Assembly (NCBI RefSeq): GCF_001281385.1
Contig: NZ_CP006911.1
Location: 930,001 to 994,000 of the forward strand
Reading direction: 5' to 3'
Source of the DNA: Candidatus Pseudothioglobus singularis PS1
GTDB taxonomy: Bacteria > Pseudomonadota > Gammaproteobacteria > PS1 > Pseudothioglobaceae
DNA: 64,000 nucleotides
The notes beneath the pieces are model-generated. The model was not told where the DNA came from and did not search any database. It worked only from the letters and a program-made list of their open reading frames with translations. Positions within the stretch are counted from its first letter, which is position 1. Every line of letters begins with the position of its first letter. This document shows positions 1 to 64,000 of the stretch, one piece after another. Made by a program: the position numbers and the translations under genes.

Positions 1-78
1 ATCCTTGAGGGGTTCATCACACTTAGCGCAGGTCGCATTTACACCCATTCCACAATTATCACATTCATAAGTTGCCAT
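1..78 (-). CDS. Small zinc-ribbon protein, N-terminal part
   Basis: Only the first 26 codons are inside the window; the gene runs off the left edge. The peptide begins MATYECDNCGMG and carries two CxxC pairs (Cys6/Cys9 and Cys17/Cys20), the look of a small zinc ribbon. A GGAG ribosome binding site lies 7 bases before the ATG, which supports a real start. The function is unknown. The sequence shows only the metal-binding motif. Confidence 0.7.
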   Translation of the reverse strand, partial: MATYECDNCGMGVNATCAKCDEPLKD

Positions 79-192
79 AAGTATTCTCCGATTAATGTAT
101 TAATATAGTAACAGAATTAGACCAATATTTCTCCAATATCTAAATCAGATATCGTGATAATTTTTCAGTAAAGGTATATCATTATATGACTC

Positions 193-603
193 ATGAAAAA
201 TGCTTTATTAATCTCAATTCTTTTACTAGGGATAAACTCTTTAGCCTTTGCAGGCGGTGATGATAGGGATCAACAGTTACCCCTTAATTCATTGAATACT
301 GAGCAAATTAATGAGGATGAGACGCCTCGCTTTTTGGATGAGGATGAGGTCATCGTGCAGGATGAGGCCACTCAAAAGGCTCAGGAAGAAATTGAAGAAC
401 TCATTCAAACCAAACTCGCCTCTCCAGATTCTGATGTTTCAAATGGCGATGACGGCATTAATAATGATGAGTCAAACTTAAAAACGAAAACACAGTTATT
501 TGTTAATCAGTACGTTAAATCTGACCAAGGCATTCTGATCATGCTAATCCTTTTCGTGATTGGACTGATATTAATGTTTAATTTTTTCGTTAGAGAGAAG
601 TAA
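193..603 (+). CDS. Acidic exported or membrane-anchored protein, unknown function
   Basis: A 136-aa protein that I do not recognise. Residues 1-20 form a signal peptide ending LAFA-G. Residues 21-105 are strongly acidic, rich in Asp, Glu and Asn, and probably disordered. Residues about 112-132 form a hydrophobic segment (ILIMLILFVIGLILMFNFF) followed by a short basic tail, VREK. The likely topology is a periplasmic acidic domain tethered at its C-terminus. It converges with psuG, whose stop follows directly with no gap and no visible terminator. No function can be assigned. Confidence 0.65.
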   Translation: MKNALLISILLLGINSLAFAGGDDRDQQLPLNSLNTEQINEDETPRFLDEDEVIVQDEATQKAQEEIEELIQTKLASPDSDVSNGDDGINNDESNLKTKTQLFVNQYVKSDQGILIMLILFVIGLILMFNFFVREK

Positions 604-1524
604 CTAATCTTGTTTCGAGTAATGGAGCGCTATTTTGGCAGCTAAATTAGCGTTATTTTGAATTAATTTAATGTTGGCATCCAAACTCTTACCCTCAGTA
701 ATTTCACTAACTTTTGAAAGAAGGAACGGTGTAATCTTTTTTCCTGTTATATGTTCTTTTTCTGCCTCAATAATAGCCTGATTTATAGCCTCATTCATGA
801 TGCTTGATTCAAGCTCGTAGCCAACTGGAATAGGATTAGTTACAAGAACCCCACCATCAATACCCAGGCTCCATTTAGTCCTTAATATTTCAGCAATCTC
901 AAGAGCAGAGTCAATCTTATAATCAACATCAAAGCCTGACTCTGATGAATAAAAAGCAGGCAATTCAGTCGTTTTATATCCAATAACAGGAACGCCTTTA
1001 GTTTCAAGATACTCAAGTGTGAGACCTATGTCTAAAATTGCTTTAGCGCCAGCACACACTACACAAACGTTTGTATTGGCCAGCTCTTCAAGGTCAGCTG
1101 AAATATCTAATGTTTTTTCAGCGCCTCTATGAACACCTCCAATTCCACCAGTAGCAAATACTGCTATCTCAGCAAGCTTTGCGATGATCATTGTCGCTGC
1201 AACGGTCGTTGAGCCAGACTGCTTTTGAGAGACTGTGATTGCAAGATCTCTTCGAGATACTTTTCTAACCTCATCATTAGTCGCTAAAAACTCAATCTCT
1301 TCGTGAGTAAGGCCAACCTTCAGCCTGCCATTAATAATTGCAATTGTTGCTGGCACAGCTTTGTTAGATCGAACTGTCTCTTCAACCATCATGGCAGTTT
1401 CAATATTCTTAGGGTAAGGCATTCCATGAGAAATAATAGTCGACTCGAGTGCGACAATTGGCTCTCCATTTTTAATTGCCTCTTCTACATCTGGGTGAAA
1501 ATCAAGATAGTCACTGAATTTCAT
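604..1524 (-). CDS. psuG: Pseudouridine-5'-phosphate glycosidase
   Basis: PsuG reversibly splits pseudouridine 5'-phosphate into uracil and ribose 5-phosphate. The 306-aa length is normal for the family. Characteristic segments are VALESTIISHGMPYP near residue 24, the FATGGIGGVHRG loop near residue 122, and CAGAKAILDIG near residue 156, which holds the conserved catalytic lysine. The start ATG overlaps the last base of the upstream kinase stop codon (TAATG), so the two genes are translationally coupled. The pair would recover uracil and ribose from modified RNA breakdown. The family assignment is secure. Confidence 0.93.
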   Translation of the reverse strand: MKFSDYLDFHPDVEEAIKNGEPIVALESTIISHGMPYPKNIETAMMVEETVRSNKAVPATIAIINGRLKVGLTHEEIEFLATNDEVRKVSRRDLAITVSQKQSGSTTVAATMIIAKLAEIAVFATGGIGGVHRGAEKTLDISADLEELANTNVCVVCAGAKAILDIGLTLEYLETKGVPVIGYKTTELPAFYSSESGFDVDYKIDSALEIAEILRTKWSLGIDGGVLVTNPIPVGYELESSIMNEAINQAIIEAEKEHITGKKITPFLLSKVSEITEGKSLDANIKLIQNNANLAAKIALHYSKQD

Positions 1525-2462
1525 TACATTTCGTCCTTTAATAGTAATTTAATATTATGCTCCGATAAGTTCTCACTTATCGTATTTTTGCTTTGTAAAG
1601 CAATTACTGCAGCCGCAGAGGCAAACTTTGCTGTTTCTTTAACACTATTAAGATATAAAAAACCATAAATAACCCCCGCTGTAAAAGCATCTCCAGCACC
1701 ATTAGCACTTTTTACATTGACCCCTTCATGCAAATAATGTCCATACTCCTCTCCATCAAAATAAAAAACACCATCCTTTCCCAGCGTAATAAAAATTTGC
1801 TTACAGCCTTTTTCAAATATTTTTTGAGCAGCATCCAACATGCTCTCGTCGTCCTTGATGGAAATACCAGAGATAAGCTCAGCCTCTAATTTATTAGGCT
1901 TAATAGTGTGAAATTTTCCGATAATATGAAGAACTTTGGAGGTTTTAGCAAAGGAAACTGGATCTAAAAATAACGGTATATGGTTATATTTTTCAACAAT
2001 ATACTCAATTACTTCAACTGGAATATTTGTATCGATGACAATTGCACCACAATGGTCTAAGGTATCTTTCCAGTTATTAATGTCTTGAATTGTCATTTCA
2101 TCAATAATTCGCATATCAGAGATAGAAACCAACATATCGTTGTTGTCATCAAGCAATGACAAGTATTGGCTAGTTGGAAGAGTGCTATGCTTAATTAATA
2201 GAGAAGTATCAACATTTGCTGTCGTTGTCTTGTTAATTACAAAGTCACCCAGAGCATCCGCTCCCACATAAGAAAGAATCTTTGAATGAATTGAAATTCT
2301 CGCCATATTTTCTGCAATATTCCTGCCGACTCCACCTGCCGACATTTCGATCTCACCTGGGTTTGAATCGTTAAATACTAGGGGTGAATTTGATGAGCCC
2401 TGAAGATCAATATTTAAGCCGCCAATGACACAAACATAGGGTTTTGATGTATTGTTTTGCAT
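1524..2462 (-). CDS. psuK: PfkB-family sugar kinase, probable pseudouridine kinase
   Basis: A 312-aa ribokinase/PfkB-fold kinase. The N-terminal part has CVIGGLNIDLQG and AGGVGRNIAENMARI, typical of substrate binding in this family. The C-terminal part has the ATP/anion-hole signature NGAGDAFTAGVIYG with the catalytic aspartate near residue 257. Its stop overlaps the psuG start by one base, and psuK-psuG pairs are the standard pseudouridine degradation unit, so pseudouridine is the likely substrate. By sequence alone it could phosphorylate another nucleoside. The first gene of the pair, it faces away from the photolyase-like gene across a 141-base gap. Confidence 0.86.
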   Translation of the reverse strand: MQNNTSKPYVCVIGGLNIDLQGSSNSPLVFNDSNPGEIEMSAGGVGRNIAENMARISIHSKILSYVGADALGDFVINKTTTANVDTSLLIKHSTLPTSQYLSLLDDNNDMLVSISDMRIIDEMTIQDINNWKDTLDHCGAIVIDTNIPVEVIEYIVEKYNHIPLFLDPVSFAKTSKVLHIIGKFHTIKPNKLEAELISGISIKDDESMLDAAQKIFEKGCKQIFITLGKDGVFYFDGEEYGHYLHEGVNVKSANGAGDAFTAGVIYGFLYLNSVKETAKFASAAAVIALQSKNTISENLSEHNIKLLLKDEM

Positions 2463-2603
2463 TTAGATTTTTCAGCGTGTGAGTGAAGTTAAATCATATA
2501 ATTTAGAGATATTATCTCATTATTTGAAGTGGATACTTATTGCAAAAAAAGATTTATAAATTACTATTCTAATTTATTTTGAATTAACTAAAATTATCAA
2601 CCA

Positions 2604-4094
2604 ATGAACAAAGTATTTGTAATTCTTGGTAATCAGCTTTTTGAGCCTGAAATCCTAAAAAACCTGGGTTGTAGCGACGTCTTCATGTCAGAAGATTTCC
2701 ACCTTTGTACCTATGAAAAACATCATAAACTTAAGCTATACCTCTTTCTTTGTTCAATGCGGGAGTATAAAGACGAATTAGAGTCTCATAATATTTCAAT
2801 TCACTACACTCAGCTTGATGATCGTCAGGAGGGTCAATCATATTCAGATCACCTTACAAAATTCATAATTGATAACAATATTCAGGAAATCAATCACTTT
2901 GAAATTGAAGACAAAGATTTTGAAAAAGAACTTCTAGAAGGTATAAATAAATCTAATATCCAGATAGTCTCTCACCAATCTCCTAACTTCCTCTTTTCTA
3001 GAGAAGAATTTCACTCACTACATAAAGATAAAAAAGTATTTAGGATGGCTAACTTTTATCAGCAAGGAAGGAAAAAATTTAATATATTGCTTGATGAAAA
3101 CCAAAAGCCTGCTGGAGGTAAATGGTCCTTTGATCAAGAAAATAGAAAGAAAATCCCTGCAAAGACAGTCATTCCAGAGCTACCTAAACCAAACCTTTCT
3201 AAGTACCACGATGAAATCTGCACTCTCATCAATAAGCATTTTGATGAACATCCTGGATTTCTTGATAATCCGTGGTTCCCTGTCACTCGCAAAGAAGCTA
3301 ATGAACAATTTTTGGACTTTATTAGAAATAGGATGATTAACTTTGGTGTCTATGAAGATGCCATGTTAGAGGGTCAAAACTTTTTGTTTCATAGCTGTAT
3401 TAGTGCATCTATGAATATTGGACTTCTTTCACCAAAAAATATACTTGAAATACTGCTTGAAAGTGCTGATGAATTTCAAATCCCTATGAACTCTCTTGAG
3501 GGCTTCATTAGGCAAGTTTTGGGATGGAGAGAATTCATCCGAGGTATTTATCAAGAAAAAGGTGATTTCCAGCTTAACAGCAATTACTGGGGCCACACTG
3601 GCAAATTAACTGACAGCTGGTACGAAGCCTCAACGGGCATTGTGCCTCTTGATGACTCCATTAAAACCGCACTTCAGGATGGCTACAATCATCACATACC
3701 AAGACTTATGGTAATCAGCAATCTTATGAATCTTTGTGAAATTGACCCTAAAGAGATTTACCGTTGGTTCATGGAGATGTATATTGACTCTTCAGATTCG
3801 GTTATGGTGCCCAATGTTTTTGGCATGGCAACCTATTCAGATGGCGGGCTCATGTCTACTAAGCCTTATACCTGTGGATCAAATTATTTCTTAAAAATGA
3901 GTAATTATAAGAGGGGTGATTGGTGTGATACTGTTGATGGACTCTATTGGCGTTTTATCGAAAAAAATAGAAGCTTCTATCAGTCTAATCCTAGACTTTC
4001 CCTTCAGGCTACATTTCTTGACAGACTTTCCCCAGAACGTAAAGAGTTAATCTTTGATAGAGCAGAAACTTTTATCTCAGAGCACACCCAATAA
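2604..4094 (+). CDS. Photolyase/cryptochrome-related protein (DPRP family)
   Basis: A 496-aa flavoprotein of the deoxyribodipyrimidine photolyase-related group. The N-terminal Rossmann-like domain starts with VFVILGNQLF. The FAD-binding helical domain contains FIRQVLGWREFIRG near residue 302, HHIPRLMVISNLMNL near residue 365 and ATYSDGGLMSTKPYTCGSNYFLKMSNY near 410. Family members such as Agrobacterium PhrB repair (6-4) photoproducts and carry a [4Fe-4S] cluster held by four cysteines. Here the CxxC pair expected after MSNY is missing (MSNYKRGDWCDTV), and the earlier ligand position has no cysteine. Only one of the four ligands seems to remain. It may still bind FAD and either repair DNA or sense light. 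It ends at a strong terminator. Confidence 0.85.
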   Translation: MNKVFVILGNQLFEPEILKNLGCSDVFMSEDFHLCTYEKHHKLKLYLFLCSMREYKDELESHNISIHYTQLDDRQEGQSYSDHLTKFIIDNNIQEINHFEIEDKDFEKELLEGINKSNIQIVSHQSPNFLFSREEFHSLHKDKKVFRMANFYQQGRKKFNILLDENQKPAGGKWSFDQENRKKIPAKTVIPELPKPNLSKYHDEICTLINKHFDEHPGFLDNPWFPVTRKEANEQFLDFIRNRMINFGVYEDAMLEGQNFLFHSCISASMNIGLLSPKNILEILLESADEFQIPMNSLEGFIRQVLGWREFIRGIYQEKGDFQLNSNYWGHTGKLTDSWYEASTGIVPLDDSIKTALQDGYNHHIPRLMVISNLMNLCEIDPKEIYRWFMEMYIDSSDSVMVPNVFGMATYSDGGLMSTKPYTCGSNYFLKMSNYKRGDWCDTVDGLYWRFIEKNRSFYQSNPRLSLQATFLDRLSPERKELIFDRAETFISEHTQ

Positions 4095-4095
4095 A

Positions 4096-4123
4096 AAAGG
4101 ACCAACATGGTGTTGGCCCTTTT
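4096..4123. terminator. Hairpin terminator between convergent genes
   Basis: The sequence AAAAGG-ACCAACA, loop TGG, TGTTGG-CCCTTTT folds into a 9-bp stem with one mismatch, flanked by A and T runs on the two sides. It lies between the photolyase-related gene and the 5'-nucleotidase, which converge, so it can serve both strands. Confidence 0.85.
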
Positions 4124-4145
4124 CATCTAGTTAATTGATTTTTAG

Positions 4146-5783
4146 CTACTCTTGATTAATGCGACCATCGGTATAACCAGAATAACCTGGGTTTGCATCA
4201 ATATAGGCAGCAACCACGTCTGCTAAGTCAGGACCAAAGTCATAAATATCAGAAGCAGAGCGGAATACCTTGTATCCATCGCCACCACCACGGATAAAGT
4301 TGTTTGATACCATACCGTAGGTTCCATAAAGATTTAAGTTGCTCCAGCCATACTCATCCTGAGTCTCAATTGAAGTCACCCTATCTCCAGCAGGTCTAGT
4401 TGCATCAAAAGTAAAGCGCATTCCTGAGACTTGAGGGAATCTTCCAGCAACATCCTCAACCTCACTAACTCCATTCTCAATAGCAGTTAGCAGCTGTTTG
4501 CCTGTAACCTTAAAGGTTGCCAAAGTATTCTGGAAGGGCAAAATCGTCATAACCTCTCCAAGAGTGACTTGACCAGAATCAAGCGAAGCTCTAATGCCAC
4601 CTGAATTCATAAGTGCTATTGTATAGCCTTTATCCATTACAGCATGCCTCATTGCATCTGCAATCATATTGCCCATATCACACTCCTGAACTCTACAAAC
4701 TGCCCTGTTTCCATTTAACTCACTCGAGACACTACCGACCTCTCTTTCTTTGAGTTCGTTAATTGGCACTTCAAGCTCATCTAAGCGAGCAACAACGTCA
4801 CTATTTTCACTAATTAATTTATCAATTGTGATTGGCTCACCAGTTGCAGATACGACCTCTCCTTTGTCATCAAAGACAACTGAAAGCTCACCAAGAAACT
4901 TTCCATACGCATAAGCCTGGATAATCTGAGTATCATTTACAACGGTTGGATAAGGACCCTTTGCCCTGTCACTAACATTAGACAAGTAAGTATTATCATG
5001 TCCACCTACAATCACATCAACACCGGTTGTATTAGCTGCAATCTCCTTATCAATTGCATATGAAGAGTGAGATAAAAGGATAATGATGTTAACGCCTTGC
5101 TGAGTTAGCGCATCGACTTCAGTCTGAACTGCAGTAATAGCGTCAGTAAAGATAATGTTATCGCCAGGACTAGAAATATCAACTACATCCTCAGTCACGA
5201 CACCAATAAGTCCAATCTTTCGGTTATCTTTAACAATAATGGTTGATTTTTGTAACTTGTCTTTGAGCTCAGGCTCGAGATCTACATTAGCATTCGCCAT
5301 CAACACTGGAAAGTTCACAGTATCCATAAAAGCCCTTAATGTTACTGGCCCATCATCAAACTCATGATTACCAACTGCCATACCATCGTATTGCATCTTA
5401 TTCATCATTTCTGCTGCTACTTTCCCTTTATACATGGTGTAGAAAAGGGTTCCCTGGAACTGATCACCACCGTCTAGCAAGATTGTGTTCTTATGTCTAG
5501 AGCGTGCATCTTCAATCGCTGAAATTAAGCGAGCAGAACCTCCAAAGCATTTACCTTCGGCATTATTTTCTGCTGAACAGTTGTTGTCATACTTACTTAT
5601 TGGTCTAAATCTGGCATGAAAGTCATTTGTATGAAGAATGGTTATTTCAAATGATTTATGACCATCAGCAAATACAGGTTGTGAAGACAGGCCTAATGAT
5701 AAAAAACAGCTCAGACCAATCACTAAAGGCATTGATCTTACTTTACTTAATCTAATAAAATGAAATCTCTTAAATAACTTCAT
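4146..5783 (-). CDS. Periplasmic 5'-nucleotidase / 2',3'-cyclic phosphodiesterase
   Basis: A 545-aa exported metallophosphoesterase of the UshA type that releases phosphate and nucleosides from nucleotides in the periplasm. It has a long N-terminal signal peptide ending VFA-DG near residue 40. The two-metal site is shown by ILHTNDFHARF near 50, LLDGGDQFQGT near 102 and GNHEFDDG near 138. The C-terminal 5'-nucleotidase domain has NSGGIRASLDSG near 393 and RGGGDGYKVF near 497. A very strong AAGGAGGGG ribosome binding site precedes the ATG. Together with the nucleoside phosphorylase and PsuGK nearby, it suggests scavenging of extracellular nucleotides. An AT-rich inverted repeat lies upstream. 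Confidence 0.92.
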   Translation of the reverse strand: MKLFKRFHFIRLSKVRSMPLVIGLSCFLSLGLSSQPVFADGHKSFEITILHTNDFHARFRPISKYDNNCSAENNAEGKCFGGSARLISAIEDARSRHKNTILLDGGDQFQGTLFYTMYKGKVAAEMMNKMQYDGMAVGNHEFDDGPVTLRAFMDTVNFPVLMANANVDLEPELKDKLQKSTIIVKDNRKIGLIGVVTEDVVDISSPGDNIIFTDAITAVQTEVDALTQQGVNIIILLSHSSYAIDKEIAANTTGVDVIVGGHDNTYLSNVSDRAKGPYPTVVNDTQIIQAYAYGKFLGELSVVFDDKGEVVSATGEPITIDKLISENSDVVARLDELEVPINELKEREVGSVSSELNGNRAVCRVQECDMGNMIADAMRHAVMDKGYTIALMNSGGIRASLDSGQVTLGEVMTILPFQNTLATFKVTGKQLLTAIENGVSEVEDVAGRFPQVSGMRFTFDATRPAGDRVTSIETQDEYGWSNLNLYGTYGMVSNNFIRGGGDGYKVFRSASDIYDFGPDLADVVAAYIDANPGYSGYTDGRINQE

Positions 5784-5819
5784 CGCTACCCCTCCTTTTG
5801 TTTAGTATGTAATTAATAA

Positions 5820-5851
5820 ATTTATTCAAACTCTTTCAAATTTGAATAAAT
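5820..5851. promoter_or_regulatory. AT-rich inverted repeat upstream of the 5'-nucleotidase gene
   Basis: ATTTATTCAAA is repeated in inverted form as TTTGAATAAAT after a 10-base spacer. A smaller perfect palindrome, TTCAAATTTGAA, sits inside at 5835-5846. The element is 37-68 bases upstream of the nucleotidase start, a place where a repressor or activator would bind. AT-rich DNA makes chance repeats more likely, so this is a candidate only. Confidence 0.35.
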
Positions 5852-5971
5852 TATTGTAGACCTTTTTACTGAGCTTAAAAAAAAGATTGCTCATAATATT
5901 TTTGATTTTTAAGACAATATTTAGAATATAAGTTTGACAAACTTTCAAGATAACTTAAATATAATTAGATA

Positions 5972-6157
5972 ATGAATAAGCTTCTCATAACGCTATTTAT
6001 TCTAACGCTTATAGCAATAGGATTCATTTATAAGGACATTTTGCTATGCCTTAAAGTAATATTGTACGGCGCATTTTGGTGGTCAATTATTGGACTAACA
6101 AAGTTCTTGTCTAGAGACTTTACAGATGGCAGAAAAAATGACTTTTTTGGAGAATAA
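5972..6157 (+). CDS. Small membrane protein, unknown function
   Basis: A 61-aa protein with two hydrophobic stretches, residues 3-20 (KLLITLFILTLIAIGFIY) and 25-44, then a charged tail ending NDFFGE. Its stop lies two bases from the convergent RND transporter stop. I do not recognise a family. It could be a partner of a larger membrane protein, but nothing here shows which one. Confidence 0.5.
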   Translation: MNKLLITLFILTLIAIGFIYKDILLCLKVILYGAFWWSIIGLTKFLSRDFTDGRKNDFFGE

Positions 6158-6159
6158 AT

Positions 6160-9100
6160 TTAAAGAAACCTAGTCTTTAACCTCGAAAACCAGTTGGAGA
6201 CATCAAGATTAATTGAGTACAAACAAGGAAGTAGTATTAAAGTCACAAAAGTTCCAAATAATAACCCATAGCCAAGAGCCATAACCATTGGCTGTAAGAA
6301 TGCATCTTTACCTCCAAAGCCATAAATCAGAGGCAGAACACCTGCAAGCGTTGTAAGGGTCGTTAATATTACTGCCCTTAGGCGGTCTTTTGCGCCCTTT
6401 GCAATCCACTCAATTGACGAACCATCCATATCTTTATTTTTCTTAATGAAATTTAGATGGCTTATCATCACTAATGAGTCATTTACAACAACACCAACTA
6501 ATGCCAAGACGCCTAGCAAAACGAAAAAGCTAAATGTCTCAGAGTGAAAGAAAAAAGCCCAAACAACACCAATTAATGCAAAAGGAATGCTAAGGATAAC
6601 TAATAATGGCTGAGAGTATGAATTAAAAAGAAGCGATATAAGCATATATATTCCAAATACAGCAAAACCAAGCGCCAAAGAAAAATCACTCAAGGCTTCT
6701 TTTGCTTCTAAGGAACTTCCACCTTCTATGACACGAACTTCAGGAAAATTGTTTATCAAATCGAGCTCATCAAGTGCTCTTTTTGAGACAGATTGTGCGG
6801 TAGTTACTGAATCTTCAACCGCAGCGCTTACTTTAACAACTCGCTCACCATTTAAATGCTTGTAGTTTGGATCACCCGGAGTCTCAATAACATTTGCAAA
6901 TTGAGACATTGGAATCATTCTTCCTTGATTATTTCTGATCGAGGTTTTCGTAATATAATCATCAGAATAATTACTATCGCCAAGATACATTTTCACGTTT
7001 AAGCTAGTATTATTAAACTCAACATCAGAAACATCCATGCCGGAATAGATCGTTCTTAAGTGACTATAAACCTGCTGATATTGAATACCTAATCTTGCCA
7101 TTGACTCATAATCTAACAAAACTTCGATTCTATTTTTGCTTAAATCATCATCACGATCAATGTCACTTACACCCTCGAAGCTATTAAGAATCATTTCAAG
7201 CTGATCAACAGCTGCTTGACGCTGCTCGTCATTGCTTCCGATTAAACTTAACTCAATATCAAGGGCACCTCTAGGGCCACCCCTATTTGTCCTAAAATTA
7301 ATCCTCGAAACGCCTTCAATACCTTCTGTTTCTGCCTTTAAAATTTCTATAATCTCTTTGGCAGTGACTTCACGGTCATTAGCTGGAATCAACGTAATTG
7401 CAATAGCCGCACGATTGGATCCTCTTGATCCAATTGTGCTTGTAAAAAAGTCTAGATTTGAGCCAACCTTATCCATAATAATCTCATCAATTTTGATGAT
7501 GGACTGCTCTGTTGTCTCAACTGGAGTCCCAAGAGGAGTCTGCACTCTGATATTTATTGAATTTGTTCCGCTCGATGGCCACTGGATATAAGAAATTTCT
7601 TTTGTTCCTATATAAGCACTAAAAGCAAGAAGAGCAATAAACAGGCTCAAAATGATAAAGCGCCACCTAAGAATTACTAATAATGCTTTTTCAAACCACC
7701 TTTCGACGGGTTTAAACCATGTTTTTTGTTTATTAGCCTCACTACCAGACATATGAGCCGGTAAGGCGATGCTTACCTCAAGTAATGAAAACGTTAGTGC
7801 ACAGATAACAGTAATTGGCAAAATGTATATAAATTTTCCTGTGGTACCACTGACTAATAGAACAGTTGATATGGCAAGGACAGTAGTTAAAATAGTCGTA
7901 ATAACAGGCATGATGACTCTTTTAAGGCCATCAACGATATTTTGATAGACGTCACCACCCTTCTCTTTAAAGTGGTGAATACTCTCAGCTATGATGATGC
8001 TGTCATCCACAACCAAACCTAGCACTAAAACCATTCCAATCGTTGAAATTAAATTAATTGTTTCACCTGCGAAGCCCAAAAAAGCTACAGTTCCTAATAG
8101 CGTCACAGGGATGCTCACAGCAACCCAGAATGCAGTTTTTAAAGACAAAAATAAGCCCAAAACTACCATAATTAGAGCCAGTCCCACTAGAGCATTATTC
8201 ATTACAATGTTTAATCGATTGGATACCGGCTTTGATCTGTCATCAGTAACAATCAAATTGAGGTTTGAAGGATAAGACTCTTTAAGAGTATCTAAAGTCG
8301 CCCTTACTTTTTCAATGGTTCTAATAACGTCTGCTTTTTCTGTTTTTGTAACTTTAAGAATGTAGCCCTTAGTTCCATTAATACGAGTAACTGTGTTGAA
8401 ACCGATTTCACCCTCATCGATGGTTGCAATGTCTTTTAATAAAATGGTTGGCCCATCAAAACTAGACTTTACAACAACATTCTCCAAAGACTCCATGGTT
8501 TCATATTCAGAGATAATAACTATATTTTTTTGATTCCTTCCTTGATTATTATCACCAATAGCAGAGCGAACATTTTGGTCCGCGATGACACTTCTTACCT
8601 GGTCAAAAGAGAGCTGATACTGAAAGAGCTTTTCTGGATTGATTCTGATTTGAACTTCTCTTTCTGAATCCCCACTTACATTCACACTTGAAACACCATC
8701 AATCAAAGATAAATTTTTCTCAATATTGTTTGCAATGGCTTTAGCGGTCTCAACATTGATACTGTCGCCACCAATAACGATTGTAAGAATTGGCCACTCT
8801 GTACTGGTTCTATCAACCACTCTTGGATCATTTGCATCCTCAGGCAAGTCTTCGATTTCATTGACCGCTTCAGAAATACTATCCTTTACCTCCTGAATAT
8901 CATCTACCTCTTCATCAATTTCTATATTGATACGAGATGAACCCTCTGAGGAGGTTGAGGTTAACTCTTTAATTCCATAAATTCCTTTTATTTTGTTCTC
9001 AATAACATTAGTAATATTCTTCTCAACATCTCTTGGAGAGGCGCTCGGATATGAGGTATTGATTGATAGTCGGTCAAATTCTATGACAGGATAAGTATCA

Positions 9101-9204
9101 CGCTGTATTTTTTGTAGTGTCATAAATCCAAGTATGACAATTGATAAAGTAAACAGGAGGGCCAACTTTTTTTGTCGAACAAGAAAGTTTAAGAAAGCAT
9201 TCAT
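6160..9204 (-). CDS. RND-family efflux permease
   Basis: A 1014-aa inner-membrane proton-driven pump of the AcrB/MexB superfamily, normal in length. It has the usual duplicated layout: TM1 (residues 12-30), a large periplasmic loop, TM2-6 (about 330-480), a short loop to TM7 near 520, a second periplasmic loop, and TM8-12 (about 840-1000). TM4 carries LVLGLVVDDSIIIAE with the paired aspartates of the proton relay, and TM10 carries GVVVNDSLVM. No membrane-fusion protein gene lies next to it, although the partner usually precedes the permease. The nearest TolC-type gene is at 32646-34022. The substrate cannot be inferred. Confidence 0.92.
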   Translation of the reverse strand: MNAFLNFLVRQKKLALLFTLSIVILGFMTLQKIQRDTYPVIEFDRLSINTSYPSASPRDVEKNITNVIENKIKGIYGIKELTSTSSEGSSRINIEIDEEVDDIQEVKDSISEAVNEIEDLPEDANDPRVVDRTSTEWPILTIVIGGDSINVETAKAIANNIEKNLSLIDGVSSVNVSGDSEREVQIRINPEKLFQYQLSFDQVRSVIADQNVRSAIGDNNQGRNQKNIVIISEYETMESLENVVVKSSFDGPTILLKDIATIDEGEIGFNTVTRINGTKGYILKVTKTEKADVIRTIEKVRATLDTLKESYPSNLNLIVTDDRSKPVSNRLNIVMNNALVGLALIMVVLGLFLSLKTAFWVAVSIPVTLLGTVAFLGFAGETINLISTIGMVLVLGLVVDDSIIIAESIHHFKEKGGDVYQNIVDGLKRVIMPVITTILTTVLAISTVLLVSGTTGKFIYILPITVICALTFSLLEVSIALPAHMSGSEANKQKTWFKPVERWFEKALLVILRWRFIILSLFIALLAFSAYIGTKEISYIQWPSSGTNSINIRVQTPLGTPVETTEQSIIKIDEIIMDKVGSNLDFFTSTIGSRGSNRAAIAITLIPANDREVTAKEIIEILKAETEGIEGVSRINFRTNRGGPRGALDIELSLIGSNDEQRQAAVDQLEMILNSFEGVSDIDRDDDLSKNRIEVLLDYESMARLGIQYQQVYSHLRTIYSGMDVSDVEFNNTSLNVKMYLGDSNYSDDYITKTSIRNNQGRMIPMSQFANVIETPGDPNYKHLNGERVVKVSAAVEDSVTTAQSVSKRALDELDLINNFPEVRVIEGGSSLEAKEALSDFSLALGFAVFGIYMLISLLFNSYSQPLLVILSIPFALIGVVWAFFFHSETFSFFVLLGVLALVGVVVNDSLVMISHLNFIKKNKDMDGSSIEWIAKGAKDRLRAVILTTLTTLAGVLPLIYGFGGKDAFLQPMVMALGYGLLFGTFVTLILLPCLYSINLDVSNWFSRLKTRFL

Positions 9205-9363
9205 AATTTAAATACGCTTCGAGCTCTTTAATTTGGATTGTAATCGACTGGCAGACATATGGCACTCACCCCTTTTTAATGTAATGTGCTTTAGTAGAAA
9301 AAATTATAACTTTGGATGTATATAATATTGATTAATATTTTACAAAAGATGAAGTTTAAGTGA

Positions 9364-10290
9364 ATGTTTGATAAGTCTGAAATTGTCATTATTGATGAAC
9401 GCCTTTATCACTTGGGGATAAAAAAAGGAGATCTTGCTCAAAACATTTTTATTGTTGGAGATCCTGCAAGAGCCATACGCGTATCTAAAGAATTTGACAC
9501 TGTTGACCGTGAAATTTCAAATAGAGAGTACCTAACATTTACAGGCACATATAAGGGCATACCAGTATCTGTCATTGGAACGGGGATTGGAACAGATAAC
9601 GTTGAAATTGCTTTAGTAGAGGCCTTTATTGAGCACGAATTCAATTTTGAGAGTAAAACAAGAAATACTAACTGTGAGCCAATGACATTAATAAGGCTTG
9701 GAACATCAGGTGGGGTTCAGTCAGATATCGCTCCTGGTTCGCAAGCCATTGGCTCATATGCGCTTGGCCTTGACAATACTGGCATCTATTTTGAAGAACC
9801 ATCAAATGACCCTGTGATTGAAAGAATTGAAGAGTCTGCTAAAAAAATATTAAACAAGTCTATCCCTAGCTCATCAAGATTCAAAGGAAAACTGATCCCT
9901 TATGCTTCGAAAGCGTCAATTGAAGTTACTAATGCCTTGGAAAACCAGGCTTTAAAAAATGGTGTTGAATATGAAGTTGGTATTACTTCATCCTCTCCAG
10001 GATTTTATGGCCCATCCTCAAGATATATCGAAGGTTTAAAAAATACATTTCCAGACATCAAGGGAAGTCTTTCAAAGATTAATATTGATGGATTAAGAGT
10101 TCTTAATATGGAAATGGAGTCAAGCCTATTTTTTCATTTATGTTCTCAAATGGGATACCGAGCTGGAACAATTTGCACAGTCATCAGCGGACCAACAACG
10201 AGCGCCGCTGTTATTGATTATGACAAAGCAATCGGGAATACAATAAGGGTTGGTTTAAAAGCCATGAAAGAGCTATATGAATCAAGCTAA
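9364..10290 (+). CDS. Nucleoside phosphorylase (uridine phosphorylase-like)
   Basis: A 308-aa member of the PNP/UDP phosphorylase superfamily, which converts a nucleoside and phosphate into a base and ribose 1-phosphate. Phosphate-binding GDPARAIRV is near residue 32, IRLGTSGG near 114, and the nucleoside-binding NMEMESSLFF near 243. The arrangement fits uridine phosphorylase better than the trimeric purine enzymes, but substrate specificity is not certain. It is longer than E. coli Udp (about 253 aa) and closer to the eukaryotic-type length. The next gene starts 14 bases before its stop. It would act downstream of the periplasmic 5'-nucleotidase. Confidence 0.85.
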   Translation: MFDKSEIVIIDERLYHLGIKKGDLAQNIFIVGDPARAIRVSKEFDTVDREISNREYLTFTGTYKGIPVSVIGTGIGTDNVEIALVEAFIEHEFNFESKTRNTNCEPMTLIRLGTSGGVQSDIAPGSQAIGSYALGLDNTGIYFEEPSNDPVIERIEESAKKILNKSIPSSSRFKGKLIPYASKASIEVTNALENQALKNGVEYEVGITSSSPGFYGPSSRYIEGLKNTFPDIKGSLSKINIDGLRVLNMEMESSLFFHLCSQMGYRAGTICTVISGPTTSAAVIDYDKAIGNTIRVGLKAMKELYESS

Positions 10291-10705
10291 CAAAACATTC
10301 AACTTCAGAATTCCAAGAAAGATATTTTTTTTAATTTCTTTAATTTCAGCTCAAATAGCTTTTGGCGATGAACTTAACATGATGAGTACAATTGATGGTG
10401 AGTCTAACAAAATTGTCGTTGAAAGCGTTGATTTTCAGAGATTAAAATCAAATGATGCAACTTACATATCAATCAAAAGCAAAGCAACTACAAATGTAAG
10501 GTGCGCACTTTATGACAAAAACGGGAGACCTGTAACCACAGTTGAAGGAATTATTTCGCCGCCTGAAACAAAGCTTCAAGCTGAATCTAAAAACGTAATG
10601 GTCACCTCAGTGAAATGCATAGAACAAAAAAGGGAAGGAACAGAACATAGCAATGACAATCTTGACATCTATTACAAAATGCCAACATTTTTATTGGACG
10701 ATTAA
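10277..10705 (+). CDS. Secreted protein, unknown function
   Basis: A 142-aa protein with an N-terminal signal: basic start (KTFNFRIPRKI) then a hydrophobic core ending AQIAFGDE near residue 32. The mature part has two cysteines (in VRCALYD and VKCIEQK) that could form a disulfide in the periplasm, and looks beta-rich. It overlaps the nucleoside phosphorylase by 14 bases, so the two are probably cotranscribed. I do not recognise the family. Confidence 0.6.
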   Translation: MNQANKTFNFRIPRKIFFLISLISAQIAFGDELNMMSTIDGESNKIVVESVDFQRLKSNDATYISIKSKATTNVRCALYDKNGRPVTTVEGIISPPETKLQAESKNVMVTSVKCIEQKREGTEHSNDNLDIYYKMPTFLLDD

Positions 10706-10737
10706 TTTACATCATACTTACAGTTTCACACAGACCC

Positions 10738-10766
10738 AATATCTAGTAAAAAACTCACTAGATATT
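10738..10766. terminator. Perfect 10-bp inverted repeat between convergent genes
   Basis: AATATCTAGT and ACTAGATATT are exact inverse complements, separated by the 9-base loop AAAAAACTC. The hairpin sits between the secreted-protein gene (plus) and the 35-aa gene (minus). It lacks a proper T run, so it may be a weak terminator or an mRNA 3'-end stabiliser. Confidence 0.45.
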
Positions 10767-10786
10767 AGGACTTTGATTCTACAAAA

Positions 10787-10894
10787 CTATTTTTGATTTT
10801 CTATATTTTTAAACTCTCGGACAGTCAAAACTGCTCCAATAATTGCCATAACAAAACAAAACAGACCCGTAATAAATATTAATGAATCATCCAT
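10787..10894 (-). CDS. Tiny membrane protein (35 aa)
   Basis: ATG at 10894 opens a 35-codon frame beginning MDDSLIFITGLFCFVMAIIG. One membrane helix covers residues 5-26, followed by a basic tail, VREFKNIENQK. The ribosome binding site GAGGAAGGA is strong and well spaced. It starts two bases after the stop of the 58-aa gene, so it is the third cistron of a small operon. No family is recognised; the coding call rests on the ribosome site, hydrophobicity and operon position. Confidence 0.6.
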   Translation of the reverse strand: MDDSLIFITGLFCFVMAIIGAVLTVREFKNIENQK

Positions 10895-10896
10895 AG

Positions 10897-11073
10897 TTAG
10901 TCCTTCCTCGATATTATCTTGAAATATATAGCAAATGTTAGAATTGATGGGATCCAGGTGGAAGTAAACAAAGCCTCTTGTTTTGTATCAACCCCTTGAA
11001 ACCACAGATAAGCTGTCGTTACAAAAGCAACCCCAACTGAAATTAAAATACATATATCTGACGTTTTAATCAT
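10897..11073 (-). CDS. Small membrane protein (58 aa)
   Basis: ATG at 11073 opens a 58-codon frame beginning MIKTSDICILISVGVAFVTT. Two membrane helices are likely, about residues 7-24 and 38-54, joined by a short polar loop (QGVDTKQEA), and the tail is basic (KIISRKD). The ribosome site AAGGATG precedes the ATG. It lies 20 bases after the 62-aa gene and two bases before the 35-aa gene. Unknown function; likely a subunit of a small membrane complex with its neighbours. Confidence 0.6.
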   Translation of the reverse strand: MIKTSDICILISVGVAFVTTAYLWFQGVDTKQEALFTSTWIPSILTFAIYFKIISRKD

Positions 11074-11093
11074 AATTACATCCTTATTAAAAT

Positions 11094-11282
11094 TTAATCT
11101 TCATTCCAAAAAGCCCAAGACCCAATCAATAGAAGTATCACAGCCAATGATGCGTGTGCACGCGTGCTTGTTTCTTGAGGTAACTCTATTAAAAATGGGA
11201 TAATATTAGCCATACCAAGTAGAAGCCAAACCACTGCTAATGCAGCCAATGAAAGCGCAATTACCCCTATTTTTTTTCTCAT
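11094..11282 (-). CDS. Small membrane protein (62 aa), first of a three-gene cluster
   Basis: A 62-aa protein with two hydrophobic segments: residues 6-33 (including LAALAVVWLLLGMANIIPFL) and 43-58 (HASLAVILLLIGSWAF), ending in acidic NED. The loop between them is polar. It is followed closely on the same strand by the 58-aa and 35-aa membrane proteins. I do not recognise the family. The three genes together would make a polypeptide set with about five membrane helices. Confidence 0.6.
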   Translation of the reverse strand: MRKKIGVIALSLAALAVVWLLLGMANIIPFLIELPQETSTRAHASLAVILLLIGSWAFWNED

Positions 11283-11450
11283 GTTATTATTTGTAGTTCA
11301 ACTTCAATTGAGCAGTTTAGAGAGAAGACATCTTTGGACTATGAAGAATTAATGAATATTGAGTGGAGATTGATTAATAACTTTTAATTCAGCCAATATT
11401 TAACTGAATATGAAATAATTAATTAGATAAACCATAAGATAGATAAGTCA

Positions 11451-11666
11451 ATGAATCAAATTAATCCAAAAAAATTATTAAATAGTAAGTGGACTAAAAT
11501 ATTACCAACTAACAATGAAAAACATTTTTTGATTTCTGAACTTAAATATGATGATAATGAGTTAATCAGTGATTGTTTAATTGAGGCAATCATTTCAAAG
11601 AATAATGAGTCAATAGACTGGAATGAATTAAAAGACTCAAATAAGTGGCAACAAGGCTGGAAATAA
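11451..11666 (+). CDS. Small Trp-rich conserved protein (TIGR02450-like)
   Basis: A 71-aa soluble protein with the pattern NPKKLLNSKWT near residue 5, EKHFLISEL near 23 and the closing WNELKDSNKWQQGWK. The SKWT...EKHF...W-GWK arrangement matches the small Trp-rich family known as TIGR02450, found in marine bacteria and cyanobacteria. The function of the family is unknown. The match is from memory of the motif layout. Confidence 0.7.
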   Translation: MNQINPKKLLNSKWTKILPTNNEKHFLISELKYDDNELISDCLIEAIISKNNESIDWNELKDSNKWQQGWK

Positions 11667-11708
11667 ATATGCAAGAAATAGTTCTTTTTTTTTTAATATA
11701 ATAAGTCT

Positions 11709-12098
11709 ATGAAAAAAAATAAAAATGGTCTCAATACTGAACTACTTGAAAATGGAATGACGCTTCAAACAAACTATGACAATGGTCTTAAAAATGGTAT
11801 TGAAACGTATTGGTATGCCAATGGTCAAAAGGCCTCTGAAGGCTCTTATCTCAAAAACAAACTGGAGGGATCGCTTACCTACTGGTATGACAATGGCACC
11901 AAAGCCTCTGAAGGCTTCTATAAAAATGATAAGCCTGAGGGTATACAAAGGGCATGGAATGAGAATGGTCAACTTGAGTCTGAGCAAGAATATAAAAATG
12001 GGGTTTTGAATGGCGCATCTATATTCTATGAGAATGGAGTAAAAACTGCTGAATATGTCTTTAAAAATGGTGATGTAGTTGGTGATTTGAATGGATGA
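11709..12098 (+). CDS. MORN-repeat (YwqK-like) protein
   Basis: A 129-aa protein made of about four to five MORN-variant repeats of roughly 23 residues, each built on NG...EG..YW Y.NG.KA.EG.Y. Examples are NGIETYWYANGQKASEG and EGSLTYWYDNGTKASEG. No signal peptide is visible. Proteins of this type are often labelled YwqK-family antitoxins, but that name does not show a role here because no toxin is recognisable next to it. The following 55-aa gene starts 8 bases before its stop. Confidence 0.8.
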   Translation: MKKNKNGLNTELLENGMTLQTNYDNGLKNGIETYWYANGQKASEGSYLKNKLEGSLTYWYDNGTKASEGFYKNDKPEGIQRAWNENGQLESEQEYKNGVLNGASIFYENGVKTAEYVFKNGDVVGDLNG

Positions 12099-12258
12099 CA
12101 GGCTCATTGACTGCCACACAGAGCTTAAAAGACTGCGTGACTTACAATATGAGTCTGACTTTAATGACAACATTCAACAGTCAAACTTCTACAAACAAAA
12201 AGCTGAATACATTCAAAACCTTATTAAAAAAGGTGTTGACTCTATTCCTAACTTTTAA
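12091..12258 (+). CDS. Small charged helical protein (55 aa)
   Basis: ATG at 12091 opens a 55-codon frame that begins MDDRLIDCHTELKRLRDLQY and ends VDSIPNF. It is highly charged and predicted almost wholly helical, probably a coiled coil. It overlaps the end of the MORN-repeat gene by 8 bases and precedes the cyclotransferase gene by 8 bases, so coupled translation is likely. The in-frame ATG four bases later in another frame gives a low-complexity peptide and is rejected. Confidence 0.6.
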   Translation: MDDRLIDCHTELKRLRDLQYESDFNDNIQQSNFYKQKAEYIQNLIKKGVDSIPNF

Positions 12259-12266
12259 TTAAAAAT

Positions 12267-12707
12267 ATGCCTTCCGTAACAAACTACTATTTTGGCTATG
12301 GATCTAATTTATCGAAAGATCAAATGTTTGTACGCTGCCCTGAGTCAAGCTACCTGACTTCTGGAAGACTCTCAGACTATTCTTGGTTCATCAATACTCG
12401 AGGATATGCCAGTATAAGGCAAAATCTAAATGATTTTGTTTTGGGAGAGATATTTACACTCACTGGTAAAGATATCGAATTATTAGACATCTATGAGAGT
12501 GTAGCAGAGGGAATGTATGAAAAGTTTATTATGAGTGTTTCAACTCTTAATGGCGATATTGATTGCCTCGTTTATGTTGCAACTGATAATGAGAATGGTC
12601 AACCACAAGCTGAGTATATTGAAAGAATCAACCATGGCATTAAAAGTGCAAACCTCCCTTCAGCTTATGTTCAAAAATCAATCAGACCATTTATTCCAGA
12701 AAGTTAA
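12267..12707 (+). CDS. Gamma-glutamylcyclotransferase-like protein
   Basis: A 146-aa GGCT/AIG2-fold protein. The binding loop YYFGYGSNL lies at residues 7-15 and the conserved acidic residue is Glu77 in DIYESV, the usual catalytic base. Members convert gamma-glutamyl amino acids or amines to 5-oxoproline. The length is normal. It is the third gene of a short plus-strand run after the MORN and 55-aa genes, and its stop overlaps the convergent hydroxylase-type gene by 4 bases. The exact substrate is unknown. Confidence 0.82.
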   Translation: MPSVTNYYFGYGSNLSKDQMFVRCPESSYLTSGRLSDYSWFINTRGYASIRQNLNDFVLGEIFTLTGKDIELLDIYESVAEGMYEKFIMSVSTLNGDIDCLVYVATDNENGQPQAEYIERINHGIKSANLPSAYVQKSIRPFIPES

Positions 12708-13327
12708 AGGATAGTATTCAATTCGTCATTAACAAAACAATCAATAACTAAATGATATCTATCAATATCACTATTATTGATTACTTCATGAGGCTTAGTC
12801 ACATCAATGTAGTAGTAACGACCAGTAGTTAAATTTAGCTCTTTGCCGACCTCATCAGCATCATTTTCATAAATAGTAAAAACTACTTGGTCATTTGTTC
12901 TTATCGGAACATGAAGCCTGACAATCTTTTTCTTTTCAATATCTACATCAATATTATCAGTATGTTTTCGAAGTGATTTACCAGCAGCAAGCTTCATGAA
13001 TCGAATTCTCTCAAATTCACATGGCAACTTACAAATCATCTCACAGATTGGCCTCATAACTGGATCATTACATAAAGTGGTCCATTGCAAATTTGAATCA
13101 ATCTTAATATTGTTATTAACAAATCCTGGCTTAAATATATCAGAAGGATTTGGGCCAAAACCATGAAGTGAGAGTGCTGTCCATATATGATTATTTTTAA
13201 ATGGCTCTATTTGTGTCAATAGTTGAAATTTGAGCCTATCAAGATAATTAGCAACCCCTGACAAATCATTCTTGTATGGATGGATTGAAATCTCATAATC
13301 ATTTGCAGATCGGTTTATGTATGGCAT
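12704..13327 (-). CDS. Aspartyl/asparaginyl beta-hydroxylase-family dioxygenase
   Basis: A 207-aa protein with the Fe(II)/2-oxoglutarate facial triad of the Asp/Asn hydroxylase family: His and Asp in LRKHTDNIDVD near residue 121 and a second His in DVTKPHEVINNSD near residue 177. The RLHVPI strand before the jelly-roll core and RYHLVIDCFV at the end also fit. Substrates of bacterial members are largely unknown and include amino acids, peptides and proteins. The gene converges with the cyclotransferase. Confidence 0.8.
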   Translation of the reverse strand: MPYINRSANDYEISIHPYKNDLSGVANYLDRLKFQLLTQIEPFKNNHIWTALSLHGFGPNPSDIFKPGFVNNNIKIDSNLQWTTLCNDPVMRPICEMICKLPCEFERIRFMKLAAGKSLRKHTDNIDVDIEKKKIVRLHVPIRTNDQVVFTIYENDADEVGKELNLTTGRYYYIDVTKPHEVINNSDIDRYHLVIDCFVNDELNTIL

Positions 13328-13433
13328 TTTTTGGTCTCTCAGTCAATCATAAAAATACATTTTATACTCTCGTTTAAGGACAAATGAAAATTTAAGCTTT
13401 CTGTATACTAAAGCAATATTATAAGGAGTCAAA

Positions 13434-13628
13434 ATGTATTGTATCCAAACAGAAATACCTCAAGAAATTTGTGAGATTGATGATGAACTCAAGGCTATCT
13501 ATCACAGTAAAAACAGTGTCTGTATTTGGATATTTAAAAAAAGAGAAGATAGAAATAGATTTTTGGATGAAACTGCTGGAATGCTAAAGGATGATAGAGA
13601 AAGCCATTACGAAACTTTCTACAATTAA
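13434..13628 (+). CDS. Small soluble protein, unknown function
   Basis: A 64-aa protein beginning MYCIQTEIPQEICEID, alternating strand-like and helical segments, with no signal or membrane segment. A strong AAGGAGT ribosome site sits 5 bases before the ATG, which supports expression. It is monocistronic between two gaps of about 105 and 130 bases. I do not recognise it. Confidence 0.6.
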   Translation: MYCIQTEIPQEICEIDDELKAIYHSKNSVCIWIFKKREDRNRFLDETAGMLKDDRESHYETFYN

Positions 13629-13755
13629 TTCATTCATTGAAGAGTTTATCATTATTGATTAATGATCTAAATAAATGCAATCTCCTCTTGAATACTAAAA
13701 CTATGGTCTTATTTAATAAAGATATAATGGTTATTTTTTAAATGAAAAATTTAAT

Positions 13756-14532
13756 ATGAGTTGGTGGTCATCAGTTATTGGCGGTGCAGTAGGCTTCATG
13801 ATTGGAGGTCCTCTAGGCGCTATGCTAGGGGTAGCCTTTGCAAGTAATTTTTCAAAAAGAAGATCTAGCTCTGGTTTCTCTAATAACTTTGGCCCAGGGA
13901 ATCAACAGCGTGTTCAGGCAGCCTTCTTTAGTGGCGTATTCTCTGTCATGGGATACATCTCAAAAGTTGATGGAAAGGTTTCAAAATCAGAGATTATTCT
14001 AGCTCAACAGGTGATGCAGCATATGCAATTATCCGAGGAAATGAGTAAAGTTGCCAAAGACCTCTTCAATCAAGGAAAGCAATCAGACTTTAACTTAAGT
14101 GAGGTGCTCGAACAATTCCGTGTTGAAACGCACAGAAGGACCCACCTCATTCGAATGTTTTTAGAAATTCAAATCCAAGCAGCCTACGCAGACGGAGTCT
14201 TTGACAGTAGTGAACATAATGCGCTCAGAGATATCGCTCAAAAGCTTCACTTTCCGCTTCATGAGCTAGAAAACCTTATTCAACAGTTTTCAGCCACTAA
14301 GAGCGGCACTAAGGGCATCTCTGTTGATGATGCATATAAAGTATTAGGAATTGACAAATCATACGGCGACAAAGAAATTAAGCGTGCCTACAGACGCCTT
14401 TTAGCTCAGCACCATCCAGACAAGCTTGTTGCCAAAGGGCTTCCTGAGGAGATGCAAAAGTTAGCAAACGAAAAGACACAAGAAATTATTAGTGCCTATG
14501 AAATCATTAAAAAGCATCGAGGTATGCGCTAA
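13756..14532 (+). CDS. djlA: DjlA-type membrane J-domain co-chaperone
   Basis: A 258-aa DnaK co-chaperone. The N-terminus is a Gly-rich membrane anchor (residues 5-28, VIGGAVGFMIGGPLGAMLG), like the dimerising transmembrane segment of DjlA. Residues about 50-175 form a TerB-type helical domain. Residues about 192-258 are the J-domain, with the HPD tripeptide in LAQHHPDKLV. This order of anchor, TerB and C-terminal J-domain is diagnostic of DjlA, and the length is close to the E. coli protein (271 aa). It stimulates DnaK ATPase at the inner membrane face. Confidence 0.9.
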   Translation: MSWWSSVIGGAVGFMIGGPLGAMLGVAFASNFSKRRSSSGFSNNFGPGNQQRVQAAFFSGVFSVMGYISKVDGKVSKSEIILAQQVMQHMQLSEEMSKVAKDLFNQGKQSDFNLSEVLEQFRVETHRRTHLIRMFLEIQIQAAYADGVFDSSEHNALRDIAQKLHFPLHELENLIQQFSATKSGTKGISVDDAYKVLGIDKSYGDKEIKRAYRRLLAQHHPDKLVAKGLPEEMQKLANEKTQEIISAYEIIKKHRGMR

Positions 14533-14735
14533 CTGGATATTTCTATTTTAATTAGAATGGCTCTAGAGCCAACGCGCGTCTCAACTGAGATAACTCCTTC
14601 ATTTTGATATCAATGCCATCACTCAAGCCTTTGAGTATTTGAACTCTGGCTCTTTATCTAAATAACTCAAAATCTTCATCTAATCTTTATATCAATTTAT
14701 TAGAATATGTTTTTTTTTAATAATTTTGATTAACG

Positions 14736-14834
14736 ATGGAAACAAAATTAGTTATCTGGACTACGCTGTGCATGGTTTTCATGCTCAGTTTTATGTACAC
14801 AATGGTTAGCATCATTAGTAGTTTTGTTAACTAG
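14736..14834 (+). CDS. Possible tiny membrane protein (32 aa)
   Basis: ATG at 14736 opens a 32-codon frame beginning METKLVIWTTLCMVFMLSFM, almost wholly hydrophobic, so one membrane helix. No convincing ribosome binding site precedes it. The call rests on hydrophobicity and on its place before two other small genes. It may be spurious. Confidence 0.35.
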   Translation: METKLVIWTTLCMVFMLSFMYTMVSIISSFVN

Positions 14835-14859
14835 CCACTCTAGGAGATTTAATAAGATT

Positions 14860-15048
14860 ATGACACTTGCAAAATATAATACAAAAAATGGCTCTCCCAA
14901 TGATCGTCGCAAGACTAAAAGAGCATTAGAGAGAGAATTCCAAGAAATTAGAAACATGGAGTCGTCTATGGATAATGACTTAAAAGACGCTTATTTAAAC
15001 AACTTAACATTTCTTCAAGAAGAGTTAAGAGGAAATGAAGCTCTTTAA
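14860..15048 (+). CDS. Small basic helical protein (62 aa)
   Basis: The frame can open at a TTG at 14824, but ATG at 14860 downstream of TAGGAG is the better start and gives MTLAKYNTKNGSPNDRRKTKRALE as the start region. It is basic at first and acidic later, largely helical, with no membrane segment. The next tiny gene starts 14 bases before its stop. The family is unknown; short DNA- or RNA-associated proteins look similar, but nothing proves that. Confidence 0.5.
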   Translation: MTLAKYNTKNGSPNDRRKTKRALEREFQEIRNMESSMDNDLKDAYLNNLTFLQEELRGNEAL

Positions 15049-15118
15049 ATATACATTTGCAATTTTAGGTTACTCTTTACTTGCTCTATTTCTTTATGTG
15101 GGTGTAACAAATTTTTAA
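15035..15118 (+). CDS. Tiny membrane protein (27 aa)
   Basis: ATG at 15035 follows a close AAGAGG ribosome site and opens a 27-codon frame, MKLFKYTFAILGYSLLALFL onward, forming one membrane helix. It overlaps the preceding 62-aa gene by 14 bases, suggesting coupled translation. No function is known. Short hydrophobic proteins of this kind often act as accessory subunits of larger membrane enzymes. Confidence 0.5.
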   Translation: MKLFKYTFAILGYSLLALFLYVGVTNF

Positions 15119-15143
15119 TTAAATTTAATTGTGATATTATTAT

Positions 15144-15190
15144 CATATATATCTAAACATATATATCTTTTATTGATAGTATGCTAAAAT
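15144..15190 (+). promoter_or_regulatory. Probable pntAB promoter with tandem direct repeat
   Basis: CATATATATCT occurs twice, at 15144-15154 and 15158-15168, 14 bases apart. An extended -10 element, TGCTAAAAT, lies at 15182-15190. The second repeat covers the place where a -35 box would be, and no good -35 is visible. This arrangement would suit an activator-dependent promoter. The low complexity of the repeat weakens the case. Confidence 0.4.
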
Positions 15191-15212
15191 ATAGTTAAAT
15201 ATAAAATTTTAA

Positions 15213-15241
15213 GACGGTGAAAGGCCGCGTCATACAGGACG
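15213..15241 (+). promoter_or_regulatory. Possible switching hairpins in the pntA leader
   Basis: CGTC at 15228-15231 can pair with GACG at 15213-15216 or with GACG at 15238-15241. The second pairing would cover the weak AGGA ribosome site just before pntA. The stems are only 4 bp, so this is a speculative translational control element. Confidence 0.25.
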
Positions 15242-15247
15242 AAAATT

Positions 15248-16819
15248 ATGAAAATTGGAGCGCTCAAAGAAACATTATTAGGTGAACGCCGCGTTGCTCT
15301 AACTCCTGACAGTGCTGTTCAGCTTCAGAAGCTGGGTTATGATTGCCTGGTCGAGAAGAATTCTGGGCTGGCTGCTGGCTTTAGTGATGAGCAATACAAA
15401 TCTGTAGGTGTTGAAATTGTAGATACCCCTAATGAGCTTACTGAGGCTTGTGATGTAATTGTCAAGGTTCTTCCTCCGAGTGAATCTGAACTCAAAGAAC
15501 TAACCTCATCCAAGACGCTAATCTCCCTCTTCTACCCTGGTAGCAATGAAGCGCTATTGTTGTTGGCTAAATCTTCTGAGTCTAACGTTATTGCTATGGA
15601 TATGGTACCTCGGATCAGCCGCGCTCAAAAAATGGACGTCCTATCTTCTATGGCAAATATCTCTGGTTACCGAGCTGTGATTGAAGCTGGTAATAACTTT
15701 GGTCGTTTTTTTACTGGTCAAATGACTGCTGCTGGCAAGGTTCCTCCAGCAAAGGTTTTGGTTGTTGGAGCTGGCGTTGCTGGGCTTGCTGCTATTGGTA
15801 CCTCTACCTCTCTTGGTGCAATCACCTATGCATTTGATGTTCGCCCTGAGGTGGCCGAACAGGTCGAATCTATGGGCGCTAAATTTGTTTTTTTAGATTT
15901 TGCAGATGAACAGGTCAACGATGCCTCAACTGGCGGCTATGCTTCAGTATCTTCCCCTGAATTTGCAGCTGCTCAATTGGACAAGTTTCGTGAGATTGCG
16001 CCAGAAATGGATATTGTTATTACAACTGCTTTAATTCCTAACCGAGAAGCTCCTGAACTTTGGACTGCAGATATGGTTGCTTCCATGAAGCCGGGTTCGG
16101 TCATAGTCGATTTGGCTGCAGAAAAGGGTGGAAATTGCAAGTTGACTGTTATTGATGATCGTATTGTGACAGAGAATGGAGTTATTATTATTGGTTATAC
16201 AGACTTTCCAAGTCGCATGGCTGCTCAGGCAAGTTCGCTCTATGCCAGTAATATTCGTCACATGATTTCAGATTTAACACCTAGCAAAGATGGAGTAATC
16301 GTTCATGACATGGAGGACGATGTTATTCGTGGGGCAACAATCATTCATGCGGGTGAGATTACGTTCCCACCGCCCCCTCCCAAAGTTCAAGCTATAGCGG
16401 TTACCCACAAGGAAAGAATCCCAGATAAAACCCCAGAAGAAATTCGTGCTGATGAAGTTACAGCGTTTAAAAAGCAAACTAAAAATCAAATTATATTGCT
16501 AACTGTTGGTGGTGTTTTATTGTTCTTGGTTGGAAGCTATGCACCTGTTAGCTTCATGCAGCACTTTATTGTCTTCATCCTGTCTGTTTTTGTTGGTTTT
16601 CAAGTAATTTGGAATGTTAGCCACTCTCTTCATACTCCATTGATGGCTGTCACCAATGCTATTTCGTCAATCATCATTTTAGGGGCAATACTTCAGATAA
16701 GTTCAACCAGCTTTCTAGTAGTGATACTTGCTGCGATTTCAGTATTTTTTGCTGGCATCAATATATTTGGTGGCTTCCTTGTAACAAGACGCATGCTCGC
16801 CATGTTTCAGAAATCTTAA
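15248..16819 (+). CDS. pntA: NAD(P) transhydrogenase, alpha subunit
   Basis: A 523-aa subunit of the proton-translocating transhydrogenase, which uses proton entry to reduce NADP with NADH. Residues 1-380 are the NAD(H)-binding domain I, related to alanine dehydrogenase: IGALKETLLGERRVALTP at the start, and the Rossmann loop VLVVGAGVAGLAAIG near 171. A basic linker leads to four membrane helices (about 415-515). The single-chain form, about 510 aa in E. coli, is matched. It is followed by pntB after 9 bases. It supplies NADPH to biosynthesis alongside Zwf and Gnd. The leader may carry regulatory structure. Confidence 0.96.
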   Translation: MKIGALKETLLGERRVALTPDSAVQLQKLGYDCLVEKNSGLAAGFSDEQYKSVGVEIVDTPNELTEACDVIVKVLPPSESELKELTSSKTLISLFYPGSNEALLLLAKSSESNVIAMDMVPRISRAQKMDVLSSMANISGYRAVIEAGNNFGRFFTGQMTAAGKVPPAKVLVVGAGVAGLAAIGTSTSLGAITYAFDVRPEVAEQVESMGAKFVFLDFADEQVNDASTGGYASVSSPEFAAAQLDKFREIAPEMDIVITTALIPNREAPELWTADMVASMKPGSVIVDLAAEKGGNCKLTVIDDRIVTENGVIIIGYTDFPSRMAAQASSLYASNIRHMISDLTPSKDGVIVHDMEDDVIRGATIIHAGEITFPPPPPKVQAIAVTHKERIPDKTPEEIRADEVTAFKKQTKNQIILLTVGGVLLFLVGSYAPVSFMQHFIVFILSVFVGFQVIWNVSHSLHTPLMAVTNAISSIIILGAILQISSTSFLVVILAAISVFFAGINIFGGFLVTRRMLAMFQKS

Positions 16820-16828
16820 GGGCTTATT

Positions 16829-18262
16829 ATGGAAATGGGTTTTACTTCCGCTGTCTATGTTCTTGCTGCCGTATTGTTTATACTATCACTTGGCGGACTG
16901 TCTGGTCAAGAAAGTGCAAAGCGCGCAGTTTGGTATGGTATTGCTGGTATGGCTTTGGCTGTTTCCGCGACCTTACTTGGACCGGGAAATGGACTATGGT
17001 GGCTATCACTTGTATTGATTGCTGCTGGCGGACTAGTTGGTTACCAGTTAGCATCGAAAGTTGCTATGACTCAAATGCCAGAATTAGTTGCAGGTATGCA
17101 TGCATTAGTAGGACTTGCTGCAGTATTTGTGGGCTTTAATACTCACTTTGAACTTGTCAATATTGCATCGATGGATTTGGCTGCCATGAAATCGCTGGAA
17201 GGTTTTTCGGCGTTGCTCGCTAAAAAATCTGCTGTTGAAATAAATATACTTCGCGTTGAAACCTCACTAGGTATTTGGATCGGTGCTGTCACATTTACCG
17301 GCTCCATCATTGCATATGGTAAGTTGGCAGGCAAAGTAACCTCAACAGCGTTTAAATTACCTGGAGGTCACTTTCTTAATGCGGCTGCAGCCCTGTTATC
17401 AATATTATCAGCAGTTTGGTATTTAAATAGCGGTGAGTTATTGTCAATGATTGTATTGACATTTCTAGCATTGTTCATCGGATATCACTTAATCATGGGT
17501 ATTGGCGGGGCTGATATGCCTGTTGTAGTATCAATGCTCAATTCTTATTCGGGATGGGCTGCGGCGGCGATTGGATTTAGTCTTGGCAATGATGTTTTAA
17601 TTGTTGTTGGATCACTCGTTGGATCGTCAGGCGCTATCTTGTCTTATATCATGTGTAACGCCATGAATCGATCTTTTGTGAGTGTTATTCTAGGTGGCTT
17701 TGGCGGCTCATCTGGTCCACAAATGGAGTTTCATGGTGAGCAAGTATCTATTGAGGCAGATGGTGTTGCTTCTGTCCTAAATGATGCTGACAGTATTATC
17801 ATTATTCCAGGCTACGGCATGGCTGTTGCTCAAGCGCAACAATCAGTTTCTGAATTAGCTCGCAAGTTAAGGGCACAAGGTAAAAATGTACGCTTTGCCA
17901 TTCATCCAGTTGCTGGACGTTTGCCCGGTCATATGAATGTACTTCTGGCTGAGGCTCGAGTGCCCTATGATATTGTTATGGAGATGGATGAGATTAATGC
18001 TGATTTTTCAGATACCGATGTGGCCATTGTCATTGGATCCAATGACATTGTTAACCCTGCAGCGCAAGACGATCCAAATAGCCCAATTGCTGGAATGCCT
18101 GTCTTGGAGTGCTGGAAAGCTAAACATGTCTTTGTCTCTAAAAGAGGCCAAGGAACAGGATATTCTGGAATCGAAAACCCATTATTCTTTAAAGAGAATA
18201 CTAGAATGCTCTATGGAAACGCGAAAGAATCACTCGACAAACTCCTCCCAATGATCGACTAA
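16829..18262 (+). CDS. pntB: NAD(P) transhydrogenase, beta subunit
   Basis: A 477-aa partner of PntA. The N-terminal 270 residues contain about nine membrane helices that form the proton channel. The C-terminal part from about residue 305 is the NADP(H)-binding domain [18 protein letters not shown] near 328, [18 protein letters not shown] near 361 and [12 protein letters not shown] near 399. The length is close to the E. coli subunit (462 aa). It lies 9 bases after pntA, so the two form one operon. No terminator is recognisable after it. Confidence 0.96.
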
Positions 18263-18464
18263 GAAACCACTTTAAGTATTAAATCTTCTAGCAATATTTC
18301 TTTATCTTGTTATCACAATTTTTCATCTTTAGCTCAAGTCAGCAGTGGAGCAGTAATAAGACTTTTCTGGCCCTTCCTAATTAAAATCTTTTAACTATAC
18401 TTTGATATTTTTTATCAGTGCTACAAGAGCACAAAGATAGAAACATCATATTGGGAGATTCAAA

Positions 18465-18680
18465 ATGGAGACAGCTGATATTGTTAAATGGATAGCGACA
18501 GTCATTCAGTTAATAGGTTATGGACTTACAGGGCTAAATCTAGCGCCTTACAATGTATTCTTCTTTTTTATAGGAATTGGTTTGTGTTTTGCTGTGGGTT
18601 ATTTATGGAAAGATAGAGCAATAATGGTTGTTCATGTTGGAGCCTTTATTTCTTTACTTATAGGCTATTTAAGTGCATAA
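18465..18680 (+). CDS. Small conserved membrane protein (71 aa)
   Basis: A 71-aa protein with a GGGAG ribosome site 7 bases before the ATG. Three hydrophobic segments cover residues 8-27, 30-47 and 52-69 and include VIQLIGYGLTGLNL and VGYLWKDRAIMVVHVGAF. The pattern is reminiscent of a small membrane family catalogued as a DUF in other marine bacteria, but I cannot name its role. It stands alone, 200 bases after pntB and tail-to-tail with the autotransporter gene. Confidence 0.7.
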   Translation: METADIVKWIATVIQLIGYGLTGLNLAPYNVFFFFIGIGLCFAVGYLWKDRAIMVVHVGAFISLLIGYLSA

Positions 18681-18709
18681 TCTTTTTAAAACCTAAATTA
18701 GAAATACAG

Positions 18710-21700
18710 CTAAAACCTAAGATCGGATCTCAAGGTAAAACTGTTGCTATATTTAGATTCAGAGTTTGCACCGACTGCTTGTTTCCTGGTGTAGCTTGCA
18801 GAACTTCTCCAGCCTGATCTAGCAATATGATCAATTCCAACTCTTAGTTTCCAGTTGTTATTTTTAATATCAAAATTCTTCACATAAGTATTACTTGCGC
18901 CTTCGCTCGTATAGAACATTGATGTTGACGTTTTAGAATTTGATTTGTTGTATTCAATCCTTGTAAATGGTTTAAGTCTGCCACTATTTTTTAATATGAT
19001 TTCAGAGTTTACGTCCATACCCATTCCTATCTCATAGTCTCGAATCTCTTGTTTATTAAAAGTTAATGCTAATGAGCCACTACTCTCACTAAAAGCGTCC
19101 AAATTAGTAAGTGTTATAGAATGTGTGAGATAAGGAGAGATTTCAAACTGTTTCTTTTTATACTCGTGCCTTAGAATATTTGACAAAAATAATTGGTTTC
19201 CCCTCCTTTCTCCTAACAAAGTCTCAGACCCATCTGTTCGAGTCATATCAAAATTAATACGACTTATACCAACTACAGTTTCTATTTTGGTATTTGAGTC
19301 TAATTTTAAGGCGCTATAGTTAGATAAGCTATAATTTTTTGATTTCACATTTGTTGCACCTGATCCTATATCGGAATTATCACGTCCCACATCAAACACA
19401 AATCCCACAATGCCCTCGTTATCAAGAGGCTTATCAAACCCAAGAGAAAGTATTTTTGACTTTGTATCTTGCTTAGAGGTTGTTGATGATGCTTTTGTTT
19501 TGCCAATTATTAGCTCTCCCTTTGTCCAAATCGACCAATCTCCAAAGATTGGCTCAAAAGTTGGATTGAGGGTCTCTATTGCAAGAGCTCTAAGCTTTAC
19601 ACCCTCATTAATAGCAATAGTTGCGGCGTCAGATTTAATGTGATCACTGACAGCAAGCAATGAACCATTTGTATTTTCAATTGCATTAGACATTTTATTA
19701 GCAAAATAGATCTCATCATAAATTTGAGAATTTGGAGAACTGTTCATAAGTATATCAATCATCTCATCTTGAAAGCGAAGCCTGATACCTTGATGCGAAG
19801 TTCGAATTGAACCCTGATTTCGACCTAACCAAGCAATTCTGTTATAAGAAATATCAACAATCATATCAGCCCATTCGGCTGCAATATCTTTGGATGCCTC
19901 AACAGAGCTAGTAACATCTGTTTTATCAAGTGGACTAGGTAACTGTGATTCATAAGTCCAGTTAAACTGAGTAGCTGCAACATTATTATTACCAGTAGCA
20001 TCAGTAAATTTACTACTAGCGACATCAATTGTAGTTGCGCCGTCATCCGTTGGTGTGAAGGTGGCAGTATAAATAGTAGATGAGGTTGAGGCGAAACTCG
20101 AAAGAGAGCCCCCTGTAACTGTTATATCTCCGACAGCAAAGTCAGTGGTTGCCTCACTTGAAGTAAAAGTCATTGATAGCGATGCATCATCAGAGGTATC
20201 ACCGTCAGAGACGGTGGATGAGGTGATTACCATCGTTGGCGCTGAAGTATCAACAGCGGTAAAGCTTGCATTAGCTGAATTAATAGCATTATTAGATGCA
20301 TCTTCAACGGTAGCTCCAATTGCAACATAAACCACCTGTTCACTAGAAAAATTGCTTGATGGATTGATAGTAATGACTGTTTTGCCATTATTAATCGTTG
20401 CATCAAAGGAGATATCAGAGCCACTAGAGTTATTTTCCTTGAGTGTAATGAGTGCATCGACATTAGAATCATCAAGTGCAGAGTCATTAGTTAGCCTAAC
20501 TGCCTCATTAAAAGTAAGCGTAATGTCTGAAGCAACTGCTACGGATGTTGCGCCATTTACTGGGCTAAAAGTGGTGGTTGGTTTGGTAGTATCAGCTGCT
20601 ATAGCTAAATCCCATTTATTATCACTGTTTGAATCACTAAGGGTCCAGGTAAAGACTCCATTTGAGCATACGCAAGTTCCTGTTAAGCCTCCAGCAAACC
20701 GAGCAGAAGTTGTATTAGTAAATATATCTGTATATGTATTTGCAGCTAATGTAGACGCAGTATCTATACTAAAAGTAGTTGTGCCACTCGTTCCCCACTC
20801 TTTTGCAAATTTTCCATAGGATGAGGTGCTTGCAACAAATAATTTATAGTTTGTTGGCATCTTTCCTCTATAAACAAGGGCATCACTACCTCCTTGCCCA
20901 TTTGTTAAAGTGGTAATTGTCATAGAGGGAACATAAAAATCATAAGTCCCGCCCGTAATTGTGCCTTTATTGACAATCGTCACTCCAGACGAACTCCCCC
21001 CAATTGCATAACGACTTGCGCTTAAAGTACCTGTATTTGTAAAAGTAGCGTTATCTTGCAGAGTCAGTCCATCATTATATCCACCTCCAGTTTGGCTTAT
21101 TGTTCCTGAATTAGTAATTGATACAGTGCCTGTAGATGATTGCATATTTATAGGGTCTTCAGCTGAAGTAATCGTACCTGAGTTTGTGATAGAGACGTTA
21201 TCAGCATTTCGAAGATATATTGCATAATCATCTACTGCAGAAATAGTTCCTGAATTGTTTATAGTTAAACCATCGGCATAATCTGCTTGAATACCCCAAT
21301 CATCTCCAGCTGAAATTGTACCTGCATTAGTTATCGTAACATTTGAAGCATTTTCAATATCAATAGCGTCATCTCCTTCACTACTAATCGTAGCTCCTGA
21401 ATTATTAGTTATAGTCAAACCTGAAGAGCTATCTCCATCAATTGTTTCATAATTGCTGGATCCTAAAATTGTGATATTTCCATTGTTTATAATTGTAGCA
21501 TTCACGGAATTATTTGCATAAATGGTTCTACTACTAGATTTTCCATTGATAGTTCCATTATTAATTAACTTTGGATTTGTTGAGCTTCTAATATCAATTA
21601 CACAACAGTTGCCTTCAATTATTCCGTTGTTTGTTATGGTAGTTGTTCCAGCAGGAAAAGTTCTATTATCAGCATCAACAGCAGGCCAAGTGTAATCAAT

Positions 21701-21886
21701 TTCACCTCCATTATCTACTGTTAATGTATCGTTATTAGTTAGAGTGACTCTCGAGGTCTGAGTTGTTCCATTACTTATCGTATAATCAGTGCCATAAGCA
21801 TGATTTGAAAAAAAGATACATAAAAAAATAAATAAGATAATAAATATTTTTTTAAAATTTAGTGAAACTCTTGCAACAGTAATCAT
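18710..21886 (-). CDS. Autotransporter (type Va) with beta-helix and Ig-like domains
   Basis: A 1058-aa surface protein. A signal peptide (residues 1-32, ending HAYG) is followed by a beta-helix passenger of repeats such as ITNSGTISA-DD-AI to about residue 330. An Ig-like segment at about 430-545 (TTKPTTTFSPVNGATSVAV...) looks like a Big_5/SbsA domain, and a second at about 545-650 has the SAPTMVITS...DITVTGGSLSSF pattern. The last 275 residues from GDWSIWTKGELIIGK form the outer-membrane barrel, ending in the C-terminal phenylalanine (LRF). No protease active site is seen, so an adhesin or surface-layer role is likelier than an enzyme. Confidence 0.88.
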   Translation of the reverse strand: MITVARVSLNFKKIFIILFIFLCIFFSNHAYGTDYTISNGTTQTSRVTLTNNDTLTVDNGGEIDYTWPAVDADNRTFPAGTTTITNNGIIEGNCCVIDIRSSTNPKLINNGTINGKSSSRTIYANNSVNATIINNGNITILGSSNYETIDGDSSSGLTITNNSGATISSEGDDAIDIENASNVTITNAGTISAGDDWGIQADYADGLTINNSGTISAVDDYAIYLRNADNVSITNSGTITSAEDPINMQSSTGTVSITNSGTISQTGGGYNDGLTLQDNATFTNTGTLSASRYAIGGSSSGVTIVNKGTITGGTYDFYVPSMTITTLTNGQGGSDALVYRGKMPTNYKLFVASTSSYGKFAKEWGTSGTTTFSIDTASTLAANTYTDIFTNTTSARFAGGLTGTCVCSNGVFTWTLSDSNSDNKWDLAIAADTTKPTTTFSPVNGATSVAVASDITLTFNEAVRLTNDSALDDSNVDALITLKENNSSGSDISFDATINNGKTVITINPSSNFSSEQVVYVAIGATVEDASNNAINSANASFTAVDTSAPTMVITSSTVSDGDTSDDASLSMTFTSSEATTDFAVGDITVTGGSLSSFASTSSTIYTATFTPTDDGATTIDVASSKFTDATGNNNVAATQFNWTYESQLPSPLDKTDVTSSVEASKDIAAEWADMIVDISYNRIAWLGRNQGSIRTSHQGIRLRFQDEMIDILMNSSPNSQIYDEIYFANKMSNAIENTNGSLLAVSDHIKSDAATIAINEGVKLRALAIETLNPTFEPIFGDWSIWTKGELIIGKTKASSTTSKQDTKSKILSLGFDKPLDNEGIVGFVFDVGRDNSDIGSGATNVKSKNYSLSNYSALKLDSNTKIETVVGISRINFDMTRTDGSETLLGERRGNQLFLSNILRHEYKKKQFEISPYLTHSITLTNLDAFSESSGSLALTFNKQEIRDYEIGMGMDVNSEIILKNSGRLKPFTRIEYNKSNSKTSTSMFYTSEGASNTYVKNFDIKNNNWKLRVGIDHIARSGWRSSASYTRKQAVGANSESKYSNSFTLRSDLRF

Positions 21887-22006
21887 AGATCAATACAGCT
21901 CCCTAGATTCATAATACATAAAAAGGATATTGAAAACAATGACTTAAAGTTGTACTTAAAATCCTAGTACTAAGAAATTTGACTCAAGCTAAAATATATC
22001 ATAATT

Positions 22007-22738
22007 ATGCAAAAATTAACCCAACAAAAAGTCAATGAATTTAAATCTCAAGGCTTTCTCATCTTAGAAAATTTTGTTAGCTCTGAAGTATTGTTAGAGC
22101 TTCAAGAGTCACTCAATAGCATCTATGAAGAAATTGACAAAGAGTCGAATCGCTTAGAACAATCATATGACAATAAGCATTATGGCGATATTTCAAAAGT
22201 GGGTCGAAAATTTATTCAAAATCAAAGTAGGTATTATCCTGCGATTCAGAATTACCTTAAAAGCAATCCTCTAAAGGAAGTTGTTACCAAGTTACTTGAT
22301 GGTGATGCATTTATTTTTAATGAACAATTCGTAGTGAAAGAGCCTAATACGCCATCGAGTTTTAATTGGCACCAGGATTCAGGATATATAAATTTTGTAC
22401 ACAAACCCTATTTGACAACTTGGCTGGCGCTAGATGATACTCATTCATTGAACGGACCTTTGTCAATCATCCCTACAAATTTAGAGACCGAGGCAAAAGT
22501 TTTAACTCACCAATGGTCAGACAAATCAAAAGATCTATTTATTGAGGTTGATGAGGCTAAAGCAAAGACTTTGCATGTTTCTGTAGGATCTCTCGTGGTA
22601 TTTTCTAGCCTTACGCCTCATTCCTCTGGAGCAAATCAATCACCCAGCCCAAGGTCAGCTTATCTAGCTCAATATTCATCAGAGCCAATTATCGACCCAA
22701 ATACAGGTTTAAATAGAAATCAAGCGATTCCAATTTAA
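22007..22738 (+). CDS. Phytanoyl-CoA dioxygenase-family (PhyH) protein
   Basis: A 243-aa Fe(II)/2-oxoglutarate dioxygenase. It starts with the family-typical helix and FKSQGFLILENFVSSEVL. The iron ligands are His and Asp in FNWHQDSGYI near residue 121 and His in SSLTPHSSGAN near 206. The 2-oxoglutarate-binding arginine is in PSPRSAYLAQYS. Bacterial members hydroxylate varied small molecules such as compatible solutes, lipids and phosphonates, so the substrate is not predictable. No partner genes are adjacent. Confidence 0.85.
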   Translation: MQKLTQQKVNEFKSQGFLILENFVSSEVLLELQESLNSIYEEIDKESNRLEQSYDNKHYGDISKVGRKFIQNQSRYYPAIQNYLKSNPLKEVVTKLLDGDAFIFNEQFVVKEPNTPSSFNWHQDSGYINFVHKPYLTTWLALDDTHSLNGPLSIIPTNLETEAKVLTHQWSDKSKDLFIEVDEAKAKTLHVSVGSLVVFSSLTPHSSGANQSPSPRSAYLAQYSSEPIIDPNTGLNRNQAIPI

Positions 22739-22801
22739 ATTAATTACTAATTCACCCAATCTTTTTCTAATCAGCTTATAAACTGATCAATGAGCCTTCA
22801 A

Positions 22802-22825
22802 GGATTTCTAGCTTTGGAGAAATCC
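22802..22825. terminator. Small hairpin near the tRNA-Ser 3' end
   Basis: GGATTTCT and AGAAATCC are perfect inverse complements around the 8-base loop AGCTTTGG. The hairpin lies between the PhyH gene stop and the tRNA 3' end, which converge. There is no long T run on either strand, so termination is uncertain. Confidence 0.35.
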
Positions 22826-22863
22826 ACAAATTATATCAATTATTATTAACGGCATGAATATTG

Positions 22864-22951
22864 TGGTGGAGGGAATGGGATTCGAACCCATGAAACCGTG
22901 AGGTTTACACGCTTTCCAAGCGTGCGCGATCGACCACTCTGCCATCCCTCC
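22864..22951 (-). tRNA. tRNA-Ser (anticodon GGA)
   Basis: An 88-base type II tRNA on the minus strand. The acceptor 5' strand GGAGGGA pairs with TCCCTCC. The anticodon stem-loop CACGC-TTGGAAA-GCGTG has GGA in the anticodon, reading UCC and UCU. The long variable arm (around ACCTCACGGT) and the TTCGAAT loop are typical for serine. CCA is encoded. The discriminator base is A, where G is usual in E. coli serine tRNAs. Confidence 0.95.
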
Positions 22952-22966
22952 AATACTTTTGAATTT

Positions 22967-24608
22967 TTACCCTTTTGAGGACTCTATCATTGCTTCTATT
23001 TGTTCATCCTCAACGCGCGTCATTAATGGTTTAAATTTATTGATTTGATGGCCTAGTAATGGGCTATTAATATCATTCCAGTTCAAAGAATCAATATTCA
23101 AAAACTCCTCTGATTTTTCTGCCATCTCTGGAAGCACAGGCTTCAAATAGGTCATGAGCACTCTAAAGAGATTAATCGCCAGTGAAGTAATTTCAAGCAC
23201 CTCTTGCGACTTACCTTCTTCTTTAGCAAGCTGCCATGGCTTTTTCTCATCAATATACTGATTGGCTTTGTCTGCAAGCTTCATAATCGATCGCATAGCC
23301 TGCCCATAGTTTCTATCTTCATAGTGCCCTGCTATCTCAGTATTAGCAGCAACAAACTCATCATAAAGACCCTGCTCAATGCAATGACTAGAAAGCACTT
23401 TATCAAACTTTTTCACAACAAAAGAAGCGCTTCTGCGATGCGATATTGACTACCTTTCCAACAAGATCAGAGTTAACACGCTGCTTAAAGTCTTCTAGAT
23501 TAAGATCAATATCATCAATTCTAGATGAGAGCTTGTAGGCATAGTAGTAACGAAGACATTCTGGATTAAGTGCTTCAAGGTAGGTTCTTGCTAAGATAAA
23601 GGTACCGCGTGACTTACTCATCTTTTGTCCATTTACGGACAAGAATCCATGTGCAAAGATAGCGTTAGGGGTTCTGAAGTTGGAGCCCATTAATGTTGCA
23701 GGCCAGAATAGAGCATGAAAATAGACAATGTCTTTACCAATGAAATGATAAAGCTCGGTATCAGAACCCTTTGCAAAAAAGTCATCAAACTCCAGTTCAG
23801 AGTTGTCACATAACTTTTTAAAGCTTGCCATATAGCCTATTGGAGCATCTAACCAGACATAAAAGTACTTGTCTTCAGTTCCAGGAATCTTAAAACCAAA
23901 ATAAGGTTTATCTCTTGAAATATCCCACTGCTGAAGACCTTGTTCAAACCATTCTGCCAACTTGTTACTTACCTGTTCCTGAAGATGTCCAGCCTGAGTC
24001 CAATTTTTCAGCTCCTTTTCAAACTGTGGCAAATCAAAAAAGTAGTGCTCTGAATCCTTCTCAATTGGCTTTGCTCCAGATATTACTGATCTTGCATTTT
24101 TTATCTCAGTGGTTGAGTAGGTAGCACCGCATACTTCACAGTTGTCTCCATACTGATCTTCTGCACCGCACTTAGGGCAATCCCCCTTTATATAGCGATC
24201 TGGTAAGAACATCTCCTTCTCAGGATCGAAAGACTGTGAAATGACCCTTTTCTTAATATAGCCAGACTCATTAAGGCGATTATAGATCAATTCAGAGATT
24301 TCGCGATTCTCCTCTGAATGGGTTGAGTGATATTGACTAAAGTCAATATGAAAATCACTCAAATCTTCTTGATGCCGCTCGCTGACCGAAGCAATAAGCT
24401 CTTCGGGTGTAATTCCCATTTCATCAGCTTTAAGCATGATAGGGGTTCCATGGGTGTCGTCTGCGCAAACGTAATAGCACTCGTTGCCTTGCATCTTTTG
24501 AAAGCGAACCCAGATATCAGTCTGGATCACTTCCAGCATATACCCCAAATGAAGGTCTCCATTAGCATAAGGGAGCGCTGAAGTAACTAAGATTCTACGT
24601 TTAGCCAT
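22967..24608 (-). pseudogene. metG: Methionyl-tRNA synthetase, split by a one-base frameshift
   Basis: The gene is readable as two frames: 24608-23403 (401 codons) and then 23416-22967. An extra C on the coding strand near 23435 shifts the frame. Removing it gives [18 protein letters not shown], which aligns with the E. coli segment NLAS-RNAGFINKRFDGVL. The restored protein would be 546 aa. Present are the zinc knuckle [21 protein letters not shown] (two CxxC), [11 protein letters not shown] and KMSKSRGTF. The HIGH signature reads HLGY (Tyr23) instead of HLGH. The C-terminal tRNA-binding domain of E. coli MetG is absent, as in some relatives. The enzyme is essential, so a sequencing error is the simplest explanation, but I cannot exclude a true mutation. 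Confidence 0.85.
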
Positions 24609-24698
24609 AAATAGTCATCAATAATCCCAATATAAATAGGGATTTGTGGGATAGTTGTACGATAAAATATCGCTATTTTACCGACCGAGGTCATCAAA

Positions 24699-25778
24699 TT
24701 GACAACTTTAACTGAAGATAAAATTCAATCTATACTAAGCAATGTAATCGACGAGAACACTGGAAAAGATCTTGTGTCCTCTGATAATATAAAGAATATT
24801 TCGGTCGATGATGAAATTGTTAACGTTGAACTTCTACTTAAATACCCTGCTGCCAACTTTCATGAAGAACTTAAAGGAGTTGTAGAGGAGGCTCTGTCTA
24901 AAGAAGGCGTCAACTATTCGAATATTTCAATTAACTCTAAAATCCCATCGCATGAAACGCAAGGCGTCGAAGCCCTTCCTGGTGTCAAGAATATTATTGC
25001 TGTAGCTTCAGGCAAAGGCGGCGTTGGTAAATCAACCACAGCGGTCAACCTGGCACTAGCCCTCAAGTCTGAAGGTGCAAATGTTGCGATACTCGATGCG
25101 GACATTTATGGACCCTCTCAGCCGCGCATGCTAGGCGTCAAAGATCTTAGGCCCCAAGAGTCTGAAGGTGGCAATATGAAGCCTGTTATGGCTCATGGTT
25201 TACAATCTATGTCGATTGGTTTTTTGGTTGATGAAGCCTCACCTATGGTTTGGCGTGGCCCTATGGTTACCCAGGCATTAGAACAGCTTCTAAAGAATAC
25301 TGAATGGGAAGATGTTGACTATATGATCATTGATATGCCGCCTGGGACGGGTGACACCCAGCTAACTCTTTCTCAAAAAATTCCAGTAAGTGGTGCGGTG
25401 ATTGTAACTACGCCTCAAGACATTGCGCTCATTGATGCTCAGAAAGGTCTTGCGATGTTTGAAAAGGTCAATATACCTATACTAGGTATTGTTGAAAATA
25501 TGTCAATTCATATCTGCTCAAAGTGTGGTCATGCTGAAGAGATCTTTGGTCATGGCGGTGGAAAGGATATGGCTGTTGACTCCAAAACTAATTTTTTAGG
25601 TGCTCTGCCACTTCAGTTAGACATTAGAACGGATGTGGATGAAGGCACGCCAAGCGTTGCTAAAGATCCTGATAGTCAGGTTACAGATATGTACCAAGAG
25701 ATTGCTAGAAAAGTCGCTGGAATACTGTCACTCAAAAACGAGTCAGTTGGCGCTTTTCCAAAGATTACGATTGAGTAA
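24699..25778 (+). CDS. apbC: Iron-sulfur carrier ATPase, Mrp/ApbC family
   Basis: A 359-aa P-loop ATPase that binds and delivers [4Fe-4S] clusters. Residues 1-85 form the MIP18/DUF59-type N-terminal domain. The ParA-like part starts near 97 with the deviant Walker A SGKGGVGKSTTA, then DADIYGPSQPRML and IDMPPGTGDTQLT. The cluster-binding CxxC is CSKCGH near residue 272. The likely start is TTG at 24699, placed 8 bases after GAGG; no ATG is available upstream in frame. It converges with fdx with a 4-base gap, next to the isc operon. Confidence 0.93.
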   Translation: MTTLTEDKIQSILSNVIDENTGKDLVSSDNIKNISVDDEIVNVELLLKYPAANFHEELKGVVEEALSKEGVNYSNISINSKIPSHETQGVEALPGVKNIIAVASGKGGVGKSTTAVNLALALKSEGANVAILDADIYGPSQPRMLGVKDLRPQESEGGNMKPVMAHGLQSMSIGFLVDEASPMVWRGPMVTQALEQLLKNTEWEDVDYMIIDMPPGTGDTQLTLSQKIPVSGAVIVTTPQDIALIDAQKGLAMFEKVNIPILGIVENMSIHICSKCGHAEEIFGHGGGKDMAVDSKTNFLGALPLQLDIRTDVDEGTPSVAKDPDSQVTDMYQEIARKVAGILSLKNESVGAFPKITIE

Positions 25779-25782
25779 AGGT

Positions 25783-26121
25783 TTAGTGGTTCTCTGAGAC
25801 CTGATTAATAGTGTACTTAGGTATCTCAATAACTAAATCATCCTCTGAGACAATGGCCTGACAAGAAAGCCTTGAGTCTGGGTCTAATCCCCACGCTTTA
25901 TCTAAGAGATCATCCTCAATCTCGTCTGACTCTTCAATAGTGTCAAAGCCTTCACGAACATAGACATGGCAAGTCGTACAAGCATTCGACATCTCGCATG
26001 CATGCTCTATTTCGATTCCATTATCAAGAAGCGCTCTGCAGACACTGGTTCCGGGATTCGTTTCAATAACAATCCCTTCAGGGCAAAATTCATCGTTGGG
26101 AAGGATAATTAGTTGCGGCAT
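25783..26121 (-). CDS. fdx: [2Fe-2S] ferredoxin of the Isc system
   Basis: A 112-aa adrenodoxin-type ferredoxin. The cluster cysteines are in CEMSNACTTCHVY (Cys40, Cys46 and Cys49) and RLSCQAI near residue 85. It gives electrons for cluster assembly on IscU. It is the last gene of the run iscR-iscS-iscU-iscA-hscB-hscA-fdx, 9 bases after hscA. No iscX gene follows. Confidence 0.94.
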   Translation of the reverse strand: MPQLIILPNDEFCPEGIVIETNPGTSVCRALLDNGIEIEHACEMSNACTTCHVYVREGFDTIEESDEIEDDLLDKAWGLDPDSRLSCQAIVSEDDLVIEIPKYTINQVSENH

Positions 26122-26130
26122 ATTAGTATT

Positions 26131-27984
26131 TTATAGTTGTTCATTAAATTCATCAATTCTGTGGCCTTTCATTGCGCTCATGATTGATTTGTTCATTCTC
26201 ATTTCAACGAATTTAGCACTGACATTTTCAAGTTCTAGTGTAGCCTCTTTGATAATTGCTGCATCTTCAGAGTCAACAAGCAAGAACAAGCTTTGTCTCG
26301 CACCCTTAATAGAGGCTAACATTTCTTCATCGAGCAGTGATTGATCAGCTTCAAGCGCTGCATCTATAGCCTCAATTGTCCTTGTTGCATCAACTCTTTG
26401 CTCTTGGAGCTGTCTTAATACAATATCTTCCTGGGCAAAGACGACAGAGTCTTTGAGCATTTTTTCCATACCCTTATTACTCAGACCAAAGGAAGGCTTA
26501 ATTTCGATCTCCGATTTAACGCCTGAGCTCTCCTCTTGGGCGGAGACCGATAATAGACCATCTGCATCCACCTGAAACTCAACTAAGATTCTTGCACGCC
26601 CAGCAACCATAGGAGGAATCCCTTTAAGTTCAAAGCGTCCAAGTGAGCGGCAATCCTTTGTAAGCTCTCTTTCACCCTGATATACATGAATACCCATACC
26701 AGTCTGGCCATCTTTATAGGTCGTAAATTCTTGAGCCCTTGTGATTGGAATTGTTGTATTTCTATGAATGACTTTCTCAACGAGACCGCCCATTGTCTCG
26801 AGCCCCAAGGATAACGGAAGTACATCGAGCAGCAAGACATCATCTTTGCTTTTGTTGCCAGCCAAAATATTAGCCTGGATTGCGGCACCCTTCGCGACTA
26901 CCTCATCGGGATTAATCGAACAGAGCACTGGTTTTCCAAACACATCACTAGCGCGCTCTCTAATGATGTTCATTCGGGTTGAGCCACCAACCATAATGAC
27001 TTCTTTAACATCAGAAGCATTAATCTCAGCATCTCTGAGAGCTCTTTTTGTGATTTGAATGGTTCTCTTAACAAGCTGTTCAGACAAGACCTCAAATTGA
27101 GATTGCGTTATTTTATAGTGTTGATCAACTAGTTTAAATTCAGCGCTATCACTCACTGAAAGCCTCTCTTTTGCAGATTTTGAAAGCTGCCTGATGACTT
27201 GAATTTGTGATGCACTCAAATCTTTAAGGTTTAGTGATTTGACGCAATCTTCAAAAATTAAGTTATCAAAATCATCACCCCCTAAGCTGGAATCCCCACC
27301 TGTAGACAAGACTTCAAAAACACCTCTATTAAAACTTAAGATTGAAATATCAAAGGTCCCACCCCCTAAATCATAAACCGCATGTATTCCCTCTTCTTTT
27401 GACTCTAAACCATAAGCAATTGCCGCGGCTGTTGGCTCATTAAGAAGTCTTAAGACATTGATTCCAGCAAGCTTAGCAGCATCCTTTGTAGATTGCCTTT
27501 GTGCATCGTTAAAGTAGGCAGGAACAGTAATGACTGCGCCTTTAAGTTCATCACCAAGGGCATCTTCAGCTCTTCTCTTAAGACTTGAGAGAATTCTCGC
27601 TGAAATCTCAATTGCAGAAAGCTCACCCATTGCTGTTTTAAATACAGCGCCTCCGTCTTGATCAACTAAATCGTAAGGGAGATTTTTGATCGACTGGGCC
27701 TCATTAAAACTAATACCCATAAAACGCTTAATCGAAGAAATCGTATTCACCGGATCACTTGTTGCAAAAGCAAGAGCCTCAACTCCAGCGCTCATTCCAT
27801 TAATGCCGCAATGGACTACAGATGGCAGCATTGAATCACCATTAGTATCAGGCAAAAGCTTTGTTTCACCACTCATCACACTTGCAACCAATGAATTTGT
27901 AGTTCCCAAGTCAATGCCGCAGGCTAAATTATGGCGATGGGGAGCCGTTGATTGTCCCGGTTCAGAAATTTGTAACAGTGCCAT
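26131..27984 (-). CDS. hscA: Hsp70-type chaperone of Fe-S assembly
   Basis: A 617-aa specialised DnaK paralogue. The nucleotide-binding domain opens with [15 protein letters not shown] near residue 23 and contains [15 protein letters not shown] near 200 and [10 protein letters not shown] near 325. The substrate-binding domain starts near 385 ([15 protein letters not shown]), followed by a shortened lid typical of HscA. It binds the LPPVK motif of IscU and releases the assembled cluster with help from HscB. It lies 11 bases after hscB. Confidence 0.96.
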
Positions 27985-27995
27985 CTATTTAGTCC

Positions 27996-28511
27996 TTATA
28001 ACCATTCATCAAGAAGCTTTCCAGTCTCTTTTGCTAGCTGCTCATAGAACTTGAGTTCTCTGACATCTTTTTTAATCTGCAAGCTATCTCTATTAACATG
28101 AAACGCATTAGAAATTGACTCTACCTTAGAATGAATATGAGACTCTATTCTCAATATAAAATCTTCTAATTGATCTGAATCTGTCTTTGATTCAATCACC
28201 TCAAGCTCTTCACGTAACTCAATCTGGGATATAAGAAAGTCATGAGCCATAGAGGTATCATTTTCATCAAAAGGATCGATTCCATCAAGCTTAAGTAGAT
28301 AGCTTGCTCTATTCAGTGGAGATTTAATCGAATCAAAAGCAGTATTTAAAAGCGAGGTGTTTTGAAGTGCCTGTAATTTTTCAGAGTCTGTTTTTAAAGC
28401 ATATTTGTCCGGATGAAAGCGCGCAATCTCTCTGCGATAAGAATCCTTTAGACTGGAATCACTAATAAAGAAGGATGTCTCGAGGTCAAATAACTCAAAG
28501 TAATTTTGCAT
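27996..28511 (-). CDS. hscB: J-domain co-chaperone of Fe-S assembly
   Basis: A 171-aa protein with an N-terminal J-domain (residues 1-75; HPD in RFHPDKYALK near residue 33) and a C-terminal helical domain that binds IscU (about 85-170). The start MQNYFELFDLE is typical. It brings IscU to HscA and stimulates its ATPase. It lies between iscA (33-base gap) and hscA (11-base gap). Confidence 0.95.
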   Translation of the reverse strand: MQNYFELFDLETSFFISDSSLKDSYRREIARFHPDKYALKTDSEKLQALQNTSLLNTAFDSIKSPLNRASYLLKLDGIDPFDENDTSMAHDFLISQIELREELEVIESKTDSDQLEDFILRIESHIHSKVESISNAFHVNRDSLQIKKDVRELKFYEQLAKETGKLLDEWL

Positions 28512-28544
28512 AAAGTCAATGTCCTAGTGACCCAATAAAGCTAT

Positions 28545-28868
28545 TTAAACGGTAAAGGACTCACCACAGCCACACTCTGCTTTTGAGTTTGGATTGTTAA
28601 ATTCAAAGCCTTCATTGAGGCCTTCTTTTTGATAATCAACTTCAGTGCCATCGATGTAAATCAGGCTTTTCGCATCTACAATGACTTTAACACCCTTGTC
28701 ATCAAAGGTTGTATCGTCTTCATTAACAGCATCAACAAACTCCATGTTATAACCAAGGCCTGAGCATCCTGTTGTTTGAACAGAGAGTCTGACACCGACA
28801 CCTGAGCCGCGATTAGCAAGATAGTCGTTCATGCGCTCTGCTGCTTTACTTGTTAATGTTATTGCCAT
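28545..28868 (-). CDS. iscA: A-type Fe-S carrier protein
   Basis: A 107-aa HesB/IscA protein. The three conserved cysteines are Cys35 in [11 protein letters not shown] and the pair in AECGCGESF at the C-terminus. It binds iron or transfers clusters to target proteins. Its position three bases after iscU identifies it as IscA rather than ErpA or SufA. Confidence 0.95.
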
Positions 28869-28871
28869 TAA

Positions 28872-29252
28872 TTAGTTAGCCTTACTCTTTAAATCATTTA
28901 TTGCAGCTTTGATTGCATCTTCAGCCAACACCGAACAATGAATTTTTACCGGTGGCAACTCTAATTCTTCAACAATTTCTGTATTTTTAATTTGTGAAGC
29001 TTCGTCCAAAGTCTTTCCTTTAACCCATTCAGTTAAAAGAGAAGACGAGGCGATTGCCGAACCACAACCATAGGTTTTAAACTTAGCCTCTTCAATAACA
29101 CCATCATCATTAACCTGAATCTGAAGACGCATTACATCACCACACGCTGGCGCACCAACCATACCAGTTCCTACATTATTTGCATCTTTATCAAGAACTC
29201 CTACATTTCTAGGGTTTTCATAGTGATCCAAAACTTTTTTACCATATGCCAT
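28872..29252 (-). CDS. iscU: Fe-S cluster scaffold
   Basis: A 126-aa scaffold on which [2Fe-2S] clusters are built. Ligands are Cys37 and Asp39 (APACGDVM), Cys63 (TYGCGSAIAS) and Cys106 (KIHCSVLAE). The HscA recognition motif LPPVK is at residues 99-103. These positions equal the E. coli numbering. The gap to iscS is 68 bases and to iscA 3 bases. Confidence 0.96.
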   Translation of the reverse strand: MAYGKKVLDHYENPRNVGVLDKDANNVGTGMVGAPACGDVMRLQIQVNDDGVIEEAKFKTYGCGSAIASSSLLTEWVKGKTLDEASQIKNTEIVEELELPPVKIHCSVLAEDAIKAAINDLKSKAN

Positions 29253-29320
29253 AAGTTACTCCGAATTTAAGCTATCAATTTTACTCTACAGTTTAATGTA
29301 GATTTTAAATATCTCTCTAT

Positions 29321-30535
29321 TTAGTGAGCAGCCCACTCTACTGAATTTAAATCAATACCATCCTTAAACATATCCCACAAAGGAGATAAATCTCTTAATT
29401 TTTCAACTTTCTCTCTTACAAGTATAATTGCATCATCGACATCTTTTTCTGTTGTGTATCTTCCGACACTGAAGCGAATTGAGCTATGTGCTAATTCATC
29501 ACTCAGACCAAGAGCTCGAAGAACATATGAAGGCTCTAGGCTAGAAGATGTACAAGCAGAACCAGATGATACTGCAACGTCAGAAATAGCCATCATTAGG
29601 GACTCTCCTTCAACGTAATTAAAGCTAATATTTAGATTGCCCGCAATCCTTTGATCAAGGTCACCATTAACAACAACTTCTTCCATATCTGAAAAACCCG
29701 CGTAGAGCCTTTGTCTGAGTTTAAGTGTTCTGGCGTTCTCCTCTTTCATTTCAGCTTTAGCAATTGCAAAGGCCTCACCCATTCCAACTATTTGATGGGT
29801 AGCCAATGTTCCAGAGCGCATTCCACGCTCATGACCGCCGCCATGAATTTGAGCCTCAAGACGAACTCTAGGTTTTCTAGAGACATAGAGGGCTCCCATG
29901 CCCTTTGGGCCATAAATTTTGTGTGCTGAAAAACTCATCAAATCAACAGGAAGTGCTGTCAAATCAATTTCAATCTTACCAACCGACTGTGCAGCATCGA
30001 CATGGAAGAAAACTTTATTTTCTCTACAAATATCACCAATAGTCTGAAGATCTTGGATGACACCAATTTCGTTATTGACATGCATAAATGATGCAAGAAT
30101 TGTGTCTTCTCTAATCGTTTTCTTAAAGAGATCTATATCTAATAACCCATTAGGCAAAGGATCTAAATAAGTAACCTCAAAACCTTCTCTTTCAAGTTGA
30201 CGACATGTATCAAGAATGGCCTTATGCTCAGTTTTAAGAGTAATGATATGTTTACCACGTTTCTGATAGAAGTGAGCGATACCTTTCAGCGCTAAGTTAT
30301 TAGACTCTGTAGCGCCTGAAGTCCAAACAATTTCTCTTGGATCAGCGCCTACTAGATCAGCGACCTGAGAGCGAGCCTCATCGACAGCCTTTTCTGCCTG
30401 CCAGCCGAAATAATGAGAACGAGAAGCAGCATTTCCAAAATCTCCTTCCATAGTTAGGTATTTGGCCATTTTCTTGGCAACACGAGCATCAACTGGAGTT
30501 GTTGATGAATAGTCCATGTATGTTGGTGTAAGCAT
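29321..30535 (-). CDS. iscS: Cysteine desulfurase
   Basis: A 404-aa PLP enzyme that takes sulfur from cysteine for Fe-S clusters and tRNA thiolation. The start [13 protein letters not shown] is diagnostic. PLP Lys is in [16 protein letters not shown] near residue 206, and the active-site Cys is in [15 protein letters not shown] near 328. The C-terminal IscU-binding tail is present ([18 protein letters not shown]). It lies 19 bases after iscR. Confidence 0.97.
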
Positions 30536-30554
30536 GTATTTATTCCTTTAAAAA

Positions 30555-30983
30555 TTAATTGACATTGAGTGATTGGGTGAGTTGATAGTCATCCATCACT
30601 TGCTGAAGATTTCGAGTACTCAAAAAACCTCTAATTTGATCACTCACTTCGCACCATAAATGGTGAGAAAGACACTGCTTACCTCTATTGCAGTCTTTTG
30701 AGCCATGACAGCGCCTCAAATCAATATTCTCATCAACAGCCTCAATAATTTGAGTTAGAGTAACCTCTTCTGCATTGACATTGAGTAAATAGCCTCCCCC
30801 TGGGCCTCTGACACTTTTAACGAGTGATGCTTTTCTAAGTTTAGCAAAAAGTTGCTCAAGATAAGAGAGCGAAATATTTTGTCTTTGTGAAATCATATCA
30901 AGGGTTACAGGCCTTGAAGATTCGTTAGACGCTAAATCCAACATTGCTGTAACCGCATACCTTCCTTTAGTGGTTAATTGCAT
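30555..30983 (-). CDS. iscR: Fe-S-sensing transcription regulator
   Basis: A 142-aa Rrf2-family repressor. The winged helix occupies residues 1-80. The [2Fe-2S] ligands Cys92, Cys98, Cys104 and His107 sit in RRCHGSKDCNRGKQCLSHH at exactly the E. coli positions. With its cluster it represses the isc operon, so cluster shortage raises expression. It is the first gene of the operon, behind a promoter with a close match to the type 1 IscR site. Confidence 0.96.
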   Translation of the reverse strand: MQLTTKGRYAVTAMLDLASNESSRPVTLDMISQRQNISLSYLEQLFAKLRKASLVKSVRGPGGGYLLNVNAEEVTLTQIIEAVDENIDLRRCHGSKDCNRGKQCLSHHLWCEVSDQIRGFLSTRNLQQVMDDYQLTQSLNVN

Positions 30984-31010
30984 AAAAAAATCTCTATCTC
31001 AAAAAAACAA

Positions 31011-31044
31011 ATTATACTATTAACCAACTAAATTAGTCAAGTAT
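31011..31044 (-). promoter_or_regulatory. isc operon promoter with IscR type 1 site
   Basis: On the minus strand, TTGACT (31040-31035) and TATAAT (31016-31011) are 18 bases apart and form a sigma-70 promoter upstream of iscR. The 25-base segment 31044-31020 begins ATACTTGACTAATTTAG and continues TTGGTTAA. It fits the type 1 IscR consensus ATASYYGACTRWWWYAGTCRRSTAT at almost every position and covers the -35 box and spacer, as in E. coli. Confidence 0.8.
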
Positions 31045-31060
31045 TTAATTCAATTAAAAC

Positions 31061-31735
31061 TTACTTATTTTCAATATTAACAGAGCTCGTTTTAGGGCTT
31101 GCATTTTCTAACTTTTCCTCCATCTCAGCGAGGCGCTCAATAAGTGAATTAATAGCCTGAATTGTAGGGTCATTAGAAGTCCCTGAGGAGTTGGCTGCAT
31201 AAGAATCAAAAGAGCCTCCATCTTCCGCCTTCTTTCTTACAATCCTACCTGGTATTCCAACAACTGTTTCGTTATCATCTATCGACCTGACTACAACAGA
31301 GTTAGAGCCAACACGTACATTTTCTCCAAGTATTATAGGTCCAAGTATCTTTGCACCCGCACCTATAACAACGCCATTTTTTAACGTGGGATGTCGCTTT
31401 ACTTTGTCCCAAGTGGTGCCTCCTAAAGTTACACCGTGATAAAGCATACAATCATCTCCAATGATTGCTGTCTCCCCAATCACAACACCCATACCATGGT
31501 CGATAAAAAAACGCCTTCCAATAACTGCGCCTGGATGAATTTCAATACCCGTTACCCAGCGTGCAAATGTAGATATAAAACGCGCTAGCCAATAAAGTCT
31601 ATAACGCCATAAAAAGTGAGTTAATCGATAGAATAAAACTGCCTGTACACCTGAATAACAAGTTAATACTTCAAATACATTTCTTGCAGCAGGATCTCGA
31701 GCAAATACACTGCGCACATCTTCGATAATTTTCAT
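31061..31735 (-). CDS. cysE: Serine O-acetyltransferase
   Basis: A 224-aa enzyme that makes O-acetylserine, the carbon acceptor for sulfide in cysteine synthesis. Residues about 65-175 form the left-handed beta-helix of hexapeptide repeats, with the catalytic region [19 protein letters not shown] near 66 and [13 protein letters not shown] near 98. It is the short form of the enzyme. The C-terminal tail (VNIENK) is polar. It lies just upstream of the isc operon, a place seen in other proteobacteria, which couples cysteine supply to IscS. Confidence 0.93.
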
Positions 31736-31800
31736 GCAGTTGATTATACCATTATTGCTACAAGTGAGATTTTACTGCATAGAAATAACAATTACAAAAA

Positions 31801-32643
31801 TTAGATATAAGAGTGTGACGATTTAAATCTTCTGTAGCTCCACATGTACTGCTCAGGCTGTCTCCTTATAAGAGACTCAATAGACTGATTCATTTGGCCT
31901 ACCCTTTCTTCTAAATTATCGCCCTTAGCATCAAGATCAACTGGCTCTATATTCAAATCATAACCTTGACCATCATCAAGCCTCTCAGCCCAAAACATTA
32001 AGACCTGTGCATTCTGTTTTTTTGCTATTCTTGCAAGCAAAGTCATTGTATTAACCTTCTTTCCAAAAAAAGGGGTCATTAAGCCACCCTCTTTACCAGG
32101 GTCTTGATCAGGAAGCATCCCAACTAAATCACCATTATTAAGCGCCCTTTGAATTTTTAAAATTCCAAGCTTATCCGCACTAGCCATTGTTAGATTACCT
32201 TGGTTTCTCCTAGAGAACAAGTAGTCATTCTGCTTATTGCTTCTCAGAGGCCTATACATAAAGGTCACCTTTCTTTTTTCTGCAAGAACTCTACCTGTTA
32301 TTTCCCAACAACCCATATGAGGAACCAACAGAATTATTTTTTTTGAACTATCAAGATAGTGCTCACCATTGATATTTCTAATAAGCTTTGCATTATCTGT
32401 AAAGTTTTGATTCCATATTAGACCAGACTCAGTCAATCCTTTACCTGTTTCAGACAGTACTCTTTTTAAAAGTAACTTAAGTTCCAATTCACTCAAACCT
32501 GGAAAACAAATTTCTAAGTTTTGTTTTGAAACACTTTTTGCTTCTGAATTAAATAAATAAAGAAGATATCCTATAAAAGAACCAAATGAGTGGTTAACCT
32601 TTAGTGGCAATAAAGATGTAAAGGTTAGAAATAGGCGAATCAT
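31801..32643 (-). CDS. Lysophospholipid/lipid A-type acyltransferase (LpxL/HtrB family)
   Basis: A 280-aa inner-membrane acyltransferase. The catalytic HX4E motif is HMGCWE near residue 109, preceded by KIILLVPH. A conserved GMLPDQDPGKEGG motif near 175 and ARIAKKQNAQVLMFWAERL near 208 fit the LpxL/LpxM family, which adds secondary acyl chains to lipid A. The N-terminus is hydrophobic. The gap to the upstream TolC gene is 2 bases, so the two share a transcript. Which acyl group it transfers is not shown. Confidence 0.83.
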   Translation of the reverse strand: MIRLFLTFTSLLPLKVNHSFGSFIGYLLYLFNSEAKSVSKQNLEICFPGLSELELKLLLKRVLSETGKGLTESGLIWNQNFTDNAKLIRNINGEHYLDSSKKIILLVPHMGCWEITGRVLAEKRKVTFMYRPLRSNKQNDYLFSRRNQGNLTMASADKLGILKIQRALNNGDLVGMLPDQDPGKEGGLMTPFFGKKVNTMTLLARIAKKQNAQVLMFWAERLDDGQGYDLNIEPVDLDAKGDNLEERVGQMNQSIESLIRRQPEQYMWSYRRFKSSHSYI

Positions 32644-32645
32644 TT

Positions 32646-34022
32646 TTAATTGTAAAGTTGATCAACCGCTGCCTTGTAATCAATAACTATTTTTTGATAT
32701 GTTCCTGCCGCCTGAAGGTAAGTAAGGTTTGCAAGATTTGCGCTACTCTTTGCAGCAAGAACTAAAGACTTCTGGCCTCTAGCCTCACTAAATTTGATTT
32801 GCTCTTCAATAACCTTTTCTTCAGCCAGTGCGCCCTGCTCTAGATAAAGAGCTACAAGCTCAGTTAATAAGTCAACCTGAGCTAGGAGATAGTTAATTTG
32901 TTGAATACTGTTAATTTCAGCTTCACGTTTTTTTGCATCAATATCCGACATCTTTATTTCAGTATTTTCAACTGCGAGAAGTTCTTTTCGTGAGCCAAGC
33001 GCATAAGAGATATCTACCCCAACATTCCATGAATAATCTCTGTTACCAAAGCTATCAAAGACCTTGTCGTTTTCACTGAGAGATGAAAGACCTAAATTTA
33101 GATTAACATTTGGCATTGTTTTATTATCTAATGACTGAAGCTCTCTTTGAAGCTTTACTTTATCAAAATCAAATTTTTGAATGGCTCTGGAATTTTTAAC
33201 AAATTCTTTAGGATTGACATCGCTAAAAGTTTGCTCTTTAAATAAATCCATCTCAACAACCATGTCAGACTCTTTAGCGCCTATTAAATCAGCAAGCTCA
33301 CGCCTCTCAATGATGAGCTCTTTGTTAGATTGAAGTGATTGTTGCCTTGCTTTAACATAGTTGTCTTTTTCTTGAATAAGGACTGTAATGTCTATGAGGG
33401 AGTTTTTAAATTTATCTTCTGCGAGATTGAGCTGCTCCCTTGATAATTCAAGCGCAATTTTGTGATTTTTGACCACTTCTTGCTTTAATGCCAAATCAAC
33501 AAATTTAGAAAGCTTGGATGCTAGGAAATTTTCTGCCTGCTCTTCAAGACTTACCTTTATAGCTATCAAATCAATAGAAGCAAGATCCAGATTAAGTTTA
33601 TCATTAAGGCCATCCTTATTCTGAAGTAAAGGTCTTGCGTAAGTAATTGAAAAAAGGTTTGAATGCGTCGCATTACTGTCCTTGTCGTTTCGAGTCAGTG
33701 AATGCTTTAAATTGACAGTTGCACCTGAATGTGAAACTTTTCTGATTGCACCAATCTCGTATTTAGTTGAGAAAAGGTCCTCGTAAAGTCTTGATGCCAC
33801 ATCATCACCCCCAGTATAAGTTTCACTTGCACCAGCATTAATATTCCAATCTGTGTAAATAGATAGAGACTTCTGATTGATTAAACTCGTTTTTTCTGAA
33901 AGGGATAACTGAACAAAATAAGGATGGCTTTCTACAAGCTGAGTACTAAAATCATCTAAAGTTATCGCACTGACATTGAAAGATGAAAGTACAAATGCAG
34001 ATAGAAAAAAATTTTTGAACAT
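32646..34022 (-). CDS. TolC-family outer-membrane efflux protein
   Basis: A 458-aa protein with a signal peptide (MFKNFFLSAFVLSSFNVSA) and the long coiled-coil helices and internal duplication of outer-membrane efflux proteins. Helical segments rich in Leu, Lys and Gln occupy about residues 170-260 and 350-450. No inner-membrane partner is adjacent. It may serve the RND permease at 6160-9204 or other pumps. It lies 2 bases before the acyltransferase gene. Assignment to the family is good; the partner is unknown. Confidence 0.8.
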   Translation of the reverse strand: MFKNFFLSAFVLSSFNVSAITLDDFSTQLVESHPYFVQLSLSEKTSLINQKSLSIYTDWNINAGASETYTGGDDVASRLYEDLFSTKYEIGAIRKVSHSGATVNLKHSLTRNDKDSNATHSNLFSITYARPLLQNKDGLNDKLNLDLASIDLIAIKVSLEEQAENFLASKLSKFVDLALKQEVVKNHKIALELSREQLNLAEDKFKNSLIDITVLIQEKDNYVKARQQSLQSNKELIIERRELADLIGAKESDMVVEMDLFKEQTFSDVNPKEFVKNSRAIQKFDFDKVKLQRELQSLDNKTMPNVNLNLGLSSLSENDKVFDSFGNRDYSWNVGVDISYALGSRKELLAVENTEIKMSDIDAKKREAEINSIQQINYLLAQVDLLTELVALYLEQGALAEEKVIEEQIKFSEARGQKSLVLAAKSSANLANLTYLQAAGTYQKIVIDYKAAVDQLYN

Positions 34023-34130
34023 TATTTACCCCTTTGGTCTAAATTCAATTAATAAATATCAGTTTAGAGCATTAAATTAACATTTTAGTGAAGTTTTGAT
34101 GAAGTTTAGGAAAAAAGAGGTTAAAAAAAA

Positions 34131-34652
34131 TTATCTTTGTAAATGTGTTAATATTTCATGGATAACTTCATTTAGTTTCTTTTCATTTGTATCAATAATA
34201 ATGGTTGCTATTTCCCTATAGAGTGGATCTCTTGCCTCGATAATATCAGTAATTGTTTTTCTTTTATTAGAGCTATTTTCTAGTAAAGGTCTTGTTTTAG
34301 ATTTTGCTGTTCTTCTTAAAATTTGATCAACGGAGGATAGAAGGTAAATAACCGAACCAGTTTTTGAAATTTCAAACCTATTTTCTTTTGATATTACTGC
34401 GCCACCTCCAGTAGCCAAGACAATGTTATCTTTGCTGCATAACTCCTTTAAAACATCAGACTCTCTTTTTCGAAACCCCTCTTCTCCCTCAACATCAAAT
34501 ATGTGGTCAATACTCACACCAGTCTTGTCAATAATTTCATGATCTGCATCATAAAAATTAACGCCTAACTTTTCAGATAGCCTTCTTCCAACGGTTGTTT
34601 TGCCTGATCCCATTGGACCAACTAAAACAACATTATTTAAATTTGTTTGCAT
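34131..34652 (-). CDS. aroK: Shikimate kinase
   Basis: A 173-aa P-loop kinase that phosphorylates shikimate in chorismate synthesis. Walker A is GPMGSGKTTVGRRL at residues 12-25. Shikimate contacts are seen in YDADHEI near 34, GFRKRE near 58 and ATGGGAV near 80. The lid arginine is in KTRPLLE near 118. It follows the zinc-finger gene by 16 bases in the run ilvE-zinc finger-aroK. The usual partner aroB does not follow. Confidence 0.93.
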   Translation of the reverse strand: MQTNLNNVVLVGPMGSGKTTVGRRLSEKLGVNFYDADHEIIDKTGVSIDHIFDVEGEEGFRKRESDVLKELCSKDNIVLATGGGAVISKENRFEISKTGSVIYLLSSVDQILRRTAKSKTRPLLENSSNKRKTITDIIEARDPLYREIATIIIDTNEKKLNEVIHEILTHLQR

Positions 34653-34668
34653 TTTTTAAAATACTAAA

Positions 34669-34851
34669 CTATGAGTCCAGTTTATATTTTGCTCCACAAT
34701 ATGGACAACTCACTTTGCCATGATCATCAAATGATAAAAAAACTTTTGGATGCATATTCCACTTTGAAGAATCTTTGGGTGGACAGTGAGCAGGTAGATC
34801 TTTATTTGAAACTATCTTTGTTACACCTTCATATGAGTCGGCAGAACTCAC
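34669..34851 (-). CDS. Small zinc-finger protein (zf-CHCC type)
   Basis: A small protein ending VSCPYCGAKYKLDS, with earlier Cys and His in LPAHCPPKD and NMHPKVFLSF. The CHCC pattern is that of the small zinc-finger family related to the NDUFS6 subunit of complex I. Two GTG codons could start it: 34857 and 34851. The second is better, because GGAAGG then lies 5 bases upstream; that gives about 60 aa. It overlaps the ilvE stop. Its function in bacteria is unknown. Confidence 0.75.
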   Translation of the reverse strand: MSSADSYEGVTKIVSNKDLPAHCPPKDSSKWNMHPKVFLSFDDHGKVSCPYCGAKYKLDS

Positions 34852-35777
34852 AAACACCTTCCACTATCTATCCAGTGATTAAAGTCACTGTTTCGCCCAT
34901 GAACACAATCAAAGTAGAGTGACTGTAGCTTTTCAGTGACTGGTCCACGAGCCCCCTGACCAATCTGATTTCCATCAAGATCTCTAATGGGGGTTACCTC
35001 AGCCGCAGTTCCAGTAAAGAAAGCCTCCTCTGAGGCGTATATTTCATCACAAGATAGTTTCTTTTCAATAATGTTATAGCCTAATGACTTTGCCAAAGTA
35101 AAAATCGTATCTCTCGTAATACCAGGCAAGGCTGATGTCAAATGAGGAGTATAAATTACATCGTCTTTAATGACAAAAATATTCTCACCGCTCCCTTCAG
35201 AAACATAACCATCAATATCTAACATTAAAGCCTCATCAAATCCATGATCAAGTGCCTCCTTTAGGGCCATCATAGAGTTAACATAATTTCCATTTGTTTT
35301 AGCACCACTCAGAGAAGGATGAGCCGGATGCCTGACATAAGAAGACGTTCTAATTCTTATCCCGTTTTTCATATTATCTTCGCCCAAGTAAGCTCCCCAT
35401 TCCCATGCAGCAATCATTGTGTGGACTTTTAAGTTATCCGCCCTAAGACCCATACCCTCAGAGCCATAGAAACACATTGGTCTAATGTAGGCAGAATTAA
35501 GATTATTCTTAGTAACAACTTCTCTCTGAGCTTGATTAAGCGTCTTAGCATCATAAGGAATTTCCATCCCCAAAATTCGAGTTGAATTAAATAGTCTCTC
35601 AGTATGCTCTTCAAGCTTAAAAATTGCTGGCCCCTTGTCAGTTTCATAAGCCCTAACACCCTCAAAAGCCCCCATGCCGTAATGCAGGGTGTGAGTTAAA
35701 ACATGAACCTTTGCTTCGCGCCAATCCAACCATTCTCCATCCATCCAGATGAAGCCATCTCTATCTTCCATTGTCAT
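34848..35777 (-). CDS. ilvE: Branched-chain amino acid aminotransferase
   Basis: A 309-aa fold type IV PLP enzyme that makes Val, Leu and Ile from their keto acids. The start DRDGFIWMDGEWLDWREAKVH is typical of the family. Further marks are HYGMGAFEGVRAY near 33, the SLSGAKTNGNYVNSM segment with the PLP lysine near 159, and SEGSGENIFVI near 192, plus EEAFFTGTAAEVTPI near 253. It is the first gene of an operon with the zinc-finger gene and aroK. D-amino acid aminotransferases are related, but the length and motifs favour IlvE. Confidence 0.93.
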   Translation of the reverse strand: MTMEDRDGFIWMDGEWLDWREAKVHVLTHTLHYGMGAFEGVRAYETDKGPAIFKLEEHTERLFNSTRILGMEIPYDAKTLNQAQREVVTKNNLNSAYIRPMCFYGSEGMGLRADNLKVHTMIAAWEWGAYLGEDNMKNGIRIRTSSYVRHPAHPSLSGAKTNGNYVNSMMALKEALDHGFDEALMLDIDGYVSEGSGENIFVIKDDVIYTPHLTSALPGITRDTIFTLAKSLGYNIIEKKLSCDEIYASEEAFFTGTAAEVTPIRDLDGNQIGQGARGPVTEKLQSLYFDCVHGRNSDFNHWIDSGRCL

Positions 35778-35997
35778 TACAAAATCTCATTAATAAAACT
35801 TTAATTACGAAATTATACCCATCTCCATATAGAATTCATCTCATATATCTATGATTTCATTTAGGCTTTTATTATTTATTTATATAATTATTTTTGAATA
35901 TTATTTTCATTTAATTTACCGGTATTTCAATTTGTAATATCTAATAAATGAGCGGGTATAATTTGTTGTAACTTTTTAAGATCATTTATACATAAAA

Positions 35998-37242
35998 ATG
36001 GAATTTAATTTTTTTACATTTATTTTTTTATTCGCAATTTTGACTTCGGTCCTAGCTTTACTTTATCTAAATTTTAGACAAGACAAGGCGATTGATAACT
36101 CATTTGATGCAGTTCCTGATGGCTTCAGTGAAACGATAAAGCTTGAAGATCATCAAAAAGCTGGAAAATATACGAAAGCTAAGCTTTTATTAAATCATTT
36201 TGAGATAATCTTTTCAACAATGGTACTGCTAGTTTGGACACTAGGTGGCGCTATGAACTGGATCGATGGCTACTGGTCTCAAAGAGTTAATGACCCAGTA
36301 CTAATGGGTACTTTCTTTGTACTGAGCATCATGCTCATTGCTAGCTTTATTGACCTTCCTTTCAGTATTTATAGGAATTTTGTTTTGGAGCAAAAATTTG
36401 GATTTAATCGCATGACAGTTGGCACTTTTGCTGGAGACTTAATTAAGGAAATAATACTGAGTCTCGTTCTTGTTTTGCCTCTAATTTACGCTATTCTCTA
36501 TCTTATGAATATTGAATCAATAGGTAACTATTGGTGGATCTATGTTTGGGTTATTATCAGTCTTTTTTCCTTAATCATGATGTGGGTCTATCCCTCTTTC
36601 ATTGCACCCATCTTTAACAAATTTAACCCGCTAGTCAATGAAAGTCTTAAAACAAGAATTACTAGTCTCCTAGAAAGAACCGGCTTTGGTAGCGATGGCA
36701 TATATGTCATGGATGGATCAAAAAGATCCTCACATGGAAACGCGTACTTTACTGGAATAGGCAAGAACAAAAGAATTGTGTTCTTTGATACCCTTCTTAA
36801 TGGAATGGAGGACAAAGAGATTGAGGCAATTCTTGCGCATGAGCTCGGACACTTTCATCACAAGCACACGCGTCAAAGAATGATCAGCTCTTTTATCTTC
36901 AGTTTTATTAGTCTTGCCCTACTAGGCTATCTGATTAATCAAACTTGGTTCTTTAATGGACTAGGAATTTCAGAGCCATCATCACACGCAGCATTGGTTC
37001 TTTTTAGTCTAGCCCTTCCAGTCTTTAGTTTTTTTATTACTCCAATTAGTAATTTAGTCTCAAGAAAACACGAATTCCAGGCAGACGCCTTTGCAGCAAG
37101 CCATACTGACGCAAAAGATTTAATATCTTCTCTCATTAAACTTTACAAAGAAAACTCATCATCCTTATCCCCAGATAGATACTATTCAGCTTTCCATGAC
37201 TCTCATCCAAGTGCGGTCCTTAGAATTGAAAAATTACTATAA
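35998..37242 (+). CDS. M48-family membrane metalloprotease (Ste24/CAAX-type)
   Basis: A 414-aa integral membrane zinc protease. Membrane segments occur at about residues 5-22, 65-85, 100-120, 155-178, 180-200, 300-320 and 335-355. The zinc motif is AHELGHFHHKH near residue 280, and the third ligand Glu is in SRKHEFQADAFAA near 357. Residues about 32-205 match the Ste24-type N-terminal domain rather than HtpX. In bacteria these proteases probably take part in membrane-protein quality control. It is followed by rsgA after 12 bases. Confidence 0.87.
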   Translation: MEFNFFTFIFLFAILTSVLALLYLNFRQDKAIDNSFDAVPDGFSETIKLEDHQKAGKYTKAKLLLNHFEIIFSTMVLLVWTLGGAMNWIDGYWSQRVNDPVLMGTFFVLSIMLIASFIDLPFSIYRNFVLEQKFGFNRMTVGTFAGDLIKEIILSLVLVLPLIYAILYLMNIESIGNYWWIYVWVIISLFSLIMMWVYPSFIAPIFNKFNPLVNESLKTRITSLLERTGFGSDGIYVMDGSKRSSHGNAYFTGIGKNKRIVFFDTLLNGMEDKEIEAILAHELGHFHHKHTRQRMISSFIFSFISLALLGYLINQTWFFNGLGISEPSSHAALVLFSLALPVFSFFITPISNLVSRKHEFQADAFAASHTDAKDLISSLIKLYKENSSSLSPDRYYSAFHDSHPSAVLRIEKLL

Positions 37243-37254
37243 TTTAACTGCCTA

Positions 37255-38217
37255 GTGCCACTTACTAGAAAACAAAAATGGCGCATTGATAAAGTTCAAT
37301 CTGAAAAGATTGCTCGCGCTGATAAAGCTTCAATCAAAGCCGAATCTGAGCTAAACGTGAAAGATAAAGAATATTCCGGTAAGGTGATTACAAGGTATGG
37401 TCAGCGTCAACTTGTCGAGGCAAAAAATGGTGAAATTTTTCAATGTGTAAGCCGACAAAATATTGGCTTTTCTGTTGCAGGTGATGAAGTCCTGTTTAAA
37501 AAAACAAAACAAGGCGAGGCAATTGTCACTGCCATCTACCCAAGAAGAACTGAGCTCCAAAGAAAAGATAAATTAATTGCAGCCAATATTGATCAGTTAT
37601 GGCTAGTCGTAGCAATTGAGCCGCACTATGAGTTTGATCTAATTGACCGTTACCTTATTATGGCTGAAAACTCAAACCTTCCTATAGGTATAGTAATCAA
37701 TAAAATTGAGCTATTAAAAAATAAAAGTCAGCTTAATGACGACTTTGAACACTATAGAAATATTGGCTATGATGTTCACATAATGAGTGTTAAGAGTGAT
37801 TTAAATGTGATCTCATTTAAGGAAAAACTAGTCAATAAATCTCATATATTTCTGGGTCAGTCTGGCGTTGGAAAATCCTCACTCATTAATGCGTTAATTC
37901 CTGATTTAGAGCTAAGAGTCAATGAAATTTCAATTAAAAGTAAGCTGGGCAAGCACACAACAACAAACACAACAATCTATCACATTCCAAGCGGTGGTGA
38001 TTTAATTGATTCACCTGGTGTCCGTGAGTTTCAATTAGACAACCTTTCTGAAGAGCAGATAGTCAGAGGATTCAGAGAATTCAAAGCGCTTTCACATCAA
38101 TGTCGATTTAGAAACTGCAAGCACATTAATGAGCCAGACTGTGCGATTAAAATGGCCTTAGAGAATGGTGAAATTAATAGCAATCGTTATGAGAGCTATT
38201 TGAATATATTAGCCTAG
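37255..38217 (+). CDS. rsgA: Ribosome small-subunit-dependent GTPase
   Basis: A 320-aa GTPase that helps late maturation of the 30S subunit. An OB fold (about 40-110) comes first, then the circularly permuted GTPase: NKIE (G4) near 142, GQSGVGKSSLINAL (G1) near 201, HTTTNTT (G2) near 238 and DSPGVREF (G3) near 252. The C-terminal zinc knuckle is CRFRNCKHINEPDC near 283. The start is GTG at 37255. Its end overlaps the convergent methyltransferase gene by 9 bases. Confidence 0.95.
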   Translation: MPLTRKQKWRIDKVQSEKIARADKASIKAESELNVKDKEYSGKVITRYGQRQLVEAKNGEIFQCVSRQNIGFSVAGDEVLFKKTKQGEAIVTAIYPRRTELQRKDKLIAANIDQLWLVVAIEPHYEFDLIDRYLIMAENSNLPIGIVINKIELLKNKSQLNDDFEHYRNIGYDVHIMSVKSDLNVISFKEKLVNKSHIFLGQSGVGKSSLINALIPDLELRVNEISIKSKLGKHTTTNTTIYHIPSGGDLIDSPGVREFQLDNLSEEQIVRGFREFKALSHQCRFRNCKHINEPDCAIKMALENGEINSNRYESYLNILA

Positions 38218-38856
38218 TTTTTTCAAAAAAATTACTCGCTCTGAGTAAATGTCAAGTTCTAACTTCAGTTCTTTTGCAAGGTATGCTAAAGATTGTTTAT
38301 TAAAAAATCCTATATGAGAAGGGTCATTTTTGTAATACCAATTGCTAAAATCTGTCTCTTCAGTCAACAAATGCGTCATTAATGCGATATACCCACCCGC
38401 CCTAAGAGTTGAAGTTAAGCGCTTAAATTCAAGCATTGGGCTTCTTAGATGCTCAACAACTTCAGTTGCTGTGATAAAGTCAAACTTCTTAATAAAAACA
38501 CCTTGATTTGAGGCATAAAACTTGTCATATAGCTCAACATGATGCTTCTTCTCTTCAAGCATTAAGGACAAGGTTGGTCCTGGTCCAGAGCCAAAATCAA
38601 GGCCATAAGACTTCTCGGGAATTTTTTGTAAAAGAGGCTCTGCTAACTGAGATAAAAATTGACGATAGCGATTATCCGAAGGATCGTTATTGTGAGTGTC
38701 ATACCTTAATTTTTCATCAGCCTCTGAAAGATGAAAGGATTTAGGTACAAAGACAAATCTACAATCTGAGCAACTTAGATACTCTCTATGTCTATCTTTA
38801 TGAATCAGTGAATGATTCTTTGATTGACACAGCGGGCAAGTAATAATTTTTATCAC
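38209..38856 (-). CDS. SAM-dependent methyltransferase with N-terminal zinc ribbon
   Basis: A 215-aa protein. Residues 6-36 form a zinc ribbon (CPLCQSKNHS... LSCSDCRFVF). The methyltransferase fold follows: GLDFGSGPGPTLSLMLEE near 84 binds SAM, and FDFITATEVVEHLRSP near 122 is the post-I motif, typical of the Methyltransf_23 group. The substrate is unknown. The gene lies between rsgA (overlapping tails) and slyD. Confidence 0.82.
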   Translation of the reverse strand: MIKIITCPLCQSKNHSLIHKDRHREYLSCSDCRFVFVPKSFHLSEADEKLRYDTHNNDPSDNRYRQFLSQLAEPLLQKIPEKSYGLDFGSGPGPTLSLMLEEKKHHVELYDKFYASNQGVFIKKFDFITATEVVEHLRSPMLEFKRLTSTLRAGGYIALMTHLLTEETDFSNWYYKNDPSHIGFFNKQSLAYLAKELKLELDIYSERVIFLKKLG

Positions 38857-38879
38857 TATAGCCCGCTATAGATTTATGA

Positions 38880-39365
38880 TTAGTGAGAGTGGCCACCTGC
38901 TGAGTGGACGTGACCGTGAGATAACTCTTCAGCCTCAGCATCTCTGACATCTTCAATGCTAACTGAAAAATGAAGGGTCTCACCAGCTAAAGGGTGGTTT
39001 GCGTCAACTGTAATTTTCTCATCGTCCTGCTTTGTAACTGTCACAACAAAAGGGTTGCCATCTTGGTCCTGAGATTGAAGCTGCATACCAATTGTTACTT
39101 CGTCAATGCCTTGAAGTGCTGTGCGAGGGATCTCTTGAATCGCATCCTGCATTCGAAGCCCATAACCCTCTTCAGGCTCCACAGATACATCCATCTTGTC
39201 ACCCTTACTGGCGCCTTCAAGCGCCGACTCAAGACCAGGAATAATGTTTCCATGCCCTTGTAAAAAGTCAAGAGTCTCTTTGCCGTCAGATGAATCAATA
39301 ACCTCACCAGCATCATTTTTAAGAGTGTAGTGCATTGATACGACTTTATCCTTACTAACTTTCAT
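38880..39365 (-). CDS. slyD: FKBP-type peptidyl-prolyl isomerase (SlyD)
   Basis: A 161-aa prolyl isomerase and chaperone. The start at 39365 (MKVSKDKVVSMHYTL) follows GGAG by 7 bases; the 18 codons upstream in frame are not family-like. The FKBP domain has GETLDFLQGHGNIIPGLE-type sequence near 36-53, the insert-in-flap chaperone domain covers about 70-120, and VDANHPLAGETLHFSV closes the fold near 128. The His-rich end (SHGHVHSAGGHSH) is a short metal-binding tail, so nickel delivery is possible. Confidence 0.92.
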   Translation of the reverse strand: MKVSKDKVVSMHYTLKNDAGEVIDSSDGKETLDFLQGHGNIIPGLESALEGASKGDKMDVSVEPEEGYGLRMQDAIQEIPRTALQGIDEVTIGMQLQSQDQDGNPFVVTVTKQDDEKITVDANHPLAGETLHFSVSIEDVRDAEAEELSHGHVHSAGGHSH

Positions 39366-39494
39366 ATTTTCTCCAAAAATAAACAAAAAAAACTCCCCAA
39401 AACGGAAAGCCTCATTCAATCTTATGTAACAGTGTGAAACTTAAACATATTTTACCATAGGCAAATGCTTTTACATTATGAGGATTGAGCGGCT

Positions 39495-40340
39495 TTACCC
39501 TATTAGATCTCTCATTGCAGTGTCGATGTCAGGATAGTCAAAAACAAAGCCAGCTTGGATTAATCTCATCGGAATAACAGATGCACTTAAAGTTAAGACT
39601 TGGGATCCTTTACCAAGGAGGATTTTCAATTGCCACTCCCATACAGGAATAAAAAAAGGTCTTTTTAAAGACTTAGCAAGAACTCTTCCAAAGACCTTTT
39701 GAGGAACAGGCTCAGGTGATGTAATGTTATAAATGCCTTTACTCTGAGGATCATTGATTAGATAATGAAATGCTTTAACGAGATCATCAATATGTATCCA
39801 AGAGAAACATTGATTTCCACTCATAATAGGGCCACCTATACCAAAGTAATAAGGCCAGTATAATTTTGCTAATGCTCCGCCCTTTCTTGAAAGAACAACA
39901 CCAAACCTTAAAATAGTAACATCATCCGAAATGGACTTTGCAGCACTCTCAACGGCAATATTGAGATCAGTCAAATAACCCTCGCCCTGAATATCATCTT
40001 CAGTCTTGGGGTCATTACAGTCAGATTCTGCATAAAAACTAATCCCTGAAGAGCAAATCACTTTAGGCGTCTTAGTAATGAGCTTAGTCGCATCTGAGAG
40101 CATTTGATTAGTATTGACCCTGCTTTGCCACATCTCAGCAATAATTTTTTTACTCCACCTCTTTGAAATAGTGGATCCAGCAAGCTGAATAACAAAGTCA
40201 CTACCATCAATAATTGAGGATAGATACTCAGCAGACTTAAAAACGGTTCTATTGAATACTTCTACTTGGTGTGTCTTTGAAAAGCTTTTTTGGAGCGCAC
40301 TGCCAATTAATCCAGTTCCACCCAGAATAACAATTTTCAT
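39495..40340 (-). CDS. NAD-dependent epimerase-like protein (TIGR01777/YfcH type)
   Basis: A 281-aa protein from the ATG at 40340, one base after the hemH stop. The Rossmann fold opens with MKIVILGGTGLIGSAL and includes FVIQLAGSTISKRWSKK near 58, GVVLSRKGGALAKLYWPYYFGIGGP near 155 and SWIHIDDLVKAF near 187. This is the YfcH/SDR39U1 pattern, related to sugar-nucleotide epimerases. The C-terminal domain of unknown function is present (VLAKSLKRPFFIPV). The reaction is not established for the family. Confidence 0.85.
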   Translation of the reverse strand: MKIVILGGTGLIGSALQKSFSKTHQVEVFNRTVFKSAEYLSSIIDGSDFVIQLAGSTISKRWSKKIIAEMWQSRVNTNQMLSDATKLITKTPKVICSSGISFYAESDCNDPKTEDDIQGEGYLTDLNIAVESAAKSISDDVTILRFGVVLSRKGGALAKLYWPYYFGIGGPIMSGNQCFSWIHIDDLVKAFHYLINDPQSKGIYNITSPEPVPQKVFGRVLAKSLKRPFFIPVWEWQLKILLGKGSQVLTLSASVIPMRLIQAGFVFDYPDIDTAMRDLIG

Positions 40341-40341
40341 A

Positions 40342-41376
40342 CTACTTGTTCCAGCCTGATGTGTTATCAAGTACGATCTGAGTCAAGAATTCAATATGAT
40401 CAGGTCTGTCATTAAGCGCTGGAATATATCCAAACTTTTGACCACCTGACTCCATGAAGTAATCCTTGTTTTCTTCGCTTATTTCCTCAATCGTCTCCAA
40501 GCAATCGGCTGAGAAACCTGGGCAAATAACTTGCACATTTTTGATACCTTTACTGGGAAGCAACTTCAGTGTTTTATCGGTGTACTCTTTCATCCATTCA
40601 GCAACCCCCAATCTAGACTGAAATGTCATTTGGTATTCACTCGGCTTCAAATCAAGTTTTTGAGCTAAACGGAATGTGGTTTTGCAGCATTGGCAAGGAT
40701 AGTTATCGCCTTTATCAAAATATCGTTTAGGGATGCCGTGATAAGACATCAGCAAGAAATCAGGTTTGCCATGGGTTTTTTGATACTCCTTGACGCTGTT
40801 AGCTAGAGCATCAATGTATTTCTCTTCCTCGTTATAGCTGCTAATGAATCTCAGATCAGGAACATTTCTCCAAGTTAAAAACTCTTTCGCAACGGCGTCA
40901 AATACAGAGCCTGTTGAAGAGGCGGCGTACTGAGGGTAAAGAGGTAACACAATAATTTTTTTACAGCCCTTAGACTCTAACTCGGCGAGAGCAGAATTCA
41001 TTGATGGGTTGCCGTAACACATGCCTAGAGCAACCTCGAACTGTCCTGGCGCTTTTTTTTCGAGTAGCGAGGCAATTTCAGTTTTTTGAAGCTTCGCAAT
41101 CGACAAAAGTGGCGAGCCCTCTCCATGTGTATTCCAAACAGTTTGATAGGCCTTGGCTGATTTTCTAGGTCTAAGATTAAGGATCACAGCATTCAGAATG
41201 ATTTTCCAAACCCAGCGTGGAGGTGGGGGCTCTATGACCCTGGTGTCTGAAAGAAACTGCCTAAGATAGGGTTTGACTGCTTTCTTGGTTGGCGCGTCAG
41301 GCGTTCCTAAATTGGATAAAAGTAATCCAATCTTAGTTTCACCAGCTGATTCATGAATTGACGAACTTTGGTACAA
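40342..41376 (-). CDS. hemH: Ferrochelatase
   Basis: A 344-aa enzyme that inserts iron into protoporphyrin IX, the last step of heme synthesis. Motifs are LLLSNLGTPDAPTKKAV near residue 18, LPLYPQYAASSTGSVFDAV near 147 and LMSYHGIPKRYFDKGDNYPCQC near 206, which includes the conserved metal-binding His. CPGFSADCLETIEEI holds the conserved Glu. The only plausible start is TTG at 41376, seven bases after GAGG. It shares a transcript with the YfcH-type gene. Confidence 0.95.
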   Translation of the reverse strand: MYQSSSIHESAGETKIGLLLSNLGTPDAPTKKAVKPYLRQFLSDTRVIEPPPPRWVWKIILNAVILNLRPRKSAKAYQTVWNTHGEGSPLLSIAKLQKTEIASLLEKKAPGQFEVALGMCYGNPSMNSALAELESKGCKKIIVLPLYPQYAASSTGSVFDAVAKEFLTWRNVPDLRFISSYNEEEKYIDALANSVKEYQKTHGKPDFLLMSYHGIPKRYFDKGDNYPCQCCKTTFRLAQKLDLKPSEYQMTFQSRLGVAEWMKEYTDKTLKLLPSKGIKNVQVICPGFSADCLETIEEISEENKDYFMESGGQKFGYIPALNDRPDHIEFLTQIVLDNTSGWNK

Positions 41377-41460
41377 AAGTATGCCTCTAATTTATTTTTT
41401 CAACGTGATAAGATACCCTAAAATAATCAATTATTTAATTTAACGTATTATCGAACTGGG

Positions 41461-41829
41461 ATGAATATATTACTATTGGTTGCTCATGGAAGCCGAAGAG
41501 AAGAATCAAACCTTGAGGTTGAAGCTTTATCCAAAAAAATGATTGAATATAATATAAACAATTTTGATCAGATTATACCGGCCTTTTTAGAATTTGCCTC
41601 CCCCTCAATTCCAGAGGCTATTGAAAAATGCAGTGAATTAGGAGCCTTAAACGTTACTGTTTTGCCCTATTTTCTTTCTGCAGGTGTCCATATAAAAAGA
41701 GATATTCCAGGTGAAGTTAAAAATGCTTCTATAGATTTTCCAAATCTAAATATCACTATTTCAAATTATTTTGGATCAAGAGACGAGATTGCAGGACTTC
41801 TCATGAAGACTGCGTTAGATATTAAATGA
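41461..41829 (+). CDS. CbiX-like sirohydrochlorin chelatase, short form
   Basis: A 122-aa single-domain chelatase-like protein. The metal-binding His is in LLVAHGSRREESN at residues 5-17 and a second conserved His is in FLSAGVHIKRDIP near 80. It is the short (one-repeat) CbiX/SirB type that loads iron, cobalt or nickel into tetrapyrroles. Its place next to hemH, in divergent orientation, fits tetrapyrrole metal insertion, possibly siroheme. The metal is not determined by sequence. Confidence 0.82.
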   Translation: MNILLLVAHGSRREESNLEVEALSKKMIEYNINNFDQIIPAFLEFASPSIPEAIEKCSELGALNVTVLPYFLSAGVHIKRDIPGEVKNASIDFPNLNITISNYFGSRDEIAGLLMKTALDIK

Positions 41830-41834
41830 ATTAC

Positions 41835-42812
41835 TTATAAATTATTGATCTTGTAGGCGCTTCCTATAAGGCCCATGTTTTGTTTTTTTGATATGCAGAT
41901 TGGGATATCTGTCATGTAATAATCAAGCCTTCCCTTATCTTGAAAACTCTCCAAGAAGTCACTTTCAAGAAAGAAATCTAAAAAATTTCTTACTAGGTCG
42001 CTTGTAATATAGATCCCACCAAGACAGCCTGTTGTCAGTGCAATCGTTCCAGTGACAGAGCCAAAAATTTTACAAAAGAGGTTAAGCGTCTCTTTTGCTG
42101 TTAAATCTGAATTTGCTTTAATTGCAGCAGATGTGACCTCAGAAGGACTCTGAAAAATAATATCTCTTCCATTAATTTGACATATAGCCTTGTACAAGTT
42201 AACAATGCCCGGCCCAGACAAAATTCTCTCAACCGAAACGTGTCCAAATTGTTTTTTTAATATTTTTAATATTTCAATCTCTAGATCAGAGTTGGGTGCA
42301 AAGTCTGTATGACCACCCTGAGCAGGCAAAGGAATCCATCTATTTGATGATTCAATTAATCCACAAGTGCCTAGACCTGTTCCTGGACCAATGACTAACC
42401 TAACTCTATCAATTTGAGCATTGCCTTGATTGACAACAACAATATCATCTTCACTCAATGTCGACGTTGCTAGAGCTTGAGCTGAGAAGTCATTAATCCA
42501 ATTAACTTCAACGTTATGAAGTGCAGATGAGACATCAGCCTTATTAATGACCCAATCATTATTTGCTGGTTTAAAGATATCCAAGTGTGTGGTTCCAGCT
42601 GAGGCTATACAGGATGAATTGATTTCTACATTTTGAATTGAAGAGAGATAAGATGTCATTGCCTCCTGAACTGTTTCAAATTCAGTACATGAAAGCGTTT
42701 TGATATTAGTTAATTCTGATTCACCGGGAACCAAAAGCGCAAATCTCGCATTTGTACCTCCTATATCACCTACCAAATTATATCCTTGGGTTTTAATGAC
42801 TTCGGTCTCCAT
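41835..42812 (-). CDS. glk: Glucokinase
   Basis: A 325-aa hexokinase-fold kinase phosphorylating glucose with ATP. I place the start at 42812 (METEVIKTQGYNLVGDIGGTNARFAL); the longer frame upstream runs inside the cupin gene. Phosphate-1 motif GDIGGTNARF, catalytic Asp in WINDFSAQALA near residue 100, the ATP segment IGPGTGLGTCGL near 134, and QGGHTDFAP near 159 place it in the bacterial Glk family rather than ROK. It overlaps the cupin gene by 20 bases. It would feed glucose 6-phosphate into Zwf, encoded upstream on the same strand. Confidence 0.93.
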   Translation of the reverse strand: METEVIKTQGYNLVGDIGGTNARFALLVPGESELTNIKTLSCTEFETVQEAMTSYLSSIQNVEINSSCIASAGTTHLDIFKPANNDWVINKADVSSALHNVEVNWINDFSAQALATSTLSEDDIVVVNQGNAQIDRVRLVIGPGTGLGTCGLIESSNRWIPLPAQGGHTDFAPNSDLEIEILKILKKQFGHVSVERILSGPGIVNLYKAICQINGRDIIFQSPSEVTSAAIKANSDLTAKETLNLFCKIFGSVTGTIALTTGCLGGIYITSDLVRNFLDFFLESDFLESFQDKGRLDYYMTDIPICISKKQNMGLIGSAYKINNL

Positions 42813-43116
42813 CAAATATACAAACCATATAAAGGTCTTCTTCTCCAGTATTGTGAACGCGATGAAAAACCCCGTCCTCAATTAAGATCATTTCTCCACC
42901 AGAAATATTAAACTCATTATCATCTAACTGCATTCTTCCAGTGCCACTCATAATCATATAGACCTCCTCTTTACCAGGATGACTATGGCCTCGGGTTGAT
43001 TTGCCAGGATGCAGCGTTGTGGAGCTTACAACAAGGTTCTTAAGTGAAGTGTTATCCTTAAGTAAGTATGTTTCGTTATCTTTAACAATTTCACCATCAA
43101 TATTACTAATCTTCAT
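42793..43116 (-). CDS. Small cupin-domain protein
   Basis: A 107-aa single cupin. The metal-binding histidines are in RGHSHPGKEEVYMIMSG near residues 39-55 and VFHRVHNTGEE near 87. It starts 79 bases after pgl. Its end overlaps the glk start by 20 bases, so translation is probably coupled. Cupins of this size are often sugar-phosphate isomerases or sensor domains; the operon suggests a sugar-related job, but the reaction is unknown. Confidence 0.8.
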   Translation of the reverse strand: MKISNIDGEIVKDNETYLLKDNTSLKNLVVSSTTLHPGKSTRGHSHPGKEEVYMIMSGTGRMQLDDNEFNISGGEMILIEDGVFHRVHNTGEEDLYMVCIFDGDRSH

Positions 43117-43195
43117 ATGTTCTTTAATTTTGAATAATTTAAGACAATATTATCCCTAGCTTTGAAAACTTTACATCAAATAATTATTAATTGAT

Positions 43196-43915
43196 TTATG
43201 GACTCCAGTAAATATCAAGTCCGTCATCAAGGAATACGTAGATTGGCATTTTGTAAACATCCTTTAAATCCATCGCCTTTTCAAGCGCATGGAGCTTCGT
43301 AGATCCATTCAGATGAAGAAAAACTTTTTTTGCATCCATAATAGCTCTTGCAGTCATTCCTAGACGCTCATATGGGGCCGATGTTGGCGTCGTTGCCACT
43401 AAACAGTCATTATTATCTAAATCCATTGCAGATCTGATCTCCTCTGAGCATGGAAATAAAGAGGCTGTGTGGCCATCTGTACCCAAACCAAGAACCACGA
43501 TATCAAAGGGCAATGTAAAACTTTTTAGCGCCTCTTCACTGGATATTTGGCCCTCTTTAGCAGTTGAAGCATTATTTTTTAAAGGAACAAAATTAACATT
43601 GACCGCTTTATTTTTGATTAGGTGTGATTTTACTAATAGCTCGTTGCTATCTTTATGATCTGATTCAACCCAGCGATCATCCACTAAAGTTAAATCAACC
43701 TTGCTCCAATCTAAGTCTAGATGGGAGAGCGCCTCAAATAGCGGTATTGGGGTACTTCCACCAGAAACCGCCATACTAGCTCTACCTCTTTTTTTAATGG
43801 TTTCAAGCAAAACCTCTCTGATATTTTGACTTAAATCAATAGCCAGAGATTCACTGTTATTTGTACTGTAAAAGCCCACATGCTCAGGCAGATAATATGT
43901 TTTGCTACTCCTCAT
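43196..43915 (-). CDS. pgl: 6-phosphogluconolactonase
   Basis: A 239-aa DevB-type lactonase that hydrolyses 6-phosphogluconolactone made by Zwf. Motifs are SMAVSGGSTPIPLFEAL near residue 46, TLVDDRWV near 76 and FDIVVLGLGTDGHTASLFP near 137. The start overlaps the zwf stop by 11 bases, which fits coupled translation. It sits in the natural order zwf-pgl of the oxidative pentose phosphate route. Confidence 0.94.
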   Translation of the reverse strand: MRSSKTYYLPEHVGFYSTNNSESLAIDLSQNIREVLLETIKKRGRASMAVSGGSTPIPLFEALSHLDLDWSKVDLTLVDDRWVESDHKDSNELLVKSHLIKNKAVNVNFVPLKNNASTAKEGQISSEEALKSFTLPFDIVVLGLGTDGHTASLFPCSEEIRSAMDLDNNDCLVATTPTSAPYERLGMTARAIMDAKKVFLHLNGSTKLHALEKAMDLKDVYKMPIYVFLDDGLDIYWSP

Positions 43916-45377
43916 ACCATTGATATCCGTTATTTGTTATGAGCGCTTCACTCTCCCTTGGGCCATTACTTCCTGCCTTGTAATAGAAGAGCTCTTGGTT
44001 TGAATTTTTGAAAGCATCTAAGGTTTCATCACACCACTTCCATGCAAGCTCCACCTCTTCTCGACAAAGAAATAAGCTTTGATTACCATTCAAAATGTCC
44101 ATTAGAAGACTCTGGTATCCGCTCGGAATATTAAGCAATTGTTGCGTTTTAATAAAATCTAAACTCATTGGATCTGACCTAATAATCGAATGCTTGTCAA
44201 CGCCATGCGGCTTAGTAAAAACTTGGAGAGAGATACTTTCAGTTGGATGAAGACTAATAATTAAAGTATTACCATTGAGGCTCTCTTTATTCTCATTAAA
44301 AATGTAGTGCCCATCTGACTTAAAGTGGATGACAATCTGGGTCGTCTTTGTTTCCATCCTTTTACCAGTCCTTAGATAGAAAGGGACGCCTGACCAGCGC
44401 CAGTTTTGTATCTCAGTTTTAATAGAAACAAAGGTTTCTGTTTTGCTATCTGGTCTGGCCCCTTCTTCATTGACGTATCCAGGTTTGTAAACGCCATCAA
44501 CCTCACCATCAGTGTATTGGCCAGAGACGAAGCTAGAGGCAATACTTTCCTCATCGAGTGATTTTAGCGCCTCTAAAACCTTAACCTTTTCAGAACGAAT
44601 ACTCTGGTCATCGAGCCTATTCGGTGGCTCCATCGCGATCAAACAAAGCAGCTGCAACAGGTGACTCTGAACCATATCCCTTAACTGACCCATGCCATCG
44701 AAATACCCCCAACGATCCTCAATGCCAACTGATTCTGCTGAAGTTATTTCTACATACTCAACCCCTTTACTATTCCATTGACTAGAGAATAGTGAGTTTG
44801 CGAACCTCAGTGTAATTAAATTTTGGACTGTCTCCTTACCTAAATAATGATCTATTCGATAGATTTGAGACTCATCGAAATGCTTAATAAGCTTCTCATT
44901 AATCTCCTGTGATGACTCAAGATCATATCCAATAGGCTTTTCTACGACGATGCGGCACTCTTTAGTGACAAGACCTGCACCTGATAGGCCGTCACAAACT
45001 GATTCAAAGAGACGTGGAGATATAGCCAAATAGTGCGCCATTGGCATATTCCAATCCTGAACTTTAAGCTTTAATTTTTGATAGCTGTTTGGGTTTTGAA
45101 GGTCACAGCTGCAATAGCTAAAACGATCTATTAGAGTTGAAACAATTTTTTGATCTAGATACTCTGAAGGGACATAGGTTTCTAGTGACTTTTTAAGAGT
45201 ATTTTTTAATTCAGAGTCAGAGATTTCTTTCCTACCAACACCCAAAATTTGCAATGAATCACTGAGCATACTGTCTCTTTCAAGGTAGTACCAGGCAGGT
45301 ATTAATTTACGAACTGATAAGTCTCCAAGGACTCCATAAAGGACAAAGCTATCAATTATTTTTAAAGATTCTATCAT
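43905..45377 (-). CDS. zwf: Glucose-6-phosphate 1-dehydrogenase
   Basis: A 490-aa NADP-dependent enzyme, the entry to the oxidative pentose phosphate pathway. The Rossmann start is FVLYGVLGDLSVRKLIPA near residue 11. The active site IYRIDHYLGKETVQNL near 171 holds the catalytic His. Binding of substrate is shown by PFYLRTGKRMETKTTQI near 336. The length is standard. It lies 14 bases after gnd and overlaps pgl by 11 bases. Confidence 0.96.
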   Translation of the reverse strand: MIESLKIIDSFVLYGVLGDLSVRKLIPAWYYLERDSMLSDSLQILGVGRKEISDSELKNTLKKSLETYVPSEYLDQKIVSTLIDRFSYCSCDLQNPNSYQKLKLKVQDWNMPMAHYLAISPRLFESVCDGLSGAGLVTKECRIVVEKPIGYDLESSQEINEKLIKHFDESQIYRIDHYLGKETVQNLITLRFANSLFSSQWNSKGVEYVEITSAESVGIEDRWGYFDGMGQLRDMVQSHLLQLLCLIAMEPPNRLDDQSIRSEKVKVLEALKSLDEESIASSFVSGQYTDGEVDGVYKPGYVNEEGARPDSKTETFVSIKTEIQNWRWSGVPFYLRTGKRMETKTTQIVIHFKSDGHYIFNENKESLNGNTLIISLHPTESISLQVFTKPHGVDKHSIIRSDPMSLDFIKTQQLLNIPSGYQSLLMDILNGNQSLFLCREEVELAWKWCDETLDAFKNSNQELFYYKAGSNGPRESEALITNNGYQWYEE

Positions 45378-45391
45378 CCTAAAGCTAGCCC

Positions 45392-46822
45392 TTAATCAGT
45401 GTTTTGAATCCACTCTGTATGAAAAAACTCACCATTTTTACCATCTAAACGTTCATAGGTGTGAGCCCCAAAATAGTCTCTTTGCGCCTGAAGAAGGTTT
45501 GCAGGAAGTCTTTCACTTCTATAGCCATCAAAATAAGAGAGTGACGAGCTCATTGCTGGAACAGGAACCCCATTAGAAATGGCAACAGCAATGATTCTTC
45601 TCCAACCATCCTGAGATTGATTAATTTTGTCCTTAAAGAATGGGTCAAGCAATAAATTCTTAAGATCAGGATTGTTATCGTATGCATCTTTAATTTTTGT
45701 TAGGAATACCGATCTGATAATGCATCCACCTCTCCACACCATTGCAATTGCACCATAATTCAAATTCCAATTGAACGCTTTAGCTGCATCTGAAAGGAGC
45801 GTATAGCCCTGAGCATATGAAACCATTTTTGAGGCATACAAAGCATCATGAATATCTTTTAATGCTTGGGCTTTATCTCCACTAAAGCAAACTCTTGGAC
45901 CGCTTAGCTGGCTTGATGCCTCTACCCTCTCCTCTTTAATTGAAGACAAGTATCGTGAAAAAACTGCCTCACCAATAAGAGTTAAGGGTGAGCCAAGATC
46001 TAAGGCAACTGACGCTGTCCATTTACCCGTCCCCTTTTGACCAGCCGTATCAAGAATGTTGTCTACTAAATAACTGCCATCCTCTTCTTTAAATTTAAGT
46101 ATGTCCGCTGTAATTTCGATGAGGTAGCTATTAAGCTCTCCCTCATTCCACTCTTTAAAGGTTTGATGCATTTCATCATTGCTCATTCCTAATACATCTT
46201 TCATAAGTTGATAGGCTTCACAAATGAGCTGCATATCTCCATACTCAATGCCGTTATGCACCATTTTCACAAAGTGCCCTGAGCCGCCTTCACCAATCCA
46301 TTTGCAGCAAGGCTCGTTATCACCTGCTTTTGCAGAAATTTCTTGAAAGATACGCTTGACCTCGGGCCACGCAGAAATTGAGCCTCCTGGCATAATAGAG
46401 GGCCCTTTTAGTGCACCCTCTTCACCGCCAGACACTCCAGCACCAATAAAATGAAAACCTTTGGCCTCTAACTCCTCAGTCCTCCTGGATGTATCTGGAT
46501 AGTGAGAGTTACCTCCATCAATAATAATGTCACCCTGATCTAACAAGGGGACTAGCTTTTGAATGTATTCATCAACGACAGTTCCAGCAACAACCATCAA
46601 CATAATCTTTCTAGGTTTTTTGATAGATTTTACAAACTCATCAAGATTCTCAAAACCATAGAGCTTATTGTTTAATGATCTATTTTTGACTAGTTTATGT
46701 ATTTGAGGCGATGTTCGGTTATGAATAGACACAGAAAAGCCATTGCTTTCGATATTTAAAGCGAGACTTGATCCCATTACACCAAGGCCAATTAAGCCAA
46801 TATCTGTATCAATATTTTCCAT
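45392..46822 (-). CDS. gnd: 6-phosphogluconate dehydrogenase (decarboxylating)
   Basis: A 476-aa enzyme forming ribulose 5-phosphate, CO2 and NADPH. The Rossmann loop IGLIGLGVMGSSLALNIESNG is at residues 9-29; substrate binding is in GAGVSGGEEGALKGPSIMPGG near 127, and catalytic Lys and His are in FVKMVHNGIEYGDMQ near 184. The full-length form (about 470 aa) fits the NADP-dependent enzyme rather than the short NAD type. It follows the aldo/keto reductase gene by 31 bases. With zwf and pgl it completes the oxidative branch; edd and eda are not in the window. Confidence 0.96.
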   Translation of the reverse strand: MENIDTDIGLIGLGVMGSSLALNIESNGFSVSIHNRTSPQIHKLVKNRSLNNKLYGFENLDEFVKSIKKPRKIMLMVVAGTVVDEYIQKLVPLLDQGDIIIDGGNSHYPDTSRRTEELEAKGFHFIGAGVSGGEEGALKGPSIMPGGSISAWPEVKRIFQEISAKAGDNEPCCKWIGEGGSGHFVKMVHNGIEYGDMQLICEAYQLMKDVLGMSNDEMHQTFKEWNEGELNSYLIEITADILKFKEEDGSYLVDNILDTAGQKGTGKWTASVALDLGSPLTLIGEAVFSRYLSSIKEERVEASSQLSGPRVCFSGDKAQALKDIHDALYASKMVSYAQGYTLLSDAAKAFNWNLNYGAIAMVWRGGCIIRSVFLTKIKDAYDNNPDLKNLLLDPFFKDKINQSQDGWRRIIAVAISNGVPVPAMSSSLSYFDGYRSERLPANLLQAQRDYFGAHTYERLDGKNGEFFHTEWIQNTD

Positions 46823-46853
46823 AATTTTCTTTATCTACAATAGCTTAAAAAGT

Positions 46854-47714
46854 CTAATCAAAAGGATACTCAAGCTCATTAACTTCTAGATTAGGAACGA
46901 GTCGTTGGTTTCTAGCAAGGTTATATATTTTAAGCATATCTTTGCTCTCAATCTCAAAATCAAAAATATCAATATTTTCTCTTAATCTATATGAATTAGC
47001 AGTTTTGGGAATAGATACTGAATTTTGTTGATACATCCATCTTAGCGTAATTTGCGCTGGTGTTTTTGAGTACTTTTCAGCCAAATCAATAATGACGTCA
47101 TGTCTTGCAACATCACCTCTACAAATTGGACAATAAGCCACAGGAATAATATCCAAGTCTTGCATAACTTCTAACAATTTGGCTTGAGACAAAAAAGGAT
47201 GATATTCAACCTGATTGCAAAAGATGTCTTTAAAGCCAAGATTAATACATTCATTTAGCAGTTTTGAGTTGAAGTTTGCAACACCCACCTCTTTAACTTT
47301 CTTTGCATCTTTAAGCTTGTACAAAATTTCTAACATATCTCCTAAGTTAGTTTCAAACCTTGGCCAATGAATAAGCAGAAGATCTACATAATCAGTTTGC
47401 AAATTCTTCAGGCTATTTTCAAGACTTTTAGAAATATCTTTATTTTTTAAAGTGGTAACTTTTCGTTTTGATGGCGTCCAACCTATAGTATTAATTTTAG
47501 TAGCTAAAAAAATATCTTCTCTTCTTACTCCAGAATTAATAATTGCAGAACCAACTTCAGATTCATTTTCATACATAGCCGCACCATCTATATGGCGGTA
47601 ACCAATCTCTAACGCTTCAGTCACGACTCTTAAACAGTCGCTCCCATTTAATTCCCACGTACCAAGACCAATTGAAGGAATTGTTGAACCTGATTTAGTA
47701 AAGCTGATGCTCAT
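46854..47714 (-). CDS. Aldo/keto reductase
   Basis: A 286-aa NADPH-dependent reductase, starting at ATG 47714, four bases after the ABC ATPase stop. The (beta/alpha)8 active site residues are Asp in YRHIDGAAMY, Tyr in the same motif, Lys in LATKINTIG near residue 73 and His in LLIHWPRFE near 113. It resembles 2,5-diketogluconate reductase-type enzymes (SIPKTANSYRLRENIDIFDF near 238). It sits between transport and sugar-phosphate genes, so a sugar or sugar acid is a reasonable substrate, but this is not proved. Confidence 0.88.
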   Translation of the reverse strand: MSISFTKSGSTIPSIGLGTWELNGSDCLRVVTEALEIGYRHIDGAAMYENESEVGSAIINSGVRREDIFLATKINTIGWTPSKRKVTTLKNKDISKSLENSLKNLQTDYVDLLLIHWPRFETNLGDMLEILYKLKDAKKVKEVGVANFNSKLLNECINLGFKDIFCNQVEYHPFLSQAKLLEVMQDLDIIPVAYCPICRGDVARHDVIIDLAEKYSKTPAQITLRWMYQQNSVSIPKTANSYRLRENIDIFDFEIESKDMLKIYNLARNQRLVPNLEVNELEYPFD

Positions 47715-47718
47715 ATCG

Positions 47719-48834
47719 TTATCTAATTCGCTCCTCAGTATCAATATTAAAAAAGACCGCCTGAGATAAATTAAATGTTAATTTAACTTTTTCACCAGCA
47801 GCTACAATAGAGTTTCCATTAAGCCTTGTAACAACTTGCTTTCCTCCAAATTCAACTATAGCATATGTATCTGAGCCAGCTGGCTCCACAACATCAATTT
47901 CAACTTCCTTTTCAACCAACTTTTTATTTGTTTTTTTACCTGATAACTCGAGGTCATTAATAGACTCAGGTCGAATTCCAAATACAACAGTTTTATTAAT
48001 ATAATTCTCTAAACCTTTGACGTCGTCAATAGGTAATGAAATAACATCACCTTTATTGTTTTTCATTTCAAACTCAATATCTTTATTCTTCATAACCACA
48101 TTACCTTCAATAAGGTTCATTGCAGGTGCGCCCATAAAATTTGCAACAAACATATTGCTAGGGTTGTTATATATTTCATAAGGAGTATCAAATTGTTGAA
48201 TGCAGCCATCTTTAAGTACCGCAATCTTAGTTGCCAAAGTCATGGCCTCAACTTGATCATGAGTAACATAAATAATTGTTGAGCCGAGTCTTTGATGAAG
48301 GCGCTTTATTTCGGTTCTCATATCAATACGAAGTTTCGCATCTAAGTTTGATAAGGGCTCATCAAATAAAAAAACTTCTGGCTCACGGACAATAGCTCGA
48401 CCCATCGCAACTCTTTGCCTTTGACCGCCTGACAATTGACCAGGCTTACGGTTCAATAATTCACTAATTTGAAGAGTCTCAGCAACCTTATTTATTGAAA
48501 TTTCGCGTTCATTTTTATCAATTCCTTTCATCTCCATTCCAAAGCCTATATTCTGAGATACGGTCATATTTGGATATAAAGCATAAGATTGAAACACCAT
48601 GGCAATGTTTCGTTTTGAGGGGTGAAGCCCAGCAACAGAATTTTTTCCTATTTCTATATCGCCACTTGTAATCTCTTCCAGCCCTGCAATTGTATTAAGC
48701 AAGGTGGACTTTCCACAACCTGATGGCCCAACTAAAACTAAAAAGCCACCATCCTCTATATGAAGATTTATCCCTTTTAAGACTTCAACAGAACCATAAC
48801 TTTTATATAAATCAGAAATTGTTACTTTTGCCAT
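47719..48834 (-). CDS. Sugar ABC transporter ATP-binding subunit (MalK/UgpC family)
   Basis: A 371-aa ATPase from the ATG at 48834, which follows GGAAAGGA. Walker A is GPSGCGKSTLLNT near residue 34, signature LSGGQRQRVAMGRA near 130 and Walker B VFLFDEPLSNLDAK near 153. Residues from about 235 form the MOP-like regulatory domain of the MalK type (FGIRPESINDLEL). It energises the two permeases encoded upstream. It is followed by the reductase gene after four bases. Confidence 0.92.
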   Translation of the reverse strand: MAKVTISDLYKSYGSVEVLKGINLHIEDGGFLVLVGPSGCGKSTLLNTIAGLEEITSGDIEIGKNSVAGLHPSKRNIAMVFQSYALYPNMTVSQNIGFGMEMKGIDKNEREISINKVAETLQISELLNRKPGQLSGGQRQRVAMGRAIVREPEVFLFDEPLSNLDAKLRIDMRTEIKRLHQRLGSTIIYVTHDQVEAMTLATKIAVLKDGCIQQFDTPYEIYNNPSNMFVANFMGAPAMNLIEGNVVMKNKDIEFEMKNNKGDVISLPIDDVKGLENYINKTVVFGIRPESINDLELSGKKTNKKLVEKEVEIDVVEPAGSDTYAIVEFGGKQVVTRLNGNSIVAAGEKVKLTFNLSQAVFFNIDTEERIR

Positions 48835-48867
48835 TTCCTTTCCTTCAAGCAATAATTATAAATAAAA

Positions 48868-49740
48868 TTAACCTTTGACAGCGCCAGCCATCAAGCCTCT
48901 TACAAAATATCGTCCAGAAACGATATAAACAACCAGTGTTGGGAGCGCAGCAAGAATTGCCCCTGCAAAATGCACATTGTATTCCTTCACACCAGTTGAC
49001 GAATTAACAAGATTATTGAGCGCTACAGTAATTGGTGTGGAATCAAAATCAGCGAATGAAGCGCCAAATAAAAAATCATTCCAGATATTAGTAAATTGCC
49101 ATATCACACTGACCACAATAATTGGACCAGAGCTCGGTAGTAAAACACGCCAAAAAATTCTGAAGAAGCCAGCTCCATCGATTTGTGCTGCTTTAATAAT
49201 CTCTGTTGGAAAAGCGGCATAGTAATTTCTAAAAAATAAAGTGGTAAAGCCAACTCCATACACTAAATGAACTAAAACTAATCCAGAGGTGGTTCCAGCC
49301 AAACCAAATACGCCTAATAATTTTGCCATGGGTATTAATACAATCTGAAAAGGAATAAAACATGACAATAATAACAATCCAAAAACAACGCCGTGGCCTT
49401 TAAACTGCCACTTAGTAAGAACATAACCGTTTAGTGAGCCAAGCACTGTAGACAGCAATACTGCAGGCACAACCATGCTAATTGAATTCCAAAAATAAGG
49501 CCTCAGCCCACTTGGATCTACACCAATTTGAGCGCTTGACCAAGCGGCTCTCCAAGGATCCAAAGTCCACACTGAAGGAAGATACAACATTCCACCCCCT
49601 CTTATCTCCTCTAAAGGTTTTAAAGAATTTACGAGCATCACATACAAAGGGAGCAAGTAATAAATTGCAAAAATAATTAACACAATGTAAATCAAGATGC
49701 GCGAAAACTTAATATTATTAGTCACAAAATTTCTACTCAT
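48868..49740 (-). CDS. Sugar ABC transporter permease (MalG type)
   Basis: A 290-aa inner-membrane permease with six membrane helices. The EAA loop that docks to the ATPase is in EIIKAAQIDGAGFFRIFWRVLLPSSGP near residue 180. It overlaps the MalF-type gene by 4 bases (coordinates 49737-49740). It is part of the binding-protein-dependent sugar importer. Confidence 0.92.
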   Translation of the reverse strand: MSRNFVTNNIKFSRILIYIVLIIFAIYYLLPLYVMLVNSLKPLEEIRGGGMLYLPSVWTLDPWRAAWSSAQIGVDPSGLRPYFWNSISMVVPAVLLSTVLGSLNGYVLTKWQFKGHGVVFGLLLLSCFIPFQIVLIPMAKLLGVFGLAGTTSGLVLVHLVYGVGFTTLFFRNYYAAFPTEIIKAAQIDGAGFFRIFWRVLLPSSGPIIVVSVIWQFTNIWNDFLFGASFADFDSTPITVALNNLVNSSTGVKEYNVHFAGAILAALPTLVVYIVSGRYFVRGLMAGAVKG

Positions 49741-50612
49741 GATTGCTTCTCACTTCTTAACTCGCTATATAAGTAAGGAATAATGATTGAAAAAATCATA
49801 AGTAGCATAATAATTGCTGAGGTAGCACCAACCCCCATTTGATTCCTGGAAAATGTGTATGAATACATAAAGGTTGCTGGAACTTCAGTAGCTCTTCCAG
49901 GGCCTCCATTTGTTAATGCAATAACTAGGTCATAAGCCTTAATTGAGAGGTGTGCTAAAATCACAAATGCAGACAGAAAAGCTGGCCTCAACATTGGGAT
50001 AATTATCCTTCTATAGATTCGAAAACCTGATGCACCATCAATTTGTGCTGCCTTCATAATTTCACCATCAATTCCACGAAGACCAGCAAGAAACATCGCC
50101 ATAACAAAACCAGAGCTTTGCCATACAGCAGCAATAACTACAGTGTAGATTGCAAAGGTTCGGTCTTTTATCCAGCCAAATTCAAAACTTTCCCAGCCCC
50201 ATTGATGCATAATATGTTCAAGCCCAATACCAGGATCTAAAAACCATTTCCATGCTGTTCCGGTGACAATAAAAGAGAGCGCCATCGGATAAAGAAAAAT
50301 TGGCCTAAGAAAGCCCTCAGCTCGAATTTTTTGGTCCAGTAAAATTGCCAAAAGCAGACCAATTACTGTACAAAATAAAATATATAAAATTGCAAAAATT
50401 GCTAAATTATTAACTGCAATCTTCCAGTGCCTTAAGCCAAAAAGTTTTGTGTAGTTCCCCCAGCCCATAAATTCATATGTTGGAAGCATGCGGGAGTCTG
50501 TAAGAGATAAGTAACCTGTGTAGATAATGAAACCATACACAAAGACAAGAATAAGAAAGAAACTTGGCGCTAGAACAATTCTAGGAAGTAAAAGCTGAAG
50601 GTAATTTTTCAT
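49737..50612 (-). CDS. Sugar ABC transporter permease (MalF type)
   Basis: A 291-aa inner-membrane permease, six helices, with the EAA loop in GEIMKAAQIDGASGFRIYRRIIIP near residue 185. It lacks the large periplasmic insert of E. coli MalF, as in glucose and glycerol-phosphate importers. It follows the binding-protein gene by 103 bases, a gap that contains a strong hairpin. It starts with MKNYLQLLLPRIVLAPS and overlaps the next permease by 4 bases. Confidence 0.92.
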   Translation of the reverse strand: MKNYLQLLLPRIVLAPSFFLILVFVYGFIIYTGYLSLTDSRMLPTYEFMGWGNYTKLFGLRHWKIAVNNLAIFAILYILFCTVIGLLLAILLDQKIRAEGFLRPIFLYPMALSFIVTGTAWKWFLDPGIGLEHIMHQWGWESFEFGWIKDRTFAIYTVVIAAVWQSSGFVMAMFLAGLRGIDGEIMKAAQIDGASGFRIYRRIIIPMLRPAFLSAFVILAHLSIKAYDLVIALTNGGPGRATEVPATFMYSYTFSRNQMGVGATSAIIMLLMIFSIIIPYLYSELRSEKQS

Positions 50613-50635
50613 TTATTACAATTCTAATTAAAAAA

Positions 50636-50666
50636 ATAGTTGGCGAACTATTAATTCGCCAACTAT
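50636..50666 (-). terminator. 12-bp hairpin between binding protein and permease genes
   Basis: ATAGTTGGCGAA and TTCGCCAACTAT form a perfect 12-bp stem with a 7-base loop. On the transcribed minus strand it is followed by a run of T (TTTTTTT). The position after the binding-protein gene and before the permease genes is typical of a partial terminator or mRNA-stabilising hairpin that yields excess binding protein. Confidence 0.85.
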
Positions 50667-50715
50667 AAAAAACAAACTTAATAAAATCTATAGTAAATTT
50701 AGATAATATTTAAAT

Positions 50716-51963
50716 TTATCTTGCTGCTGCGACTGCTGCAACCATTTCTTCTGCAGCTTCTTCAGCTGAGAACTCACCATTAAAGTGAGCTGAAACTACA
50801 TCAACAATAGCTGATTGGATTGCAGGTCGAACAGTATGGCCATGAGCCATTGAACCGAACAAGCTTCCAGCTGCATTAGCTGCTGCTAGATCTGCCATTC
50901 CTTTCTTACCACAATGATCAAACATCATGTCAGGAACGTCTGTACGTGCAGGAACTGAACCTTTAACAACGTTGAACGCTGATTGGAAAACAGGATTCAT
51001 AACAGAAGAAGCCATAGCCTCTTGTGCAGCTGAACTTCCAGAACCACTGAACATAGCAAACTGGTCAGAGTTGAAAGTTACAGAACCTTGAGTTCCTGGG
51101 AAACGAACACATACGAAATCAGAACCAGGTTTTTGTCCAGCCTTAAGGAATTCACCTTTAGCCCAGTCACCCATCATTTGCATACCAGCTTCGCCATTAA
51201 TAACCATAGCTGAAGCTAGGTTCCAGTCGCGACCTGAGAAGTTATCGTCAACATATGAACGCAATGTTGCCATTCTGTTGAAAGCTTCTACCATTAATGG
51301 ACCACCAAGAGCGTCTTCATTTAAATCAATCAAAGCTGATTTATAGAAGCCATTTCCAAGACTTAGCGCAACACCATCAAAGATTGTTGCATCTTGCCAT
51401 GCTTGACCACCGTGAGCTAATGGAGTAATACCATTTGCTTTCATTGCATCAAGAACAGAAACTAACTCTTCCCAAGTGCTTGGCGCATTTCCACCAGTAG
51501 CATCTAGAGCAGATTTACTAATCCAAACCCAGTTAGTAGAGTGAACATTTACTGGAGCCGCTACCCAGTCACCATTATGCTTAGAAAAAGCTTGAAGTGC
51601 TGAAGGAACTACTGCGTCCCAACCTTCTGATGCAGCTAGGTCATTTAGGTTAGCTAGTTTGCCTTGATCGCCCCAATCTTGTATTGCGTATCCAAGCATT
51701 TGAACAGCAGTTGGCGCATTACCAGCAGTAACACGAGCCTTAAGCGTAGTCATAGCAGCATCACCGCCACCACCAGCTATAGGCATATCTTTCCAACCAA
51801 TTCCTTTGCCTTCTAGATCATCCTTTAATACGCCAACAGCAGCAGCTTCACCACCTGAAGTCCACCAATGGAGGAAGTCAACGTCGTCAGCAAATGCTTG
51901 AGATGCACTAAAAGAAAGAACTAAACTGGCTGCTACACTTTTTACAAAGTATTTGTTTACCAT
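50716..51963 (-). CDS. Sugar-binding protein of ABC importer, glucose type
   Basis: A 415-aa periplasmic solute-binding protein. The signal peptide ends SASQAFA-DD near residue 25. The mature start [17 protein letters not shown] and the segments [16 protein letters not shown] and [13 protein letters not shown] resemble the glucose/mannose-binding GtsA type of pseudomonads. I infer glucose as the likely ligand from this and from glk and zwf in the same run. It is the first gene of the operon, behind a promoter that contains a LacI-type palindrome, and a hairpin follows. Confidence 0.88.
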
Positions 51964-52059
51964 TTTTTTATCTCCTTAATTAATAAAAACTACTTAAAGT
52001 ATTGATTTAATACAATAAATAAACCATAGTTGCTAAATAAACTTTAGAACTAGAAATGC

Positions 52060-52099
52060 ATCATAATTAACAATAATTTAGGTGTCAATCGATTGACAC
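52060..52099 (-). promoter_or_regulatory. Sugar operon promoter with LacI-family-type operator
   Basis: GTGTCAATCGATTGACAC at 52082-52099 is an 18-bp perfect palindrome with a central CG, the form of LacI-family operators. Its minus-strand TTGACA (52088-52083) acts as the -35 box and TATGAT (52065-52060) as the -10, with an ideal 17-base spacer. A repressor bound here would block RNA polymerase. The plus-strand half also contains TTGACA and could serve the DUF1479 gene. No LacI gene is in the window. Confidence 0.78.
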
Positions 52100-52168
52100 A
52101 ATTTGTAATACTTTGTAACAACTTTAAATTGAGAGTTTGCAAAAAATTTAGATATACTATTTAACATT

Positions 52169-53404
52169 ATGGAAAAACTTCAACAAATTCAACAGTCAAT
52201 AATTACTTCTAAAGAGCTTCTTAGGACTCACTTTAATGTTAAAAAAAGCTTTGATCTTGCCCAATCAAACACAAAAAAAGAAGTCGATAATATTCTTGAA
52301 ATGCAACATAAAGAAATTCCAGTAATTCCAGAAATTGATTACAAATCAATAGTTAACGGCAAGGTTTCTTTTGATGAAATTGCCAATATAAAAAGAAGAG
52401 GCGCTTTAATTATAAGAAATGTATTTGATGACCAGCAAGCTAGCGAATGGAATGATGAAGTTGGTGATTATATTTTAAGTAATGACTACTTTACTAAATC
52501 AGTTGAGAGAGAGGGTATGGATCAGTATTTTTCTCAATTAAAATCTGGCGCTCCTCAAATTTTTGGAATATATTGGTCAAGACCTCAAATGCTTGCAAGA
52601 CAATCTCAGTCGATGGCTAATACCAAGAGATTTTTAAACTCAATGTGGAACGTTTCAAGCCCACATGGTGATGAGTTTGATCCTAACAATGATTTCATTT
52701 ATGCAGATAGAATTCGTCGAAGAGAGCCAGGTGATGAGACGCTTGGACTATCGCCACACATTGATGGAGGGTCTTTTGAGCGCTGGACTGATCCTGCCTT
52801 TCAAAAAGTCTATGGCTCTGTCTTTAATGGCGACTTAAAATCATACGACCCATGGAATGCGGCCCATAGAACCCACACAAAAGAATACAAATCACCAGCT
52901 GTTTGTTCAATGTTTCGAACATTTCAAGGTTGGACAGCATTAACAGCACAAGGCCCTTCAGATGGAACACTCTCCCTTATTCCAATTGCAAACAGCATGA
53001 GCTACCTTCTTCTTCGTGCACTGCAGGATGATATTGCGCCAGATAGTCTTTGTGATGCAACACCTGGTAGACCTTTATTAATCTCTTCTGATTATCACCA
53101 AGATCTTCTTGATGGAATAGTTACAATACAAGATGTCAATCCCGGAGATACTGTATGGTGGCATCCTGATTTAACTCATGCGGTTGCTGATAAACACACT
53201 GGTAAAGATTACTCTAATGTAATGTTTATTGGCTCATCTCCACAATGTAAAAAAAATCTAGACTATGCAAAACGCCAAACTCAAAACTTTATTCTAGGTA
53301 AGAGCCCCCCTGACTTTGCAGCTGAGGATTACGAGGTTGACTTTAACGGGAGATTTACTATTGAGGAGCTTAGTGACTTAGGTCAAAATCAAATGGCACT
53401 CTAG
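52169..53404 (+). CDS. DUF1479 (YbiU-type) dioxygenase-like protein
   Basis: A 411-aa protein of the DUF1479 family. A cupin-like 2-oxoglutarate/Fe(II) site is suggested by His and Asp in LGLSPHIDGGSFERW near residue 196 and His in TVWWHPDLTHAVAD near 330. It begins MEKLQQIQQSIITSK, in line with the helical N-terminus of YbiU. It is divergent from the sugar-binding protein gene and could be controlled by the same palindrome. Its substrate is unknown. The last 35 bases overlap the opposing SnoaL-like gene. Confidence 0.85.
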   Translation: MEKLQQIQQSIITSKELLRTHFNVKKSFDLAQSNTKKEVDNILEMQHKEIPVIPEIDYKSIVNGKVSFDEIANIKRRGALIIRNVFDDQQASEWNDEVGDYILSNDYFTKSVEREGMDQYFSQLKSGAPQIFGIYWSRPQMLARQSQSMANTKRFLNSMWNVSSPHGDEFDPNNDFIYADRIRRREPGDETLGLSPHIDGGSFERWTDPAFQKVYGSVFNGDLKSYDPWNAAHRTHTKEYKSPAVCSMFRTFQGWTALTAQGPSDGTLSLIPIANSMSYLLLRALQDDIAPDSLCDATPGRPLLISSDYHQDLLDGIVTIQDVNPGDTVWWHPDLTHAVADKHTGKDYSNVMFIGSSPQCKKNLDYAKRQTQNFILGKSPPDFAAEDYEVDFNGRFTIEELSDLGQNQMAL

Positions 53405-53756
53405 ATGAGTGATGGTGTCTAATTGGTGAGTCAACAGACAAATCAATTAAAAAACTGTACCAAGACTCGTATTTTTCTTCACCCTTGCTTGGAAGACAAA
53501 AAACATAAGATCCAGTCATAAGATAGGCGTCTTCAGATATAACTTTTTTAATGGATTGACCAACATTGACTTCAATAGAAGCTTTACCCTCTATCGCAGC
53601 AACAAAGTAACCAGATATTTGCTCTTTCGATGAGAGTAATTTAGGAAGAAAGGTTGGCAATAGAGTACTATCTCTATGATACAAGCTAGTAATCCCCTCT
53701 AAATCTCCAGCATTGAAATAATCAGCCCATTTCTCAATTACATTCTCAGGTGTCAT
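53370..53756 (-). CDS. SnoaL/DUF4440-like small protein
   Basis: A 128-aa cone-shaped alpha+beta fold protein: ENVIEKWADYFNAGDLEGITSLYHRDSTLLPTF at the start is the typical helical cap, followed by YLMTGSYVF and ESWYSFLIDL strands. Members of this fold include isomerases, hydratases and binding proteins. No signal peptide is seen. Its final 35 bases overlap the end of the DUF1479 gene on the other strand. Its role is unknown. Confidence 0.75.
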   Translation of the reverse strand: MTPENVIEKWADYFNAGDLEGITSLYHRDSTLLPTFLPKLLSSKEQISGYFVAAIEGKASIEVNVGQSIKKVISEDAYLMTGSYVFCLPSKGEEKYESWYSFLIDLSVDSPIRHHHSSRVPFDFDLSH

Positions 53757-53813
53757 AAATAAAAAATTATAAAAATTATTTGAGTATTTTAAACTAGGAA
53801 GTCCTTTCTAAAT

Positions 53814-55004
53814 TCAAATAGCATTCAAAGATTCGTAACAAGCCCCCATTGTATGGTAATCGGTTTTTCCAGCAGGACTTTTAAGGTCATCATACTTTTG
53901 ATTACTTGAATCTAATATCCGAAACCAGGCACCATACTTTTGATCAATCATATGATTCCAGCTATATGTCCAAATTCGATCATACCACTTCCAATAATAC
54001 TCATCATTCATTCGCTGGGCTAACAAAGCCGCAGCTGCAAGTGATTCAGCCTGAACCCAAAAATATTTATCTGAATCGCAAACATCACCATTCGGTGCAA
54101 AGCCATAAACTAAGCCGCCTGATTTTTCATCCCATCCCATTTCTACAGCATCGTCAAATAATTTTACAGCTCTGGGAATTAACCACTCTTCATCAATATA
54201 CCTTTCAAGGATAACTAACAACTTAGCCCATTCAGTTAGGTGCCCTACCTGAAAGCCCCAAGGACGAAATAAGTCATCGGGCCGATCCTTATTGTAAGTC
54301 CAATCAATTTGCCAATTTGAGTCATAATGCTCCCATATTAATTCATCAGCTAGACTGGCTTGTTTATTACAGATATTATTTGCAATAAGATGTGCACGGT
54401 CCAAGTACTTTTGCTCATTGGTTGCCTCAAATGCCGAAATAAGAGCCTCACAAGAATGCATATTAGCGTTTTGCCCACGATATTTAGAAACGTTTGACCA
54501 GTCAGCAGATATTTCATCAGAATAAAGCTCATGTTCCTTTGACCAAAAATGTTTCTCCATCAACTCAAAGGTTTCATCAATATAATCTTTAGATTTTTCA
54601 ATACCCGCTTTGTATGCAGTCGAATAGGCTAATAAAACAAATGCTAGACCATAACAGTAATTGGTTGAATCATCCGCCTCATTCCCTTTCATAGTCCATG
54701 CGTAGCCACCTGTTTCTTTATTCAGATGCGAATTTCTTAGATACTCTATTCCATGGAGTGCAGCATCAAGATAATCATTATTATCAAAGTGAATGGCTGC
54801 CATTGAGTAATTAAATATAAAACGTGTACTACTTACTAGGTGCCTTGTTTCAAAATCATAAATACTGCCATCATCTCGAAAATGTTGAAAAAAGCCGCCA
54901 TCATTGTTATCTATGCAGTGCGGATGATAAAAAGCCATAATAGATTTAACATGCTCAATTAAAAACCCTTTACTTTTAAATTTAGGAAGACTCGGATTTG
55001 ACAT
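53814..55004 (-). CDS. AGE-family sugar epimerase/isomerase
   Basis: A 396-aa (alpha/alpha)6-barrel enzyme of the N-acylglucosamine 2-epimerase family. Active-site features are ETRHLVSSTRF near residue 53, ANMHSCEALISAFEAT near 182, GHLTEWAKLL near 255, YFWVQAESLAAAALLAQ near 315 and KTDYHTMGACYESL near 384. Family members interconvert mannose, glucose, fructose or cellobiose, or their acylamino derivatives. The first base of its ATG overlaps the histidine kinase stop, so it belongs to the regulatory operon. Mannose or glucose isomerisation is the likely role. Confidence 0.87.
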   Translation of the reverse strand: MSNPSLPKFKSKGFLIEHVKSIMAFYHPHCIDNNDGGFFQHFRDDGSIYDFETRHLVSSTRFIFNYSMAAIHFDNNDYLDAALHGIEYLRNSHLNKETGGYAWTMKGNEADDSTNYCYGLAFVLLAYSTAYKAGIEKSKDYIDETFELMEKHFWSKEHELYSDEISADWSNVSKYRGQNANMHSCEALISAFEATNEQKYLDRAHLIANNICNKQASLADELIWEHYDSNWQIDWTYNKDRPDDLFRPWGFQVGHLTEWAKLLVILERYIDEEWLIPRAVKLFDDAVEMGWDEKSGGLVYGFAPNGDVCDSDKYFWVQAESLAAAALLAQRMNDEYYWKWYDRIWTYSWNHMIDQKYGAWFRILDSSNQKYDDLKSPAGKTDYHTMGACYESLNAI

Positions 55005-56503
55005 TAGACAGGAAAGTAAACCTCAACAATTAGTCCACCACCCTTTCTATCTTTTAGCTCAAGTTCGCCTCCATGAACATTAGCAATGTTTCGAGCAATA
55101 CCCATCCCGAGTCCTGAGTGATTATCACTCAATTTAGTCTCAAGACGATAATAAGGCTTGAAAACTTTTTCCTTATTAGTATCACTTAGCCCAGGCCCCT
55201 TATCTTTAATTTGAATAAAGATTCCTGTCTTCTTTTTTTGACCAGTTACCTCAACTCCTTGACCATAAGTAAGGGCATTATTTATAAGGTTTGAAAAAAG
55301 ACGTTCTAGCGCAACTGCGCGGCCCCTCATGTTAATTTTTCCATCAATATTTATTTTAATAGGCAGACCAAGAATCTCTTCTTTTTTTAAAATTGCCTCT
55401 AACATTTCAGTTAAATCGACATTTGAAGTATTTTCATGCTCAACTCCATCTGTCATTATTTGAAGACTACTTTTAACCATTGTTTCAAGGTAGTCTAAGT
55501 CACCAATCAAGTCTTCTTTTATAGAAGTATCATTAATTCCTTCAACTCTTAGTCTAGCTCTTGTTAGAGGAGTTTTAAGGTCATGAGATATAGCAGCAAA
55601 GGATCGCTCTCGATCAGCTACAAATTTTTGAATACGACGAGCCATTGAATTAAATGCACTAATTGTAGCAACCATTTCCTTTGATCCTGTTTCATCTAAT
55701 TGTCTTGGAAATCGTCCTTTACCTAGCAAGTCGGCTTGATGGGCTAGTGATTGAAGTGGTGAAACCAGCCAACGAACAAATAAGAACGTAATCAAAAGCA
55801 TTGTTAGTGAAACCAATGAGGAAGTAAAAATTCGCTCACCATTAATCCAGTCAAAACTGAGCAATAATTCGCCTTTTGGTATTATTGTTGCCAAATACAT
55901 CCATTCATTTTGATTTTCTAATCTAAACTGGATGACAGCAAGTGGATTATCTAAGTTAGTTTGTTGAAGGCCTAGAGCATTCCAAATTGGCACTAAGGGT
56001 GACATTATAAAGCTATTCGTTAGTCCTTCTTGTGGAGCATTAGGAGTCATAATTTTTGTGTCACTAAATTTTACGAATTGAATATTTAAATCATCTACTT
56101 GGCCTATTTGTGAGAATAAAGTTTTTTCTAGATTATTACTTACTAACGCTGTAAATTCATTATTTGCAATAGGTTTTGAATTTATATAGTCTTTATTAAA
56201 TGAAACAAAAAACTCAGCACCGAAGTCCAAGAATGTTCCACCATTTTGTCTAAGCTGACTAAGAGTCTCCTGTCTATATTGATTAGGGAGTTTTTCAAAG
56301 AAACCCACAGCTTGGGCAATGTTGTAACCTAGCTCTTGAGAAATTTCAGCCATTCTTTCTTTTTCAGAGGATTTTAGTTGTTCAACCCAAAGCCAAGTTC
56401 CCAAAAGTTGTGCTACAAGAATTCCGATGAACAACACTGAAGTCATTCGGGCAACAATAGTTTTAGGTATTAGTGCCGATAGAAAAAATAAATTATTTCT
56501 CAA
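55004..56503 (-). CDS. Sensor histidine kinase
   Basis: A 499-aa membrane kinase. Two membrane helices (about 16-38 and 230-250) enclose a periplasmic sensor domain of about 190 residues. A HAMP linker (residues about 250-295) leads to the H-box FAAISHDLKTPLTRA with the phospho-accepting His near 305. The ATPase domain has RLFSNLINNALTYG (N box) near 400 and DKGPGLSDTNKEKVFKPYYRL. Its start overlaps the response-regulator end by 4 bases. The position beside sugar genes resembles the glucose-sensing kinase of Pseudomonas (GtrS). Confidence 0.93.
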   Translation of the reverse strand: MRNNLFFLSALIPKTIVARMTSVLFIGILVAQLLGTWLWVEQLKSSEKERMAEISQELGYNIAQAVGFFEKLPNQYRQETLSQLRQNGGTFLDFGAEFFVSFNKDYINSKPIANNEFTALVSNNLEKTLFSQIGQVDDLNIQFVKFSDTKIMTPNAPQEGLTNSFIMSPLVPIWNALGLQQTNLDNPLAVIQFRLENQNEWMYLATIIPKGELLLSFDWINGERIFTSSLVSLTMLLITFLFVRWLVSPLQSLAHQADLLGKGRFPRQLDETGSKEMVATISAFNSMARRIQKFVADRERSFAAISHDLKTPLTRARLRVEGINDTSIKEDLIGDLDYLETMVKSSLQIMTDGVEHENTSNVDLTEMLEAILKKEEILGLPIKINIDGKINMRGRAVALERLFSNLINNALTYGQGVEVTGQKKKTGIFIQIKDKGPGLSDTNKEKVFKPYYRLETKLSDNHSGLGMGIARNIANVHGGELELKDRKGGGLIVEVYFPV

Positions 56504-57165
56504 TTCTTCATCAAGAGGACGTACCCCTTGCCTCTTACACTTTGGATAATTTCACCATCAAAATGACTACTCAGCTTATGACGCAGACGACTCACAATTG
56601 TATCAATAGAGCGATCCAATGGATCCACCCTTCTTCCATGAAGCAATTCACCAATTTCATCTCTACTAAGTACCTTTCCAATTTGTTTGTGAAAAACGCA
56701 AAGCAAGTCAAACTCTGTGCCTGTTAGCTCAAGTTCTTTTCCATCAATAAATGCACTTCTTGCGGCATAATTCATAACAATATTATTATCAACATCCTCC
56801 TCTTTTATCTCTGAACGTCTCAAGAGCGCCTTTATTCTTGCAAGTAGCTCTCTTGGATTGAATGGCTTACCCATATAATCATCAGAACCTAACTCTAAGC
56901 CCAAGATACGATCAAGATCATCACTGGCAGCTGTCAACATAATAATGGGTATATTTGAGTTTTGGCGAACCCTTTTACAAACTTCAAGGCCGTCTATTCC
57001 AGGAAGACCAATGTCTAAAATAATTAAACTATATTTACTTTCGCCTTCTTTTAAAAAGGATTCGCCATCAGTAAAGGCATCAACCTCAAAGCTATTTTTT
57101 GTTAGATATTGATCCAACAATTTAAGAATTTCTGGATCATCATCAATGATTGCGAGTTGCTTCAT
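56500..57165 (-). CDS. OmpR-family response regulator
   Basis: A 221-aa regulator. The receiver domain has the acidic pocket IIDDDPEIL and the phospho-acceptor Asp51 in LIILDIGLPGIDG, with Thr in IIMLTAASDD and Lys in DDYMGKPFNPREL. The winged-helix DNA-binding domain covers about residues 125-219 (RRVDPLDRSIDTIVSRLRHKL). It is the first gene of the RR-kinase-epimerase run. Its targets are unknown; the sugar operon is a good candidate. Confidence 0.94.
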   Translation of the reverse strand: MKQLAIIDDDPEILKLLDQYLTKNSFEVDAFTDGESFLKEGESKYSLIILDIGLPGIDGLEVCKRVRQNSNIPIIMLTAASDDLDRILGLELGSDDYMGKPFNPRELLARIKALLRRSEIKEEDVDNNIVMNYAARSAFIDGKELELTGTEFDLLCVFHKQIGKVLSRDEIGELLHGRRVDPLDRSIDTIVSRLRHKLSSHFDGEIIQSVRGKGYVLLMKN

Positions 57166-57231
57166 TCTTAAATATTATCCAGTAAAAAAAGATTTATTAT
57201 AGGCATAGAAAATATTTATGCAATTTTGAGA

Positions 57232-57263
57232 AAAAAAATGACCTCAACTGAGGTCATTTTTTT
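57232..57263. terminator. Strong bidirectional terminator
   Basis: AAAAAAATGACCTCA and TGAGGTCATTTTTTT are perfect inverse complements around a 2-base loop. A and T runs on both sides make it work in either direction. It ends the 94-aa gene (minus) and separates it from the response-regulator gene. Confidence 0.9.
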
Positions 57264-57280
57264 GTTTCATATAAAAAGCT

Positions 57281-57565
57281 TTACGCTAAGAAATATTCAT
57301 CTATTTGGGTCATAACTGTTGTGGATGAAACATCTGCACCTCCCGCCTCTCTAATTTCAACAATATCAGCCCGCTCACCAAATGTTTTTACAAATGACGG
57401 GTCCTTCGCTTCAGCCAATACAAAAACAGCCGTTTCATCAGGGTTTGCTCCTGCCCAAATCATCTTTGCACCTTGCTCATTCATTTGAGGCTCCAGGCCT
57501 TTTGCCATCTCTGACCAAGTTTTCCAGCCTTTAGAAATATTTATCGTTACCAACATACGTATCAT
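57281..57565 (-). CDS. Small soluble protein (94 aa), unknown function
   Basis: A 94-aa protein beginning MIRMLVTINISKGWKTWSEM, with a ferredoxin-like beta-alpha pattern (VTINIS ... AVFVLAEAKDPSFVKTFGERADIV). It may be a dimeric alpha-beta barrel relative, but I do not recognise the family with certainty. AAGGAGAAATC precedes the ATG, and TATACTACAAT upstream may be a -10 region. It is monocistronic, with its own strong terminator, which implies independent expression. Confidence 0.65.
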   Translation of the reverse strand: MIRMLVTINISKGWKTWSEMAKGLEPQMNEQGAKMIWAGANPDETAVFVLAEAKDPSFVKTFGERADIVEIREAGGADVSSTTVMTQIDEYFLA

Positions 57566-57639
57566 TTGATTTCTCCTTATTGCTTATTAAAATTACATTG
57601 TAGTATATTTTTTGATTTTTTTCAGTGTCATGCCGTGAC

Positions 57640-58920
57640 TTAAATTACCAATAATTCAGTCCAGCTTGTCGTGTATCTATTTGACTTGAAGTCAGCCCTT
57701 GGTAGCCATCTATTGTTACCTAGCTCACTGGCGTATTTAATTGATTCATTGAATCTTTTATTGACACTTCTTATCGTATTCGATTTTTGGCGTGCCATGG
57801 TCTGAATCTGACTATTTTGAGTTATTGAAAATAGATCTTGCTGCTGATAATTTTTAGTGAGGTTTCCTAGCACTAAACCGCCCTTATAAAAGGAATGTCC
57901 AGGTTTATAAATCAGTCTTAGTATTTGGGCTACTAAAGGAATAATTTGAGACTGGTCTTGAATAGCTGTTGTCATTCCTACTGTTTTTGATAGGTGAAAA
58001 CAAGGCTTATCTTTCTTATGAGGATTGGTATAGATGAAAACCGTAATAGTTGTCGTTGCTAACTGATGATTATTGAGCTTATTCACGGCCTTTCTGGTCA
58101 GGTTAGTCAAGGCTTGGTTTAGCTCATCAAAATCCTTCAAATCACAGCCAAAGGAGCGTGAAGAGACAATCTGTTGTCTGGCTGGAGGAATAGCCTCAAT
58201 AGGAATACACGAGCTACCATAAAGCTCCTTATAAATCTTTTTCCCATTGACTCCCAAAAGAGTTTCAATTACACCAACGTCAGATTGATAAAAGTCATGG
58301 CTAGTATGAATACCAATACGATTTAATTTTTTAGCACTTTGCCTGCCTATACCCCATAAATCTCCAACCTCAACTGACTTCAACAGCTTGCAATATCTTT
58401 CATAGGATAAATCATCGATATCAAAAACACCATCAAATCGTGGGTACTTCTTAGCAATACGATTAGCAAGCTTTGCCAAAACTTTAGTACTCCCAACACC
58501 AACACATACCGGGATTCCCGTCCAGCTCTTAACGCGCCTTCTTAGAGAGTGCATGTGATCCATCAAGTTAAGTGGAAGCCTCATGAGATCTATAAAGCTT
58601 TCATCGATAGAGTAAACCTCTTGAACAGGTGAGTACTCTCCAATAACCTTCATCACTCTGGAGGACATGTCTCCATATAAAGGATAGTTTGAAGACTTCA
58701 CCACTACGCCGTTTTGAGTAATTAAGTTTTTGAGTTTGAAGTAAGGCACCCCCATTTTGATACCTAATGCTTTTGCCTCATTAGAGCGTGCAATGATGCA
58801 GCCATCATTATTAGAGAGAACAACAATAGGCCTACCCTCTAACTTGGGTTCAAAGACTCTTTCACAGGAAGCATAAAAGTTATTACAATCAACCAGTGCA
58901 AACTTGGTTCGATTATTCAT
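57640..58920 (-). CDS. umuC: DNA polymerase V catalytic subunit
   Basis: A 426-aa Y-family polymerase that copies damaged DNA. The start [20 protein letters not shown] holds the first catalytic Asp and the steric-gate region. The second acidic pair is SIDESFIDL near residue 103. The helix-hairpin-helix part follows ([19 protein letters not shown] near 182), and the little-finger domain is complete. It overlaps umuD by 8 bases, so the two are coupled. The length matches E. coli UmuC (422 aa). Confidence 0.95.
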
Positions 58921-59494
58921 ATTGGTGTATTACAGATGTCACAACACCCCATATAATGAGTTCGTCGTCACCACTAATTTTAATATCTTCAAAGTCAGGA
59001 TTTTCAGCCTTAAGGGTTATGTTTCCCTTGTATTTATGTAGACGCTTCACAGTAAATTCACCGTCAACAACTGCGATTACTATTTTTCCACTTTTGGCCC
59101 CTAAAGATTTATCAACTATGAGGATATCGCCCTGCTGAATGCCGGCTCCTATCATCGAATCACCCTGAGCTTTAACAAAAAATGTAGCCTCTTTATGGTG
59201 AATAAGATGTGTATTTAGGTCGAGAGCATCTTCCAAGTGATCATCTGCTGGAGAGGGAAAACCTGCCTGAACGCGAGAAGTAAAAATTGGAATTGATAGC
59301 TCAGTAGGATTGTCCATAACTCCAAGAACTTCGACATCTGATTTAATTTGAGATTTGTATATTTCAATAACAGGATTAATAGAATCTACAAGACTAACAG
59401 GCACTCTAATGACTTTCGTTTCTTCTTTGAAACTACCTGAATTTTTTTTACGACCAGCGCCCTTTCGAGAGCCTCCATGAGTACTTTTATTCAT
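58913..59494 (-). CDS. umuD: UmuD with N-terminal DNA-binding-like extension
   Basis: A 193-aa S24-family autoprotease subunit of polymerase V. The cleavage site is Ala77-Gly78 ([10 protein letters not shown]), catalytic Ser113 is in QGDSMIGAG and Lys150 in EFTVKRLH; the spacings of 36 and 37 residues equal those of E. coli UmuD. The protein has 53 extra N-terminal residues: a basic [11 protein letters not shown] segment and [20 protein letters not shown], which looks like a ribbon-helix-helix half. UmuDAb of Acinetobacter also has an N-terminal extension and acts as a repressor. Cleavage would remove the extension. A perfect inverted repeat overlaps the promoter start. Confidence 0.9.
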
Positions 59495-59495
59495 T

Positions 59496-59557
59496 CAACT
59501 TGATTTATGTAACAATATTCAAGTTGGGATTATAAATTAACCTATATCGAAGGTCAA
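59496..59557 (-). promoter_or_regulatory. umuDC promoter with inverted-repeat operator candidate
   Basis: On the minus strand TTGACC (59557-59552) and TATAAT (59534-59529) are 17 bases apart, a near-ideal sigma-70 promoter. CAACTTGA and TCAAGTTG (59496-59503 and 59519-59526) form an exact inverted repeat with 15 bases between, covering the expected transcription start and the leader up to the umuD ATG. No E. coli-type LexA box (CTGT-N8-ACAG) is present. The repeat could bind UmuD itself or an unknown repressor, or fold in mRNA. Confidence 0.7.
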
Positions 59558-59576
59558 TAGTTGATTTAAGATAAAA

Positions 59577-60941
59577 CTATGCGTCAGATAATTGACGTAA
59601 TTTTTTTGCTGCAGTGCTATGGCGATTGATCAATTCAGATTCATCTTTTCCAACAATACCACCATCAACAACTTTCCATTTTCCGGCTACCATAACCCTA
59701 TCAGCTTTTTGTGCTCCGCACAGTAGTAAAGCAGCCAAAGAGTCATGGCTACCAGAGAATCTGAGCTCATCGAGCTTAAATAAGGCTAGGTCTGCCTGCT
59801 TTCCAACCGCAATTTCACCAATATCTGACCTTCCTAGAAGTGCAGCTGAACCTTTGGTAGCCCAGTTATAAGTCTTTTGATGTGTAATCTTTGAGGCGCC
59901 ATAACGCAAGCGTTGCAAATACATTGCCTGCCTCAACTCAGCAATCATATTAGAGCCATCATTGGAGGCTGAACCATCAACACCAAGGCCAATAATAGAT
60001 CCTGCATTTTCAAGCTCAAGACTATGACAAATACCAGAAGCTAGCATCATATTTGAAGTTGGACAGTGACAAATACCAACATTATTCTCACCTAACTTTT
60101 TAACCTCTTCTTGATTAAAGTGTATGCCATGAGCAAGCCAAGTTCGCCCAGACAACCAGCCGACACTCTCAAGATAGTCAACAGTCCGAAAACCAAATTT
60201 TTCTAAACAAAAATTTTCTTCATCTATCGTTTCTGCTAAATGAGTATGAAGACGAACATTCTGCTGCTCAGCAAGCTCAGCAGTCTCAATCATTAAATCA
60301 GTGCTTACTGAGAAGGGAGAGCATGGAGCAAGCGCAATTTGAGTCATTGATCCCTCGTTTGCATCATGGTAAGATTTGATGAGTCGCTCACTGTCAGATA
60401 GTATCTGTTCTTTAGTCTGAACGACAGATTGCGGCGGTAGACCGCCATCTTTTTCTCCAAGACTCATCGAGCCTCTAGTCAGAACGACGCGCATTCCTAG
60501 CTTTTGAGCTTCTTCTACTTGAATATCTATAGCATTTTCAAGCTGATCTGGAAAAAGGTAATGATGATCACTTGCAGTAGTGCATCCAGACAAAAGCAAT
60601 TCAGACAGTGCTAACTCAGTTGAAACAGATAGCATTTCAGGCTGAATGTTTGCCCAAACCTTATATAGGCTCTTGAGCCATGGAAAAAGCTCCTTATTCA
60701 AAGCCTCAGGATAAGCTCTTGTTAGAGTTTGGTAGAAGTGATGATGAGTATTGATCAATCCAGGCAATAAGACGCTTGTACTTGCATCATAAGTTTCATC
60801 AATAGTCGCCTTGGGGGTCTGACCCATTTGTACTAATTCGATAATTTTTTGGCCTTGAACAACAACTCCACCTTCACAGTTCTCAGCAAAGACGTCTAAA
60901 GGATTTTTAATCCAAATAATAGGTTGATCACTCTTGACCAT
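59577..60941 (-). CDS. Amidohydrolase, 8-oxoguanine deaminase type
   Basis: A 454-aa metal-dependent deaminase of the TrzN/AtzB-like amidohydrolase group. Metal ligands: LINTHHHFYQT near residue 63, RLHTHLAETIDE near 235 and LAHGIHF near 269; the catalytic Asp is in LGVDGSASNDGSNM near 320. The GCTTASDHHYLFPD segment near 120 is typical of 8-oxoguanine deaminase. The enzyme removes the amino group of oxidised guanine; other members act on triazines or other purines, so specificity is tentative. It follows the transporter ATPase gene on the same strand after 45 bases. Confidence 0.85.
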   Translation of the reverse strand: MVKSDQPIIWIKNPLDVFAENCEGGVVVQGQKIIELVQMGQTPKATIDETYDASTSVLLPGLINTHHHFYQTLTRAYPEALNKELFPWLKSLYKVWANIQPEMLSVSTELALSELLLSGCTTASDHHYLFPDQLENAIDIQVEEAQKLGMRVVLTRGSMSLGEKDGGLPPQSVVQTKEQILSDSERLIKSYHDANEGSMTQIALAPCSPFSVSTDLMIETAELAEQQNVRLHTHLAETIDEENFCLEKFGFRTVDYLESVGWLSGRTWLAHGIHFNQEEVKKLGENNVGICHCPTSNMMLASGICHSLELENAGSIIGLGVDGSASNDGSNMIAELRQAMYLQRLRYGASKITHQKTYNWATKGSAALLGRSDIGEIAVGKQADLALFKLDELRFSGSHDSLAALLLCGAQKADRVMVAGKWKVVDGGIVGKDESELINRHSTAAKKLRQLSDA

Positions 60942-60986
60942 ATAATTTATTGAAAACTAAATAAAGCGATAATACACAATCAAGAA

Positions 60987-62003
60987 CTAAAGAGAAGCAC
61001 CTTTTTCATTGAACCAGTGGGTGTCGCTTTGGCTGAATCCGACTTTGACAGACTCACCACCCTTAATCGTGGTTTGACTGTTTAATTTTATTGAGATTTC
61101 TTGCTTGTCAATCGTTTCACCATAAAGGTAACTATCAGACCCTAACTGTTCAACAGTCTTAACCTGAAGAGAAAGAGTATTTTCATCTTGAATTCTCAGA
61201 TGCTCAGGCCTAATACCAAAAGTAGTAGCACCCTTTGGTGAAAGCTTTTTAATCTCTTCAGGCAGAGATGAGCAATCTAGAAAATTCATTTTTGGCGAGC
61301 CAATAAAGCCTGCTACAAATAGATTGGCTGGTTTATTATATAAATCTAAAGGGGAGCCAGTCTGTTCAATAATGCCATCATGCATGACCACAATTTTATC
61401 CGCCATTGTCATCGCTTCAACTTGGTCATGAGTCACATAAATCATTGTATTGCCGAGTCTTGCATGAAGCGCTTTGAGTTCAACGCGTGTGGCAACACGA
61501 AGCTCAGCATCAAGGTTAGATAATGGCTCATCGAAAAGATAAATCGATGGTTCTCTGACAATAGCTCTTCCAATTGCAACACGTTGTCTTTGACCTCCAG
61601 AAAGTTGCCCTGGTCTTCTTTTAAGGTAATCTTCCATTCTTAGCTGGTTGGCCGCTTTGTTGATCCTTTGCTCAATGTCATCTTTATCTAGCTTAAGATT
61701 TTCAAGTCCAAATGCAAGGTTTTGACGAACCGTCATATGAGGGTAAAGTGCGTATGACTGAAAAACCATAGCAAGCCCTCTTTTTGCTGCAGAGACATCG
61801 TTGACCCTTTCATCATTAATGAGGATTGACCCCTCAGTAATTGCCTCTAGACCAGCAATCATTCTTAAGAGTGTTGACTTACCGCAACCAGAGGGTCCCA
61901 CAAGGACACAAAACTCACCATCTAAAACCTCCAGATCAAGCCCATGAATAACCTCTGTCTTTCCGTAAGATTTTTTAATGTCACGTAATTTAAGATTTGC
62001 CAT
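60987..62003 (-). CDS. Sugar ABC transporter ATP-binding subunit (MalK/UgpC family), second system
   Basis: A 338-aa ATPase. Walker A is GPSGCGKSTLLRM near residue 37, signature LSGGQRQRVAIGRA near 133 and Walker B IYLFDEPLSNLDAE near 156. A MOP-like regulatory domain follows (FGIRPEHLRI near 270). It begins 3 bases after the MalG-type permease gene, so it is part of the same operon. It is distinct in sequence from the ATPase at 47719-48834. Confidence 0.92.
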   Translation of the reverse strand: MANLKLRDIKKSYGKTEVIHGLDLEVLDGEFCVLVGPSGCGKSTLLRMIAGLEAITEGSILINDERVNDVSAAKRGLAMVFQSYALYPHMTVRQNLAFGLENLKLDKDDIEQRINKAANQLRMEDYLKRRPGQLSGGQRQRVAIGRAIVREPSIYLFDEPLSNLDAELRVATRVELKALHARLGNTMIYVTHDQVEAMTMADKIVVMHDGIIEQTGSPLDLYNKPANLFVAGFIGSPKMNFLDCSSLPEEIKKLSPKGATTFGIRPEHLRIQDENTLSLQVKTVEQLGSDSYLYGETIDKQEISIKLNSQTTIKGGESVKVGFSQSDTHWFNEKGASL

Positions 62004-62006
62004 AAT

Positions 62007-63440
62007 TTATTTCATGCCTGTTGAGGCAATTCCTGTTGTAATATATTTTTGAAGAAAAACAAAGACCAGTGTTGTTGGTACCAAGCTTACCACCGTCATT
62101 GCAAGAGCATAATGCTCCCTCGCAAGATACTCTCCATTAAAGTCAAGCAAACAAAGCTGAATAGTGTAAGCGGCTTTTGTTGTTGAAACAGCTATCATAG
62201 GGAGGATGAGATCATTCCAACGCCATATAATAGAAAGAATTCCAAGCACAGCTATTGCAGGCAGTGCCAATGGAAATATAATTCGCCAATAAATTGTCCA
62301 CTCACTAGCTGCATCCATTCTTGCAGCCTCCAAGAGTTCATCTGGAATCGTAAGCATATATTGCCTGAGCATAAAGACCCCAGTAGGTGTCGCTGCTCCC
62401 GGAATGATTACCCCCCAAAGAGAGCCAGAGAGACCTGTCATTGTTACCATTTTAAAAATACCCACAATGAGTACCGATGCAGGAACCATTAAAGTTGCCA
62501 AAATGATAACAAAAAAGATGACCTGTCCATTAAATCGATACTTAGATAAGGCGAAAGCTGCCATAGAGTTAATCAGCAGTGTTATCAAGGTTGCTACTAT
62601 TGTAACGAAGACCGAATTATTGAGACACCTAACCGCATCAAAGCTTTTTAGGGCTTTTTTAGTTAAAGGATCCGTATAGTTGATCCAAGAAGGCTTTAAA
62701 TTTTTGTTAATAATAATTTCATTTTGAGGAAGCTTGGTTATGCCTCCTTTGGGATTGGAGACAAGCCTTGCATTGACAGTGTCTTTGGTTGGGTTAATTC
62801 GGCTCACAGAGTACTCAACTAATTCTCCCGTTTGAGGATCCATCATGGACACCAAAATTTGCGCTGTAAATCCATTCGGTTTATAGGGCTTGAGTCCTAA
62901 ATATTCAGATAACAACCTCGCATCCTCGTCAACAAGGCTGTCCACTATTGCTTGAGGATCATATTCCTTCTTAGCACTCGGAAACATGCTTGGGTACTTG
63001 ATGAGCCAGTCAGGTAGGTTTTGGCTAAGAATTAAATCCTTAGCCATTACGGATACCAGTCCAAAGTGCGATCTTAAAGCGTAGTATTCATTTCCACTAA
63101 AATTTTTGATATAGTTGACAACGTCCTTTTCAGCTCTTTCGTCATCACTCAAATTTTTCCAAAACATGACCCATGGCTCGAGGTCTTTCATAATAAGAAT
63201 ATCTTTACCATCTGGCCCATAGGTTGTGGCTCTTGCAATACGCTCATAGTCCATTGGTAGAAAATTAGTATCATACTTTTGAAGTAAGAATTGTGACTTA
63301 ACTGAGTTCATTACTAGCCACAAAACTGGCAAAAAGATGATCAAAAAGCCAAGAAATAAAAAACCATAAGAGATCCAGTCGGTCAGACTAGCTTTCTTTT
63401 TGCCCTGTCTACGAGTAAAAAATTTAATGACATCTGTCAT
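62007..63440 (-). CDS. Sugar ABC permease (MalG type) with large insertion
   Basis: A 477-aa permease, where the MalG type usually has 275-300 aa. The first helix is at about residues 25-50 and ends WLVMNSVKSQFLL. A polar segment of about 210 residues, which should lie in the periplasm, then follows before the second helix (SVFVTIVATLITLLINSMAAF) near residue 270. The EAA loop is in LLEAARMDAASEWTIYWRIIFP near 368. AglG-type alpha-glucoside permeases also carry an insertion, but a shorter one. It overlaps the MalF-type gene by 4 bases. Confidence 0.88.
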   Translation of the reverse strand: MTDVIKFFTRRQGKKKASLTDWISYGFLFLGFLIIFLPVLWLVMNSVKSQFLLQKYDTNFLPMDYERIARATTYGPDGKDILIMKDLEPWVMFWKNLSDDERAEKDVVNYIKNFSGNEYYALRSHFGLVSVMAKDLILSQNLPDWLIKYPSMFPSAKKEYDPQAIVDSLVDEDARLLSEYLGLKPYKPNGFTAQILVSMMDPQTGELVEYSVSRINPTKDTVNARLVSNPKGGITKLPQNEIIINKNLKPSWINYTDPLTKKALKSFDAVRCLNNSVFVTIVATLITLLINSMAAFALSKYRFNGQVIFFVIILATLMVPASVLIVGIFKMVTMTGLSGSLWGVIIPGAATPTGVFMLRQYMLTIPDELLEAARMDAASEWTIYWRIIFPLALPAIAVLGILSIIWRWNDLILPMIAVSTTKAAYTIQLCLLDFNGEYLAREHYALAMTVVSLVPTTLVFVFLQKYITTGIASTGMK

Positions 63441-64000
63441 AGCTTGACTTGTCTCCTAGTTAAGTAGAATTGAAGCAAAGAAAGAACGATTAATATCAGC
63501 GCAACAATTAGAGAAGCCATTGCCGCAATGCCTAGGCCAAAGAATGTTTTTTGGCCACGTATTCCGGCATTTTCAACAATATAAGAAACAAGTGAGATCC
63601 ACCCAACTTGAAGCGCATAAAGCTCCTCAAATGCCTGAACCGCTTTAATGAGTGACAGTACTGTTACAACTAGTAAGATTGGCATTAATAAGGGCAGTGT
63701 AATGCGCCAAAAAACTCGCCTCTCTGAAGTCCCGTCCATTTGAGCAGCCTCATAAAGGTCTCTAGGAATTGACTGAAGTCCAGCCAACAAGATGAGCATA
63801 TAAAAACCCATATGAGCCCATGTATAGACAAAGATTGACCAGAACATTGTCCAGTTTGGATCCATTAGCCACTGGATCGGCTCACTAATCCAGTTCCAGT
63901 CTATTAGTGTTTGAGACAACATGCCTTGCCTCTTCAGTATAAGAGTCCATAAAAATGCAACAACCACAGGGCTCAGCATGACTGGATAAAAAAATACAGC
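63437..64000 (-). CDS. Sugar ABC permease (MalF type), 5' part beyond the window
   Basis: The frame is open to the right edge, so the gene is cut; 187 codons plus the stop are visible, starting AVFFYPVMLSPVVVAF. The internal Met is not the start. Several membrane helices and the EAA loop DLYEAAQMDGTSERRVFWRITLP are present. It pairs with the MalG-type permease, with a 4-base overlap. The binding protein of the system should lie beyond the window. Confidence 0.9.
   Translation of the reverse strand, partial: AVFFYPVMLSPVVVAFLWTLILKRQGMLSQTLIDWNWISEPIQWLMDPNWTMFWSIFVYTWAHMGFYMLILLAGLQSIPRDLYEAAQMDGTSERRVFWRITLPLLMPILLVVTVLSLIKAVQAFEELYALQVGWISLVSYIVENAGIRGQKTFFGLGIAAMASLIVALILIVLSLLQFYLTRRQVKL

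Follow-up and report, generated by a model that had tools for sequence, protein, structure and literature searches.

The umuD gene in the window (the whole 64,000-nucleotide stretch that was analysed, from the marine sulfur oxidiser Candidatus Pseudothioglobus singularis PS1) very probably encodes a self-cleaving repressor of its own operon that also serves as a subunit of DNA polymerase V (Pol V), as judged from sequence comparisons. The autorepressor reading rests on the homology of the N-terminal extension of this UmuD to that of UmuDAb from Acinetobacter baumannii, for which operator binding and repression are published (PMC11332147). The initial annotation had proposed a damage-triggered self-cleavage that would derepress the operon, and this proposal gains support from the UmuDAb-homologous extension, the lack of a LexA match in the genome, an operator found at 26 of 26 relatives and the co-occurrence of operator and extension beyond the genus. 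The features of the locus are listed below by position in the window.

57640-58920, minus strand: umuC, the Pol V catalytic subunit, in the umuD operon (PF00817 at 1.1e-36, PF11799, PF13438)
58913-59494, minus strand: umuD, an open reading frame of 193 aa, extended form; predicted autorepressor and Pol V subunit
59045-59047, minus strand: catalytic Lys150, invariant in a 60-row alignment; role assigned from homology
59156-59158, minus strand: catalytic Ser113, invariant in the 60-row alignment; role assigned from homology to S24 peptidases
59261-59266, minus strand: predicted self-cleavage bond Ala77-Gly78, invariant in the 60-row alignment
59309-59494, minus strand: N-terminal extension, residues 1-62, with a basic arm, the TKVIRVP stretch and one helix; homologue of the UmuDAb N-terminal domain
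59342-59398, minus strand: single predicted helix, residues 33-51, from the AlphaFold2 model
59399-59419, minus strand: T26-P32 (TKVIRVP), the operator-reading strand predicted from covariation
59411-59413, minus strand: V28 codon, the residue associated with operator core type
59496-59526, no strand assigned: 31-bp inverted repeat CAACTTGA-N15-TCAAGTTG, sole exact copy in the genome
59500-59522, no strand assigned: predicted UmuD operator TTGA-N5-GTTAC-N5-TCAA, 23 bp, present at 26/26 relatives; core GTTAC at 59509-59513
59529-59557, minus strand: sigma-70-type promoter TTGACC-17-TATAAT, 11/12

According to the open reading frame coordinates, the 3' end of umuD overlaps the start of umuC by 8 bases. 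The C-terminal part of UmuD is a UmuD-type S24 domain (Peptidase_S24, PF00717, 1.9e-34) that contains the Ala-Gly bond and the Ser-Lys dyad. The protein scored 165.9 bits against NF007621, the model for the Pol V autoproteolytic subunit, passing its cut-off of 110, and 93.0 bits against the LexA model, where the cut-off of 110.95 was not reached. Window UmuD thus combines a match to the subunit model with a umuC in its operon, as expected of a Pol V subunit; UmuC itself scored 362.6 bits against NF002955, under that model's cut-off of 431. The count of 53 residues more than E. coli UmuD ahead of the cleavage site, made in the initial annotation, is right, as the predicted bond is A77-G78 here and E. 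coli UmuD is cleaved at 24/25 (PMC4807011). The genome is a single contig of 1,714,148 bases, and the named loci closest to the window umuD are Candidatus Thioglobus/SUP05 records.

When aligned, window UmuD starts like A. baumannii UmuDAb, whose N-terminus reads HGGARENAGRK...EPTKVIRVPES; the latter sequence (L063) came from record pDETAB15 of a plasmid collection, which at 3.66 Mb is regarded as chromosomal. Invariant N-terminal positions in a 12-row alignment were, besides M1, G7, G8, R10, G14, R15, E24, T26, R30, P32 and S34. E24 also showed conservation of 90% or more across the 60-row alignment, and its change to K in A. baylyi UmuDAb derepressed both ddrR and umuDAb (PMC4807011). The K40-R41 pair of A. 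baylyi is not kept, reading N40-P41 by eye in window UmuD. Residues 1-62 matched no Pfam or NCBIfam family.

A basic segment and a ribbon-helix-helix-like segment had been described in this extension, together with a proposal to predict the structure of residues 1-60. The AlphaFold2 model, calculated from the 60-row alignment (mean pLDDT 79.8, pTM 0.58), predicted the S24 domain with confidence; residues 1-32 formed an extended stretch and residues 33-51 one helix, with block means of 76-87 for residues 21-50 and a linker with pLDDT under 50 after the helix. Both described segments are present, but the ribbon-helix-helix label is half right, with a strand-like stretch and one helix, not two, and the full ribbon-helix-helix did not survive: the model holds a single helix, and no ribbon-helix-helix family appeared among the Pfam matches with E up to 10. 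Ribbon-helix-helix repressors are the Arc/MetJ/CopG type, built from a strand and two helices. Window UmuD resembles them in that a helix comes after a strand-like stretch and one residue of that stretch is associated with operator type, but its monomer model stops at the single helix 33-51. This model contained neither a helix-turn-helix (HTH) nor a second helix, and strand pairing that forms only in the dimer would, we infer, give such a monomer model. Published UmuDAb models suggest an HTH, as quoted in PMC11332147. In a Foldseek search of the PDB, UmuD' ranked highest, ahead of chains of LexA and CI, and the search did not identify the N-terminal fold.

Upstream of umuD, the strong promoter followed by an exact 8-bp inverted repeat with a 15-base spacer is present as initially annotated. 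The repeat begins 2 bases past the -10 element and stops 1 base short of the ATG, and the next best copies in the genome carry 2 mismatches. Its conservation was confirmed in part: TTGA-N5-GTWAC-N5-TCAA was found at 26 of 26 relatives (23 loci from the genus and 3 from other members of the family), whereas the outer 8-bp repeat was exact in just 5 of the 26. The arms of the operator had thus been recognised, but its GTTAC core had been overlooked. Full-length extended UmuD was encoded by 23 of 29 genus members, with 5 lacking a match and 1 having a 17-residue fragment only, and by 3 of 8 other members of the family. The A. baumannii UmuDAb operator is TTGA(N4)GTWAC(N4)TCAA, and its core weighs more than its arms (PMC11332147). 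Read side by side, the predicted window operator is the UmuDAb operator plus one base per spacer, on each side of the core. The N5 spacers of the window and of all 26 relatives differ from the N4 of A. baumannii; N5 spacers also occur at the Acinetobacter loci L115 and L169.

Judged by these sites, the regulon looks like a single operon. The window genome has one site with at most one mismatch to TTGAANNNTGTWACANNNTTCAA, which is the umuD operator, and 22 of 29 genus genomes likewise contain a single site of this kind, in each case at umuD. The umuD site of another genus member, G001, has 2 mismatches, and the 6 of 29 genomes without a umuD start had no site with at most one mismatch. A regulon extending beyond umuD was rejected for the window genome, as 13 sites were found with up to 3 mismatches versus 19 for the reversed pattern; the surroundings of 11 of the 12 non-umuD sites were inspected, and none of these lay before a recognised damage gene. 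The region upstream of recA contained no operator site within 3 mismatches. One site with up to 3 mismatches (L050) lies inside an open reading frame after recA (recX-like by eye), not ahead of recA.

A search of the genome for lexA, as had been suggested, gave no match to the LexA winged HTH and only two S24 proteins (PF00717), window UmuD and a 149-aa open reading frame. PF01726, the LexA DNA-binding winged HTH, matched none of the 25 genus members scanned, the window's own genome included and many of them incomplete, and matched 10 of 15 other members of the class. The exact motif CTGT-N8-ACAG occurred 7 times in the genome versus 16 times for the reversed control, and so was not enriched. 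Together, the PF00717, PF01726 and LexA-box counts gave no sign of a LexA hidden elsewhere in the genome. The absence of an E. coli-type LexA box at umuD was also borne out, with a best score of 6/8 upstream of 62 extended umuD genes, window included. Of the 29 gammaproteobacterial genomes that encode extended UmuD, 8 had the LexA DNA-binding domain (5 of 20 when counted by family code), and lexA exceeded the TIGR00498 cut-off in 235 of 369 Gammaproteobacteria. The contrast of 8/29 with 227/340 (Fisher p ~6e-5) ignores kinship and mixes models, PF01726 having been applied to the 29 extended-UmuD genomes and TIGR00498 with its cut-off to the full 369. Cells without LexA seem to be the preferred setting of the switch, yet it also occurs beside LexA.

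Operator and extension were found together well beyond the genus. The first set consisted of 62 extended UmuD representatives at <75% identity, drawn from plasmids and, going by the labels of metagenome-assembled genomes, from several phyla, for which the best site was taken from the 130 nt before the N-terminal motif; 140 of 147 loci could be parsed, and the 7 without the motif were left out. Out of a maximum of 12, operator scores were 12 in 17 genes, 11 in 26, 10 in 9, 9 in 7 and 8 in 3. A score of 11-12 was thus reached by 43 of 62 extended umuD genes, compared with 0.3% of 1240 shuffles reaching 11, and the upstream site was strictly the best of the whole 2.9-5.3 kb locus in 50 of 62. The operator pattern was fitted on this first set, so the later sets, for which it was fixed beforehand, are the fairer test. 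The viral set comprised 25 representatives, 12 of them extended, and after two with too little upstream sequence were dropped, 9 of 10 extended genes carried the operator (7 of 8 without two that were >90% identical to earlier proteins). Family f42, which holds Legionella, plus one more gave 60 of 75 at a score of at least 11; here 92 of 111 loci had been parsed (19 failed the motif pattern or had short upstream sequence) and 75 were left after a 90% mutual-identity filter. With ten genes at >=90% identity to the first set removed (7 of these at >=98%, in effect the same loci), 52 of 65 scored at least 11, and under a 75% limit 32 of 41 did so. Scores below 11 were obtained for 19 of 62 genes in the first set and for 13 of the 65 new ones, so some extended umuD genes have a diverged operator or none.

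Among short umuD genes other than those of Acinetobacter phages, 2 of 35 reached a score of 11 (L210 and L309), and 11 of 35 had an exact E. coli LexA box, compared with 0 of 62 extended genes; the upstream windows used, 130 nt for extended and ~200 nt for short genes, favour the short forms. By source, none of 17 from the class survey reached 11 (exact box in 4/17), 1 of 5 from enterobacterial phages reached 11 while also having the exact box found in 5/5, and 1 of 13 viral genes reached 12 (exact box in 2/13). Three viral genes counted as short (L280, L294 and L301) may be odd or broken extended forms, as their tblastn match reaches into the extension; without them, 2 of 32 short forms scored at least 11.

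Within the extension, residue 28, the x of TK-x-IRVP, was the column that best separated GTAC from GTNAC cores among 43 representatives with clear operators (mutual information of 0.68 bits, equalled in 0 of 2000 shuffles; 0.38 for the second-ranking of 12 columns listed). In this first set, A or P occupied residue 28 at 19 of 20 GTAC sites, and V, T or L at 21 of 23 GTNAC sites. When this rule (A/P versus V/T/L) was applied to the new f42 set (the 52 of 65 scoring at least 11), A/P occurred with GTAC in 24 cases and with GTNAC in 3, and V/T/L/I with GTNAC in 18 and with GTAC in 1 (Fisher 8e-9, which ignores kinship); S or Q, which fall outside the rule, occurred with GTNAC in 6 of 6. Under the 75% limit (41 rows), the rule gave 19 of 19 for A/P with GTAC and 6 of 7 for V/T/L/I with GTNAC. 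Proteins with S28 had a GA-type core at 6 of 8 sites, and GANTC at 4 of 8 (score >=10). The window agrees with the rule, having V28 and a GTTAC core.

Kinship was taken into account by counting independent pairs on trees built from the S24 domain only. The first analysis gave 5 supported pairs, with 2-3 for and 0 against, and the second, which kept 57 of 60 rows, gave 4 supported pairs, with 1.9 for and 0 against. Both sets without duplicates and without S/Q gave 6 pairs, 3.6 for and 0 against (median p 0.125), while pooling S/Q with V/T/L/I post hoc gave 9 pairs, 5.9 for and 0 against (median p 0.031). Corrected for kinship, the association between residue 28 and operator core is suggestive.

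These findings would fit a damage switch made of a single gene, operating in a LexA-less cell. In the undamaged cell, a UmuD dimer formed through the S24 domain would occupy TTGA-N5-GTTAC-N5-TCAA at the umuDC start site with its pair of N-terminal domains. The GTTAC core would be read by the TKVIRVP stretch, chiefly by V28, while the basic arm and the helix touch the flanks, and UmuD bound in this way would keep RNA polymerase off. In the damaged cell, a RecA filament would prompt UmuD to cleave itself at A77-G78, as expected from S24 chemistry and from UmuDAb. Cleavage would strip off the DNA-binding domain, allowing umuDC to be transcribed, and the same cut would leave UmuD', the active partner of UmuC.

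We consider it unlikely, if conceivable, that UmuD autorepresses but is no longer a polymerase subunit, having become purely a regulator, which is the proposal made for UmuDAb of A. baylyi. The E. coli umuD mutant result in PMC4807011 suggests that the polymerase half could be missing in window UmuD, and inspection of the 1.6 kb downstream of the 62 extended umuD genes turned up no UmuC in 15 cases, although 3 of these had <400 bases of sequence there. However, UmuC is next within that distance in the other 47, the two genes overlap in the window, window UmuD lies above the Pol V subunit cut-off, and the only other UmuD-like S24 protein over the cut-off in the genome is the 149-aa open reading frame.

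Co-occurrence does not equal binding, and the palindrome might belong to another, unlinked repressor, with the extension serving, for example, in binding RecA, the clamp or UmuC. This is improbable given that the operator accompanies the extension in dissimilar hosts, on chromosomes, plasmids and viral contigs alike, that residue 28 of the extension is associated with core type, and that the same kind of extension and operator make up a proven repressor in A. baumannii. The site is also found at some short umuD genes, namely L309 and two from Acinetobacter phages (L206 and L207) with a perfect operator each, but the phage genes are as expected if they have been captured by host UmuDAb. An RNA hairpin in the 5' leader that controls translation or stability is a still different explanation of the inverted repeat, which sits between promoter and ATG and has 8-bp arms that could pair in RNA. 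We give it very little credence, as these arms are exact in 5 of 26 loci while the GTWAC centre, the would-be loop, is kept in 26 of 26, and the A. baumannii site (L063) lies 44 bases upstream of the start.

As a predicted self-cleaving autorepressor, window UmuD is comparable to UmuDAb of A. baumannii and A. baylyi in several respects: an S24 UmuD with a homologous N-terminal domain that includes E24, TTGA/TCAA arms and a GTWAC core over its own promoter, a host without LexA, and recA apparently outside the regulon. Loss of UmuDAb leaves recA unaffected (PMC4807011). UmuDAb differs in having several target operons, whereas the window genome has one site and the genus at most one per genome, and in having the divergent small gene ddrR, whereas the upstream neighbour of window umuD is a co-directional 454-aa open reading frame. 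Unlike that of A. baylyi ADP1, the window operon has an intact umuC, and at least five Acinetobacter species are reported to carry the complete umuDAb-umuC operon. Canonical LexA shares the self-cleaving S24 domain, the Ala-Gly bond and the predicted RecA-dependent derepression, but has a winged HTH, unmatched in window UmuD, and another operator, and window UmuD is predicted to be a polymerase subunit as well. Short UmuD of the E. coli type shares the Pol V subunit domain and UmuC in the operon, but is without the N-terminal domain and has an exact LexA box in all five enterobacterial phage copies. HdiR, the non-canonical LexA of Bacteroidetes and Francisella FddR are S24 repressors that replace LexA (PMC8565304, PMC13148647); in the available parts of these papers they are described as relatives of phage repressors, and none is a UmuD.

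Extended UmuD was found on plasmids of Legionella, Acinetobacter, Sulfuricella and E. coli, with at least 137 plasmid records having one match that covers >=80% of the query among the best 5000. In Gammaproteobacteria, the N-terminal alignment had matches in 44 of 369 genomes, which in 29 cases fell on the N-terminal domain of a UmuD, and in the family holding Legionella (f42) 110 of 140 genomes matched. Named matches included Nitrosomonas, Cycloclasticus, Methylobacter, Legionella and Actinomarina, and further matches came from metagenome-assembled genomes labelled Marinimicrobia, Chloroflexi and Thermoguttaceae, labels that may be wrong. The extended, putatively self-switching umuD appears to be carried by plasmids and viruses as well as by several groups of bacteria. 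A phylum-wide sample added few new extended forms; L316 joined the f42 set, and L317 was without a parsable motif.

In a tree of the S24 domain, short forms lay inside extended groups in several places, and the starred branches force at least 3 changes. This tree kept 60 of 62 extended, 23 of 24 short and 3 of 8 LexA rows; it is poorly resolved, with 34 of 83 inner branches open, and its sampling favoured extended forms. Because the N-terminal domains are homologous, repeated loss of this domain would be the simpler reading. More broadly, UmuDAb may belong to a wide and in part mobile family of UmuD repressors of the damage response, with an N-terminal domain that is a minimal DNA-binding fold outside Pfam (basic arm, strand and one helix) and in which residue 28 sets the core (A/P for GTAC, V/T/L/I/Q for GTNAC, S often for GANTC). 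Short UmuD would then have arisen by repeated loss of the domain, leaving the operon under LexA or, in Acinetobacter phages, under host UmuDAb. We hold the chances of this broader reading to be about even, slightly reduced by the residue-28 test, which did not reach significance once corrected for kinship and with duplicates and S/Q removed.

On the basis of these comparisons, UmuDAb-type regulation is predicted to reach far beyond Moraxellaceae. According to the available part of a 2021 paper, earlier non-LexA S24 regulators of SOS genes came only from Streptococcaceae (HdiR) and Moraxellaceae (UmuDAb) (PMC8565304). Among the matches listed in searches of open-licence PMC papers, we found no report of a UmuD-type repressor outside Acinetobacter/Moraxellaceae and no description of a SUP05-type damage response. 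The residue-28 rule makes operator reading testable by single substitutions, in an N-terminal domain that is without a Pfam or NCBIfam model. If the proposed autorepression is true, it would provide a concrete one-operon SOS switch for marine SUP05-type bacteria, and would explain how umuDC is kept silent in LexA-less hosts and during the moves of plasmids between hosts.

The N-terminal domain that distinguishes extended UmuD proteins seems to exist independently of the S24 part. Searching 369 Gammaproteobacteria with the N-terminal alignment found three places where a stand-alone open frame of 95-96 aa matches the domain, and the one that was read (L096, genome G212) runs GGKREGSGRK...MRVPESRVEEI and lacks the S24 part. 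Each of the 12 N-terminal domains in the A1 alignment has a match in phrog_21736 (best E 1.4e-25), a PHROG family of 94 positions annotated as of unknown function, so the domain is part of an unnamed phage protein family.

Two other ORFs were noted in the window and its genome:

G000:C1:1240534-1240809, S24-like ORF of 149 aa (L006), following the apparent end of an fpg/mutM gene as judged by eye
Window 57281-57565, minus strand, 94-aa ORF downstream of umuC

By eye, L006 carries Arg at the catalytic Lys position. Neither Pfam nor NCBIfam gave a match for the 94-aa ORF at an E value of 1 or below.

Some viral genomes carry the extended-type operator upstream of short UmuD genes. The Acinetobacter phages vB_AbaSI_1 (L206) and vB_AbaM_ABMM1 (L207) encode a short UmuD without the N-terminal domain, and a perfect UmuDAb-type operator, TTGAATATGTTACAAAATCAA, lies upstream of umuD in both. 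Judging from these sites, host UmuDAb would seem to control Pol V in both phages. The viral contig IMGVR_UViG_2511231094_000005 (L309), with a perfect GTAC operator 5' of a short UmuD, is perhaps a further instance in which a host's extended UmuD is used.

In the set from f42, the family that holds Legionella, Ser occupies residue 28 (x of TK-x-IRVP) at loci L349, L394, L400, L405, L419 and L422. GA-type operator cores (GATTC, GAATC, GATAC, GAAAC) occur at 6 of the 8 sites of Ser28 proteins, so that Ser28 paired with a GA-type core is a possible third letter of the residue-28 operator code. Several f42 genomes (e.g. G801, G867, G890) hold 2-5 matches to the N-terminal alignment, and in some multi-copy genomes residue 28 and the core type vary from copy to copy, a difference that may keep the copies insulated from each other.
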